Origin: an uncultured Opitutia bacterium
GTDB lineage: Bacteria > Verrucomicrobiota > Verrucomicrobiia > Opitutales > Opitutaceae
Assembly: GCA_903902745.1 (NCBI GenBank)
Contig: CAIUWA010000030.1
Span: forward strand, 1 to 42,188
Direction: 5' to 3'
DNA: 42,188 nt
The position numbers were made by a program, and so were the translations under genes. The notes beneath the pieces were generated by a model. The model searched no databases. It had not been told where the DNA came from and saw only the letters and a program-made list of their open reading frames with translations. Below are positions 1 to 42,188 of the stretch, in pieces; position 1 is the first letter of the stretch, and every line of letters begins with the position of its first letter.

Positions 1-1
1 A

Positions 2-79
2 TGGGGCGGCCAACGGGACTCGAACCCGCGACCCCAAGATTCACAATCTTGTGCTCTAACCAACTGAGCTATGACCGCC
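2..79 (-). tRNA. tRNA-His (anticodon GUG)
   Basis: Read on the minus strand, this folds as a full cloverleaf. The seven-pair acceptor stem is GCGGTCA/TGGCCGC, the D-arm region contains AGCTCAGTTGGTTAGAGC, and the anticodon stem CAAGA/TCTTG encloses the loop TTGTGAA with anticodon GTG. The T-arm contains the usual GGTTCGAGTCC. An extra G at position -1 (base 79) pairs with discriminator C73, the identity element of bacterial histidine tRNA, and CCA is encoded at bases 4-2. The gene ends one base from the window edge, so nothing is known of what lies downstream. No upstream tRNA partner is visible. Confidence 0.96.
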
Positions 80-255
80 GTAAAAAATGGAACGCGAAAT
101 GTCGCCAGCCCCTCTGGCACTGTCAATCCCTTCTACAGCTTGGGCCGTGCGGAAATTTGATATCAATCCCTGTTCCTCGCCCGGGCCTGAATTGTTCAGG
201 CGGCAGGAATATTTTCCGGGGTTGCGGTCAAATCCGCCAATCGCGAATTTCGGCC

Positions 256-1044
256 ATGCTGTTTTGGCTCAAAAAGGCGGTTTCGTTCTGCCTCATGCCG
301 CTGACCATCTGCCTCGGGCTGATGCTGGCCGGGCTGTGGCTGATGCGGAGCCGCCGCCGGCAAAATCTGGGCCGCGGCCTGGTGATCGCGGGCGTGTTGT
401 TGCTGCTGCTGTTCAGCAACAACCTGGTGAGCACCTGGCTCATCCGACCCTTGGAGGCGCACTATCCGCCCCAGCCGGAATTTACCCCCGGAGCCCCCCT
501 GCCCCCGGCCCTCGCTCGCTGCCGCTATGTGGTGGTGCTCGGCGGCGGGCATGGCGATGACGCAAGTCTTCCGGCCACCGGCCAGCTCAGTCCGTTCGCC
601 TTGGCCCGCATCGTTGAAGGGGTCAGGTTGCTCCGGCTTCTGCCGGAGGCGCGCCTCATCGTGACCGGCCCGGCCTCCGGCAATCATCCCACACATGCCT
701 CGGTGCTCGCGGCCGCGGCGGTCGCCCTCGGGGCCCCGGCGGAGCGCATCGTTAAAATCGAAACCGCGCGGGATACCGAGGAGGAATCGCAGGCTGTGCG
801 CCAGCTGATCGGCGATGCGCCCGTGGCCCTGGTCACCTCCGCCTGGCACCTGCCGCGAGCGGCCGCCCTGTTCCGCCATGCCGGGGTCGACGCGCTGCCC
901 TGCCCGGCCGACTTTCTCGCCAAGCCCGTACCCGGCTGGCACGGGTCGGATCTCATCTGCGAACCCGAGGCCCTCGCTCGCAGCACCTATGCCGTCCGCG
1001 AGCACATCGGGCGCCTTTGGATCTGGCTGCGCGGAAAAGCGTGA
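256..1044 (+). CDS. YdcF/ElyC/SanA-family (DUF218) membrane protein
   Basis: The product is 262 aa. Two hydrophobic segments (about residues 8-30 and 40-57) anchor a DUF218 domain that starts at the strand YVVVLGGGHGDD near residue 91. Further family signatures are the segment ending LIVTGPASG, the acidic ARDTEEES stretch and the late TSAWHLPRAAALF motif, which contains the conserved His. Members such as ElyC and SanA act in envelope or peptidoglycan-precursor homeostasis in Gram-negatives, but the chemical activity is unsettled. The frame is open upstream to base 1 through the tRNA region. I chose the ATG at 256 because the first membrane helix begins there. The gene stands alone, followed by a repeat. 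Confidence 0.85.
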   Translation: MLFWLKKAVSFCLMPLTICLGLMLAGLWLMRSRRRQNLGRGLVIAGVLLLLLFSNNLVSTWLIRPLEAHYPPQPEFTPGAPLPPALARCRYVVVLGGGHGDDASLPATGQLSPFALARIVEGVRLLRLLPEARLIVTGPASGNHPTHASVLAAAAVALGAPAERIVKIETARDTEEESQAVRQLIGDAPVALVTSAWHLPRAAALFRHAGVDALPCPADFLAKPVPGWHGSDLICEPEALARSTYAVREHIGRLWIWLRGKA

Positions 1045-1068
1045 AGCCCTGCGGGGACTGGAGTCAGT

Positions 1069-1155
1069 GGTTGGGAATTTGGAATTGGTAATTGGTAATT
1101 GGCATGAGCCACCAACTCCCAACTCCCAATTCCTAATTCCCAACTCCCAATTCCA
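1069..1155. repeat. Inverted array of GGAATTG-type 7-8-nt words
   Basis: The left half (1069-1112) is a run of words such as TTGGGAATTTGGAATTGG, and the right half (1120-1155) carries their complements (CCCAACTCCCAATTCC). The two halves form an imperfect stem of roughly 40 nt around a short loop. The same vocabulary recurs at 7808-8046, 38483-38644 and 40762-40793, so this is a dispersed repeat rather than local sequence. It fills the gap between the DUF218 gene and phoU, which converge here. Confidence 0.8.
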
Positions 1156-1157
1156 CC

Positions 1158-1173
1158 GCCGCCACGCGGCGGC
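1158..1173 (-). terminator. Stem-loop directly after phoU
   Basis: GCCGCC and GGCGGC pair perfectly around a 4-nt loop, immediately after the phoU stop codon. No T-run follows, so intrinsic termination is uncertain. It may instead protect the 3' end of the pst transcript or act together with the repeat next to it. Confidence 0.4.
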
Positions 1174-1896
1174 TCACCCCGCCCCGCCGTTTTTCTTCAG
1201 CTCGTCGCTGTGGCGGACGTCCTTCCCCTTCGCGAGGTAGATCATCTCCTCGGCGATGTTGGTTGCGTGGTCGGCGATGCGCTCCAGCGATTTTGAAATG
1301 AACATCAGCTCGATCGCCCGGCTGATTGTGCCGGGCTTCTCGATCATGAAACTGGTCAGCTCGCGATAGAGTTGCTTGTTGATTTGGTCGACCTCCGCAT
1401 CCCGACGACATACGGCCAGGGCTTTCTCAGTGTCACCATTGAGAAAACAGTCGAGCGCATCCCGCAGCATCTCCAGCGCGATGGCCGCCATGCGCGGAAT
1501 GTCGACATACGGCTTGAGCGGCGGCTCGGCGCTGAGACGAACGGCCCGTTTGGCAATGCTCGTGGCCTCGTCGCCCACGCGCTCGAGGTCGTGGCTCGCC
1601 TTCATGCCCACGATCACGAGGCGGAGCTCCGTGGCGATGGGCGCCCGGAGGTTCATGTAGCGCATGGCTTCCTCGTCGATCTTGACCTCGAGCTGGTCGA
1701 TTTCATCGTCCGCGGCGATCACCTGGTCGGCCAGCGAGGTGTTGCCCTCGACCAGCGCCTTGACCGCCGAACGCACCTGGCTGGCGGCGGTCTCGCCCAT
1801 CAGGATCAAATGCGAGCGGAAGCTTTCCAGCTCGGCGTCGAAAAAGCGCTTTATGTGGGGCGGAAACGGCGGGACGGGATCGGTGGTGGTGCTCAT
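1174..1896 (-). CDS. phoU: Phosphate transport regulator PhoU
   Basis: The product is 240 aa, the usual length for PhoU (E. coli protein 241 aa). It has two tandem PhoU three-helix domains. Each carries the family's acidic metal-binding pattern, seen in LERVGDEATSIAKRA near the middle and LERIADHATNIAEEMIYLAKGKDV near the end. PhoU connects the state of the Pst transporter to the sensor kinase PhoR and represses the Pho regulon when phosphate is plentiful. It is the last gene of the porin-pstSCAB-phoU transcription unit, a short gap (10 bp) after pstB. No phoB or phoR is found in this window. Confidence 0.96.
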   Translation of the reverse strand: MSTTTDPVPPFPPHIKRFFDAELESFRSHLILMGETAASQVRSAVKALVEGNTSLADQVIAADDEIDQLEVKIDEEAMRYMNLRAPIATELRLVIVGMKASHDLERVGDEATSIAKRAVRLSAEPPLKPYVDIPRMAAIALEMLRDALDCFLNGDTEKALAVCRRDAEVDQINKQLYRELTSFMIEKPGTISRAIELMFISKSLERIADHATNIAEEMIYLAKGKDVRHSDELKKNGGAG

Positions 1897-1906
1897 GGTC
1901 GGGGCT

Positions 1907-2773
1907 TCAACCGAAGCGGCCCGAGACGTAGGCCTCGGTCTGGGGATTGCTTGGGTTCATGAAGATCTGCTGCGTGTCGGCATACTCGATGAGCCGGCCG
2001 ATGTAGAAGAACGCGGTCTTGTCCGAGCAGCGCGCGGCCTGCTGCATGTTGTGGGTGACGATGATGATGGTGAACTTCGTCTTCAGCTCATGGATCAGCT
2101 CCTCGACCTTGGCCGTCGCGAGCGGATCGAGCGCCGAGCAGGGTTCGTCCATGAGGATGATCTCCGGCTCGACCGCAATGGCGCGGGCGATGCAGAGGCG
2201 CTGCTGCTGGCCGCCGGAAAGGCCGAGCCCGCTGGTATGCAGGCGGTCCTTCACTTCCTCCCACAGCGCGGCTCCGCGCAGGGATTTTTCCACCACCTCG
2301 TCGAGCCTCGCCTTGGTCGTGGCCCCTTGGAGCCGTAGGCCGTAGGTGATGTTCTCGTAGATGGATTTCGGGAAGGGATTCGACTTCTGGAACACCATCC
2401 CGACACGCTTGCGCAGCTCGATCACGTCGACGTCAGGCCGGTTGATGTCGACGCCCCGGATCTTGATCGAACCCTTGGCCACGCGCGTCCCGTCGATCAG
2501 GTCGTTCATGCGGTTGAGGCAGCGGAGCAAGGTGGATTTGCCGCAGCCGGACGGGCCGATGAAGGCCGTCACCTTGCGGGTGTCGAGGCGGAGGCTGACA
2601 TCGTACAGGGCCTGCGAGGCGCCGTAGAAAAAATCGAGGTGGTCGATGTCGATGAGCACCTCCGCGGCGGGGGCCGCCGTCCCGGCCGGCTGGCCGGTGG
2701 CTGCCGCAGGCATCGTCGGACGCAGGTTGGGCGCGGGGGAGCGGGTTTCCATGAGCGTGGCGGCGGTTACCAT
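1907..2773 (-). CDS. pstB: Phosphate ABC transporter ATPase PstB
   Basis: The product is 288 aa. ABC ATPase landmarks are all present: Walker [10 protein letters not shown] (residues 73-81), signature LSGGQQQR (185-192), Walker B ILMDEP (206-211) and the switch histidine in [10 protein letters not shown]. The core matches PstB (FYGxxxAL, NPFPxSIYENxxYGLR). About 35 extra residues rich in Ala and Pro precede the domain, so translation may start later, for instance at Met8 or Met21. The annotated ATG overlaps the pstA stop, which suggests translational coupling. PstB energises high-affinity phosphate import through PstC and PstA. Confidence 0.96.
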
Positions 2774-3813
2774 TTGTAACGGTTGCGGAGGTTATTGCGG
2801 AGCAGAATCGACGCCGTGGCAATCACCGCGACGATCAGCAGGAAAACGAGGGCCGTGCCGTATTGCACGCGTTCCGTGTATTCGTTCTGGGGGATCTTGG
2901 AGCTGACCACGTAGATGTGGTACGGCAGCGCCATCACGCCCTGGAAGAAAAAGTCGCTGAACTTTTCCACCTGCCACGGCAGTTTGTCGCGAACCACGTA
3001 GGCCGCCGTGAACATGATTGGGGCCGTCTCGCCCGCCACGCGCGCGATGCCGAGGATCGACGAGGTCAGGATGCCGGGCAGCGCATAGGGCAGTACGTTC
3101 TTGCGAATGGTCTGCCACTTCGTCGCGCCCAGCGCGAGCGAGCCCTCGCGAAAGCCCTTCGGCACGGCCTTAAGCGACTCCTCGCTGGCGGTGATGATCA
3201 CGGGCAGCACCATAAACGCCAGGGTGAACCAGCCGGAAAGCAGGGAGACATTCCAGCCGAAGAAGATCACAAACATGCCGAAGCCGAACAGGCCGAATAC
3301 GATCGAGGGGACGCCGGCGAGATTGAGGATCGCCAGCCGCACAAAGCGGATGAAGGCGCCGTCCCGGGCGTATTCATTGAGGTAAACGGCCGCGCACACG
3401 CCGAGAACGAGCGCGATGGTCATCGAGCCGACCACGAGCAGCACGGTGCCGACAATGCACGGGAAGATGCCGCCGGCGGCGTAAATATAGCTCTCGGTCT
3501 TGACCTTCGCCGCATCCGGATGCTGCTCGATAAAGGCCCGGTGCTCCCGGTCACCCATTTCCAGCTTTTTGCCCTGCCACTCGAAAACGTAGAGCGATTC
3601 AGGCGCGTCAGTGAAAAAGGTGGTGTTGATGAAAGGGGCCTCGGCCTTGAAAATAGTGCGCGAGCCCTTGGCCACGATGGTGAGGAACACCGCCGCCCCG
3701 CAAAACAGCACGAGATAGGTCGCGGCGCCGAACAGGCCGAAACACGCCCGTTCCCACCGTCGGGCGGCCGAGGGGCGGGTCTGGAAAATATGCGGATTGA
3801 CGAGCGCGGCCAT
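2767..3813 (-). CDS. pstA: Phosphate ABC transporter permease PstA
   Basis: The product is 348 aa and contains the binding-protein-dependent transport (BPD) permease fold. The EAA-like loop [24 protein letters not shown], which docks on PstB, lies in the C-terminal half. A soluble stretch of about 80 residues follows the first membrane helix and is absent from E. coli PstA. I chose the ATG at 3813 because it lies 4 bp before the pstC stop and begins a typical N-terminus. The longer open frame upstream overlaps pstC and is not membrane-like. It forms the phosphate channel with PstC. Confidence 0.93.
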
Positions 3814-3817
3814 GGTT

Positions 3818-5419
3818 TCAGCCGATGGAAATGCGGTAGCGGCGAACGATGCGCTGCGCCACGTAGTTGATGAGCAGGGAAAGGAAGAAAAGGACGAGGC
3901 CCACGACAAACAGCGCCCGGTAGTGAATGCTGCCGCGCACCACCTCACCCATTTCCTGAGCGATGATGCCGGTCATGGTGTGCACCGGCTGCGTGATGAC
4001 CGCGAGGCCCGCCGTGAAATCCGGGATGGCGATACGATTGCCCGCGCACAGCAGCACCACCATGGTCTCGCCGATCACGCGGCCGAGGCCGAGCAGCACC
4101 GCCGAGATAATGCCCGAGAGCGAGGCGGGCATGATGATCTTCACGATGGTCTGGAGCCGGTTGGCCCCCAGCGCGAACGACGCCTCTTTGAACGAGCGCG
4201 GCACGTTGTTGAGCGCGTCCTCCGCGAGCGTGAAGATCGTGGGCACGGCCAGCAGCGCCAGCAGGCAGCCCGCCGTGAGGATATTCAACCGCTCGCTGAA
4301 GGGAAACCCCGGCACCCACGCGAGCGATGGTTGTTGAGACAGAGCACGCAGCGCCTGGCCGAGCACCGCGACGCCGAAAAAGCCCAGCACCACCGAAGGG
4401 AAGGCCGAGATGAACTCAATGGCGGGCTTGATCAGTTTCTGCTCCAGGGGCGTGGCAATCTGGTTGATATAAATCGCGGCGCCGACGCCCAGCGGCACGG
4501 CGAAGAAAAGCGCCACCACCGACACCATTAGGGAGCCGATGAAAAGCGGGATCACCCCGTACCAATCCTGCCAGAAACTCGCCGTGACCCAATCGCGTCC
4601 TAAGATGAACGACGTGACCGTCTGGTACCACGGCACCGGCCGGGTGTAGTCCCACGTCTTGAGCTTCTGCTCTACGGCGGGAAACCCTGCCAGATACTCG
4701 CCCGTCAGCTGCTTGAAGCGGTCCATCCGGGCCTGCAGGTCGGGGATAGGCATCGCGGGCGCGGACGCAATCACGGCGGAAAGCTGTCGGGCAAATTCTG
4801 CATTGGCTTCCACGTAAGCGGGCCGCGTGGCCAGCAGCGGCTTCAGCTCCGCGGCAAAGTCCACCGCGGTGATCTCAACTTTCGCGGCGTCCGCGGTCCG
4901 GCCCTCGGCCAGGAGCTGGCGGCGTTCCTCCTTCCGGTTCTCCGTGTTGGTGAACTTGTCCTTGATGGCGGTTACGGTCTCCGTGAGATCGGAAACGAGC
5001 CCGCGGATCGGCCCAACGGCCCCGCCGAAGCGGTCGGCAAATTCATCAAAGCCCGCCAGCCGCTGGTTCGCCTCGGCCGGCGCCAGGTGCTGCTGCTGCG
5101 TGAAGTAATTGAACTGCCGCAGCCGGAGGTCGGACAAATAGCGCGTGAGCGCCGTGTGGTCGTCCTGCTGGGCCCGGATGATATCCACGTACTCCAACCC
5201 AGCCTGGCGGTAAACCCGCAGGCTCTGCTGATTCAGGCCGAAAAAGCCAAAGCCCTCCTTAAACAGGAAGATCGTGATCAGCGCCAGTACCACGACCGAA
5301 ACGACGGCGTTGCCGCCGAAGAACACCTTGATGCACTCGTCAATCGTCAGGCCAAACAGGTGAAACTTGCGGCGGCCCGTCAAAAACTCGGCGGGTTCGG
5401 CGGCGCGCGAAGGTTCCAT
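3818..5419 (-). CDS. pstC: Phosphate ABC transporter permease PstC, long form
   Basis: The product is 533 aa, against about 320 for E. coli PstC. Residues 1-50 include the first membrane helix ([20 protein letters not shown]). A charged, helix-rich insert of roughly 200 residues follows, probably periplasmic. The rest is the BPD permease domain with the docking loop [20 protein letters not shown] and the ending [20 protein letters not shown]. The ATG at 5419 gives a sensible cytoplasmic N-terminus; an extension to 5470 would overlap the terminator. It pairs with PstA. No clear Shine-Dalgarno sequence precedes it. Confidence 0.93.
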
Positions 5420-5462
5420 GTTATGGGTGAGTCTAGAAAGGGCCGGGGGCGAAAAACGAGGG

Positions 5463-5500
5463 AGAAACAAAAGCCCGCGGACTTTCCGTCCAGCGGGCCC
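5463..5500 (-). terminator. Intrinsic terminator between pstS and pstC
   Basis: On the minus strand GCCCGC-T-GGAC pairs with GTCC-GCGGGC around a GGAAA loop (one bulged T), and TTTTGTTT follows at 5470-5463. It lies 24 bp after the pstS stop. In binding-protein transport operons such a site usually lets most transcripts end after the porin and binding-protein genes, with read-through supplying less permease and ATPase. Confidence 0.8.
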
Positions 5501-5523
5501 TTGGTGTCAAAGGATGGCCGCGC

Positions 5524-6333
5524 TTAGCGGGGCGGAGCCACGAAGCCGATGTTTTCCACAATCTTTCGGCCCGCATCGCTGAGGGTGAACTCGAGGAACT
5601 TGGCCGCCTCTCCGGTGGCCTCGCCGTTCGTGTAGTAGAATGTCGGACGGGCATAGGGATACTTCTTCGACAACACCGTTTCCTTGGTCGGCAGGATGCC
5701 ATCGATGGACGCCGTCTTGATCCCGTCGGCGGACAGGTAGGCCAGGCCCACGTAGCCGATCCCACTGGGATTCTTGCCGACCTCGGCCGCGATCTGCTCG
5801 TTGCCGGCCATCTTTTGGGAGGACGAGGCGTAGTCGCGCTTGTTCATCGCGAGGTCCTTGAAGTCCTGGTAGGTGCCGGACGCGGTGTTGCGGGTATAGA
5901 TGGAGATCTTGCCCGGATTGCCGCCGACCGCCGACCAGTCGGTGATGTCACCCGCGAAGATTTTCTCCACCTGGAGCTTCGTCAGCAGTTTCACCGGGTT
6001 GCCGGCGTTGAGAATGACACCGATGCCGTCATAGGCGACGATGGTCGGCTTCATGTTCACGCCCTTGGCCTGCGCCGCGGAGACCTCGGTCGCCTTCGCG
6101 CGCCGCGAGGACATGCCGATCTGCGCGGTACCGTCGGTGATGGCGGCGATACCGGTGGTGGAACCCTCGGCGGCAATTTCGAAGGAAACGCCGGGATTCT
6201 TCGCTTTGTATTCCTCGGCGAGCGTCGGGACCAGCTTGGCTCCGAGCGTGTCCGAGCCCTTGATGACGAGCTTCTGCGCGGAGGCGGCGGAAGCGGCCGC
6301 GAACGCGGCAAGGAGGATGAGATATTTCTTCAT
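5524..6333 (-). CDS. pstS: Periplasmic phosphate-binding protein PstS
   Basis: The product is 269 aa. A signal peptide (MKKYLILLAAFAAASAASA, cleavage near residue 19) precedes a PstS-like domain. The phosphate-binding segments are visible: KGSDTLG, AAEGSTTGI and the SSRRAK turn, followed by NRNTASGTYQDF-like residues around YTRNTASGTYQDF. It delivers phosphate to PstC/PstA. It lies 25 bp after the porin gene, so both are surely co-transcribed, and it is separated from pstC by an intrinsic terminator. Confidence 0.95.
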   Translation of the reverse strand: MKKYLILLAAFAAASAASAQKLVIKGSDTLGAKLVPTLAEEYKAKNPGVSFEIAAEGSTTGIAAITDGTAQIGMSSRRAKATEVSAAQAKGVNMKPTIVAYDGIGVILNAGNPVKLLTKLQVEKIFAGDITDWSAVGGNPGKISIYTRNTASGTYQDFKDLAMNKRDYASSSQKMAGNEQIAAEVGKNPSGIGYVGLAYLSADGIKTASIDGILPTKETVLSKKYPYARPTFYYTNGEATGEAAKFLEFTLSDAGRKIVENIGFVAPPR

Positions 6334-6358
6334 GGGAGATTTTAAGTTGAGGCTGAGA

Positions 6359-7696
6359 TTAGAACTTCACGACCAAGTCGACGAGCAGCTCATGGGAGCG
6401 GTCGAGATTGCCCAGCGCGAACGTCATGTTCTGGTGCATGATCTTCGTGTCGAAGTACGTCACGTTGAAGTTCGCGAAGTCGGTGAGGTTGTAGCTGAGG
6501 GCGAGCTTGAGGCCCTTCTGGTTGACCTTGCTGAGGCCCCAGTCGGAGTCGTTGGTGTTCGGATCGGTCGCGGTCACGCCGACTTCGCGGTAGTCGAGCT
6601 TGGCGCTGTAGTCGCCTTGGACCTTGCCCGTGCCGTAGCTGTAGCCGATGCCCCCCAGCCAGGCGCTGGCACCCTTGCTGAAGACCGCCGGGTTCAGGCC
6701 GTAGACCTGGAAGGCGCGGGTTGCGCCGGTGAAGTTGTAGGAGGAATCCCAGTAGACCTTGAAGGCCGTGCCGGCGCCGTTGATGTTGGCCCAGTTGACC
6801 TCGCCGGCGAAGGTTCCGTAGTCCTGCGCGCGGGGGCTGCCGACAAAACTCGCCGAGTTGAGGGGCGAATTCGACGGGGTGATCGTGGCCGCCGAGGGAA
6901 TGTTCGACTGGTTATAGGCGGAGTAACCCACCGCGAGGATCAGGCTGCTGAGATTATCCGGCTGGAACCAGTGCGTGTAGACCGCCTGCTGCTCGAACAT
7001 CCAGGCATCGCGACCGGTCGGACCGGCCACCGCCTCGTTGTTGTCCTGCATGTCGTGCTGCATCGCGCGGACCTCGAACGTGTCCTTGGGCCCGATGAAG
7101 CCCTTGTAGTTTTCACTGATGCCCTGGGGGGAGATGTCCGCATCCCAGCGGAGATCAGTCGAGTACATGATGTTCTTCTGTTTACCGAGAACGAACGCCC
7201 AGTTGAGGTTGGGCTGCCAGCCGAGATAAGCCCTGGCGAGGAAAATCCCGTAGTCGTCCGCCGCACCGGTGAAAGTCTGATTCGCCGAGTCGCTTGTCTG
7301 CGCGGTCTCGAGCGCGAAGCCGGTCGTCCAACCCTTTTGCAGGGTCACGTCACCATTGAGACGAAAGCGAAAACGCTGGCGGGAAGTCTCGTTGACCAGC
7401 GCAGCGGCGCCGGCGGCGGTTTCCGGCACCTGGCCGTTGTTCTCGTACCGGATGCGCATGTCACCCGAGAGCTTGAAGTCGACGACCGGGGCACTGAGGT
7501 TGAGTTTGCCGGCGGACGTGTTGGCCGTGAAGTCCTTCACCAGCGCGACGCGCAGATCCTCGGCCTCCTGGTCGGTGACGATGCCCTTTTTGATGAGCAA
7601 GTCGATGAGCGGGCCGCTGTCCTGCGCCAAGGCGGAGCCGGCGAACGCGATCATCGCGCCGCACAGGGCCAGCCATTTTGATTTCGGAATAAACAT
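6359..7696 (-). CDS. Outer-membrane porin, probably phosphate-regulated
   Basis: The product is 445 aa with a signal peptide of about 24 residues (ending GSALAQD). A short helical region (KKGIVTDQEAEDLRVALVKDF) follows, then a beta-barrel with alternating aromatic strands that ends in a C-terminal Phe (LLVDLVVKF), the outer-membrane insertion signal. It resembles the putative-porin family, with members found next to pst genes in several phyla. A role in phosphate entry is inferred from its place as first gene of the pst operon and from the Pho box in front of it; the selectivity residues of OprP/OprO were not identified. Confidence 0.85.
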   Translation of the reverse strand: MFIPKSKWLALCGAMIAFAGSALAQDSGPLIDLLIKKGIVTDQEAEDLRVALVKDFTANTSAGKLNLSAPVVDFKLSGDMRIRYENNGQVPETAAGAAALVNETSRQRFRFRLNGDVTLQKGWTTGFALETAQTSDSANQTFTGAADDYGIFLARAYLGWQPNLNWAFVLGKQKNIMYSTDLRWDADISPQGISENYKGFIGPKDTFEVRAMQHDMQDNNEAVAGPTGRDAWMFEQQAVYTHWFQPDNLSSLILAVGYSAYNQSNIPSAATITPSNSPLNSASFVGSPRAQDYGTFAGEVNWANINGAGTAFKVYWDSSYNFTGATRAFQVYGLNPAVFSKGASAWLGGIGYSYGTGKVQGDYSAKLDYREVGVTATDPNTNDSDWGLSKVNQKGLKLALSYNLTDFANFNVTYFDTKIMHQNMTFALGNLDRSHELLVDLVVKF

Positions 7697-7754
7697 AGGG
7701 TGGTTTGTTTCAGTGTTAACGTTGCTGGAACGGGTACTGTTTTAGCGGACCTTT

Positions 7755-7783
7755 GTTACGGTTCTGTGACGCGAGCGTGACAA
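7755..7783 (-). promoter_or_regulatory. Candidate Pho box (PhoB operator) of the porin-pst operon
   Basis: On the minus strand GTCAC, GTCAC and GTAAC start exactly 11 bp apart (plus-strand gtgac at 7777-7781, gtgac at 7766-7770, gttac at 7755-7759). PhoB binds TGTCA-type half sites repeated every 11 bp in place of a -35 element, so spacing and words both fit. A possible -10 (TAAAAC, 7744-7739) lies downstream. The porin start codon is about 60 bp from the last repeat. Confidence 0.75.
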
Positions 7784-7807
7784 ACCGGCAAAACACCGGG
7801 CCGCAAC

Positions 7808-8046
7808 GGCCCGGAAACTCCAAATTCCAATCTGAAAACTCCAAAGAAGCTCCGATCCTTTAAACTGACGGTCGCGGTCGAGGTAGCGCGGTGCTTCCAA
7901 GTTCCTTGGTCAGGCCGAAGTGCGAGACTGAAAAATGACCAAAGGAGCCCGCTGCACAGCTAGGCGATGATGCGCCAGGGATTTGGAATCTACCCCCGGC
8001 ATAACTTCTCTGGGATTTGGCGTTTGGAATTTGGAATTTCCGGGCC
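7808..8046. repeat. MITE-like element with about 40-bp terminal inverted repeats
   Basis: The left end (GGCCCGGAAACTCCAAATTC, from 7808) and the reverse complement of the right end (GGCCCGGAAATTCCAAATTC, from 8046 inward) match for about 40 nt with few differences. About 160 bp without a convincing gene lies between. It occupies most of the 475-bp space between the porin and the next gene. No transposase is seen; the ends use the GGAATTT words of the period-7 repeats elsewhere in the window. Confidence 0.7.
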
Positions 8047-8171
8047 GCCGCCGGCGGCCCGGCGATTTGCGTTGAAAAATCGCGCACATTTGCACGCATT
8101 GCCGTGTCTGAGTTCCCGCCACGCTTCCCCCTGTGGGCGCATGGTCCGCGCGCACGACGAACGACCCAAAC

Positions 8172-9857
8172 ATGAACCGCGTCATCGTCCCTCCCGGCTT
8201 TTGCCGCCGGCCACGCCGCCTCCTCCTGTCCCTCGCGCTCGGCGCGATCCTTTCCCTTTCCTGCCGCGGCGAGGAGGATGGGCCTTCCGAGTCCACGTCG
8301 CGCATGTCGGAACCGTCCAACCCATCGCTGCCGACCTCCTCCTTGCCGGGCGATTATCCCGGCCCCCGTTATTCCCCCCGCCAATACCTCGGCCGCCAGA
8401 CACCGTTTTTCTTTCCCCCCACCCCGCCCCAGCTCGGCGCCGCCTGGGCCACGCTGGGGCCGCCCCCGGGACGATACGCGGCGCCCGCCGAGCTGGCGGC
8501 GTTTGTGAACGAGCCTTTTTATGCCCCGCTGAGCACCCGCCTCGCCCAGCAGGATCTGAGCGCGAAGGGCAAGCTGCGGGACCGGCTCGATGCGTACCGC
8601 GCAGCCAAGCTCGCGCTCCAAGGTGAATTGCGCGCCCGGCTCGACGCCCTGCAGGACGCCGATCCGTTCACCCGCCAGCGCGAACTCGCCGCCTTCGCCC
8701 GCGGGCAAACCCCGCGCATCGCCGCGCTCGAGCTGACCGCCGACCAGCTTCGCGCCGACTTGATCATTGGCGGATTCTTTGACGACACCACCGACTGGAA
8801 TGTATTGCGCCGCTGGCAGCTCGGCGTAAGCGGATTCCGGACGCCGGCCGAAGCCATTCTCGCCCAGTACCAGGTCATGCGGGCGGCCGTCTATTATCAG
8901 AAAGGCCTCTCGCCGGCGCAGCGCCGGCTCCTACGCGAGATCGCCATGGAACTGGAGGAAGTCGCGGGCCGGGCGCTCGCGAGTGGCGACGATGCGCCCG
9001 TCCCGGCGATGTCCGCCGACACCAATCCGCTGTTCTTCTTCTCGCCGGAGACAGCCCGCCTGCGCCTCCCGGTCGATCTGTCCCCCGAACTCGCCCGCAA
9101 GATCTCCGACTACGAGAAGGAAAAATCCGACCTGAAGGCCGAGCTGCGCGAGACCGTGGTGGCTGAGGATAGTGCCCGCTTCGATTTCCTGCGCGCCCGC
9201 GCCCTCGCCCGGCTGGCGGAACGACAACAGCCGCGGATCGACGCCCTCGAGGCCATGGCCGAGGACATCCGCCGGGAGCTGATCTTGCTCCCAAAACTGG
9301 CCCGCCCACCTGCCCCGCCTCCCTTGCCGGCGTCCATCAATGCGCGCATGACCGCCCTGCTTCACGAAAAAAAGGCCGCGCAAAAGAGCGCGCTCGTCCT
9401 GGTTCAGCAGATCAAAAGGATCATTTCCGTCTCGCGCGTTGACACCACCAAGGGCCCCGATGGCCGGGCCAAGCTCAGCATCCTGATCAATCCCCAGGAC
9501 CGGACGGAAGCCAAGGTGAAGCCGGTCCGCGACCTGGTTTCCCGCTACAACGACGAAAACCTGGCCCGCATCACCGCGGTGGAAAAGGAATCGGCTGCCC
9601 TCCGCCGGGAAGTGGCGCAGTTCATCGGCAATGGGCCCGACACCGACGATCCGGAAAAGGCCGTCAGCGTCCTGATGGATGAATCCTACAACACGCTGGA
9701 ACGCCGGGAGGAATGTGCTCTCTACAAGGATTACCGGGCCGCCGTGCTGGAACCCGGCCTTTCCCCGGAGCAGCGCCGGTTGCTTTACGACGGCGCCTTG
9801 GAAACGCTCGACCTGCCCCTCCCCGGGGCGGACCGCGCCGTCACGAATTTGCGCTGA
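8172..9857 (+). CDS. Hypothetical exported protein with duplicated helical modules
   Basis: I do not recognise this 561-aa protein. An Arg-rich start followed by LLLSLALGAILSLSC suggests a signal peptide; Cys31 could be a lipid anchor, but the lipobox is imperfect (Ser at -3). Helical module A appears at residues 117-198 and again at 300-371, sharing L..YE/AxxKxxLxxEL and RQxPRIxALExxAxxxRxxLI. A second module with (Y)xxxRAAV..xGLSPxQRRLL occurs at 233-262 and 518-546. The protein thus looks built by internal duplication. It is rich in Glu and Arg with coiled-coil character, likely on the cell surface or in the periplasm. The ATG at 8172 was preferred to one 39 bp upstream because the signal peptide starts there. 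Confidence 0.75.
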   Translation: MNRVIVPPGFCRRPRRLLLSLALGAILSLSCRGEEDGPSESTSRMSEPSNPSLPTSSLPGDYPGPRYSPRQYLGRQTPFFFPPTPPQLGAAWATLGPPPGRYAAPAELAAFVNEPFYAPLSTRLAQQDLSAKGKLRDRLDAYRAAKLALQGELRARLDALQDADPFTRQRELAAFARGQTPRIAALELTADQLRADLIIGGFFDDTTDWNVLRRWQLGVSGFRTPAEAILAQYQVMRAAVYYQKGLSPAQRRLLREIAMELEEVAGRALASGDDAPVPAMSADTNPLFFFSPETARLRLPVDLSPELARKISDYEKEKSDLKAELRETVVAEDSARFDFLRARALARLAERQQPRIDALEAMAEDIRRELILLPKLARPPAPPPLPASINARMTALLHEKKAAQKSALVLVQQIKRIISVSRVDTTKGPDGRAKLSILINPQDRTEAKVKPVRDLVSRYNDENLARITAVEKESAALRREVAQFIGNGPDTDDPEKAVSVLMDESYNTLERREECALYKDYRAAVLEPGLSPEQRRLLYDGALETLDLPLPGADRAVTNLR

Positions 9858-9902
9858 CGAGGCGGCGCTAGCCAGCGATACCTTTGTGGTCTTGTCTGAA
9901 TT

Positions 9903-9959
9903 TGGTAGGGCGAGGTGTCCCCGCCGACCCGCGGCTCACCGGGACGGTTCGCCCTACCA
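9903..9959. repeat. GGTAGGGCG hairpin repeat between convergent genes
   Basis: TGGTAGGGCGAGGTGTCCCC at the left pairs with the complementary right end (CGGGACGGTTCGCCCTACCA). It lies between the stops of the duplicated-module protein and the ClC gene and could stop transcription from both sides, though no T-runs flank it. It shares the GTAGGGCG word with the hairpin at 25663-25694 and with 36861-36869. Confidence 0.75.
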
Positions 9960-9974
9960 CCCCTAACTGCCCTC

Positions 9975-11792
9975 CTACCCCGGCGGCGGCGATTTGCGTT
10001 TTTCGACGAGGGTGAGCAGCAAATCGCCCTTCGCCAGGCTGCCCAGCAGCCGCCCGCCCGGCTCCACCACCGGCAGCCGTTCCGCGGTGATGCCGAGAAA
10101 TCCGCCCAGCGCCTCGCTCAGGGACTGGTCGGGCCCCAGCCGGGGAAAATCCTCGTGCATGATGTCCTGCGCGAGCACCAGCTCCGCCACTTCCGGTTCC
10201 GCGAGGTACGGCTTGATGTCGTGCAGCGACACCACGCCCAGGAAACGGCCGGCCGCGTCGATCACGTAAAGGTTGTTCACGCGCACGGAGAGGAACCTCT
10301 GCGCAATTTCCGCAAAGCGCGCGGTGACGGCCAGCACGGGTGGATCCGCCTTCATCAGATCCGCGACCCGGCCGGCCGGCAGCCCCGCTGCCGGCTGCTC
10401 CGACGCCTTGCGCCGGAGCGACTCGCTGTAAAGCGACTGGTCCTCGATGCCCTTGGCCGTGTAATAGGCGAGCACGCTGCACAGCAGCAGCGGCAGGATG
10501 ATGTCGTAGCTCAGTGTCACCTCGAACAACAGGATCACCGCCATGACCGGCGCCCGGCTGGCCGCCGAGAGGAACGCCCCCATGCCGACCAGGGCGAAGG
10601 CGCCGGGGTCGGCCGCGCCGGCCGGCCAGACCGCGTTCACCGCCGTGCCAAACAGGTAACCCAGGCTCGCGCCCATGAACAAGGAAGGCGTGAACACGCC
10701 GCCCAGCGCGCCCGACCCGAACGAGGCGGCCGTCGCGAGCCACTTGCAGGCAAAAACCAGCGCCAGCGCGATCCAGACGAGATGACCGTTGCGCAGATGA
10801 AATCCGAACACGAGGTTGCCCAGGTTGCCGTTCAGGATGTCGACCACGACGGAGTAGCCGTTGCCACAGACCTCGGGCACGCGGATGGCCAGCGCGCCGA
10901 CCACGAGGCCCCCGAGGATCAACCGCGCGGTGAGCGGCAGCTTGGTGGCGACAAAGAGCCGCTCCGCCCCGCGCAGCGACCGCAGAAACCAGGGGGCCAC
11001 GACCCCGGCCAGCAGCCCGAGCAGGATGTAGGGGCCCATTTCCCACGGCGAGTGCAGCTTGAACGCCGGCACGTGGTAGAGCTGGGCCGCGTTCGTGAGC
11101 ACGCGCATGGTCAGCGCCGCGACGACGGCGGCCACGGCCAGCGGCCCGAGGCTTTCCATCGCGATCGTGCCGAGGATGATCTCCGCCACGAAAAACGAGC
11201 CCGCGATCGGCGCATTGTACGCCGAGGCGATGCCCGCTGCCGCGCCGCAGGCCACCAGCAGCCGCTGCTGCGGCGGGGTGAAACGCCGCGCGCGGCCGAC
11301 AAACGACGCCAGCATCGCCGCCAGCTGCACCATCGGGCCCTCGCGGCCGATGGATCCGCCCGAGCCGATGGAGAAAAGCGCCGCCGTGCATTTCACCAGG
11401 CTCGACCGGATCGGGAGATGCCCCGAGCCGATGACAATGGCCTCCATGTAGTCCGTCGAACTCTGGTCGCGCGTGAGTTTTTTTCCGAACTGCAGCACCA
11501 GCCCCGCGAGCAGGCCGCCCGTCGCCGGCACCGCGATGCAGGCCCACCACGGCAGTTGCCGCATCGATTCCACGACGCCCGCGCTCGAGCCGGTCAGGAA
11601 TTCGTGGATGCCCTCCGCCATCCCGCTGAACACCAGCGAGGCCAGCGCCCCGAGAAATCCCGCGAGTGCGGCCCATAGCAGCGTGGTCTGCCACTCGGTG
11701 GGATGAAGTTTTTCCGCAATCCACAGGCGCCAGCGCAACGCCTCCATCAAGCGGCGCAGGAACAAGGGGGCGGGTTCGGACCGGGTTTTCAT
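9975..11792 (-). CDS. ClC-family chloride channel/antiporter with C-terminal CBS pair
   Basis: The product is 605 aa. Membrane region about residues 35-440 carries the ClC filter motif GSGGSIGREGP (143-153), whose Glu151 matches the gating glutamate, plus the later GSGALGGVFTPSLF motif. Residues about 470-600 form two CBS domains that usually bind adenine nucleotides. The first filter motif GSGIP is altered to GSGHLP. Whether it is a channel or a chloride/proton exchanger cannot be told from the sequence with confidence. Its ATG overlaps the stop of the EIIA-like gene (ATGA), so the two are translationally coupled, and EIIA may control the transporter. Confidence 0.93.
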   Translation of the reverse strand: MKTRSEPAPLFLRRLMEALRWRLWIAEKLHPTEWQTTLLWAALAGFLGALASLVFSGMAEGIHEFLTGSSAGVVESMRQLPWWACIAVPATGGLLAGLVLQFGKKLTRDQSSTDYMEAIVIGSGHLPIRSSLVKCTAALFSIGSGGSIGREGPMVQLAAMLASFVGRARRFTPPQQRLLVACGAAAGIASAYNAPIAGSFFVAEIILGTIAMESLGPLAVAAVVAALTMRVLTNAAQLYHVPAFKLHSPWEMGPYILLGLLAGVVAPWFLRSLRGAERLFVATKLPLTARLILGGLVVGALAIRVPEVCGNGYSVVVDILNGNLGNLVFGFHLRNGHLVWIALALVFACKWLATAASFGSGALGGVFTPSLFMGASLGYLFGTAVNAVWPAGAADPGAFALVGMGAFLSAASRAPVMAVILLFEVTLSYDIILPLLLCSVLAYYTAKGIEDQSLYSESLRRKASEQPAAGLPAGRVADLMKADPPVLAVTARFAEIAQRFLSVRVNNLYVIDAAGRFLGVVSLHDIKPYLAEPEVAELVLAQDIMHEDFPRLGPDQSLSEALGGFLGITAERLPVVEPGGRLLGSLAKGDLLLTLVEKRKSPPPG

Positions 11793-12286
11793 CCCGGCAA
11801 CCCACGCGCCAGGACCGCGCGGAACTCCGCTTCGGTCGGCGCCGCCAGCAGCGCCGCGCGCACCTTTTCGTTTTTCAACAGCCGGGCCATGCCGGCCACG
11901 AGCTGCAGATATTCGGCCACCTGTTTTTTGGGCGTCCCGATCAGAATCACCAGCCGCACCGCGGGATGCCCCGCGTCAAACGCCACCGACGGCGTGGCCC
12001 GGCCCACGGCCAGCAGCAGCCGGCTCACCGCGGACGTCCGCGCGTGCGGCAGGGCCACTTCGGGGGAAATGCAGACCGACGACACGGCCGCCCGCTCCAT
12101 CAGGTCGCGCATGAACCCGTCGGGATCGGTCACCGCCGGCAGGAGGGCCAGCCGTGCATGCAGCGCCCGGATCGCCGCCTCCCCCGAGGTCACCGGCAGG
12201 TCGAGCACCACCGCGTCGGGCTGGGCAAGGAGGTTGGGCGGCGGATTCACGTTGCCCCAAGCTATGTGCCAAGCCGCGCAAAACAA
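11789..12286 (-). CDS. PTS EIIA (fructose/nitrogen type) domain protein
   Basis: The product is 165 aa, a single EIIA type-2 domain. VALPHAR places the phosphorylatable histidine at residue 81, as in PtsN and the fructose EIIA proteins. No EIIB, EIIC, HPr or EI gene is nearby, so a regulatory role of the PtsN kind is more likely than sugar transport. It precedes and overlaps the ClC gene by 4 bp. The first about 15 residues are atypical, and the true start may be an internal GTG. An operon of EIIA with a ClC transporter suggests phosphorylation-dependent control of ion flux; this is inference. Confidence 0.8.
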   Translation of the reverse strand: MFCAAWHIAWGNVNPPPNLLAQPDAVVLDLPVTSGEAAIRALHARLALLPAVTDPDGFMRDLMERAAVSSVCISPEVALPHARTSAVSRLLLAVGRATPSVAFDAGHPAVRLVILIGTPKKQVAEYLQLVAGMARLLKNEKVRAALLAAPTEAEFRAVLARGLPG

Positions 12287-12352
12287 GTCCTCGTGTGATG
12301 AGCGGAGGAATGAAAGCAGGGCGAGTTTCTCACCGCCCCTCGAAGGATCATG

Positions 12353-12403
12353 TTGTAGGCCACCTCGCTGAGGTGGCAGCCAGGTCAGCGATTTGGCCTA
12401 CAG
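12353..12403. repeat. TGTAGGCCA inverted repeat
   Basis: TTGTAGGCCACCTCGCTGA on the left pairs with the complement of GTCAGCGATTTGGCCTACAG on the right, around a short loop. It resembles the other hairpin repeats of the window in size and in its GTAGxxxx/xxxxCTAC ends. It lies in the 183-bp gap between the EIIA gene and the small membrane protein; nothing else is apparent in that gap. Confidence 0.7.
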
Positions 12404-12469
12404 CAGTCCGATTTTGACTCGCCCGCCATCTGCGCCCCGCCAAGCATTCCGTCCCGCTGGATTTCCGTC

Positions 12470-12694
12470 ATGAGCAAAAAGAAAAGAAACGCCTCCGCTT
12501 CCGCGCCTGCGACCCAGCCATCTCCGGCTTCACCCGCTCTCTCTGCGGCCATGACCCCGGATGTTGCAGAATCCGCCGACCCGCGCCGCCGGCTGATCGC
12601 AAACCTCACGCTCATCGGGCTCGGCATTTACGTGGCCATGATCTGGCTGCTCGCCCTCGACCAGCAGTTCCACTGGGGCATCTTCAAGCCCTGA
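12470..12694 (+). CDS. Small single-helix membrane protein
   Basis: The product is 74 aa. An Ala/Ser/Pro-rich, lysine-initiated N-terminus of about 40 residues precedes one hydrophobic helix (LIANLTLIGLGIYVAMIWLL) and a short tail ending in WGIFKP. I know no function. The codon use, the clean helix and the ATG right at the start of the Lys-rich region support a real gene. It stands alone between two inverted repeats. Confidence 0.6.
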   Translation: MSKKKRNASASAPATQPSPASPALSAAMTPDVAESADPRRRLIANLTLIGLGIYVAMIWLLALDQQFHWGIFKP

Positions 12695-12710
12695 GCTGAT
12701 TCCAATCCGG

Positions 12711-12850
12711 TTTCACGCAGAGGCGCGAAGACGCGGAGTGGCTCCGGAAACGGAATTCCGGGAACTGCAGACAGGGCCATATCGAAAAACCCTGGCTACC
12801 GGATCGCGTGACGCTGCCTTGCTCTGCGCCTTGGCGCCTCTGCGCGAAAT
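12711..12850. repeat. 140-bp inverted repeat with GCAGAGGCGC ends
   Basis: TTTCACGCAGAGGCGCGAAG at the left pairs with the reverse complement of the right end (GCGCCTCTGCGCGAAA). The ends resemble the widespread environmental-genome repeat of the form CGCAGAGGCGCxGAG; this is recalled, not searched. It separates the small membrane protein from the end of the SNF2 gene (12 bp away) and could end transcription of either. Confidence 0.75.
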
Positions 12851-12861
12851 CCCTGGCTTGA

Positions 12862-15615
12862 TCAGGAGGCAGTCGGCGCCGGTGGGGTCATGAGAGCCGC
12901 GGCGGACAAGGGAGACGCAGCCGGCTCCGCCGGCTCCAGGTTCGCCGGCGAATGCGGATGGTCGTGTTCGTCCAGCGACGTCAGTTGCACCAGACTCTGC
13001 AGCGACGTGAAATGCTGGCTCAGGTCGAAGTCCCCGCCGAGTCCGCCGATGAGCTTGTCGAACAGGTCCTTCTTCGAGGCCTTCAGCGCCTGGATGCGTT
13101 CCTCGATCGTGCCCACCGTGACCATGCGGTACACGAATACCGTGTTCGTCTGTCCGATGCGGTGCACGCGGTCCACCGCCTGCGCCTCGACCGCCGGGTT
13201 CCACCAGGGGTCGAGCAGGAAGACATAATCCGCGGCGTGCAGCGTGATGCCGGTGCCCGCGGCCTTGAGCGAAACCAACATGGCCGCCGCACCCTGCGCG
13301 CCCTGGAAGGCCTGCACGGGCTTCTGGCGGTCGAGCGTCATGCCCGTCAGTTCGTAGCGCGGCAATTCCGGGAAATGCGCCATCAGGGCCGTGCGCACGC
13401 GGTCCAGCAGCATGACGAACTGCGAGAAGATCACGACCTTGTGGCCGCTGCTCACGATCTCCGTGAGTTTTTCCATCAGCAGGTTGATCTTGCCCGAGTC
13501 GCTCAGCGGCGACTTGAGCCACGGGAGCATGTCGGGGTCGCAGCAGGTCTGCCGCAGGCGCGTCAGCAGGGCGAGGAAGCCGAACGATTTCTCGCGCATC
13601 GCCGCGCCCACGTCGTCGCCGAGGCGTTCAAGCCCCTCGGTGCAGATGCGCGCGTATTCGGCGCGCTGCACGTCGGTGAGCGGGCAGAGCAGGTCCATCT
13701 CGACCTTGGGCGGCAGTTCCTTGGCCACCTCGTTCTTCGTGCGGCGAAGGATGAACGGCGCCAGTTGCGCCCGCAGGCGTGTCAGGGTGGCTTCGCGGTC
13801 GGCGTTCAACGCCGCCTCGAACGAGGCCCGCGACCCGAGCAGGCCGGGCAGCAGGAAACGGAAAATACTCCACAGGTCGAGCTGCCGGTTCTCCAGTGGC
13901 GTGCCGGTCAGCACGAGGCGGTGCCGCGCCTTGATGGCAAAGCAGGTCTGCGTGACCTTCGCATCGGGGTTCTTGATGAACTGGCCCTCGTCGAGCACGG
14001 CGTAGCCAAACTCGTGCGCGGCCAGCATCTCGCGGTGCTTGCGCAGCTGCGTGTAGCTCGCCAGCCAGAGGACCGGACCGCGGCGCGTGGCAAAATCGTT
14101 GCCGGACTTGAGCACGTCCACGGTGATCTGCGGGAAGAACTTGGCGATTTCCTCGCGCCACACGGGGACGACGCTCGCCGGGCAGACAATGAGGCCGGGC
14201 CGGTCGGTGATCGGGCGCGCGGCCAGCAGGGCGATGACCTGGAGCGTCTTGCCCAGCCCCATTTCGTCGGCCAGCAGGCCGTGGCAGCCGACTTCGCAAA
14301 GGTGGTACAGCCACTCGACCCCGCGGCGCTGGTAAGGCCGGAGGATTTCCGGGAGCGCCTGCGGCGTGGCGGACGGGGCCAACACGTGCTGGCGCCACGC
14401 CTCGATCTCGGGCGAAAGGGTGAGCTTCAGCCGCGAGTCGTTGAACAGGGAGAAAATGAGATACGGCGACAACGCGCCCTCCCCGTGCGTCTCGGCCACG
14501 TTCCGCTGCCAGGCGTTGAACGATTCCCAGCGCACGGCGTCGAGTGCGACGATCCCGAGATTCGGCAGGATGACCGGCGAGCCATGGCGCTTGAGCAGGG
14601 TGTTCACCTCCGCGTCGGTGAGCAGCCGCTCGCCCGCCCGGAAAATCCACCGGAGATTCAGTCCCTCACCCTCGTCGCTCCGCGGCACCGAGGTCCCGTC
14701 GGCCGACGCCGTCGAATCTCCCGCCGGAAGCCCCGTCGAACGGCCTGCCGTGAGCCCAGTCGAACGGCGTTCAGCCACGGCCTCAATCTCAATGATGCGT
14801 GTGCCCTTCAGGAGATTGGCGCAGCGGTCGTCGAGCTCGACAGCAAACAGGCGGCGCCACGCCGGCAGCACGGTCTTGAGGAAATTCGGAATCTCCACGA
14901 GCGATTCCATCACGTAGACGCCCGTGTCCTGATGGTAGAAAAAATGCGCCTTGCGGGCGTAAGCCGCTAGCCCGATGAGCTTCGCGCGCTCGCCGGAGGA
15001 GACATGGCCGTTGCCATTCGCATGGGCCGCGACGCCCAGCGCCGGATGTCTGGTCCGCCCATCCGCATCGATCCAGAAGGCCTGGAAAGTCAGCCCGGCC
15101 GTCTTGGTCTTGAAGACCAGCAGCAGCGGCCGGATGACCCCGGGGGCCGCGGGGCTCGCCCCGTCCTTGTGGCCATTGGTGCCCTTGCCGTTCGCGCCGT
15201 GATGGCCGTTGCCATTGGACCCGTTCGAGCCGGGAGCGGACGCCGCCGGCACGGAGGCCAGTTCGCCAGGCAGCACGGGGATTTCATCGGCCACCAATTC
15301 CTCAATTTCATGCAATCCAGCCACGGCTAGCGCCCGCGCCACGTCCAGGTCGGTCGAGGAAGAGCGCACCGCCAGGCCACCCTCGGCCTCGTCCCATTCA
15401 ATGACGGCGTACTCGTCGCGCTTATCAATGCGGCGATGCACAATGGCATCCTTGGCCGTCAGTTCCAATTCGCGTACCTCGCCTTCGCGGTAGATGCGGT
15501 GCCCTTCCTCCAACTGAGCCGCGCTGAAATGGTTCTCCCAGTCGATTTCGAGCTTATCGAACCAGAATTCGAGCGACTGAGGGGTATAGACGCGCTTGGG
15601 CCCGTGCGATTGCAT
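12862..15615 (-). CDS. SNF2-family DEAD/DEAH-type ATPase
   Basis: The product is 917 aa. A poorly conserved N-terminal region of about 400 residues, with a Gly/Asn/His-rich linker (GSNGSNGNGHHGANGKG), precedes the helicase core. Motif I is DEMGLGKTLQ (about 448-457), motif II DEGQ (about 540) and motif VI DRVHRIGQT (about 811). These are SNF2/RapA-like and imply ATP-driven translocation on double-stranded DNA or remodelling of protein-DNA complexes. Residues about 283-318 (RSTGLTAGRSTGLPAG...) are written by an inserted repeat. The ATG at 15615 was chosen; the in-frame TTG upstream gives an implausible N-terminus. It diverges from the glycolipid cluster. Confidence 0.93.
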   Translation of the reverse strand: MQSHGPKRVYTPQSLEFWFDKLEIDWENHFSAAQLEEGHRIYREGEVRELELTAKDAIVHRRIDKRDEYAVIEWDEAEGGLAVRSSSTDLDVARALAVAGLHEIEELVADEIPVLPGELASVPAASAPGSNGSNGNGHHGANGKGTNGHKDGASPAAPGVIRPLLLVFKTKTAGLTFQAFWIDADGRTRHPALGVAAHANGNGHVSSGERAKLIGLAAYARKAHFFYHQDTGVYVMESLVEIPNFLKTVLPAWRRLFAVELDDRCANLLKGTRIIEIEAVAERRSTGLTAGRSTGLPAGDSTASADGTSVPRSDEGEGLNLRWIFRAGERLLTDAEVNTLLKRHGSPVILPNLGIVALDAVRWESFNAWQRNVAETHGEGALSPYLIFSLFNDSRLKLTLSPEIEAWRQHVLAPSATPQALPEILRPYQRRGVEWLYHLCEVGCHGLLADEMGLGKTLQVIALLAARPITDRPGLIVCPASVVPVWREEIAKFFPQITVDVLKSGNDFATRRGPVLWLASYTQLRKHREMLAAHEFGYAVLDEGQFIKNPDAKVTQTCFAIKARHRLVLTGTPLENRQLDLWSIFRFLLPGLLGSRASFEAALNADREATLTRLRAQLAPFILRRTKNEVAKELPPKVEMDLLCPLTDVQRAEYARICTEGLERLGDDVGAAMREKSFGFLALLTRLRQTCCDPDMLPWLKSPLSDSGKINLLMEKLTEIVSSGHKVVIFSQFVMLLDRVRTALMAHFPELPRYELTGMTLDRQKPVQAFQGAQGAAAMLVSLKAAGTGITLHAADYVFLLDPWWNPAVEAQAVDRVHRIGQTNTVFVYRMVTVGTIEERIQALKASKKDLFDKLIGGLGGDFDLSQHFTSLQSLVQLTSLDEHDHPHSPANLEPAEPAASPLSAAALMTPPAPTAS
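14661..14769. repeat. GTCGAA/GAGCC-core repeats inside the SNF2 gene
   Basis: The segment holds three copies of a core ending GTCGAAcgg, the last as GTGAGCCCAGTCGAACGG, plus an adjacent CTCGTCGCTCCGC tract. The same 18-nt core lies exactly at 17731-17748 and in relaxed form at 17536-17560, 29180-29202 and 36958-36980. Length is compatible with the frame, and the coded peptide is a flexible Ser/Thr/Gly-rich linker between the N-terminal and helicase regions. Confidence 0.75.
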
Positions 15616-15805
15616 CCGCGTAAAAAGGGCGAACGTAGAAACCGCCCGCCCCGGTGCAACACCCAATTGCAACTATTACACCACCGGGAAATTGCCGTGA
15701 TCGTCACCGGAATGCCACGCATCCGACACAACCGGCGGCCTACAGTGTGGGCGTACTAATTCCACCGTCCTCCATCCTAACGCCGCCGCCCAATCGCCCG
15801 GATAC

Positions 15806-16951
15806 GTGAAGCTTGCCATCGTCACCGAGACATTCCCGCCGGAGATCAACGGCGTGGCCATGACCTTCGGCATCATCGCCCGCGAACTCGGGCGCCGGGG
15901 ACATGGGGTGACGGTCTACCGGCCGCACCGGCCCGAACTGGCCGGCGCCGCCCCCGAGCCGGAATTTCGCGAAGTGTCCATGCCGGGTGCGCCCATTCCC
16001 GGCTACCCGCTGCTCCGGGTGGGCTTTCCCGCCTGGGGCCGGTTGAAAAATCTCTGGCGCCGCGACCGACCCGACTTGGTGCATGTGGTTACCGAGGGCC
16101 CGCTGGGCGCTTCCGCCATCAGCACCGCCCACGCGCTGGGGCTGCCGGTCACGTCCAGTTTTCACACCAATTTTCACAGCTATACCGGCCATTACGGTTT
16201 TGCCCCCCTGCGCCGGGCCGCGCTGGGCTGGCTGCGGCGCGTGCACAACCGCACGCTCCGGACGTTCGCGCCAACCGCCGAACTCTGTGCGGAGTTGGCC
16301 GGCCTCGGTTTTCGTGACCTCGGCGTGCTCTCCCGCGGCGTGGATGCGCGCCAGTTTTCCCCGACTCTGCGCTCGGAGGGACTCCGGTCCACCTGGGGTC
16401 CCGGTCCCGCTGATCCGGTCGTGCTGCACGTGGGGCGCATGGCCGCCGAAAAAAATTACCCCCTGCTTTTCCGAGCCTATGCCGCCATGCGTGCCGCAAG
16501 GCCCGGCCTGCGCTTCGTGCTTGTCGGGGACGGCCCGCTGCGCCGCACCCTCGCTGCCGCCCACCCGGAATATCACTTCCCGGGTTTCATCCCGCGGGCC
16601 GACCTGGCCCGGCATTACGCCTCGGCCGACATTTATATCCACGCCAGCCTAACCGAAACGTTTGGCAACGTGCTCACCGAGGCCATGGCCAGCGGGCTGG
16701 CCGTCGCGGGTTTCGACTACGCGGCGGCCCGGCAGTTTGTGCGCGACGGTGAAAACGGCCTGACCGTCCCTCCCGATCGTCCCGAGGCCCTCATCGCCGC
16801 CGCCGTGCGGCTCGCCACCGATGATCCGCTGCGCGCGCAGCTCCGGGCTCACGCGCCGGCGTCGCTGGCGGGCCAGTCGTGGGAAAACGTCATCACCCAC
16901 TTCGAGGCCGATCTGGCCCGCATCGTGGCCGGTGCCAGCCGCCCCTTATGA
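15806..16951 (+). CDS. GT4-family glycosyltransferase
   Basis: The product is 381 aa and has the GT-B fold. The N-terminal half starts KLAIVTETFPPEINGVA, the hallmark of the MgdA/MgtA/GtfA-like branch. The C-terminal half holds the E-x7-E signature ETFGNVLTE (about 288-296) that binds the donor nucleotide sugar. It likely transfers a hexose or uronic acid to a lipid or glycolipid acceptor. GTG at 15806 is the start. Its stop overlaps the next gene by 4 bp (ATGA), and three further lipid-related genes follow in the same direction. Confidence 0.88.
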   Translation: MKLAIVTETFPPEINGVAMTFGIIARELGRRGHGVTVYRPHRPELAGAAPEPEFREVSMPGAPIPGYPLLRVGFPAWGRLKNLWRRDRPDLVHVVTEGPLGASAISTAHALGLPVTSSFHTNFHSYTGHYGFAPLRRAALGWLRRVHNRTLRTFAPTAELCAELAGLGFRDLGVLSRGVDARQFSPTLRSEGLRSTWGPGPADPVVLHVGRMAAEKNYPLLFRAYAAMRAARPGLRFVLVGDGPLRRTLAAAHPEYHFPGFIPRADLARHYASADIYIHASLTETFGNVLTEAMASGLAVAGFDYAAARQFVRDGENGLTVPPDRPEALIAAAVRLATDDPLRAQLRAHAPASLAGQSWENVITHFEADLARIVAGASRPL

Positions 16952-18159
16952 CCAAGGTGCTCATCCTCACGGCCGGCTTCGGTGAAGGCCACAATGCCGC
17001 GGCCCGCAATCTCGCCGCCGCGTTCGAAGCCCGTCTCGCCCCCGGCGCCGCGCACGTCGCCGACCTCTACGCCCTCGCGTCCCCGCGGCTCAATGAGGTC
17101 TTCCGCCGTGCCTACCTCGCCCTGATCAATGGCTCGCCGCGCCTCTGGAGCAGTTTTTATGGCTGGGTCGACCGTTCGCAGATCCTCCCGCGCGGCCTGT
17201 GGGCGCTCGCGCGCGAAAGACGCCTGCTCGTCGACCTGATCGCCCGCGAAAAACCCGATGTCATCTGCAGCACCTTCCCGGTTTACGCCTTCATGCTCGA
17301 GCGGCTCGCCCTCGAGCAACGGCTGGACGTGCCACACTTCAATATCGTCACCGATTCGATCAGCATCAACTCGCTCTGGTGGCGCGCCGCCTGCACCGGT
17401 TGGTTCGTCCCCAACTCCGACTCGGCCGAGGTGTTGCTCCGCGCCGGCGTCGAGGCCGCGCGCATCCATGTCCACGGCTTTCCCACGCCGGCGTTCATCG
17501 CGGAAAATGCCGCGCTCGCGCCGCCCGATCTGGCCTGCGGTGAGCCGGGTCGAACCGCGGCCGGCAGCCGCCCGCGCATTCTCTACATCATCAATTCCGG
17601 CACCCGCGGGGCCGCCGAGACCGCCCGCCTGCTCCTCTCCGAGCCGGACTGGGACATCACCTGCGCCGTCGGCCGCGATGAAGGCCTGCGCCGCCACCTG
17701 CAGGAATACGCCGACCGTCGCACCGCCCGTGGTGAGCCCAGTCGAACGAAACACATTCTGGGCTGGACCGACCAGATTCCCCGTCTGCTCCTGACCCACC
17801 ATCTCGTTGTGAGCAAAGCCGGCGGTGCCACGACCCAGGAGGCCATCGCCGCGCGCTGCCCGATGATTGTGAACCAGATCGTCCCCGGTCAGGAGGAGGG
17901 CAATTATGAACTCCTGCGCCGCCACGGCGTCGGCGCGCTCGCCACGACCCCCGATGCCGTCATCAGCGAATGCCGGCGCGCGTTCGCCTGGCAGGGTGCC
18001 GTCTGGCGCGACTGGCGCGCCGCGCTCGCGCCCCTCTCCCGCCCCAACGCCGCCTATGACATCGCCGATCGGGTGCTGGCAGAAATCACCCCCGGCTCTC
18101 CTCCCGGCGGCGTCAGTCCAAAGGTGGCCGCCGATCTCCGGGCCGTGGAGACGCCGTAA
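16948..18159 (+). CDS. MGDG-synthase/UgtP-like diacylglycerol glycosyltransferase
   Basis: The product is 403 aa. The N-terminal domain (VLILTAGFGEGHNAAARNL, residues about 4-22) matches the MGDG-synthase N domain, and the C-terminal half resembles the glycosyltransferase 28 C domain (VVSKAGGATTQEAIAARCPMI). The family adds galactose, glucose or glucuronic acid from UDP-sugars to diacylglycerol. Two inserted repeat cores code GEPGRT (about 197-204) and GEPSRT (about 262-267). The gene overlaps the GT4 gene by 4 bp. The longer upstream frame starting at 16879 is inside the GT4 gene and was not used. Confidence 0.88.
   Translation: MTKVLILTAGFGEGHNAAARNLAAAFEARLAPGAAHVADLYALASPRLNEVFRRAYLALINGSPRLWSSFYGWVDRSQILPRGLWALARERRLLVDLIAREKPDVICSTFPVYAFMLERLALEQRLDVPHFNIVTDSISINSLWWRAACTGWFVPNSDSAEVLLRAGVEAARIHVHGFPTPAFIAENAALAPPDLACGEPGRTAAGSRPRILYIINSGTRGAAETARLLLSEPDWDITCAVGRDEGLRRHLQEYADRRTARGEPSRTKHILGWTDQIPRLLLTHHLVVSKAGGATTQEAIAARCPMIVNQIVPGQEEGNYELLRRHGVGALATTPDAVISECRRAFAWQGAVWRDWRAALAPLSRPNAAYDIADRVLAEITPGSPPGGVSPKVAADLRAVETP
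17536..17560. repeat. GAGCC-GTCGAA core inside the GT28 gene
   Basis: GCGGTgagccgggtcgaACCGC forms a hairpin with a 5-bp stem around the GAGCC..GTCGAA core and is in frame with the gene. It sits at residues about 197-204, in the linker between the two Rossmann-like domains. Confidence 0.65.
17731..17748. repeat. GTGAGCCCAGTCGAACG core inside the GT28 gene
   Basis: This 18-nt stretch is identical to part of the insert in the SNF2 gene (14750-14767). It codes GEPSRT in frame, between two surface-exposed strands of the C-terminal domain. Confidence 0.7.
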
Positions 18160-18167
18160 TCCCCCGC

Positions 18168-19187
18168 ATGAAAACGCGTTTCATCTTCAATCCGTATTCC
18201 GGCCGGAACCGCCGCAATCCGTGGCTGATCCCGGCCATCCGCGCCTTCATCACCGAGCACCGACTCGACGCGGACTTGGTGTCCACCACTTCGCCCGGAC
18301 ACGCCACCCAGCTGGCCCGGGCAGCCGTGGACGTGGGCTGCCGGCGCATCGTCGCGGTGGGCGGGGACGGCACCATGAACGAGGTGGCCCAGGCCCTCAT
18401 TGGCGCCCCGGCGGCGCTGGCCCTCGTGCCCTGCGGATCCGGCAATGGCCTGGCCCTGCATCTCGGTATTCCAACCGCCCCGCGGCGCGCGCTCGCCCTG
18501 CTCGCCGAACCCGCAAGCCGCATCGCCCTGATCGACACCGGCACCGCCAACGGCCACGCCTTCTGCAACGCCATGGGTCTCGGCTTCGACGCCGAGATCA
18601 GCCGGCGCTTCAACCGGCTCACCCGGCGCGGACTGCCCGCCTACGCGCTCACCGGCTATGCGGCGTTCAAGGGTCACCGCTCCGAGCCGTGCACCATCCT
18701 CGGCGCCGGCCGGCGCGAGGAACTCAACGCCTTCGTCATCGCCGTCGCCAACTCCGACCAGTACGGCAACCACGCCCTCATCGCCCCCGGCGCGCGGGTC
18801 GACGACGGTCTGCTCGACTTGGTGGCCCTGCACCCCGTCGGCTTCTTTAGCGCCCTGCCGCTCATCGCGCGGCTCTTCCTCGGTTCGATCGACCGCAGTC
18901 CGGGGGTGCTGCGGTTGCGCGACCGCTGCTTCATCATCGAGCGATCCGCACCCGGCTTCATCCACACCGATGGCGAAACCCATGCCACCGCGGCGCGGGT
19001 CGAGGTCGTCGTGCGCCCGCGCAGCCTCCGCATCGTCGTCCCCGCGACTTCTCGCGCCACCTCGTCCCCGCCCGAACCCGCTGAACTTCACGCCTCCTTT
19101 CCCAGCCGCCGCCCAGAATTCGCCCCGCCCTCCGAGCCCGTTTGTAACCTAATACGTTACAAACCGACCGGAGCCCAACCCACCTGA
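18168..19187 (+). CDS. Diacylglycerol-kinase/YegS-like lipid kinase
   Basis: The product is 339 aa with the DAGK catalytic domain. FIFNPYSGRNR at the N-terminus and VGGDGTMNEVA (about residues 63-73) bind ATP, and PCGSGNGLALHL completes the site; a YegS/LCB5-type C-terminal domain follows. It likely phosphorylates diacylglycerol or a related lipid, which would feed or drain the pool used by the two glycosyltransferases before it. The C-terminal about 40 residues are Pro/Ser-rich and beyond the family norm. The gene starts 8 bp after the GT28 stop. Confidence 0.9.
   Translation: MKTRFIFNPYSGRNRRNPWLIPAIRAFITEHRLDADLVSTTSPGHATQLARAAVDVGCRRIVAVGGDGTMNEVAQALIGAPAALALVPCGSGNGLALHLGIPTAPRRALALLAEPASRIALIDTGTANGHAFCNAMGLGFDAEISRRFNRLTRRGLPAYALTGYAAFKGHRSEPCTILGAGRREELNAFVIAVANSDQYGNHALIAPGARVDDGLLDLVALHPVGFFSALPLIARLFLGSIDRSPGVLRLRDRCFIIERSAPGFIHTDGETHATAARVEVVVRPRSLRIVVPATSRATSSPPEPAELHASFPSRRPEFAPPSEPVCNLIRYKPTGAQPT
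19140..19164. promoter_or_regulatory. Perfect 9-bp-arm hairpin or operator
   Basis: GTTTGTAAC and GTTACAAAC are exact inverted copies with a 7-nt spacer. They lie in the last codons of the lipid-kinase gene and 29 bp before the phosphoesterase start. The halves resemble the arms of the palindrome at 31520-31541 (TGTAAC...GTTACA), but the spacer differs. It could be a protein-binding site or an RNA hairpin affecting the downstream gene. Confidence 0.35.
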
Positions 19188-19192
19188 TTGCC

Positions 19193-19993
19193 ATGGAACG
19201 AAAACATCTCCGCGTCCGCACCGTGATCCTCTCCGACGTGCACCTCGGCACGGCCGAGTGCAAGGTGAACGAGGTGAATCATTTTTTGCGCACCGTCCGC
19301 TGCGAAAAACTCATCCTCAACGGCGACATCATCGACGGCTGGCAGCTCAAGCGCGCCGGCCAGTGGACCAAGGCGCACACGCGCTTCATCCGCATCATCC
19401 TGAAAAAGCTCGAGAAGCGCGGCACCGAGGTCGTCTACCTGCGCGGCAACCATGACGACATCCTTTCGGCCTTCCTGCCCCTGGAGTTTGAAAACCTCCG
19501 CATCGTCGAGGACTACATCCACGAAAGCCCGCGTGGTCGCTATCTCGTCCTGCACGGCGACGTGTTCGACACCGTGACGAAGAATTTCGTCTTCCTCGCC
19601 CACCTCGGCGACTGGGGCTACCGCGCGCTCCTGAAGCTGAACCGCCTCTACAACGCGTGGCGCGCCTGGCGCGGCCAGGAATACTGGTCCCTCAGCAAGG
19701 CGATCAAGGCGCGGGTCAAGGAGGCCGTCAGCCACGTGTCGAACTTCGAGGTGCACATCGCCGAGCTCGCGCGCGCCCGCGGCTGTACCGGCGTGATGTG
19801 CGGCCACATCCACACGGCCGCCGACAAGATGCTCGGCGACGTGCACTATCTCAATTCCGGCGACTGGGTGGAATCGCTCACTGCCATCGTCGAGCACTAC
19901 GACGGCAGCTTCGAGCTCATCTCCTTCCCGCACTTCGCGCAGGATTTTCCCATGAACGAGGAAGAGCCCGCCGCCGAGCTGATCGAAGCCTGA
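19193..19993 (+). CDS. LpxH-like metallophosphoesterase
   Basis: The product is 266 aa with a complete calcineurin-type site: SDVHLG (Asp15, His17), NGDIIDGW (Asp45), RGNHDD (Asn86, His87), LHGDVFD and CGHIHTA. The family includes UDP-2,3-diacylglucosamine diphosphatases (LpxH/LpxI-like) that act on lipid A precursors. Its place behind glycolipid genes fits a lipid-sugar phosphatase, although a true LpxH role is not proven. It starts 6 bp after the lipid-kinase stop and is the last gene of the cluster. Confidence 0.85.
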   Translation: MERKHLRVRTVILSDVHLGTAECKVNEVNHFLRTVRCEKLILNGDIIDGWQLKRAGQWTKAHTRFIRIILKKLEKRGTEVVYLRGNHDDILSAFLPLEFENLRIVEDYIHESPRGRYLVLHGDVFDTVTKNFVFLAHLGDWGYRALLKLNRLYNAWRAWRGQEYWSLSKAIKARVKEAVSHVSNFEVHIAELARARGCTGVMCGHIHTAADKMLGDVHYLNSGDWVESLTAIVEHYDGSFELISFPHFAQDFPMNEEEPAAELIEA

Positions 19994-20028
19994 GCCGGAG
20001 CGAGTCGAGGACCGTGGGTCCGTTTGCG

Positions 20029-20088
20029 GTAGCGGCGCTCTATGAGCGCCGATCATCCCAAGCCGGCGGTCACAGACCGCCGCTACAA
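20029..20088. repeat. GTAGCGGCG...CGCCGCTAC double-palindrome repeat
   Basis: TAGCGGCGCTCTATGAGCGC on the left and the complement of CGGTCACAGACCGCCGCTA on the right pair. Each arm is itself a small palindrome. The same element stands at 29988-30054. It lies in the 156-bp gap between the phosphoesterase and the MFS gene; a GAGCC/GAGTCGAGG core at 19992-20010 precedes it. Confidence 0.8.
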
Positions 20089-20149
20089 TTTTTCACTACC
20101 GAGCCGAGGAACGCATTGATTTGCGCGCCCTCCCGTCTTCAATGCCCGC

Positions 20150-21436
20150 GTGCAGCCCGCCACCCCCCTGGCCCACCCCGGCACGAAAACCCGCCCGTTC
20201 GCCCTCTGGCCGATGGTCTGTCTGCTGGTCGTGTCGGTCGCGATCAATTACATCGACCGCTCCAATCTCTCCATCGCCGCCCCGACCCTGAAGGTGGAGA
20301 TGGGCCTTTCGCCGAAGCAACTGGGCCTGCTGTTGTCCTCGTTTTTCTGGAGCTACGCGCTCTGCCAGATTGTATCCGGCTGGGTGGTGGACCGGTGGAA
20401 CGTGAACGTGGTGATGATCACGGGGTTCGTCCTCTGGTCGGGCGCGACGGCGGCCACGGGCTGGGCCGTCGGGTTCGGCATGCTGTTCACCTTTCGCCTG
20501 CTGCTCGGAGTCGGGGAATCCGTCGCCTATCCCTGCTATTCGAAAATCTTCGTGCAGCGGCTGGACGAACGCCAACGCGGCGTGGCCAACGCGCTGATCG
20601 ACGCCGGCACGAAATTCGGGCCGGCGCTCGGCACCCTCGTCGGCGGACTCGTGGTCGCACACTGGGGCTGGCGCGCGCTCTTCGTCGTCCTGGGCCTGGC
20701 CGGCCTGCTCTGGGTGCCGGCCTGGCTGCGCTGGATGCCCCGCGACGAAACGGTTCGCACCGGCGCCGGGCGACCGACGGTCCCGCCGCCCGGCTTCCTC
20801 GAAATCCTCCGGCACCGCTCCGTCCCGGCGACGTTCATCGGCCATTTCTGCGGCAATTATTTCTATTACTTCCTGCTGACCTGGCTGCCGTACTATCTCG
20901 TTCAGGAGCGGCATTTCTCGACGCAGACGATGGCCTACGTCGGCGCGCTGCCGCCGCTTTTCGCCGGTTGCTCAACGATCCTCGCCGGCTGGCTGTCCTA
21001 TCGCGCGCTGCGGGCCGGGGCCACGCCCACGCGCGTGCGCAAGACCTGCACCGTGACCGGCCTGGCCCTGGCCACGGTGGTGGTCTTCGTTCCCCTGACC
21101 TCCAACACCACGGCCGCGATGGCCGTACTGCTGTTCGCGAGCGTCGCCTACGGGATCTTCGCCTCGAGCCATTGGGCGATCACCCAGACCATCGCCGGCC
21201 CGCTCGCGGCGGGCCGCTGGTCGGGGCTGCAGAACTTCGTGGGCAACCTCGCCGGCGTCGTGGCGCCTTTCCTCACTGGCTTGGTAGTCGAGCGGACCGG
21301 AAACTTCCTCTGGGCCTTCGCCGCAATCGGCATCGTCACCTTGACCGGCGCCATCACCTACCTCTTCGCCCTCGGCCCCGTTGAACCCGCGACCTGGCGT
21401 TCTTCTTCCCCGCAGTTAAAAGGGGTCACGTCTTAA
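20150..21436 (+). CDS. MFS transporter, ACS (anion:cation symporter) family
   Basis: The product is 428 aa with 12 predicted membrane helices. NYIDRSNLSIAAP near residue 36 is the family signature of hexuronate, glucarate and phthalate-type symporters, and WxxxRALFxxxG follows in the central part. The substrate is probably a sugar acid or another organic anion; nothing here tells which. GTG at 20150 is the only plausible start before the first helix. The gene converges with waaA and the two coding ends overlap by 11 bp. Confidence 0.88.
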   Translation: MQPATPLAHPGTKTRPFALWPMVCLLVVSVAINYIDRSNLSIAAPTLKVEMGLSPKQLGLLLSSFFWSYALCQIVSGWVVDRWNVNVVMITGFVLWSGATAATGWAVGFGMLFTFRLLLGVGESVAYPCYSKIFVQRLDERQRGVANALIDAGTKFGPALGTLVGGLVVAHWGWRALFVVLGLAGLLWVPAWLRWMPRDETVRTGAGRPTVPPPGFLEILRHRSVPATFIGHFCGNYFYYFLLTWLPYYLVQERHFSTQTMAYVGALPPLFAGCSTILAGWLSYRALRAGATPTRVRKTCTVTGLALATVVVFVPLTSNTTAAMAVLLFASVAYGIFASSHWAITQTIAGPLAAGRWSGLQNFVGNLAGVVAPFLTGLVVERTGNFLWAFAAIGIVTLTGAITYLFALGPVEPATWRSSSPQLKGVTS

Positions 21437-22733
21437 GCTTCGACCCACCTCGCTTGGCCAGCTCCTCGCGGATCACGACCAGGGTGCGCGCGACCGCGCC
21501 CTGGTTGGCACGGTGCCAGGCCTGGGCCGCCGCGGCCATCGCGGCGCGGCGGGATTCGTCCTGCAACAATTCGCGCACGCTCGCGGCGAGTTCTCCCGCA
21601 TCGGAAACCACGCGAGCCGCGCCGGATGACGTCAGGTTTTTGGCAATCTGGCGGAAGTTGCCCATGCCCGGGCCGAATAAAATCGGCTTCTCCAGCGCCG
21701 CCGCCTCCACCGGGGTCTGGCCCTCGGTGTGCGGCGGCAGGCTTTTGCCGACAAACACCAGGTCCGCGAGCTGCGTGAGTTTGCGCAGTTCGCCGGTCGT
21801 GTCAGCTATGCTGACGTCAACCGGGCCGGCCGCTGCCCCGCGCGAGCGGAAATGATAGGAATGCCCCGAGGCCTTCAGCCACACCTCGATTTCGCCCCGG
21901 CGCTCGGCATGGCGCGGCACGATCAGGAGCGAGACTGCGAGGCCCGCGGCCCGGGCCTGTCGGAACGCGCCCAACAGCGCCTCCTCCTCACCCCGCCAGG
22001 TCGATGATCCCAGCAACACGAGGTTACCCGGCGCCAAACCCAGTTCGCGACTGAGCTGTGTCCGTTCCGCCGCGCTGAGCAACGGGATGGTCACATCGAG
22101 TTTGATATTGCCGGTCGTGGTCATGCGCCCGGCCGGAAAGCCGAGTTCACGGAAGCGCGCCTCGTCCGGCTCCGAACAGGGCAGGAGCCGCGTGATGCCG
22201 CCCAGCATCGGCCCGACCGCCGCCTGAAAGTTTCGCATCCGGCGGAAGCTGCGATCGGAAAGCCGGGCGTTGATGCAGACCACCGGCACGCCGCGGACTT
22301 GCGCCTGATGGATGTGCTCCGGCCAGCGTTCCCCCTCCGTGAGAATTACGAGGTCGGGCGCCACCCGCCGCCAGGCCCGCCGCGAAAAAAGCCACCAATC
22401 GAGCGGAAAATAGCCGATCTCCAGTGTGCGCCCGGCGTAGCGGTCCTGCGCCTGGCGGTAGCCCGTGCTCGTCGTGGTGGTGAGATAAACCTCCGTCGTC
22501 CCCTCGCGCTTCAGCGCCTCGAGCAACGGCGCGATGGCGAGCATCTCGCCCACGCTCACCGCCTGCAGCCAGATCCGGCGGACGCCGGATCGTTTCGGCG
22601 GCAGCTGGGGCACCGCCCCGAAGCGCTGCGCAAAATTCTCCCGGTAGCCGCCGCGCCGGCGCATGCGCCAGACATAACGCGGCGCCAGCACCACGAGCAC
22701 GGGAAGAAAGAGCAGGCGGTATAACCAGAGCAT
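21426..22733 (-). CDS. waaA: 3-deoxy-D-manno-octulosonic acid (Kdo) transferase
   Basis: The product is 435 aa. It starts with a short membrane anchor (MLWLYRLLFLPVLVVLAPRY) and then has a glycosyltransferase N domain. The active-site glutamate lies in AVSVGEMLAIAPLLEAL (Glu63). The C-terminal half has the GT-B donor-binding region (FVGKSLPPHTEGQTPVEAA). It transfers Kdo from CMP-Kdo to lipid A precursor on the inner membrane, evidence for an LPS-type envelope. I prefer ATG at 22733 to an in-frame TTG at 22754. It diverges from the first M16 gene. Confidence 0.93.
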   Translation of the reverse strand: MLWLYRLLFLPVLVVLAPRYVWRMRRRGGYRENFAQRFGAVPQLPPKRSGVRRIWLQAVSVGEMLAIAPLLEALKREGTTEVYLTTTTSTGYRQAQDRYAGRTLEIGYFPLDWWLFSRRAWRRVAPDLVILTEGERWPEHIHQAQVRGVPVVCINARLSDRSFRRMRNFQAAVGPMLGGITRLLPCSEPDEARFRELGFPAGRMTTTGNIKLDVTIPLLSAAERTQLSRELGLAPGNLVLLGSSTWRGEEEALLGAFRQARAAGLAVSLLIVPRHAERRGEIEVWLKASGHSYHFRSRGAAAGPVDVSIADTTGELRKLTQLADLVFVGKSLPPHTEGQTPVEAAALEKPILFGPGMGNFRQIAKNLTSSGAARVVSDAGELAASVRELLQDESRRAAMAAAAQAWHRANQGAVARTLVVIREELAKRGGSKLKT

Positions 22734-22825
22734 CACGACGGAATTCACAGTCAAAAGGCCCGACCCGCTTTTCCGAGCCTTTTATGCTTTTGCCCGGCGG
22801 GAGGCTGGGCCACGCTGGCCTCACA

Positions 22826-25642
22826 ATGATGAAGCTACTCCGCCCCGCCCTGCTCGCCCTCCTCTTCCTCCTCCCCGGCCTGCGCGCCGCCACGGCGTTT
22901 CCCCAGGAAACGAGCGACCTCAAGGCCGATCCCGCCGCCCGCTTCGGCACGCTGCCCAACGGGCTGCGCTATGTGATCCGCCCCAACGCCGAGCCCAAGG
23001 GCCGCGCCTCGCTCCGCCTACTGGTTCAGGCCGGATCGCTCTTCGAAACCGAGAACCAGCGCGGCCTCGCCCACTTCCTCGAGCACATGGCGTTCAACGG
23101 CAGCACCCACTATGCGCCCGACACCCTCGTCGAGGTCTTCCAGCGCCTGGGCATGAACTTCGGCGGCGACACCAACGCCTACACGTCCTTCGACCGCACG
23201 GTTTACATGATTGAGCTGCCCGACACGAAGGCAGCCACCCTCGCCGAGGGCCTGCAGGTCTTCTCCGACTACGCCGGCGGTCTTCTCTTGCTGGACAAGG
23301 AAATCGACAAGGAGCGTGGCATCATTCTCAGCGAAAAACGCACCCGCGATTCCGTGGATTACCGCACCTACGAGGCCCAGTATAACTTCGTCCTGGGCAG
23401 CACCCTCTTCCCCAAGCGCATGCCCATCGGCCTGCAGCCGGTCATTGAGAAGGCGGACCGCGCCCCGTTTGTGGATTTCTACAACACTTGGTATCGGCCC
23501 GAGCGCATGGCCGTCCTCGTCGTCGGCGACATTGATCCGGCCGCCGTGGAAAAATTGATCACCACTGCGTTCGCCGGCATCACCGCCCGCGCCCCCGCCC
23601 GTCCGCTGCCCGATTTTGGCAAGGTTGCGGACGTTTCCGGCCTCCGCGTGAACTTCCATCCCGAACCCGAGGCCGAGTCGACCAGCGTCTCGATCGACAC
23701 GGTCACGCCCTACGCCCACGAGCCCGACAACGCTGCCAACCGCCTCAAGTATCTCCCGCGCGAGCTCGCCGTCGAGATGCTCAACCGCCGCCTCTCGATC
23801 CTCGCGAAAAAGGAGGACGCCTCCTTCACGCAGGGTAGCAATGGGGTGCATGAGGCGTACGAATTCTACCGCGATGCCTCCATCGACCTGACGTGCAAAC
23901 CCGCGCAGTGGCCGGCCGCCCTCGCCGTGGCCGACCAGGAATTGCGCCGGGCCCTCCAGTACGGTTTCCAGCCCGCGGAACTCAAGGAGGCCGTCGCCAA
24001 TTACTCCAACTCGCTCGAGCAGGCCGCCAAGAGCGCCGCCACGCGCCGCTCGCCCGCCATTGCCAGCGAGATTCTCGGTGCCCTCGCCGAGGACAACGTC
24101 TTCACCACGCCCGCGGACGACCTCGCCCTCTTTGCGCCGGCCCTCGCCAAGGTCACGCCCGAGGACTGCGCCGCCGCCCTGCGCGCCGCCTGGGACACGC
24201 CGCACCGCTACCTGCTGGTGGCCGGCAATATCACCATCCCGGGCGACCCGGTCGCCGCCATCACCGCGGCCTACAACGCCGCCCACGCCGCCCCCGTCGC
24301 ACCACCGGAAAAAATTGCGGACGCCGCCTGGGCCTACACCGACTTCGGCCCGGCCGGCACCGTGACCAAGCGCGAGCACATTGATGACCTCGACCTCACG
24401 CTGGTCACGTTCGCCAACGGCGTGCGCCTCAACCTCAAGAAGACCGACTTCGAGGCCAACCGCATCCGCGTGAGCCTGCGCGCCGGCACTGGCCAGCTCA
24501 CCGAGCCGCGCGACCAGCCCGGCCTGGCGTTCTTCGCCAGCAGCACCTTCTCCGCCGGCGGCCTCGGGAAACACAGCACCGACGATCTCCAAACCCTGCT
24601 CGCCGGCCGCACCGTGGGTGCCGGCTTCCGCGTCGGCCCCGACGCACTCGCCTTTGGCGGCACCACGAATCGCGACGACCTGCTCCTCCAGCTTCAGCTC
24701 ATCACGGCCTACGTCACCGACCCGGGCTACCGTCCGGAATCATACCGCCAAGCGCAGAAGGGCATCGAGGAACTCTACACCGGCCTCAGCCATACGACCA
24801 ATGGCCCGCTCCAACTGGAGGTGATGCGGCTCCTCGCCAACGGTGACCCGCGCTTCGGCCTGCCCTCCAAGGAGGTCTCCCTCTCCCGCACGCTCGCCGA
24901 AGTGAAGGCCTGGCTGGCGCCCCAACTCGCCAGTGGCGCGCTCGAGCTCGCGCTCGTTGGCGACCTCGACATCGACGCCTCCATCGCGGCCGCCGCGCGA
25001 ACCCTCGGCGCCCTGCCGGCCCGCGCCCCCCGCCCCGCGCTCACCGCCGAGCGCCGGGTGAAGTTTCCCGACCAGTCGTTCGCCAAGAACTACACCGTCC
25101 CCACCGAGATCCCGAAGGGTGTGATCGTAATCTACTGGCCGACCACCGATGCCAACGAAATCCACCGCACGCGCCGCCTCACTTTACTCGGCGAGGTGTT
25201 GAGCGACCGCCTGCGTGTGAAGGTGCGCGAGGAACTCGGCGGCGCCTACAGCCCCGGCGCCGGCAGCCAGCCCAGCGACACCTACACCGACTATGGCTTC
25301 ATGGTGGCCAACGTGACGGTGGATCCCGCCAAGGCCGCGGAAATCGCCGATGTCGTCATCGCAATTGCCGCGGATCTAAACAAGAACGGCGTCACCGAGG
25401 ACGAACTCCAGCGCGCCAAGCTGCCCCTCCTCACCAGCGTCCGCGAGTCGCACCGTACGAATCCGTATTGGATCGGCAGCGTGTTGTCCCGGGCGCAGGA
25501 AAAGCCGGAGGTGCTCGACTGGTCCCGCACCCGCGCCAGCGATTTCGAAGCCGTCACAAAGGCCGACCTCGACGCGCTCGCCAAGACCTACCTCGCCCCC
25601 GGCCGCGCCTTTCGCGTGATTGTACTGCCGGAGAAAAAGTAA
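22826..25642 (+). CDS. M16 zinc peptidase (insulinase/pitrilysin-like), exported
   Basis: The product is 938 aa. A signal peptide of about 22 residues precedes two M16 halves. The inverted zinc motif HFLEH (83-87) and the distant ligand Glu163 (76 residues later) predict an active N-terminal half; the C-terminal half follows the non-catalytic pattern. The enzyme degrades peptides in the periplasm. The frame is open upstream, but ATG at 22826 begins the signal peptide. A second M16 gene follows after a hairpin repeat, about 110 bp downstream. Confidence 0.92.
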   Translation: MMKLLRPALLALLFLLPGLRAATAFPQETSDLKADPAARFGTLPNGLRYVIRPNAEPKGRASLRLLVQAGSLFETENQRGLAHFLEHMAFNGSTHYAPDTLVEVFQRLGMNFGGDTNAYTSFDRTVYMIELPDTKAATLAEGLQVFSDYAGGLLLLDKEIDKERGIILSEKRTRDSVDYRTYEAQYNFVLGSTLFPKRMPIGLQPVIEKADRAPFVDFYNTWYRPERMAVLVVGDIDPAAVEKLITTAFAGITARAPARPLPDFGKVADVSGLRVNFHPEPEAESTSVSIDTVTPYAHEPDNAANRLKYLPRELAVEMLNRRLSILAKKEDASFTQGSNGVHEAYEFYRDASIDLTCKPAQWPAALAVADQELRRALQYGFQPAELKEAVANYSNSLEQAAKSAATRRSPAIASEILGALAEDNVFTTPADDLALFAPALAKVTPEDCAAALRAAWDTPHRYLLVAGNITIPGDPVAAITAAYNAAHAAPVAPPEKIADAAWAYTDFGPAGTVTKREHIDDLDLTLVTFANGVRLNLKKTDFEANRIRVSLRAGTGQLTEPRDQPGLAFFASSTFSAGGLGKHSTDDLQTLLAGRTVGAGFRVGPDALAFGGTTNRDDLLLQLQLITAYVTDPGYRPESYRQAQKGIEELYTGLSHTTNGPLQLEVMRLLANGDPRFGLPSKEVSLSRTLAEVKAWLAPQLASGALELALVGDLDIDASIAAAARTLGALPARAPRPALTAERRVKFPDQSFAKNYTVPTEIPKGVIVIYWPTTDANEIHRTRRLTLLGEVLSDRLRVKVREELGGAYSPGAGSQPSDTYTDYGFMVANVTVDPAKAAEIADVVIAIAADLNKNGVTEDELQRAKLPLLTSVRESHRTNPYWIGSVLSRAQEKPEVLDWSRTRASDFEAVTKADLDALAKTYLAPGRAFRVIVLPEKK

Positions 25643-25662
25643 GCGGCGCTCTTGCCTAGGCC

Positions 25663-25694
25663 GGTAGGGCGCGGAGCGGAGTCCGCGCCCTACC
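25663..25694. repeat. GGTAGGGCGCGGA perfect hairpin
   Basis: A 13-bp perfect stem (GGTAGGGCGCGGA with TCCGCGCCCTACC) closes a GCGGAG loop. It lies between the two M16 genes. It shares the GTAGGGCG word with 9903-9959 and 36861-36869. No T-run follows, so a role as mRNA stabiliser or repeat element fits better than a terminator. Confidence 0.8.
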
Positions 25695-25753
25695 AATGTA
25701 CCAGCCCACCTTGGCGCTTGCCTCCACCTGCGCGCTTTGCGCCGATAACGCCC

Positions 25754-28700
25754 ATGCGGCGCGCGTGGTTTTTCAGCATCGTTGTCCTTTGGGCCTTCGC
25801 CCTGCGCGCTCCCGCCGCCCCGTGGTCAGCCATGACCAGCGACCTGCCGCCGGACCCCACGGTGCGGTGGGGTGCGCTGCCGAACGGGCTGCGGTATGCC
25901 ATCATGCCCAACCACGAGCCAAAGGGGCGCGTCTCGCTGCGCCTGCTGGTGTCGGCCGGTTCGCTGCACGAGGCGGATGACGAACGGGGCCTCGCCCATT
26001 TCATCGAGCACATGGCCTTCCGCGGCACCCAGGCCTACCCGCGCGGCGCCCTGGTGCCGGCCCTCGAGCACGCCGGCATCGCCCTTGGGCCGGACAACAC
26101 CGCGTTCACCACGGGCAACTACACCATCTACCATCTAGAGCTGCCGGACGCGCGCGAGCCGATGCTGCGGTTGGGGCTCGGGGTTTTCAACGAGTACGCC
26201 AGCGGCATTACCTTCGACCCGGATCTGATCGAGCGCGAGCGCGGCGTCATTCTCAGCGAAAAGGCCACGCGCAACACCCCGGACGCCCGCGTCAGCCTGG
26301 CCCACCAGGCGTTTCTCTGGCCCGACGCCCGCTCCGTGCGGCGCGCCCCCATTGGCACCGAGGACGCCGTGCAACATTTCACCCGCAGCCAATTCGTGGC
26401 CTTTTACGATGCCTGGTACCGCCCGGAGCGGCTCGCCGTGATCGTTGTCGGTGACGTCGTCGCGGAGGACTGCGTCCGGCTCATCACGGAGATTTTCAGC
26501 CCGCTGCAGGCCCGCGCCGCGGCTCGCACGGAACCCGCGGATTTCTTCGCCCCCCAGGCCTCGCCACCCAACATCGGCGTCTTCAGCGATCCCCGCTGGG
26601 CCGGCATGTCGTTCACGCTCGAGCATCCGCTCGCGCAGGACATTCCCAGCTATTCCCATGCCTGGAGGGTGGAGTCCCTGCACCGCGCCCTCGCCTTCGC
26701 GATCCTGCAAAAGCGGCTGGAGGAGGCCACCCACCAGGTGAGCGGCAACTACGTGGCGCCGACCGTGGCGGTAAGCAACTTCGAGCCCAAATGGCTGCTG
26801 AGCTCGATCTCGGTCTCCGGCAACGCGCAAAACTGGGCGCCGCTGGCGGCCGAGATTGAACAGCAGCACCGGCGCGCCTTCCAGCACGGCTTCACCGCGG
26901 AGGAATTAAGGCAGGCGAAAGTACAGGTGACCGCGGGCTACGAAAACGCCGTGCGGACTGCCGGCACCCGCGGCTCGCCCGAACTCGCCGGGGACCTCTG
27001 CGGCGTGCTGCTCTACGGCGGGACCTTCTCCACCCCGGAGGCACAACAGCAGGATCTGGCCGATGCCTTGGCGGCCGCCACCCCGGCCGATTGTCTCCGG
27101 GCCTTCCGCGCGGCCTGGAGCAATGACGCCCCGCATGTTTTCCTGGCCGTGAACTCCCAGGCTTCCATCGTCCGGAACGACGTGCTGCGCGTGCTCAACC
27201 AAAGCCGCAATGTCGCCGTCACGCCCCCGGAGGAAAAAAAGCCGGTCGTGTTCGCCTACGCTGATTTCGGCCCGCCCGGACATCTCCGCCGCGAGGAACA
27301 TCTCGCCGATCTCGACGTGCAGCTCGCCGAGTTCGACAACGGGGTGAAGCTCAACTTCAAGTCCACCACCTTCGAGGCCGACAGCGTCGGGATCTGCCTG
27401 CGAGTGGGCGACGGCCGGCTCTCGCAGCCGACCGAACGGGCTGGACTCCATCTGTTCGCCAATGCCGCGCTGATGAACGGTGGTCTCCGCCGCCATTCCA
27501 TTGACGACCTCAACGCCCTCATGGCCGGCCACAATGTGGAGGTGTCGTTCACCGTGGGCGACGATGCCAGCGTCTTCTCCGGTCGCTGCGCCCGCCGCGA
27601 GCTGGCGCTCTGCCTGCAGCTCATCGCCGCCTATCTCACCGACGCCTCCTTTGATCCGGGCATGATCCGCCAGGTGCGGGCGTCACTCTCGTCGATTTAT
27701 GCCTCGATCGCGAACTCACCCGGCGGCCCGATTCAGGCCGCGGTGGAAGCGATCATGACCGACGACCGGCGCTTTGCGTTGCCGAATGCGGACGATACCC
27801 TTTCCCGTGATTATGCCGAGCTGGCCCACTGGCTGGAACCGCAATTCCGGCAGGGTGGCATCGAGGTGAGCGTGGTGGGCGATGTACCGTGGGCGGAGGC
27901 CCGCGAGGCGGTTGGCCGCACGCTGGGCGCCCTGCCCGCGCGTCCGGCCCGAACCGCCCACGGCGCGGCACCCGTCCACTTCGCCAAGGTGCGCAATGCC
28001 GTGGCCTTCGCCACCAGTGCCGCGCTCACCCAGTCCACCATCGCGTTTTTCTGGCCGGCGCCCGAGGTGAGCGGGGCCCCACAGGAACGGCGGGGCGTCA
28101 TCACGGCGGCCGTCCTCGCAGAGCGCGTGCGCGAACGCCTGCGCGAGGATCTCGGCGCCACCTACACGCCCTTTGCCGAGTTCGTGCGTCACGACACCTT
28201 CCCGGGCTTCAGCTATTTCTTCGTCACCGCGGAGGTCAGCCCCGCACATGCCAAGCAAGCCGCCCAGATTGTGGCGCAGGAAATCGCCGCCCTGCGCACG
28301 AAGGGCGTGAGCGCGGACACCTTTGCCCGGGTCCGCGAGCCGTATCTGCGCGCCCGCGAGGACGATCTCCGCACCAACTCGTACTGGCTCTACACCGCGC
28401 TGAGTGACGCCCAGCAAAATCCCGCGCGCCTCGCCGCGGTCCGGAACCGCGCCGCAGACAACGCCGCCATCACGCGGGACGAGATCAATGCGCTGCTGCG
28501 CCGCTACTTCACGCCCGAGAATGTCTTTTTGCTCAGCACTTATCCGTCCGCCGGCGCCGAGGGCCGCGTCATGATCGGGCCCGAGCTCAAGGCCAAGCCG
28601 GCCGCCATGGACAAGGTGCCCCGGCCGGTTCGCCAGGACCAGCCCGTCTATCCTCCCGCGCTCCGCGCCAAGGGCGTCACCGGCACCGTCACCGTGGAGT

Positions 28701-28891
28701 TTGTTGTCGGAGCCGACGGCCGGGTCGCGAGCGCTAAGGCCATCAAGTCGACCAACGCCGATCTGGCCCGGGCCGCAGAGGAGGCCGCACTGAAGTGGGA
28801 GTTTGAACCGGGGGAAAAGGACGGGCAGAAGGTTGCGACCCGGATGAGGCAAGACCTCCAGTTCGACCTCGCCGCAGACCGGAAAAAATAA
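25754..28891 (+). CDS. M16 zinc peptidase fused to a TonB C-terminal domain
   Basis: The product is 1045 aa. A signal peptide (MRRAWFFSIVVLWAFALRAP...) leads into an M16 domain with zinc motif HFIEH (82-86) and Glu162. A second M16 half follows. Residues about 955-1045 form a TonB C-terminal domain: PVYPPALRAKGVTGTVTVEF, then the segment with VGADGRVASAKAIKSTN and AALKWEFEPGEKDG. It is an energy-transducer-like fold here attached to a peptidase without the usual TonB N-terminal anchor. The upstream frame was trimmed to ATG at 25754 where the signal peptide begins. It and the first M16 gene look like an old duplication. Confidence 0.9.
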   Translation: MRRAWFFSIVVLWAFALRAPAAPWSAMTSDLPPDPTVRWGALPNGLRYAIMPNHEPKGRVSLRLLVSAGSLHEADDERGLAHFIEHMAFRGTQAYPRGALVPALEHAGIALGPDNTAFTTGNYTIYHLELPDAREPMLRLGLGVFNEYASGITFDPDLIERERGVILSEKATRNTPDARVSLAHQAFLWPDARSVRRAPIGTEDAVQHFTRSQFVAFYDAWYRPERLAVIVVGDVVAEDCVRLITEIFSPLQARAAARTEPADFFAPQASPPNIGVFSDPRWAGMSFTLEHPLAQDIPSYSHAWRVESLHRALAFAILQKRLEEATHQVSGNYVAPTVAVSNFEPKWLLSSISVSGNAQNWAPLAAEIEQQHRRAFQHGFTAEELRQAKVQVTAGYENAVRTAGTRGSPELAGDLCGVLLYGGTFSTPEAQQQDLADALAAATPADCLRAFRAAWSNDAPHVFLAVNSQASIVRNDVLRVLNQSRNVAVTPPEEKKPVVFAYADFGPPGHLRREEHLADLDVQLAEFDNGVKLNFKSTTFEADSVGICLRVGDGRLSQPTERAGLHLFANAALMNGGLRRHSIDDLNALMAGHNVEVSFTVGDDASVFSGRCARRELALCLQLIAAYLTDASFDPGMIRQVRASLSSIYASIANSPGGPIQAAVEAIMTDDRRFALPNADDTLSRDYAELAHWLEPQFRQGGIEVSVVGDVPWAEAREAVGRTLGALPARPARTAHGAAPVHFAKVRNAVAFATSAALTQSTIAFFWPAPEVSGAPQERRGVITAAVLAERVRERLREDLGATYTPFAEFVRHDTFPGFSYFFVTAEVSPAHAKQAAQIVAQEIAALRTKGVSADTFARVREPYLRAREDDLRTNSYWLYTALSDAQQNPARLAAVRNRAADNAAITRDEINALLRRYFTPENVFLLSTYPSAGAEGRVMIGPELKAKPAAMDKVPRPVRQDQPVYPPALRAKGVTGTVTVEFVVGADGRVASAKAIKSTNADLARAAEEAALKWEFEPGEKDGQKVATRMRQDLQFDLAADRKK

Positions 28892-28921
28892 CCCGGTCAG
28901 TGTCGCGGGAAAGCGCCGGGG

Positions 28922-29578
28922 CTATTTGTCCGGGATTCTCTGCAGCGAACGATCGTGCCAGCGGCTCATGGCCACCACTGCGACCACTGCGCCGATCAGC
29001 GCCATCAGCATGTCCGTCTGCGTGTCCCAAGGATCGCCCTGCGTGCCGAGAAAATCGTCGGCCGCCGCGCCGCTCGTCACGGCAGTGAACCATTCGATCA
29101 GTTCGTACAGGGCGGAAAACGCGAGGCACACGCACACCACCAGAAATCCCAGCCACCGGCTGGTTCGCTTCGCGGACCAGCCCTGAGCCAAGTCGAAGGG
29201 CCTGTTCCCCGACCCCAAAGGTGAGGTACGTACGAGGAGTTCGCGCGTGAGGATCGCGGGCACGAAGCCCTGCGCAAAATGGCCGAGCTTGTCGTAATTG
29301 TTTCGCGTCCAGCCAAACCAACCCCGCGCCCATTCGCCCAGCGGAACCCGCGCATAGGTGTAATGCCCGCCCGTCACCAGGATGACGCAGTGCAGCCAGA
29401 GCAGGACGAGCAGCAGCGTGGAAAGCGGGAATTTTTTCTGGAAGACGAGGATGAGCGGCACACCGGCCACGACCGGCACCGACTCCAGCCACCAGGTGAA
29501 CCGGTCATGTGGGTCAATCCATGACCAGGCCATGACGGGAATCAGCAGCCCGAGAAACCAGATGAGACGGCGGTCCAT
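28922..29578 (-). CDS. YjdF-like (DUF2238) inner-membrane protein
   Basis: The product is 218 aa with about six membrane helices. Family motifs are GHYTYARVPLGEW, NNYDKLGHFAQGFVP and SALYELIEWFTA, followed by the DFLGTQGDPWDTQTDMLMALIGA end. Function is unknown. Residues about 126-133 (RPFDLAQG) come from an inserted repeat core between helices. It is 3 bp after the stop of the small conserved protein and converges with the M16-TonB gene. Confidence 0.85.
   Translation of the reverse strand: MDRRLIWFLGLLIPVMAWSWIDPHDRFTWWLESVPVVAGVPLILVFQKKFPLSTLLLVLLWLHCVILVTGGHYTYARVPLGEWARGWFGWTRNNYDKLGHFAQGFVPAILTRELLVRTSPLGSGNRPFDLAQGWSAKRTSRWLGFLVVCVCLAFSALYELIEWFTAVTSGAAADDFLGTQGDPWDTQTDMLMALIGAVVAVVAMSRWHDRSLQRIPDK
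29180..29202. repeat. GAGCC-GTCGAAGGG core inside the YjdF-like gene
   Basis: CCCTGAGCCAAGTCGAAGGG has the GAGCC..GTCGAA core of the repeats in the SNF2 and GT28 genes and short complementary ends (CCCT/AGGG). It is in frame and codes FDLAQG on the minus strand, in a loop between two membrane helices. Confidence 0.75.
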
Positions 29579-29581
29579 GGC

Positions 29582-29938
29582 TCAGCTCCCGGCCTCGAGC
29601 CGGCGGAGAATCAGTTCCCGCAACGGCACCTCGATGGTAGCGCTGCGTGCGCGGAACAACGCCGTCACGTCCTTGGCGGGTGTCTTGCGGTCGGGCGTGA
29701 GGACCGGAGTCTCGTTCTTGAGCGGCGTCGCATCACCGCCATCCACGCGATTGCGCGCAAAACCCGCGCCCTGTCGCCAGGTCAGCGCATGCGCGCCATC
29801 AGGCTCGTCATAGCAGAGCTGGAATCCCTCCAGTTCACCGGCCGGCCGGTACCAGACAATCAACTCCAGGTCGTCGTCCTCAAACCAGCGGCGCCGCGCG
29901 CCGGGCTCCTGCTTGACGTTGCGATTCTCCGTGAGCAC
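29582..29938 (-). CDS. Small conserved protein of unknown function
   Basis: The product is 118 aa. The segment RRWFEDDDLELIVWY near residue 17 and GFQLCYDEPDGAHALTWRQG near residue 38 match a widespread uncharacterised bacterial family that I recall only by these words; no domain name is given. It is rich in acidic and aromatic residues and has no signal peptide or membrane helix. It lies 3 bp before the YjdF-like gene, so both are likely transcribed together. Confidence 0.7.
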   Translation of the reverse strand: MLTENRNVKQEPGARRRWFEDDDLELIVWYRPAGELEGFQLCYDEPDGAHALTWRQGAGFARNRVDGGDATPLKNETPVLTPDRKTPAKDVTALFRARSATIEVPLRELILRRLEAGS

Positions 29939-29987
29939 GCCGCCAGCGTGGAGGCAGTCCGGCTAATGTCAAAAGTCCCCGTCTGGA

Positions 29988-30054
29988 TGTAGCGGCGGTC
30001 TATGACCGCCGTGCTTGCGGGCTTTCCATCGGCGGTCATTGACCGCCGCTACAA
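29988..30054. repeat. TGTAGCGGCGGTC double-palindrome repeat, second copy
   Basis: TGTAGCGGCGGTCTATGACC on the left and its complement on the right (CGGTCATTGACCGCCGCTACA) pair over nearly the whole arm. Each arm also folds on itself. It is the better-preserved copy of the element at 20029-20088. It lies just after the fabF stop and could end its transcription. Confidence 0.85.
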
Positions 30055-30069
30055 CAAACCAGCTGCTCG

Positions 30070-31389
30070 TCACACGCGTCCGACCACCAGCGAGGCGTTC
30101 GTGCCGCCAAAACCGAAGCTGTTCGCCAGCGCATGGTCCACGCGCTTGCTGACCGCGGTGTTGGGCGTGAAATTAAGTCCAAGTGCGGCGCAGGCGGGAT
30201 CGATGTTCTCCAGGTTGATCGTGGGCGGGATCACCCCGTGGTGCACGGCCAGGGTGGCCGCCAGCGCCCCGAGCGCACCCGCGCCGCCCAGCAGGTGGCC
30301 GGTCATTGATTTCACGCCGCTGACGTGCAGCTGGTCCTTGCCCGCCGCAAACACGGCGGCAATCGCCGCGGCTTCCTCGCCATCTCCGCCGGGGGTGGAG
30401 GTGGCATGTGCCGAAACATAACTGATCTGCCCCGGCTTGAGTCCGGCATCCGCGACCGCCAGTGCCATCGAACGGCGCGATCCTTCGGCTTCCGGCGCCA
30501 GCGACGAGAGATGGTAGGCGTCGGCCGTGGCCGCATAACCGCTCAACTCCGCATAAATCCTCGCCCCGCGGCGCCGGGCATGCTCCAGCTCCTCCAGGAT
30601 GAACACGACGGCGCCTTCACCCATCACAAAGCCGTCGCGATCGGCATCGTAGGGCCGCGAGGCTTTCTCGGGAGCGTCGTTGCGGGTGGAAAGCGCGCGC
30701 ATCTGAGCGAACGCACCGACCGCCAGGGGCGTGATTACCGCCTCCGATCCGCCGGCCAGCATCACGTCGGCATCGCCGCGCTGGATGGCGCGCAGCGACT
30801 CACCGAGCGCATGGCCGCTCGTCGCGCACGCCGAGGCCACACTCATGTTGGGCCCGCGGCACTCGAGCAGGATCGCCGCCTGCCCGGCGAGAATGTTGGG
30901 CGCAATCTGCAGGATGAGAAACGGCGAGATCTTCCGGTAGCCGCCGGCCAGCCACGTGTCCTGCATGGCAATGATCTCGGGCAGTCCGCCCAGGCCCACG
31001 CCGAGGTTCACGCCGATGCGCTCGGACGCGATCGAGGCGCGATGCGCATCGAGGCCGGAGTCGGCATACGCCTCGACGCTGGCTGCCAGGCCCAGATGCG
31101 TGAAACGCCCCAGCTTCTTAACCTCCTTGGGCGACACCACGCATGTCACCGGATCGCCTTGCGGGCCGCGCGGATGGAGCGGCACCGCCAGGGGGGCAGA
31201 GGGTTCAAATCCCTTTACTTCGCCGGCAATCTGCGCCGTGCACCCCGTGGGGTCGAAGCGAGTGATGCGCCCGAGACCACTGCGCCCGGCGATAAGCGAC
31301 GCCCAGGTGGCGGAGACCGTGTTGCCCACCGGAGTGATGGCGCCAAGCCCGGTGATGACCACCCGGCGGGAAGGACGAGAAGGGTTCAT
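30070..31389 (-). CDS. fabF: Beta-ketoacyl-ACP synthase II
   Basis: The product is 439 aa. Catalytic triad: Cys188 in SVASACATSGHA, His328 in YVSAHATSTPGGD and His365 in KSMTGHLLGGAG. N-terminal RRVVITGLGAITPVGN is typical. It condenses malonyl-ACP with acyl-ACP in fatty acid elongation. Compared with E. coli FabF about 25 residues are added near 66-90 (PLHPRGPQGDPVTC), within the region that normally contacts the dimer partner. It follows the TetR gene and a palindromic site, and is not in a fab cluster, so it may be a specialised copy. Confidence 0.93.
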   Translation of the reverse strand: MNPSRPSRRVVITGLGAITPVGNTVSATWASLIAGRSGLGRITRFDPTGCTAQIAGEVKGFEPSAPLAVPLHPRGPQGDPVTCVVSPKEVKKLGRFTHLGLAASVEAYADSGLDAHRASIASERIGVNLGVGLGGLPEIIAMQDTWLAGGYRKISPFLILQIAPNILAGQAAILLECRGPNMSVASACATSGHALGESLRAIQRGDADVMLAGGSEAVITPLAVGAFAQMRALSTRNDAPEKASRPYDADRDGFVMGEGAVVFILEELEHARRRGARIYAELSGYAATADAYHLSSLAPEAEGSRRSMALAVADAGLKPGQISYVSAHATSTPGGDGEEAAAIAAVFAAGKDQLHVSGVKSMTGHLLGGAGALGALAATLAVHHGVIPPTINLENIDPACAALGLNFTPNTAVSKRVDHALANSFGFGGTNASLVVGRV

Positions 31390-31519
31390 GGAATGAGATG
31401 AGGGATGCTTTCAGGTCTGCAGTCCGGTGTAGCCTATGGCACACCTGATTGCATGGGGTGGTTTTATTGCGGTGGGTTAAAGGGAACGGTGAAAACGGAG
31501 GGTGCTGAAGGTCTGAAAA

Positions 31520-31541
31520 CAATGTAACACGTGTTACATTG
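31520..31541. promoter_or_regulatory. Perfect 22-bp palindrome, likely TetR operator for fabF
   Basis: CAATGTAACAC followed by its exact reverse complement forms a full palindrome, centred between 31530 and 31531. It lies 130 bp before the fabF start and 28 bp from the end of the TetR gene. A TACAAT word on the minus strand (31543-31538) overlaps it and may be a -10. TetR-family dimers bind such palindromes; binding of the neighbouring regulator is inferred. Confidence 0.6.
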
Positions 31542-31568
31542 TATTGCATTCTGGATGAGCCGGCGGAG

Positions 31569-32231
31569 TCAGGGCGAAAGGGTCTCAGGCATGTGCAGGA
31601 AGTCGTGGGCGGGGGTGCGTGGCGCCGGGATCCGCGCGGGCGGGGGTTCGGTGCAAAATTCGCGGCGCAAATTCCGCCGCATTGAATGCAGCAGTGCATC
31701 GCTGCGCCCGGGATCATCGATGGCCCGCGCAAAAAGCAGCGCGCCGACGAGCGAACTCATCAACTGGGTGACCCGGTCACGGTTGACCGACTCATCGGGA
31801 CTCAGGCGCAGCGCCGCGCCCAGCCGATCAAGGTGACCGGTGAAGCCTCGCGAGTAACCGGCTCGCGCCGCCCCGCGCAGTCGCGCCATGTCGGCCCCCA
31901 CCGCCACCACCACACAGCCCGAGCCGTGATTGTCGCGGTGATGCATGGAAAGATAGCTGTCGATGAGCACGCGTGCCCGCCGGCCGGGCGTCGGTTGCGC
32001 GGCAATGCGATCAAGGTTGAAGACGGCGCCATCGAACGCCGTGGAGCAGGCCTCGGACACCAGCTCCGACTTGTCGCGAAAATGCGCATAGAACCCGCCG
32101 TGGGTGAGCCCGGCCCGGCGCATGACCTCATCCACCCCGGTCTCGGCCACGCCCCGCTCCCGAAAGGCCTGGCTCGCCGCATCAAGAATGCGGCGCCGGG
32201 TAGCGGGCTTGTGGGCGGGTGGATAACGCAT
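31569..32231 (-). CDS. TetR-family transcriptional regulator
   Basis: The product is 220 aa. The N-terminal helix-turn-helix is clear: ILDAASQAFRERGVAETGVD with MRRAGLTHGGFYAHFRDKSELV (residues about 15-58). The C-terminal ligand domain is of the TetR_C type without recognised ligand. It lies upstream of fabF in the same direction and diverges from the HIT gene. It is probably a repressor of fabF and possibly of itself, based on the inverted repeats at 31520 and 32253. Confidence 0.9.
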   Translation of the reverse strand: MRYPPAHKPATRRRILDAASQAFRERGVAETGVDEVMRRAGLTHGGFYAHFRDKSELVSEACSTAFDGAVFNLDRIAAQPTPGRRARVLIDSYLSMHHRDNHGSGCVVVAVGADMARLRGAARAGYSRGFTGHLDRLGAALRLSPDESVNRDRVTQLMSSLVGALLFARAIDDPGRSDALLHSMRRNLRREFCTEPPPARIPAPRTPAHDFLHMPETLSP

Positions 32232-32252
32232 GGGAACGGATCAAATCTTTGA

Positions 32253-32266
32253 ATGACGTTAGTCAT
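32253..32266. promoter_or_regulatory. Inverted repeat ATGAC-GTTA-GTCAT before the TetR gene
   Basis: ATGAC and GTCAT are exact inverted copies around GTTA, 22 bp before the TetR start codon. TATAAA follows at 32265-32270 on the plus strand and could be a -10 for the HIT gene. This would allow one regulator to control both directions. The word differs from the palindrome at 31520. Confidence 0.4.
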
Positions 32267-32367
32267 ATAAAGGTACAAGAGTAAAAATTGCCAGTGTTGA
32301 GCCCGTCTGGAGCGGTTTTGACTTTGCTGGCAATGTCCCTTTTCCTCGCCCTCCTTTTTCCACCGAT

Positions 32368-32913
32368 ATGCAGCAGCTCCATCCTTACTGGCGTATGGAT
32401 TACATCGAGGCGCCACGTTTTCCGGCCACCAAGCGGCCGTTTTCCGAGCTGCCTGCCTTGGGGGATGACAAGACCGCCCTGATCGTTCATCGCACGCGCC
32501 TATCCTACCTGATCCTCAACCGTTTCCCTTACAATCCCGGCCATTTGCTGGCCGTGCCATTTCGTCCGGTGGTGGATTTGGACGAGCTAAAGCCGGCCGA
32601 GCGCACCGATTTGATGGAAATCATCGTTTTGGGCAAAAAGCTGCTTCAGTCCACGCTCAAGCCCGATGGATTCAACATTGGCTTCAATCTGGGATCTGCC
32701 TCCGGAGGCAGCATTGCGCACCTTCACGCCCACATCGTCCCGCGCTGGAACGGGGATAACAACTTCATGCCTGTCATCGGCCACACCCGCATCCTGCCTC
32801 AGGCTTTGAATGCAACGTGGAAGCGGTTGAGCACCGCCCTCGAGCGGCTAAACCGGAAATCAAAGGCCCGCCCGGCTGCGAAGCGTTCGCGATCCGGCGG
32901 AGCCTCCCGATAA
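32368..32913 (+). CDS. HIT-family nucleotide hydrolase
   Basis: The product is 181 aa with histidine triad HLHAHIVPRW (His118, His120, His122), where His120 is the likely nucleophile. YNPGHLLAVPFRPVVDL is also typical. Members hydrolyse or phosphorolyse AMP derivatives such as Ap4A or adenylated lysine. The first about 30 and last about 25 residues are extra and basic. It begins the co-directional HIT-phoH-pgpH-like-ybeY series. Confidence 0.9.
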   Translation: MQQLHPYWRMDYIEAPRFPATKRPFSELPALGDDKTALIVHRTRLSYLILNRFPYNPGHLLAVPFRPVVDLDELKPAERTDLMEIIVLGKKLLQSTLKPDGFNIGFNLGSASGGSIAHLHAHIVPRWNGDNNFMPVIGHTRILPQALNATWKRLSTALERLNRKSKARPAAKRSRSGGASR

Positions 32914-32946
32914 GTCCGGCACCTCCCCGTCTGACTCCATCCTTCC

Positions 32947-33942
32947 ATGCCCGCCACTCCGGCCATGCCTTCGAAAACCCTGTATTTTCCGAATCCCCGC
33001 CATCTCCACCAGCTGTACGGCGGGCGAGATGAGAACCTGGGCTTGGTGGAGCAGTCGTTGGGCGTGAGGCTAGTCACGCGCGAGGAATGGCTGAAAATTG
33101 ACGGCCCGGCCGACGCCATCGCGCGCACCGAGTCGCTCTTCGGGCATCTCAATGAAGCCCGCGGTCAGGGCGTGGTTATTCGCACTCCCGATTTCACCCG
33201 CATCGTCGAGATTTTCTCCCATGGCAACGGTGACGAGCTGCGCGCGCTGTTCGGCGAGCCGCTGGTGATCAGCACCAATCGCCGCAGTATCGTCCCAAAA
33301 ACACTCGGGCAAAAGCTCTACCTCCAGTCGATCCATAAGAACCCCATCGTCTTCGGCATCGGCCCCGCCGGCACCGGCAAGACCTACCTCGCCATGGCGG
33401 CCGCGATCTCGGCCCTGCTGAAGAACGAGGTGCAGCGTGTCATCCTCACCCGCCCGGCCGTCGAGGCCGGCGAGGCCCTCGGCTTCCTGCCGGGCGACCT
33501 GCGCGAAAAAATCCTGCCCTATTTGCGCCCGCTTTACGACGCGATGCACGACATGCTCGACGCCGAGGATGTCGTCCGTCTCACGGAGAAGGGCATAATC
33601 GAGATCGCGCCGCTCGCCTACATGCGCGGCCGCACGCTCTCCAACGCCTTCATCGTCCTCGATGAGGCGCAGAACACCACGCCGGAGCAGATGATGATGT
33701 TTCTCACTCGCCTCGGCGAGGAGTCGCGCATGGTGATCACCGGCGACGTCACGCAGGTCGACCTGCCGCGCTCCAAGGCCAGCGGCCTGATCGAGGTCGG
33801 CCGCATCCTCGGCAACGTCCCTGGCATTGATTTCCACTATTTCAGCGGCGCCGACGTCGTGCGCCACCCGCTCGTCCTGAAGATCATCGAGGCCTATGAG
33901 CGCTACAAGAACCCCATGAGCGACTCCGCCCCGTCCGCCTGA
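32947..33942 (+). CDS. phoH: PhoH-like ATPase
   Basis: The product is 331 aa. Walker A is [10 protein letters not shown] (residues 137-146), Walker B is FIVLDEAQN (about 237-245), and the family motifs [16 protein letters not shown] and [13 protein letters not shown] follow. The N-terminal about 110 residues are the usual KH-like extension. PhoH is thought to act with YbeY in RNA turnover. The next genes are pgpH-like and ybeY, a gene order conserved in many bacteria. Met7 is an alternative start. Confidence 0.94.
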
Positions 33943-33970
33943 CCCCGCATCGCGCCCGTCGCGCTCCCCT

Positions 33971-33999
33971 TCACTTTCACTCTCACTTTCACTTCCTTC
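33971..33999. repeat. CACTTT/CACTCT tract
   Basis: Five hexamer-like words (TCACTT, TCACTC, TCACTT) run up to the next start codon. The style recalls the periodic repeats elsewhere (for example GTTGAAA at 39594), but without a complementary arm. The pyrimidine-rich strand leads directly into the ribosome-binding region of the PgpH-like gene. Confidence 0.5.
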
Positions 34000-36354
34000 A
34001 TGTCCCTCCGCCAAAATCTCCAGCTCCTGCGCGGCGGCCTGCTCGGCCCCCGACACACGCGCAAGACAGCGGAAACCTCCGCGGCGATGAGTTTCCTGGA
34101 AAAGAGCCGGCTCATCGCCGGACTGATCTTCGTCGCGACGGTCGCAGCGATCGTGCTCATCAGTTTTGTCGGCGTGACCACGATCGACCTGCCCGTGCTG
34201 CCGGGCCAGCTCGCCACGGTCCGCGTGGCCGCCAGCACCGCCTTCAGTTATACGAGCAAGGAAAAGACCCAGGCCGCCCGCGATGCCCTGCTGCATCGCG
34301 TACCGCCCGTCTACCGCCTGGAGCTGGCGCCCCTGCGGCAATTCGAAACCAACCTCCGCGACCTCGTTGTCCAGCTGGAGAAATTCGAGCGCGATTTTCC
34401 CGCCAACGCCCCCACCGTCACCAACCGCCGCGAGGCCCTTTCCCGCGTGGTGGAGGCCTTTAACGCCAAGGGCCCTTACAACGCCGGGGTGGACGACGTC
34501 GCTGCATTTCTCGCAACCGGTGACGCCAAGCTGCGCTCCACCCTGATCGAAAACGGCCTCACCGCGCTCCGCGAGATCTACGCGGAGGGTGTGCAGGACA
34601 GCTCGCTCGAGCAGTCGGGCGAGGTGAACAGCGTGCTCGTTTACCAGATCCTCCGCGCCAACGGGGAGATTGCCCAGCGGCCCGTGCAATCCGTGGAGCA
34701 GGCGCTCAGCTTCCTCAGCATCAACCTCGCCGCCGGCGGGACGACGCGCGATGTCGCGGGCGTGCTGCTCCGCCTTTTCCGCAACGGCCTGGCCCCCAAC
34801 ATCGTCTTCGACCGGGACGCCACCAGCCGGCGCGAGGCGGAGGCGTTCAAGGCGCTTAAGGCGGTCACCGTCACGGTCGAGCGCGGCCAGGCGATCATCG
34901 AGCCCGGTCAGCGCGTCACGGCCGAGCAATACGAGATGCTCATGGCCCAGCGCCAGTTCCTCCTCGACTCCAAGGACACCGCGGCCAACGAGGACCTGCA
35001 GCTGTATGGCCGCATCCTGCTCGTGCTTGCGATGGTCATGGCGAGCGTGATCTACATCTGCATCGAGGACCGCGAGACGCTCCAGAGCAACGGCCGCCTC
35101 GCGCTGCTGGCGCTCGTCGTCATCGTCAATCTCGCCCTGGTGCGCGCGACTTATTCGCTCCTCGGCCTGGAATTTTTCCTGCGCGACAGCCCCTGGGCCT
35201 CCACCCTGCCCTATATCGCGCCCACCGCGTTGGCGCCGCTCATCGTGGCGATCCTCATCGACGCCGGCTCGGCCATCTTCATGGCGCTGCTCATCTCGAT
35301 CTTCACCGGGGTGATCTACGGCAACCGGCTCGACCTGCTCGTGCTCACCTTTCTCGCCTCGATGGTCGCGATCTTTGCCTGCCGCGAGGTGCGCAAGCGC
35401 GGCCGCGTGGTGCGCGCCGCCGGCCTGGGCGGCCTCACGGTGGCGGCGTTCGCCCTGCTAATCGGCATCGTGGACCAGACGCCCAAGGTCGCGCTCCTGC
35501 AACAGATGGGCGCCGGCCTCTGCACCGGCCTGCTCACGGGCGTGGTCGTCGTCGGCGTGCTGCCCGTGCTCGAGAGCCTGTTCAAGCGCACGACGGACAT
35601 CACCCTGCTCGAGCTCACCGATTTCAACCACCCGCTCCTCCGCCTCATGCAGCTGGAGGCGCCCGGCACCTACCACCAGTCCCTCGTGGTGGCCCAGCTG
35701 GCCGAAAACGCCTGCAACGCCATCGGCGCCAATCCACTGCTCGCCCGGGTCTGCGCGATTTTCCATGATATCGGCAAGACCGTGAAACCGGAGTTTTTCA
35801 CCGAGAACCAGCGTTCCGGCACGACCAGCCCGCATGATCCCAGCACGCCCGCCCTGTCCGCACTGATCATCAAGAATCACGTGAAGGACGGCGTGACCCT
35901 CGCCCAGAAGCACCGTCTCCCGCGGGCGGTCATCGATGTCATCCAGCAGCACCATGGCACGTCGCTGGTGCGGTTCTTCTATGAACGGGCCGTGGCGGCG
36001 TCGCGCACGCCTTTTTCTCCCAACGACACTCCACCGGTGGCCAAGGACGACTATCGTTACGACGGCCCGCGGCCGCAGTTCAAGGAAAGCGCCGTCATCT
36101 CGCTGGCCGACGCCGTCGAGGCGGCATCACGCTCCCTGCGCAAGGTCACGCCCCAGCATCTGGGCGAACTGATCGAGTCCATCTTCCGTGACCGCATCGC
36201 CGACGGCCAGCTGGACGAGGCGCCCCTCACCTTCGCCGAGCTGGCCCAAATCAAGAGCAGCTTCACCTTCACACTGCTCAACATGCTCCACGCCCGCGTG
36301 GCGTATGCCGAGGGTACGGAGGATGGAGATCAGAAGTCGGAAGTCGTCAGCTGA
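34000..36354 (+). CDS. pgpH: PgpH-like 7TM receptor with cytoplasmic HD phosphodiesterase domain
   Basis: The product is 784 aa. After a basic N-terminus and one helix (LIAGLIFVATVAAIVLISF), an extracytoplasmic 7TMR-HDED region follows. Seven membrane helices then run from about residue 340 to 530, and an HD domain from about 545. The metal site includes His589-Asp590 in FHDIGK, then HVKDG and QHHGT. PgpH proteins hydrolyse cyclic di-AMP. The sequence differs from some PgpH proteins in length, so the substrate is likely but not certain. The C-terminal tail (DGDQKSEVVS) comes from an inserted repeat. Confidence 0.9.
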   Translation: MSLRQNLQLLRGGLLGPRHTRKTAETSAAMSFLEKSRLIAGLIFVATVAAIVLISFVGVTTIDLPVLPGQLATVRVAASTAFSYTSKEKTQAARDALLHRVPPVYRLELAPLRQFETNLRDLVVQLEKFERDFPANAPTVTNRREALSRVVEAFNAKGPYNAGVDDVAAFLATGDAKLRSTLIENGLTALREIYAEGVQDSSLEQSGEVNSVLVYQILRANGEIAQRPVQSVEQALSFLSINLAAGGTTRDVAGVLLRLFRNGLAPNIVFDRDATSRREAEAFKALKAVTVTVERGQAIIEPGQRVTAEQYEMLMAQRQFLLDSKDTAANEDLQLYGRILLVLAMVMASVIYICIEDRETLQSNGRLALLALVVIVNLALVRATYSLLGLEFFLRDSPWASTLPYIAPTALAPLIVAILIDAGSAIFMALLISIFTGVIYGNRLDLLVLTFLASMVAIFACREVRKRGRVVRAAGLGGLTVAAFALLIGIVDQTPKVALLQQMGAGLCTGLLTGVVVVGVLPVLESLFKRTTDITLLELTDFNHPLLRLMQLEAPGTYHQSLVVAQLAENACNAIGANPLLARVCAIFHDIGKTVKPEFFTENQRSGTTSPHDPSTPALSALIIKNHVKDGVTLAQKHRLPRAVIDVIQQHHGTSLVRFFYERAVAASRTPFSPNDTPPVAKDDYRYDGPRPQFKESAVISLADAVEAASRSLRKVTPQHLGELIESIFRDRIADGQLDEAPLTFAELAQIKSSFTFTLLNMLHARVAYAEGTEDGDQKSEVVS

Positions 36355-36392
36355 AGTCCTGCCTTATCCCGTCTTCCGTCCTCCGTCCTCCG
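36316..36392. repeat. GGAGGAT/GGAGGAC inverted repeat at the end of the PgpH-like gene
   Basis: ACGGAGGATGGAGATCAGAA on the left pairs with the complement of TTCCGTCCTCCGTCCTCCG on the right. The left arm is coding and gives the last codons and the stop of the PgpH-like gene. The right arm is intergenic and ends 3 bp before the ybeY start codon. Confidence 0.7.
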
Positions 36393-36395
36393 CGC

Positions 36396-36863
36396 ATGCG
36401 CCAGCTCGCCATCGCCAACCGCCACTCCCGCCTGCGGCTCGACCGCCGTGGTCTGGCAGCCGCGGTCGCGACGCTCGACGCGCATCCCGAAAAATTTCGC
36501 GGCGGCTGCCCGGCGGGCGAGCTGTCCCTGGTTTTCCTTACCGACCCCGCCCTGGCGAAACTGCACGGCGATTTTCTGGCCGATCCATCGGAGACGGACG
36601 TCATCACCTTCGAGGGCGACCCGGCCCTGGGGGCCGCTGGCGAAATTTGCATCTCGGCCGACACCGCCGCCACCTACTCGCGGAAGCACCGGCGGGATTT
36701 CGCGGCCGAACTCATCCTTTATGTCATCCATGGCTGGCTGCATCTCGCCGGCTACGACGACCTGCGGCCGGCCAAAAAGCAGGTCATGCGCCGCGCCGAG
36801 GCCCGCGCCGTGAAACTCCTCCAGGCCGCCGGTGTCCGCCCGGCCTTCCGCCTCGTCAAGTAG
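36396..36863 (+). CDS. ybeY: Endoribonuclease/rRNA maturation factor YbeY
   Basis: The product is 155 aa, the normal length. SLVFLTDPALAKLHGDFL and DVITFEGD match the family, and the metal motif reads HGWLHLAGYDD. Two histidines (112 and 116) are present; the third, normally in GYDH, is Asp122. YbeY finishes 16S rRNA and acts in ribosome quality control. The start codon follows a repeat by 3 bp, so translation initiation signals are unusual. It follows the pgpH-like gene. Confidence 0.92.
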   Translation: MRQLAIANRHSRLRLDRRGLAAAVATLDAHPEKFRGGCPAGELSLVFLTDPALAKLHGDFLADPSETDVITFEGDPALGAAGEICISADTAATYSRKHRRDFAAELILYVIHGWLHLAGYDDLRPAKKQVMRRAEARAVKLLQAAGVRPAFRLVK

Positions 36864-37003
36864 GGCGCGGTCATGCTCCGCCGATGCCGTGGTGAAACGC
36901 GTTGTCCCCAACGCGTTGAATATCTCCGTGTGAGGATCAAACGTCGGCGGAGCCAAACCCCTTCGACAGGCTCAGGGCAGGCCGCGCGTTGGGGACAACA
37001 CGC
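36861..37003. repeat. Nested inverted repeat with GTAGGGCG, GTTGTCCCCAACG and GTCGAA/GAGCC elements
   Basis: GCGTTGTCCCCAACGCG (36899-36915) is matched by CGCGTTGGGGACAACACGC at 36985-37003. TCCGCCGATG and GTCGGCGGA also pair inside, and a CCCTTCGACAGGCTCAGGG core with GTCGAA/GAGCC bases lies at 36958-36976. The element begins at the ybeY stop (GTAGGGCGCGG). It fills the gap to the DUF502 gene. Confidence 0.7.
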
Positions 37004-37077
37004 CCACCCTCCCGCCCGGGACGACCTCGTCAAATAACTTGGCGTCCGGCCCGGCGTGCCCGAAACTGCCCTGACTC

Positions 37078-37731
37078 ATGACTTCACCGTCCCGCCTCGC
37101 CACCTTTCGCAACGCCTTCTTTTCCGGGTTGCTGCTGCTCGCGCCCCTCTGGGTCACGCTCTGGGCGTTCAGCAAGGTCATCGATCTCGTCGGCGGCACC
37201 TTCCGGCCGCTGTTCTTCTTCTATCTGCCCGAGACCCTGCGCGACCGCTCCAGCCTCATCCTCGTGTGGGACATCCTCGCCACCATCGTGGTCATCCTGC
37301 TCGTCACCCTCCTCGGCTACGTGTCGCACTACGTCTTCGGAAAATTCTTCCTGCAGGTCGGCGAGCGTTTCATCCAGAGCATCCCGGGCGTGAGCGCGGT
37401 CTACAACACCGTAAAGCAGATCGTGGACACGTTCAGCACCCAGAACCGCAACCTGTTCAACAAGGTGGTCCTGGTGGAATATCCGCGGAAAGGCATGTGG
37501 ACACTCGGTTTTCTCACCAGCAAGGCACAGATGGAGCCGCAGCTCAAAATCGGCGCGGAGATCTGGACCGTCTTCGTGCCCACCACCCCCAATCCCACCA
37601 GCGGCTTTCTCCTCATGCTCCCGCGCACGGACGTCGTGGAACTCGATATGAGTGTCGGCGATGGCATGAAGATGATCATCTCCGGCGGGGCGTACGTGCC
37701 GGGCAACACCCGCGCGCCTTTCGCCAAGTAA
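37078..37731 (+). CDS. DUF502-family membrane protein
   Basis: The product is 217 aa. Two hydrophobic helices (about residues 15-37 and 63-86) precede a conserved soluble part. Family words are IPGVSAVYNTVKQIVDTF, VVLVEYPRKGMWTLGFLTS, FVPTTPNPTSGFLLMLPR and the end MKMIISGGAYVP. No molecular function is established. It is followed by recO after an 88-bp gap with an inverted repeat. Confidence 0.9.
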   Translation: MTSPSRLATFRNAFFSGLLLLAPLWVTLWAFSKVIDLVGGTFRPLFFFYLPETLRDRSSLILVWDILATIVVILLVTLLGYVSHYVFGKFFLQVGERFIQSIPGVSAVYNTVKQIVDTFSTQNRNLFNKVVLVEYPRKGMWTLGFLTSKAQMEPQLKIGAEIWTVFVPTTPNPTSGFLLMLPRTDVVELDMSVGDGMKMIISGGAYVPGNTRAPFAK

Positions 37732-37811
37732 TCGTTCTCTTTCTCGTTCTCGTAATCTTTCTCGAGATTTCCGGGGTGAGAACGATTCCGAGAAGGAGAA
37801 ACGGGAACGAT
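37731..37811. repeat. CGTTCTC-type inverted repeat between DUF502 gene and recO
   Basis: ATCGTTCTCTTTCTCGTTCT on the left is matched by the complement of the right end (GAAGGAGAAACGGGAACGAT). The left end begins in the DUF502 stop codon. It fills almost the entire gap and stops 8 bp before the recO ATG, so it may leave little room for normal initiation signals. Confidence 0.75.
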
Positions 37812-37819
37812 CTAACGCC

Positions 37820-38464
37820 ATGGCCGGCCGCACCCTCCAGACCGATGCCTACGTGCTGCTCCGGCGGCCGCCCACGGACTCCTTCCAAACCTTCACGGTC
37901 TTCTCCCCGGAACATGGCGCCCTCCTGATCCTGCAGCGGGTTCCGAAAAAATCCGCCTCGGGGACCGCGGCGTCCCGGCGGGCCGCGCCGCATCTTGCCC
38001 TCGATCTTTTCGACGAGGTCGCCCTTGACCTCGAAAGCTCGAACCAAGGCCGGACTTGGTTCGTGAAGGAAGCTCGGCTCAACACCCGGCATGCCGCGAT
38101 CGGCCGCAACTACGACACGCTGCGCTTTGCCTCGGCCCTCGCGGCCCTCATCGCCCGCAATCCCGTGCATGAGGAGAGCCGCGCGCAAGTCGCGGCGCTG
38201 TTGCGCACCGCCTTTGCCGCCCTGGAAACCGCGGAGCGCTCCGACATTGTTTTTTTCAAAAGCCTCTACTGCTTCGCCCGCGACGAGGGCTATCCCGTCA
38301 AGCAACAATGGATCGCCGCCCTGCCTCCCGCCGACCGCGCCAGCGTGACGGGACTACTCAACCAGCCCCTGACCGCACAAACCGCCCCTGCGACTGAGGT
38401 CGCCCGGCTCCAGCGCCGACTGGAGGACTACCTGCGCGGGCACACGGAGATTCTGCTGGATTGA
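37820..38464 (+). CDS. recO: RecO-like recombination mediator
   Basis: The product is 214 aa. An N-terminal OB-like region (TDAYVLLRRPPTDSFQTFTVFSPEHG) precedes a helical part with KSLYCFARDEGYPV. RecO binds single-stranded DNA with RecR and loads RecA onto gaps. No Cys4 zinc finger can be seen, and sequence similarity to classical RecO is low, so the name rests on the N-terminal words and the overall size. The start ATG is 8 bp beyond a repeat. Confidence 0.65.
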   Translation: MAGRTLQTDAYVLLRRPPTDSFQTFTVFSPEHGALLILQRVPKKSASGTAASRRAAPHLALDLFDEVALDLESSNQGRTWFVKEARLNTRHAAIGRNYDTLRFASALAALIARNPVHEESRAQVAALLRTAFAALETAERSDIVFFKSLYCFARDEGYPVKQQWIAALPPADRASVTGLLNQPLTAQTAPATEVARLQRRLEDYLRGHTEILLD

Positions 38465-38482
38465 TCGGCACAATGCGCGAGA

Positions 38483-38644
38483 GGAATTTGGAATTGGGAG
38501 TTTGTAATTAGTAAAAAACGCGCTCGTGTAGGAGTGTCGCTCACGCACGCCTAAGATCCTTCGCGCGTCAGCAATGGGAAGGAAAGGGGGACGGCCCAAT
38601 TCCTCCGCTGCCACCCAATTCCCAATTCCAAACTACTAATTCCC
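38483..38644. repeat. 162-bp GGAATTTGG inverted repeat before the nuclease-helicase
   Basis: GGAATTTGGAATTGGGAGTT on the left is matched in the complement of the right end (CCCAATTCCAAACTACTAATTCCCC). Between them lies a smaller hairpin (GTAGGAGTGTCGCTCACG...). It fills the gap between recO and the nuclease-helicase and uses the same 7-8-nt words as 1069-1155. Confidence 0.8.
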
Positions 38645-38666
38645 CGTGGCCCATGGCCGCGTCCCC

Positions 38667-41372
38667 ATGCAGTTTGATCTCAATCAGCGCACCGCCAGCC
38701 TGGGAGTCGGCGACTTCGCCGACTTCACGCTCGGCCCGCGCGATGGCGGCGACGGCTCGCAGGGATTGTGGCGCGCCCAGCTCGGCACGCACTGGCACCA
38801 GCAGCTCCGCGCCCAAACCGCGAGCGAACAGCCCGGCGCCGAGTTCGAGATTCCCATCACAGGCCAGATCTTCCACCGCGGCTGGACTATCACGCTCACC
38901 GGCCGGATCGACCAGCTACTCTCGGCTCCAAGCTCCCCTCTAAAAAGAGGGGTGCCCACCGGGCGGGGTGTGTCTTCGGATCCGCCCCCGATCGTCTCGA
39001 CAAACGAGGAAGTGCCCACGCCACCCGCGCTGCTCCTCCGCGAAATCAAAACCGTCACCCGCCCCCTGCCCATCGAAGAACGCGAACTGCGCGCCGACTA
39101 CCCAAGCTATTTCATCCAGCTCGCGACTTATGTGGCCCTCTGGCGCATTTCGCCACGCGCCACGACCCCGACGAGCTCCACGCTCCGCGCAGAGCTGGTC
39201 TTCGTCGAAGCCGGCAGCGGACTGGCTCAGACCGTCACTCTCACACCGGCGGACGACGCGCACTTTCGCACACAACTCGAACGTGTCGCCGATTTTCTCG
39301 ACCTCCGCTGGCGCGCGCGTGAGCGGTTGCGCCAGCTGCGCTTCCGGCCGGCCTTCGCCGCGCCCCGTCCCGGCCAGGAAACCACCCGCGCCGACCTCGA
39401 CCGCGCCCTGACGGAGCATCACGGCCCGATCCTGTTCGAGGCCCCCACCGGCTTCGGCAAAACCGGGATGCTCCTCGAGTGCGCCCTCGGCCAGCTCCAA
39501 GCCGGTCACTTCGAGCGGGTGCTCTACCTCACCAGTAAATCCACCGGCCAGCTGCAGGTCGTTCGGACGCTCGCGGGAATGACCGCGAGCGTAGTTGAAA
39601 GTCCGAAGTTGAAAGTTGAAAGCCCATCCGGTTCCGGACCTTCAACTTTCAACTCTCAACTTTCAACCGCCTCCGCCACGTCGGTGGCCGTCTGGCATGT
39701 ACGCAACAAGGCCGAGCATTGCGTGAACCACACGTTTCACTGCGTGCGCGAGGAGTGCGTGTTCCTCAACGGCGCGGAGGAGCGGTGGCAGCAGAGCGGT
39801 CTGGCGCGGTTTTATCTCTTCGAAAATGAACCGCGCGATCTTGAGACCCTGCGGGCCGCCGGGCGGGCGGCCACGATCTGTCCCTACGAAATCACGCGGG
39901 CGGCGCTGGCGTTCAACGACGTGTGGATCGGCGACTACAATTATGTCTTCGCCCCGCGCAACCGCGGCCTGTTCTACGACCAGCCCGGCTTCGAGCCGGC
40001 GCGCACGCTGCTCATCCTCGATGAGGCCCACAACCTGCCCTCGCGCGTGGCCGACGCGCATTCCCATGTGGCGCTAGCCGACGAAGCCCGCGGGCTCCTG
40101 ACCGAACTCGATCACCTGCACGCCGCCGCGCCGCTGCTGCGCGCCTGGGAAAGTTGGACAAAGCTTCTGGCCGCATTGATCCCCGTCGACGCGCTCGATC
40201 CCGCCCTGGAGGCCGATGTCACCGAGACGCTCACACGCATCGCCGACCAGCTGGCCGCGACCCCGCCTGACTCCGCCGCACTCGGGCCGCATTTTGCCGG
40301 CCTGCTGTGGCAGATCCCCGAATTCGTCGACTGGCTGGCAAACGCCAAGTTGAAGAAACTCCTGTGGTGCCCGCGCGCCGGCGAGCTGCATTTCACCTGT
40401 TTCGACGCCGCCGACGCCATCGCCGAAACGCTCGGCGCCTACGGCGGCGTGATCTTCGCGAGCGCGACGCTGTCGCCCGTCGCGGAGTTTGCCGAGAGCT
40501 GTGGGCTTCACGCAGCCGACACACCCCGCCCGTTGGGCACCCCTCTTCTTAGAGGGGAGTCTGACTCCGGCTCCCCTCTAGAAAGAGGGGTGGCGCAACG
40601 CGACGGGGTGTGTCGCCTCGTCACCGCCCACACCCCCTGGCGAGCCGGCGCCTACGATATCGCCTTCGACGCCCGCGTCGACACGAGCTTCCACCAGCGC
40701 GCAAAGTACCACGCAACTACCGCCGCTACGGTCGAAGCACTCCATGCTGCCGCGACGCGGAAACCCCAAATTTCAAATCACAAATCTCAAATCGACCATA
40801 CGCATGCGGTCGCAATCTTCTTTCCGAGCTACGCTTACGCCGAGGCGATCCAGCGCGCATTGGACAACGCCGGCTCCGTGTTACGCGTCGCCCTGCAGCC
40901 TCGCCTGCGCGACCTCGCGGCGCAGGCGGACTGGGTCGAGGAGTCACTCGTGCTCTCCGATGCGCTCTTTCTAGTCTTGGGCTCGAGCTTCGCCGAGAGC
41001 ATCGACCTCCTCGGCGGCCGCGTGACGCACGCGATGGTGGTCGGTCCCGCCCTCCCCGAAGTCAACGCCGTGCAGCGCGCCCGCCTTAACGAACTCTCCG
41101 CCCTCGGCCGCGAGGAGGCCTTCCGCCGCGTTTATCAAATCCCCGGCATGACCAAGGTGAACCAGGCGCTGGGCCGCCTCGTACGCGCCCCCGGCCAGCG
41201 CGCCTGCGTCATCCTCCACTGCCAACGCTTCCTCGAGCCCAGCTACGCCCGCCTGCTCGCGCCCGATTATCAGCTCGGGACCAATATCCTGGACAACGCC
41301 GGCCTCACCGACTGGCTCGCGCGCGACTTCACGGCGTCGCCTCAAATCGATCCACCTTCATCTCCCGGCTGA
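38667..41372 (+). CDS. PD-(D/E)XK nuclease fused to XPD/DinG-type helicase
   Basis: The product is 901 aa. Residues about 45-215 are a Cas4/RecB-like nuclease: Asp82 (GRIDQLL), Glu126/Lys128 (REIKTV) and Gln151 (QLATYVAL). The helicase follows: motif I APTGFGKT (259-266), motif II DEAH (452-455) and late GRLVRAPGQRACVI. Cys352, Cys359, Cys364 and Cys405 could hold the [4Fe-4S] cluster of this superfamily. It likely unwinds DNA and trims ends during repair. Four inserted repeats are coded in frame: residues about 89-103, 310-334, 618-650 and 699-709; the first lies between nuclease residues Asp82 and Glu126. ATG at 38667 was preferred to GTG at 38646. Confidence 0.88.
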   Translation: MQFDLNQRTASLGVGDFADFTLGPRDGGDGSQGLWRAQLGTHWHQQLRAQTASEQPGAEFEIPITGQIFHRGWTITLTGRIDQLLSAPSSPLKRGVPTGRGVSSDPPPIVSTNEEVPTPPALLLREIKTVTRPLPIEERELRADYPSYFIQLATYVALWRISPRATTPTSSTLRAELVFVEAGSGLAQTVTLTPADDAHFRTQLERVADFLDLRWRARERLRQLRFRPAFAAPRPGQETTRADLDRALTEHHGPILFEAPTGFGKTGMLLECALGQLQAGHFERVLYLTSKSTGQLQVVRTLAGMTASVVESPKLKVESPSGSGPSTFNSQLSTASATSVAVWHVRNKAEHCVNHTFHCVREECVFLNGAEERWQQSGLARFYLFENEPRDLETLRAAGRAATICPYEITRAALAFNDVWIGDYNYVFAPRNRGLFYDQPGFEPARTLLILDEAHNLPSRVADAHSHVALADEARGLLTELDHLHAAAPLLRAWESWTKLLAALIPVDALDPALEADVTETLTRIADQLAATPPDSAALGPHFAGLLWQIPEFVDWLANAKLKKLLWCPRAGELHFTCFDAADAIAETLGAYGGVIFASATLSPVAEFAESCGLHAADTPRPLGTPLLRGESDSGSPLERGVAQRDGVCRLVTAHTPWRAGAYDIAFDARVDTSFHQRAKYHATTAATVEALHAAATRKPQISNHKSQIDHTHAVAIFFPSYAYAEAIQRALDNAGSVLRVALQPRLRDLAAQADWVEESLVLSDALFLVLGSSFAESIDLLGGRVTHAMVVGPALPEVNAVQRARLNELSALGREEAFRRVYQIPGMTKVNQALGRLVRAPGQRACVILHCQRFLEPSYARLLAPDYQLGTNILDNAGLTDWLARDFTASPQIDPPSSPG
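38933..38974. repeat. CTCCCCTCTnnnnAGAGGGG element, single arm, in the nuclease domain
   Basis: CTCCCCTCTAAAAAGAGGGG forms a hairpin and is followed by GGCGGGGTGTGTC. It is the right-arm version of the larger element at 40518-40614. It is in frame, coding SPLKRGVPTGRGVS, between the first and second nuclease residues. Confidence 0.8.
39594..39667. repeat. GTTGAAA-word inverted repeat in the helicase
   Basis: GTTGAAAGTCCGAAGTTGAA on the left and the complement of TTCAACTCTCAACTTTCAAC on the right pair around a CG-rich loop. It is in frame and codes VESPKLKVESPSGSGPSTF and on. It stands after motif Ia of the helicase, before the cysteines. Confidence 0.85.
40518..40614. repeat. 97-bp long inverted repeat in the helicase
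   Basis: GACACACCCCGCCCGTTGGG at the left and the right end read backwards match for about 40 nt, with a second inner hairpin on each arm (CCCCTCTTCTTAGAGGGG and CCCCTCTAGAAAGAGGGG). It is in frame, coding DTPRPLGTPLLRGESDSG and on. The half copy is at 38933-38974. Confidence 0.88.
40762..40793. repeat. CAAATTTC-word tract in the helicase
   Basis: CCCCAAATTTCAAATCACAA with CTCAAATC follows the 7-nt pattern of the GGAATTT family. It is in frame and codes KPQISNHKSQI, a hydrophilic linker in the C-terminal helicase half. Confidence 0.7.
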
Positions 41373-42049
41373 TGCGTCCCTCTTCCACAAAGCCCACCCG
41401 CGTCAGAACGGTGCCGTCGAACCAAGTCGCCGGCTCCGGCCCCCATTGGCCTTCGCGCTGTTCGTTCGGCCGCGAAAACGCCAGAGTGTTCCACCTGATT
41501 TCCACCGTTCCGATCCAGGTCGTCTGATTCGATCCGTAGCCTAAGATAAGCACCGCTTCGTTTCTCTCACGATTGACGAGGGCGTATACCTTGGGATCCC
41601 AAGACTGCACGGAACCGGAGAGCGTGAAGAGGGTGGTATCAGTCCGTGGATCCGGTTTGCTCTCGACCAAATTGACAAACATCCGCCCGTCCTCGCGCCG
41701 CTCGGCTTTGGTGATACGTAGTGTATTGGTCCCGTGCCGTTGCCGGGCGCTTACCCGCAGCGGCAGCTCATACTCCACCACGGGGCGCACCATCAGGTCA
41801 TTCAATTTGACGGTGTAGGCCGGCGGTCCCTGGAGCATCCGCGTCCCCATCTCGGTGGATAGGAAAAACTGCGCCGATAACCGCTGGCCTTCGTGCAATT
41901 GTCGCTGAATCGCGATCCTGAGCTCATTCCGTCTTGAATCGGGCTTCAACCCCGACACTCCCAGAAGATTGCGTACGGCACCATCCGTCCATTCTTCAAA
42001 ATCGGCGGGCACGCCGAGATAACCATTGAATTTCAGGATGGAGCCATCT
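41329..42049 (-). pseudogene. Unknown gene, 5' end cut by the IS element
   Basis: The frame reads naturally (DGSILKFNGYLGVPADFEEW and so on) right up to base 42049, where the IS begins, and lacks a plausible start there. The reading frame continues into the IS for about 30 nt to a TAA. The surviving 240 residues have no recognised domain. They appear soluble, with beta-strand-like repeats (for example LFTLSGSVQSWDPKVYALV). The 3' end overlaps the nuclease-helicase stop by 44 bp in convergent direction. It was probably an exported or cell-surface protein, since the missing N-terminus would carry the signal; this is inference. Confidence 0.7.
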
Positions 42050-42188
42050 TGAGGTGGACCCCGAAAGTTGGACAGGTCGGATCGTTAACCCAAAGTCAGA
42101 AGAACGATCCCAATGTCCAAAAAACGCCGTCAGCACAGTGCCCAGTTCAAAGCCCAAGTTGGTCTTGATGCCCTGAAGGGCATCGACC
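42050..42188 (+). mobile_element. IS3-family insertion sequence, left end (partial)
   Basis: The element begins TGAGGTGGACCCCGAAAGTT, the TGA-start and AAGTTGGACA-type inverted end of IS3-family elements. orfA begins 63 bp inside. It interrupts the gene at 41329-42049. The right end and the target duplication lie beyond the window. Confidence 0.85.
42113..42188 (+). CDS. IS3-family transposase OrfA, N-terminal fragment
   Basis: The first 25 residues (MSKKRRQHSAQFKAQVGLDA...) match the helix-turn-helix start of IS3-family OrfA. OrfB, usually made by a programmed frameshift, would be outside the window. Confidence 0.85.
   Translation, partial: MSKKRRQHSAQFKAQVGLDALKGID

Follow-up and report, generated by a model that had tools for sequence, protein, structure and literature searches.

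How does the gene of a conserved enzyme come to hold several kinds of genomic repeat without losing its reading frame, and what do such insertions say about selection on the gene? The window that we analyzed, a stretch of 42,188 nucleotides from a member of the Opitutaceae, a family represented in this analysis mainly by environmental metagenomes, raises this question through one helicase gene. An initial annotation had placed four in-frame repeat elements of at least three families in this gene. All four were confirmed, and they fall into three families by their words, or into two classes by structure (double hairpin and heptads). We found that in-frame repeat insertion here is real and well supported, and that it is not an oddity of one relaxed gene.

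Four in-frame repeats in a nuclease-helicase gene

The gene, its inserts and a further repeat upstream are as follows:

38483..38637, no strand assigned: inverted heptad pair with GGAATTT/AATTCCC words, upstream of the helicase gene (one arm at 38483-38498, the other at 38614-38629; the 7-nt period was judged by eye)
38667..41372, + strand: gene for a putative nuclease (D...ExK) and FeS XPD/DinG-like helicase, 901 aa, uninterrupted reading frame
38933..38974, + strand: insert 1, half copy (one arm) of family A, site S1, residues 86-121
39594..39667, + strand: insert 2, inverted pair of heptad arrays, family B, (GTTGAAA)n / (TTTCAAC)n, site S2, residues 310-334
40518..40614, + strand: insert 3, full copy of family A (97 nt, a REPIN-like inverted doublet or double hairpin), site S3, residues 618-650
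about 40761..40794, + strand: insert 4, heptad array AAATYTC (AAATCTC words), family C, site S4, residues 699-710

An alternative GTG start at 38646 would give a protein of 908 aa. Pfam domains DEAD_2, Helicase_C_2 and ResIII all scored above cut-off, and the first two, together with the XPD/DinG fold, place the protein in the XPD/DinG superfamily. It does not score as a DinG equivalog (36.2 bits against an NCBIfam cut-off of 598); the NCBIfam model with the top E-value was rad3, yet the protein fell below the rad3 cut-off as well. The closest structural match was Finegoldia magna DinG (9kqh; TM 0.64 by query). The N-terminal part had no Pfam matches, and we take it to be a nuclease from its D...ExK motif. 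D82, E126 and K128 of this part and cysteines C352, C359, C364 and C405 of the helicase were unchanged across 42 aligned sequences.

The inserts had been read as linkers, and an AlphaFold model of the 901-aa protein (pLDDT 82, pTM 0.82) agrees with that reading. There was no helix or strand in the model at residues 87-121, 307-341, 612-649 (except residues 616-618) or 699-714, and pLDDT was <50 in parts of the first three; in this predicted structure, all four insert sites are loops. Insert 1 is between the beta strands at 73-86 and 122-130. Because Asp82, Glu126 and Lys128 are invariant, it separates nuclease residues, and it is the insert that had been placed between Asp82 and Glu126. Insert 2 is within the loop at 307-341, ahead of the FeS cysteines, with pLDDT <50 at 325-334. 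The corresponding low-confidence stretch for insert 3 is 618-644, and insert 4 is within the loop at 699-714. The sequence of insert 1 is 95% complementary to positions 40518-40559 of insert 3, and the two arms of insert 2 are 81% complementary to each other. The protein had been thought to have expanded by about 90 residues; we obtained values on either side, 79 aa from alignment columns without residues in most rows and approximately 100 aa, by subtraction, relative to the shortest orthologues.

The four inserts differ in age. Inserts 2 and 3 are common to a congener (G002), insert 1 is missing from its gene (row L026), and a dissimilar segment occupies the position of insert 4. Degenerate forms of insert 2 were recognized by eye in G017, G060 and others. 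Inserts 2 and 3 therefore predate the species. The presence of these two inserts in a second genome of the genus, with intact frames, also makes it extremely unlikely that the inserts are artefacts of assembly or binning, despite the draft state of the genome (52 contigs) and the fact that most of the named relatives are metagenome-assembled.

Orthologues carry different repeats in the same loops

The gene had matches in 95 genomes, including its own, and its orthologue was retrieved from 69 of the remaining 94. Three rows that were cut or split (L037, L052 and L058) were omitted, leaving 66 which, with the window gene, made 67 rows. Another 56 rows came from 80 named-contig loci after removal of 20 exact duplicates and 4 partial loci, and near-identical rows may remain among them. 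The combined alignment had 123 rows, own gene included, nearly all from Opitutaceae.

Many orthologues are without the segments, in agreement with the initial annotation, which had also expected repeats in relatives to lie at different sites. That expectation did not hold, as most inserts in other genera are at the same sites. Across the 67 rows, lengths at S1, S2, S3 and S4 ranged from minima of 1, 5, 5 and 0 to maxima of 50, 65, 115 and 38 residues, and many orthologues had only 1-8 residues at S1 and S4. There were 220 inserts of at least 8 aa at 13 positions in the 123 rows, most of them at five main sites (S1, 23; position 134, 31; S2, 46; S3, 64; S4, 32). The minimum number of presence/absence changes on a FastTree tree, which has several flagged long branches, was 17 for S1, 17 for site 134, 28 for S2, 21 for S3 and 24 for S4. 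Counts at S3 mix loss and gain and are to be discounted, because at least 34 of its 64 "inserts" (27 by pattern, 7 by eye) carry a conserved LTKRDTKKLFRQLTSAAELL-like (LTKR-type) segment that is missing from the window gene and may be ancestral. S3 is thus ruled out as a site of insertion only.

Other genera fill the same loops with heptads of other words, palindromes of approximately 20 bp and GC-rich hairpins. At S2, G041 and G064 have TTGTAACCTAATAGGTTACAA-type palindromes, which form a true repeat family found in 28 of 75 genomes, with up to 45 copies; the reversed control gave zero matches except in one genome. In the 202 inserts of at least 30 nt, self-matching of the DNA at lags 7 and 14 was 0.359 and 0.345, compared to 0.29 in shuffles and 0.281 and 0.279 in random pieces of the same genes, which were drawn from whole genes with inserts included. 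Strong heptads or long stems were present in 25.2% of these inserts; in same-gene pieces the share was 3.0%, and in codon shuffles 0.7%. Counted separately with strict cut-offs, heptad arrays were present in 19.8% of the inserts and long stems in 6.9%, compared to 2.5% and 0.5%, respectively, in same-gene pieces. Approximately three quarters of the 202 inserts had no strong heptad or hairpin at the cut-offs used, so a repeat origin is demonstrated for a minority and would apply to the rest by extension.

The most probable explanation is that short interspersed repeats of two classes entered the gene at different times, that events which were in frame, free of stops and in loops were tolerated, and that the repeats then decayed. 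Repeats, both the ~97-nt doublets of family A and heptad arrays, often inverted pairs with unlike interiors, would arrive or grow in many places. Selection would spare the events that keep the frame, add no stop and fall in surface loops; the tolerated repeats would be read through as disordered linkers, and their DNA would later decay to ordinary-looking loop sequence. If the loops of this helicase are unusually tolerant, this process would be recorded in them at the same sites across Opitutaceae. Insertion followed by decay agrees with the seemingly degenerate versions of insert 2 seen in other genera. A replicated record of this kind, with approximately 120 orthologues, the same loops and several repeat families, bears on how non-coding repeats become protein in conserved enzymes and makes it testable how enzyme loops acquire sequence. 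The reuse of sites across genera and the age of inserts 2 and 3 go beyond the initial annotation, as do similar arrays in other conserved genes, described below.

Family A elements are double hairpins found mostly between genes

The full family A unit is 97 nt long and consists of two inverted, conserved arms (ACACACCCCG...CCCCTCTnnnnAGAGGGG) around a short variable spacer, the arrangement of a REPIN. Not all copies are intact: some consist of one arm, and in others the interior is altered. The family A pattern had 15 forward and 17 reverse matches in the source genome (G000) and none on either strand when reversed. A shorter pattern had 25/25 matches, compared to 18/18 for its reversed control, and its two-mismatch matches are therefore nonspecific. 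We counted 12 clear places, leaving out four unfetched two-mismatch matches that are likely due to chance (C14:47250, C14:132909, C33 and C48). With genes called by an in-house codon-usage script, 10 of the 12 are intergenic and 2 are within genes. Both of the latter are in the helicase gene, so that every in-gene copy found sits in one gene.

A search of G000 and G002 for the transposase domain Y1_Tnp (PF01797) gave a single partial match in G000 (29.3 bits, positions 17-81 of 121, above the Pfam cut-off), distant from the family A places, and none in G002, although G002 has more family A copies than G000. Another genome rich in family A (G071) was outside that search. We call the family REPIN-like only, because of this outcome in two draft genomes. 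The same outcome leaves a spread of family A driven by a RAYT unsupported.

Insert 3 has changed less than expected. Of its 97 nt, 8 differ from the copy in G002, and the changes include 4 of 32 third positions, compared to 42% of third positions across the gene. The difference at insert 3 is below the divergence of all 97-nt windows of the helicase gene (minimum 9.3%, median 21.6%), which is contrary to plain inheritance and decay. Two intergenic family A copies with orthologues diverge more; one pair differs at 17 of 104 columns, the other at ~13 of 91 without end gaps. The conservation of insert 3 could reflect homogenisation between copies, constraint at the DNA level or parallel insertion.

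These data bear on two other explanations. Insertion could be directed to particular DNA sites that happen to be in these loops, as might be supposed from the occupation of the same sites in many genera, from the location of both in-gene family A copies in the helicase gene, and from the small difference between the insert 3 copies of two species whose third positions have diverged so far. We consider this improbable, since different repeat families are found at shared sites and no shared target sequence was noticed. Alternatively, the inserts could be retained for a function, either as protein linkers or as DNA or RNA hairpins that act on expression. The low divergence of the S3 element and its strong RNA fold are consistent with such a function, but the presence, length and sequence of inserts vary constantly among orthologues, and many of these manage with the few residues noted above at S1 and S4; retention for function, too, has little probability. 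Entry followed by tolerance and decay remains our preferred reading.

Heptad arrays are abundant in the source genome

We searched 442 kb of the source genome for tandem arrays of different periods. There were 46 arrays at lag 7, compared to 0, 8, 19, 6, 0 and 0 at lags 5, 6, 8, 9, 10 and 11, an excess of the kind that marks heptanucleotide repeats; 14 of the 19 lag-8 arrays belong, by eye, to a separate CTTTTCAG octad family. Intergenic DNA (~60 kb) held 28 of the 46 and genes (382 kb) held 18, spread over 10 of 342 genes called by the same codon-usage script, making the arrays ~10-fold denser between genes. An inverted partner with at least 75% reverse-complement identity was present within 250 bp for 21 of the 46 arrays, compared to 0 of 46 in a reverse-only control. 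The interiors of inverted pairs look unrelated by eye.

The words of the helicase inserts were found elsewhere in the genome, as the initial annotation had supposed. The family C pattern had 30 forward and 18 reverse matches, and its reversed control had 3 and 1. For family B, matches numbered 11/11 and those of the reversed control 12/12, but this control says nothing about specificity, since reversing TTTCAAC only yields a rotated form of the same word. The TTTCAAC family occurs at 10 places: 3 in genes (the helicase gene, DnaE and a DTW-domain gene) and 7 in intergenic DNA, including one that abuts a gene at its 3' end. Both this family and family A, with 2 genic and 10 intergenic places, thus lie mostly outside coding sequence. 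A test of whether heptad words in genes avoid stop codons gave no clear signal, at 2 of 18 sense arrays in genes compared to 11 of 56 intergenic strands. Where the GTTGAAA arm would have a TGA, the helicase gene has CCG and DnaE has TCA, in genes for which an open frame was a selection criterion. Scanned with Rfam at gathering cut-offs, the window gave a single tRNA and no match to the repeats.

Samples of relatives did not support richness in heptads as a trait of the whole family. Those of 80 kb had no arrays in the congener G002, one each in G017 and G064, and none in G091 or G076; there were also none in 50 kb of E. coli. Because the source genome is so much richer than these relatives, its burst of heptads looks lineage-specific. 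The older inserts, unlike the current burst, are spread over the family Opitutaceae.

It is possible, but in our judgment distinctly less probable than the preferred explanation given above, that the heptad arrays were made in place by slippage in units of 7 nt and arm-to-arm copying through template switching, and not by insertion of a mobile unit. Words differ among the elements of one genome and the two arms of an element match, with interiors that look unrelated, all of which speaks for such an origin, as does a proposal, cited in PMC4679880, that the 7-nt length reflects polymerase slippage. On the other hand, changes of 7 or 14 nt in array length would break the frame, one gene (CcoG-like, below) shows presence of the array versus a short linker, and the same loops are occupied by family A, whose spread as a whole unit is clear.

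Tentatively, the inverted heptad arrays could be an undescribed class of genomic element, with complementary arms of 7-nt units, a word specific to each element and an unrelated interior, that steadily supplies disordered segments to core enzymes of Opitutaceae. The inserts draw attention to this class.

Comparison with known repeats

In-frame insertion of repeats is already known from Rickettsia and, in another form, from Borgs; the heptad version appears to be new. We found no prior report of in-frame heptad inserts of Opitutaceae in the open-licence literature. Dispersed repeats in frame inside conserved genes, as found here, resemble the Rickettsia palindromic elements, several families of which, according to the review PMC10969869, are in frame in unrelated conserved genes and code for extra peptides. 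Compared by description, the two cases share this use of several families, and differ in that the Rickettsia elements are palindromes of ~150 bp and the Opitutaceae repeats are heptad arrays and 97-nt doublets. In addition, several families are found here in one gene, and the same loops are reused across genera.

REPINs are inverted REP doublets (PMC3116915). Family A resembles them in its two inverted conserved arms, variable spacer, length of ~97 nt and mostly intergenic location, and differs as to a RAYT partner, for which G000 offers only the partial Y1_Tnp match described above and G002 offers none.

The STRR repeats of cyanobacteria are tandem 7-nt units and are mostly intergenic. The same is described for TAACTGA in Beggiatoaceae and GGGAATC in Xanthomonas in PMC4679880 and PMC4692102. 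The arrays found here are likewise tandem 7-nt units located mostly between genes, and differ from known heptanucleotide repeats in three ways: one genome has many words, the arrays often form inverted pairs whose interiors are unlike, and some copies lie in frame within core genes. Tandem repeats of Borgs, as described in PMC9879509, are DNA repeats in genes that give rise to disordered regions with the frame kept, and their units in open reading frames are divisible by three. The Opitutaceae inserts share the first property, but they are built of 7-nt units, and only their total length preserves the frame.

Selection, insert load and other genes

The rest of the helicase gene is constrained. 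Compared to G002, the gene had a dN of 0.162 and a dS of 0.844, a ratio of 0.19 over 853 aligned codons. A value computed for the S3 segment was misaligned and is disregarded. Two other genes had ratios of 0.15, the PgpH-like gene of the window (dN 0.090, dS 0.602) and DnaE (dN 0.080, dS 0.523). There was one open frame over the matched region in 66 of the 69 fetched orthologue loci; of the remaining three, two are truncated at contig ends and the third is split. In G028 (L058), the frame is broken somewhere from residue 549 to residue 607, ahead of S3, and the break cannot be attributed to an insert.

The amount of inserted sequence was determined for the same three genes in the 17 genomes present in all three gene sets plus the own genome. 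The helicase had 63.8 inserted residues per row per 1000 core residues, DnaE 25.9 and the PgpH-like protein 8.3. Over all rows, the values were 52.9, 20.0 and 6.4, with 28 of 29 fetched loci kept for the PgpH-like gene and 29 of 29 for DnaE. The helicase is an extreme case of insert load and not the sole gene hit.

The initial annotation had offered two reasons for so many tolerated insertions, relaxed selection on the gene or a mechanism that keeps only in-frame events. The high insert load and a dN/dS slightly above that of the two other genes could be taken as signs of relaxation or decay, but the low ratio over aligned codons, the invariant catalytic residues and the open frames in nearly all loci make this very improbable, and we conclude that selection on the helicase is not relaxed. 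A mechanism restricted to in-frame events is not needed, since selection can explain the keeping of the frame. Insertions in such genes are, on their own, no evidence of gene decay.

Nine further array-bearing genes of the source genome with Pfam assignments carry in-frame heptads. They encode DnaE, MutL, an RsmB/F methyltransferase, a CcoG-like FixG_C/Fer4_18 protein, a biotin/urea-type carboxylase, a MetH activation domain, a lipoyl E2, a sulfatase and a DTW protein. Eight of the nine came from the 442-kb sample and the DTW gene from the search for the TTTCAAC family; one more array-bearing gene (L242) has no Pfam assignment.

We compared two of the nine, CcoG-like and DnaE, with orthologues. 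Neither is a neutral control, because both were picked for an insert in the G000 copy. In the CcoG-like gene, approximately 53 residues of inverted heptads are missing from all 19 orthologues examined, 14 of which have, by eye, a linker of ~7-12 residues at the site. The gene had no match in the two congeners, which leaves the insert undated. DnaE has a hot spot at the site of its insert, where other genera hold arrays that are, by eye, heptads of other words.

Family A at site S3 and in other genomes

We compared the family A copy at insertion site S3 of the helicase, an approximately 97-nt REPIN-like inverted doublet of hairpins at 40518-40614 of the window, with its counterpart in the congener G002 (locus L026). 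The two species differ at 8 of the 97 nt. Every 97-nt window of the gene was less conserved than the element.

Other sequences occupy S3 in orthologues. A conserved LTKRDTKKLFRQLTSAAELL-like segment was present in at least 34 of the 64 S3 cases among the orthologues, and the window's gene does not carry this segment. S3 encodes GSELAR peptides at five loci (L028, L058, L181, L183 and L228); at L028 and L058 the DNA of the GSELAR segment is a GGGAGCGAGCTTGCTCGC-type hairpin, which resembles the Pseudomonas REP core.

The distribution of family A over 75 genomes is patchy: counts were high in the window's own genome, in G002 and in G071, and most other genomes were near the control level. Site S1 of the G071 gene (L011) also holds a family A-like segment. 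An orthologous intergenic family A element (L079, 2943-3051; L313, 1335-1569) appeared by eye to be oppositely oriented in the window's own genome and in G002, and to have a longer interior in G002.

Octad arrays and a dispersed palindrome

Alongside heptads, 19 lag-8 octad arrays were found in the window and the sample of its own genome (L232-L251), 18 of them between called genes. As judged by eye, 14 of the 19 are CTTTTCAG-like, and some octad arrays form inverted pairs.

Among 75 Opitutaceae genomes, 28 carry the palindrome TGTNACCTANTAGGTNACA as a dispersed repeat, with a maximum of 45 copies in G041.
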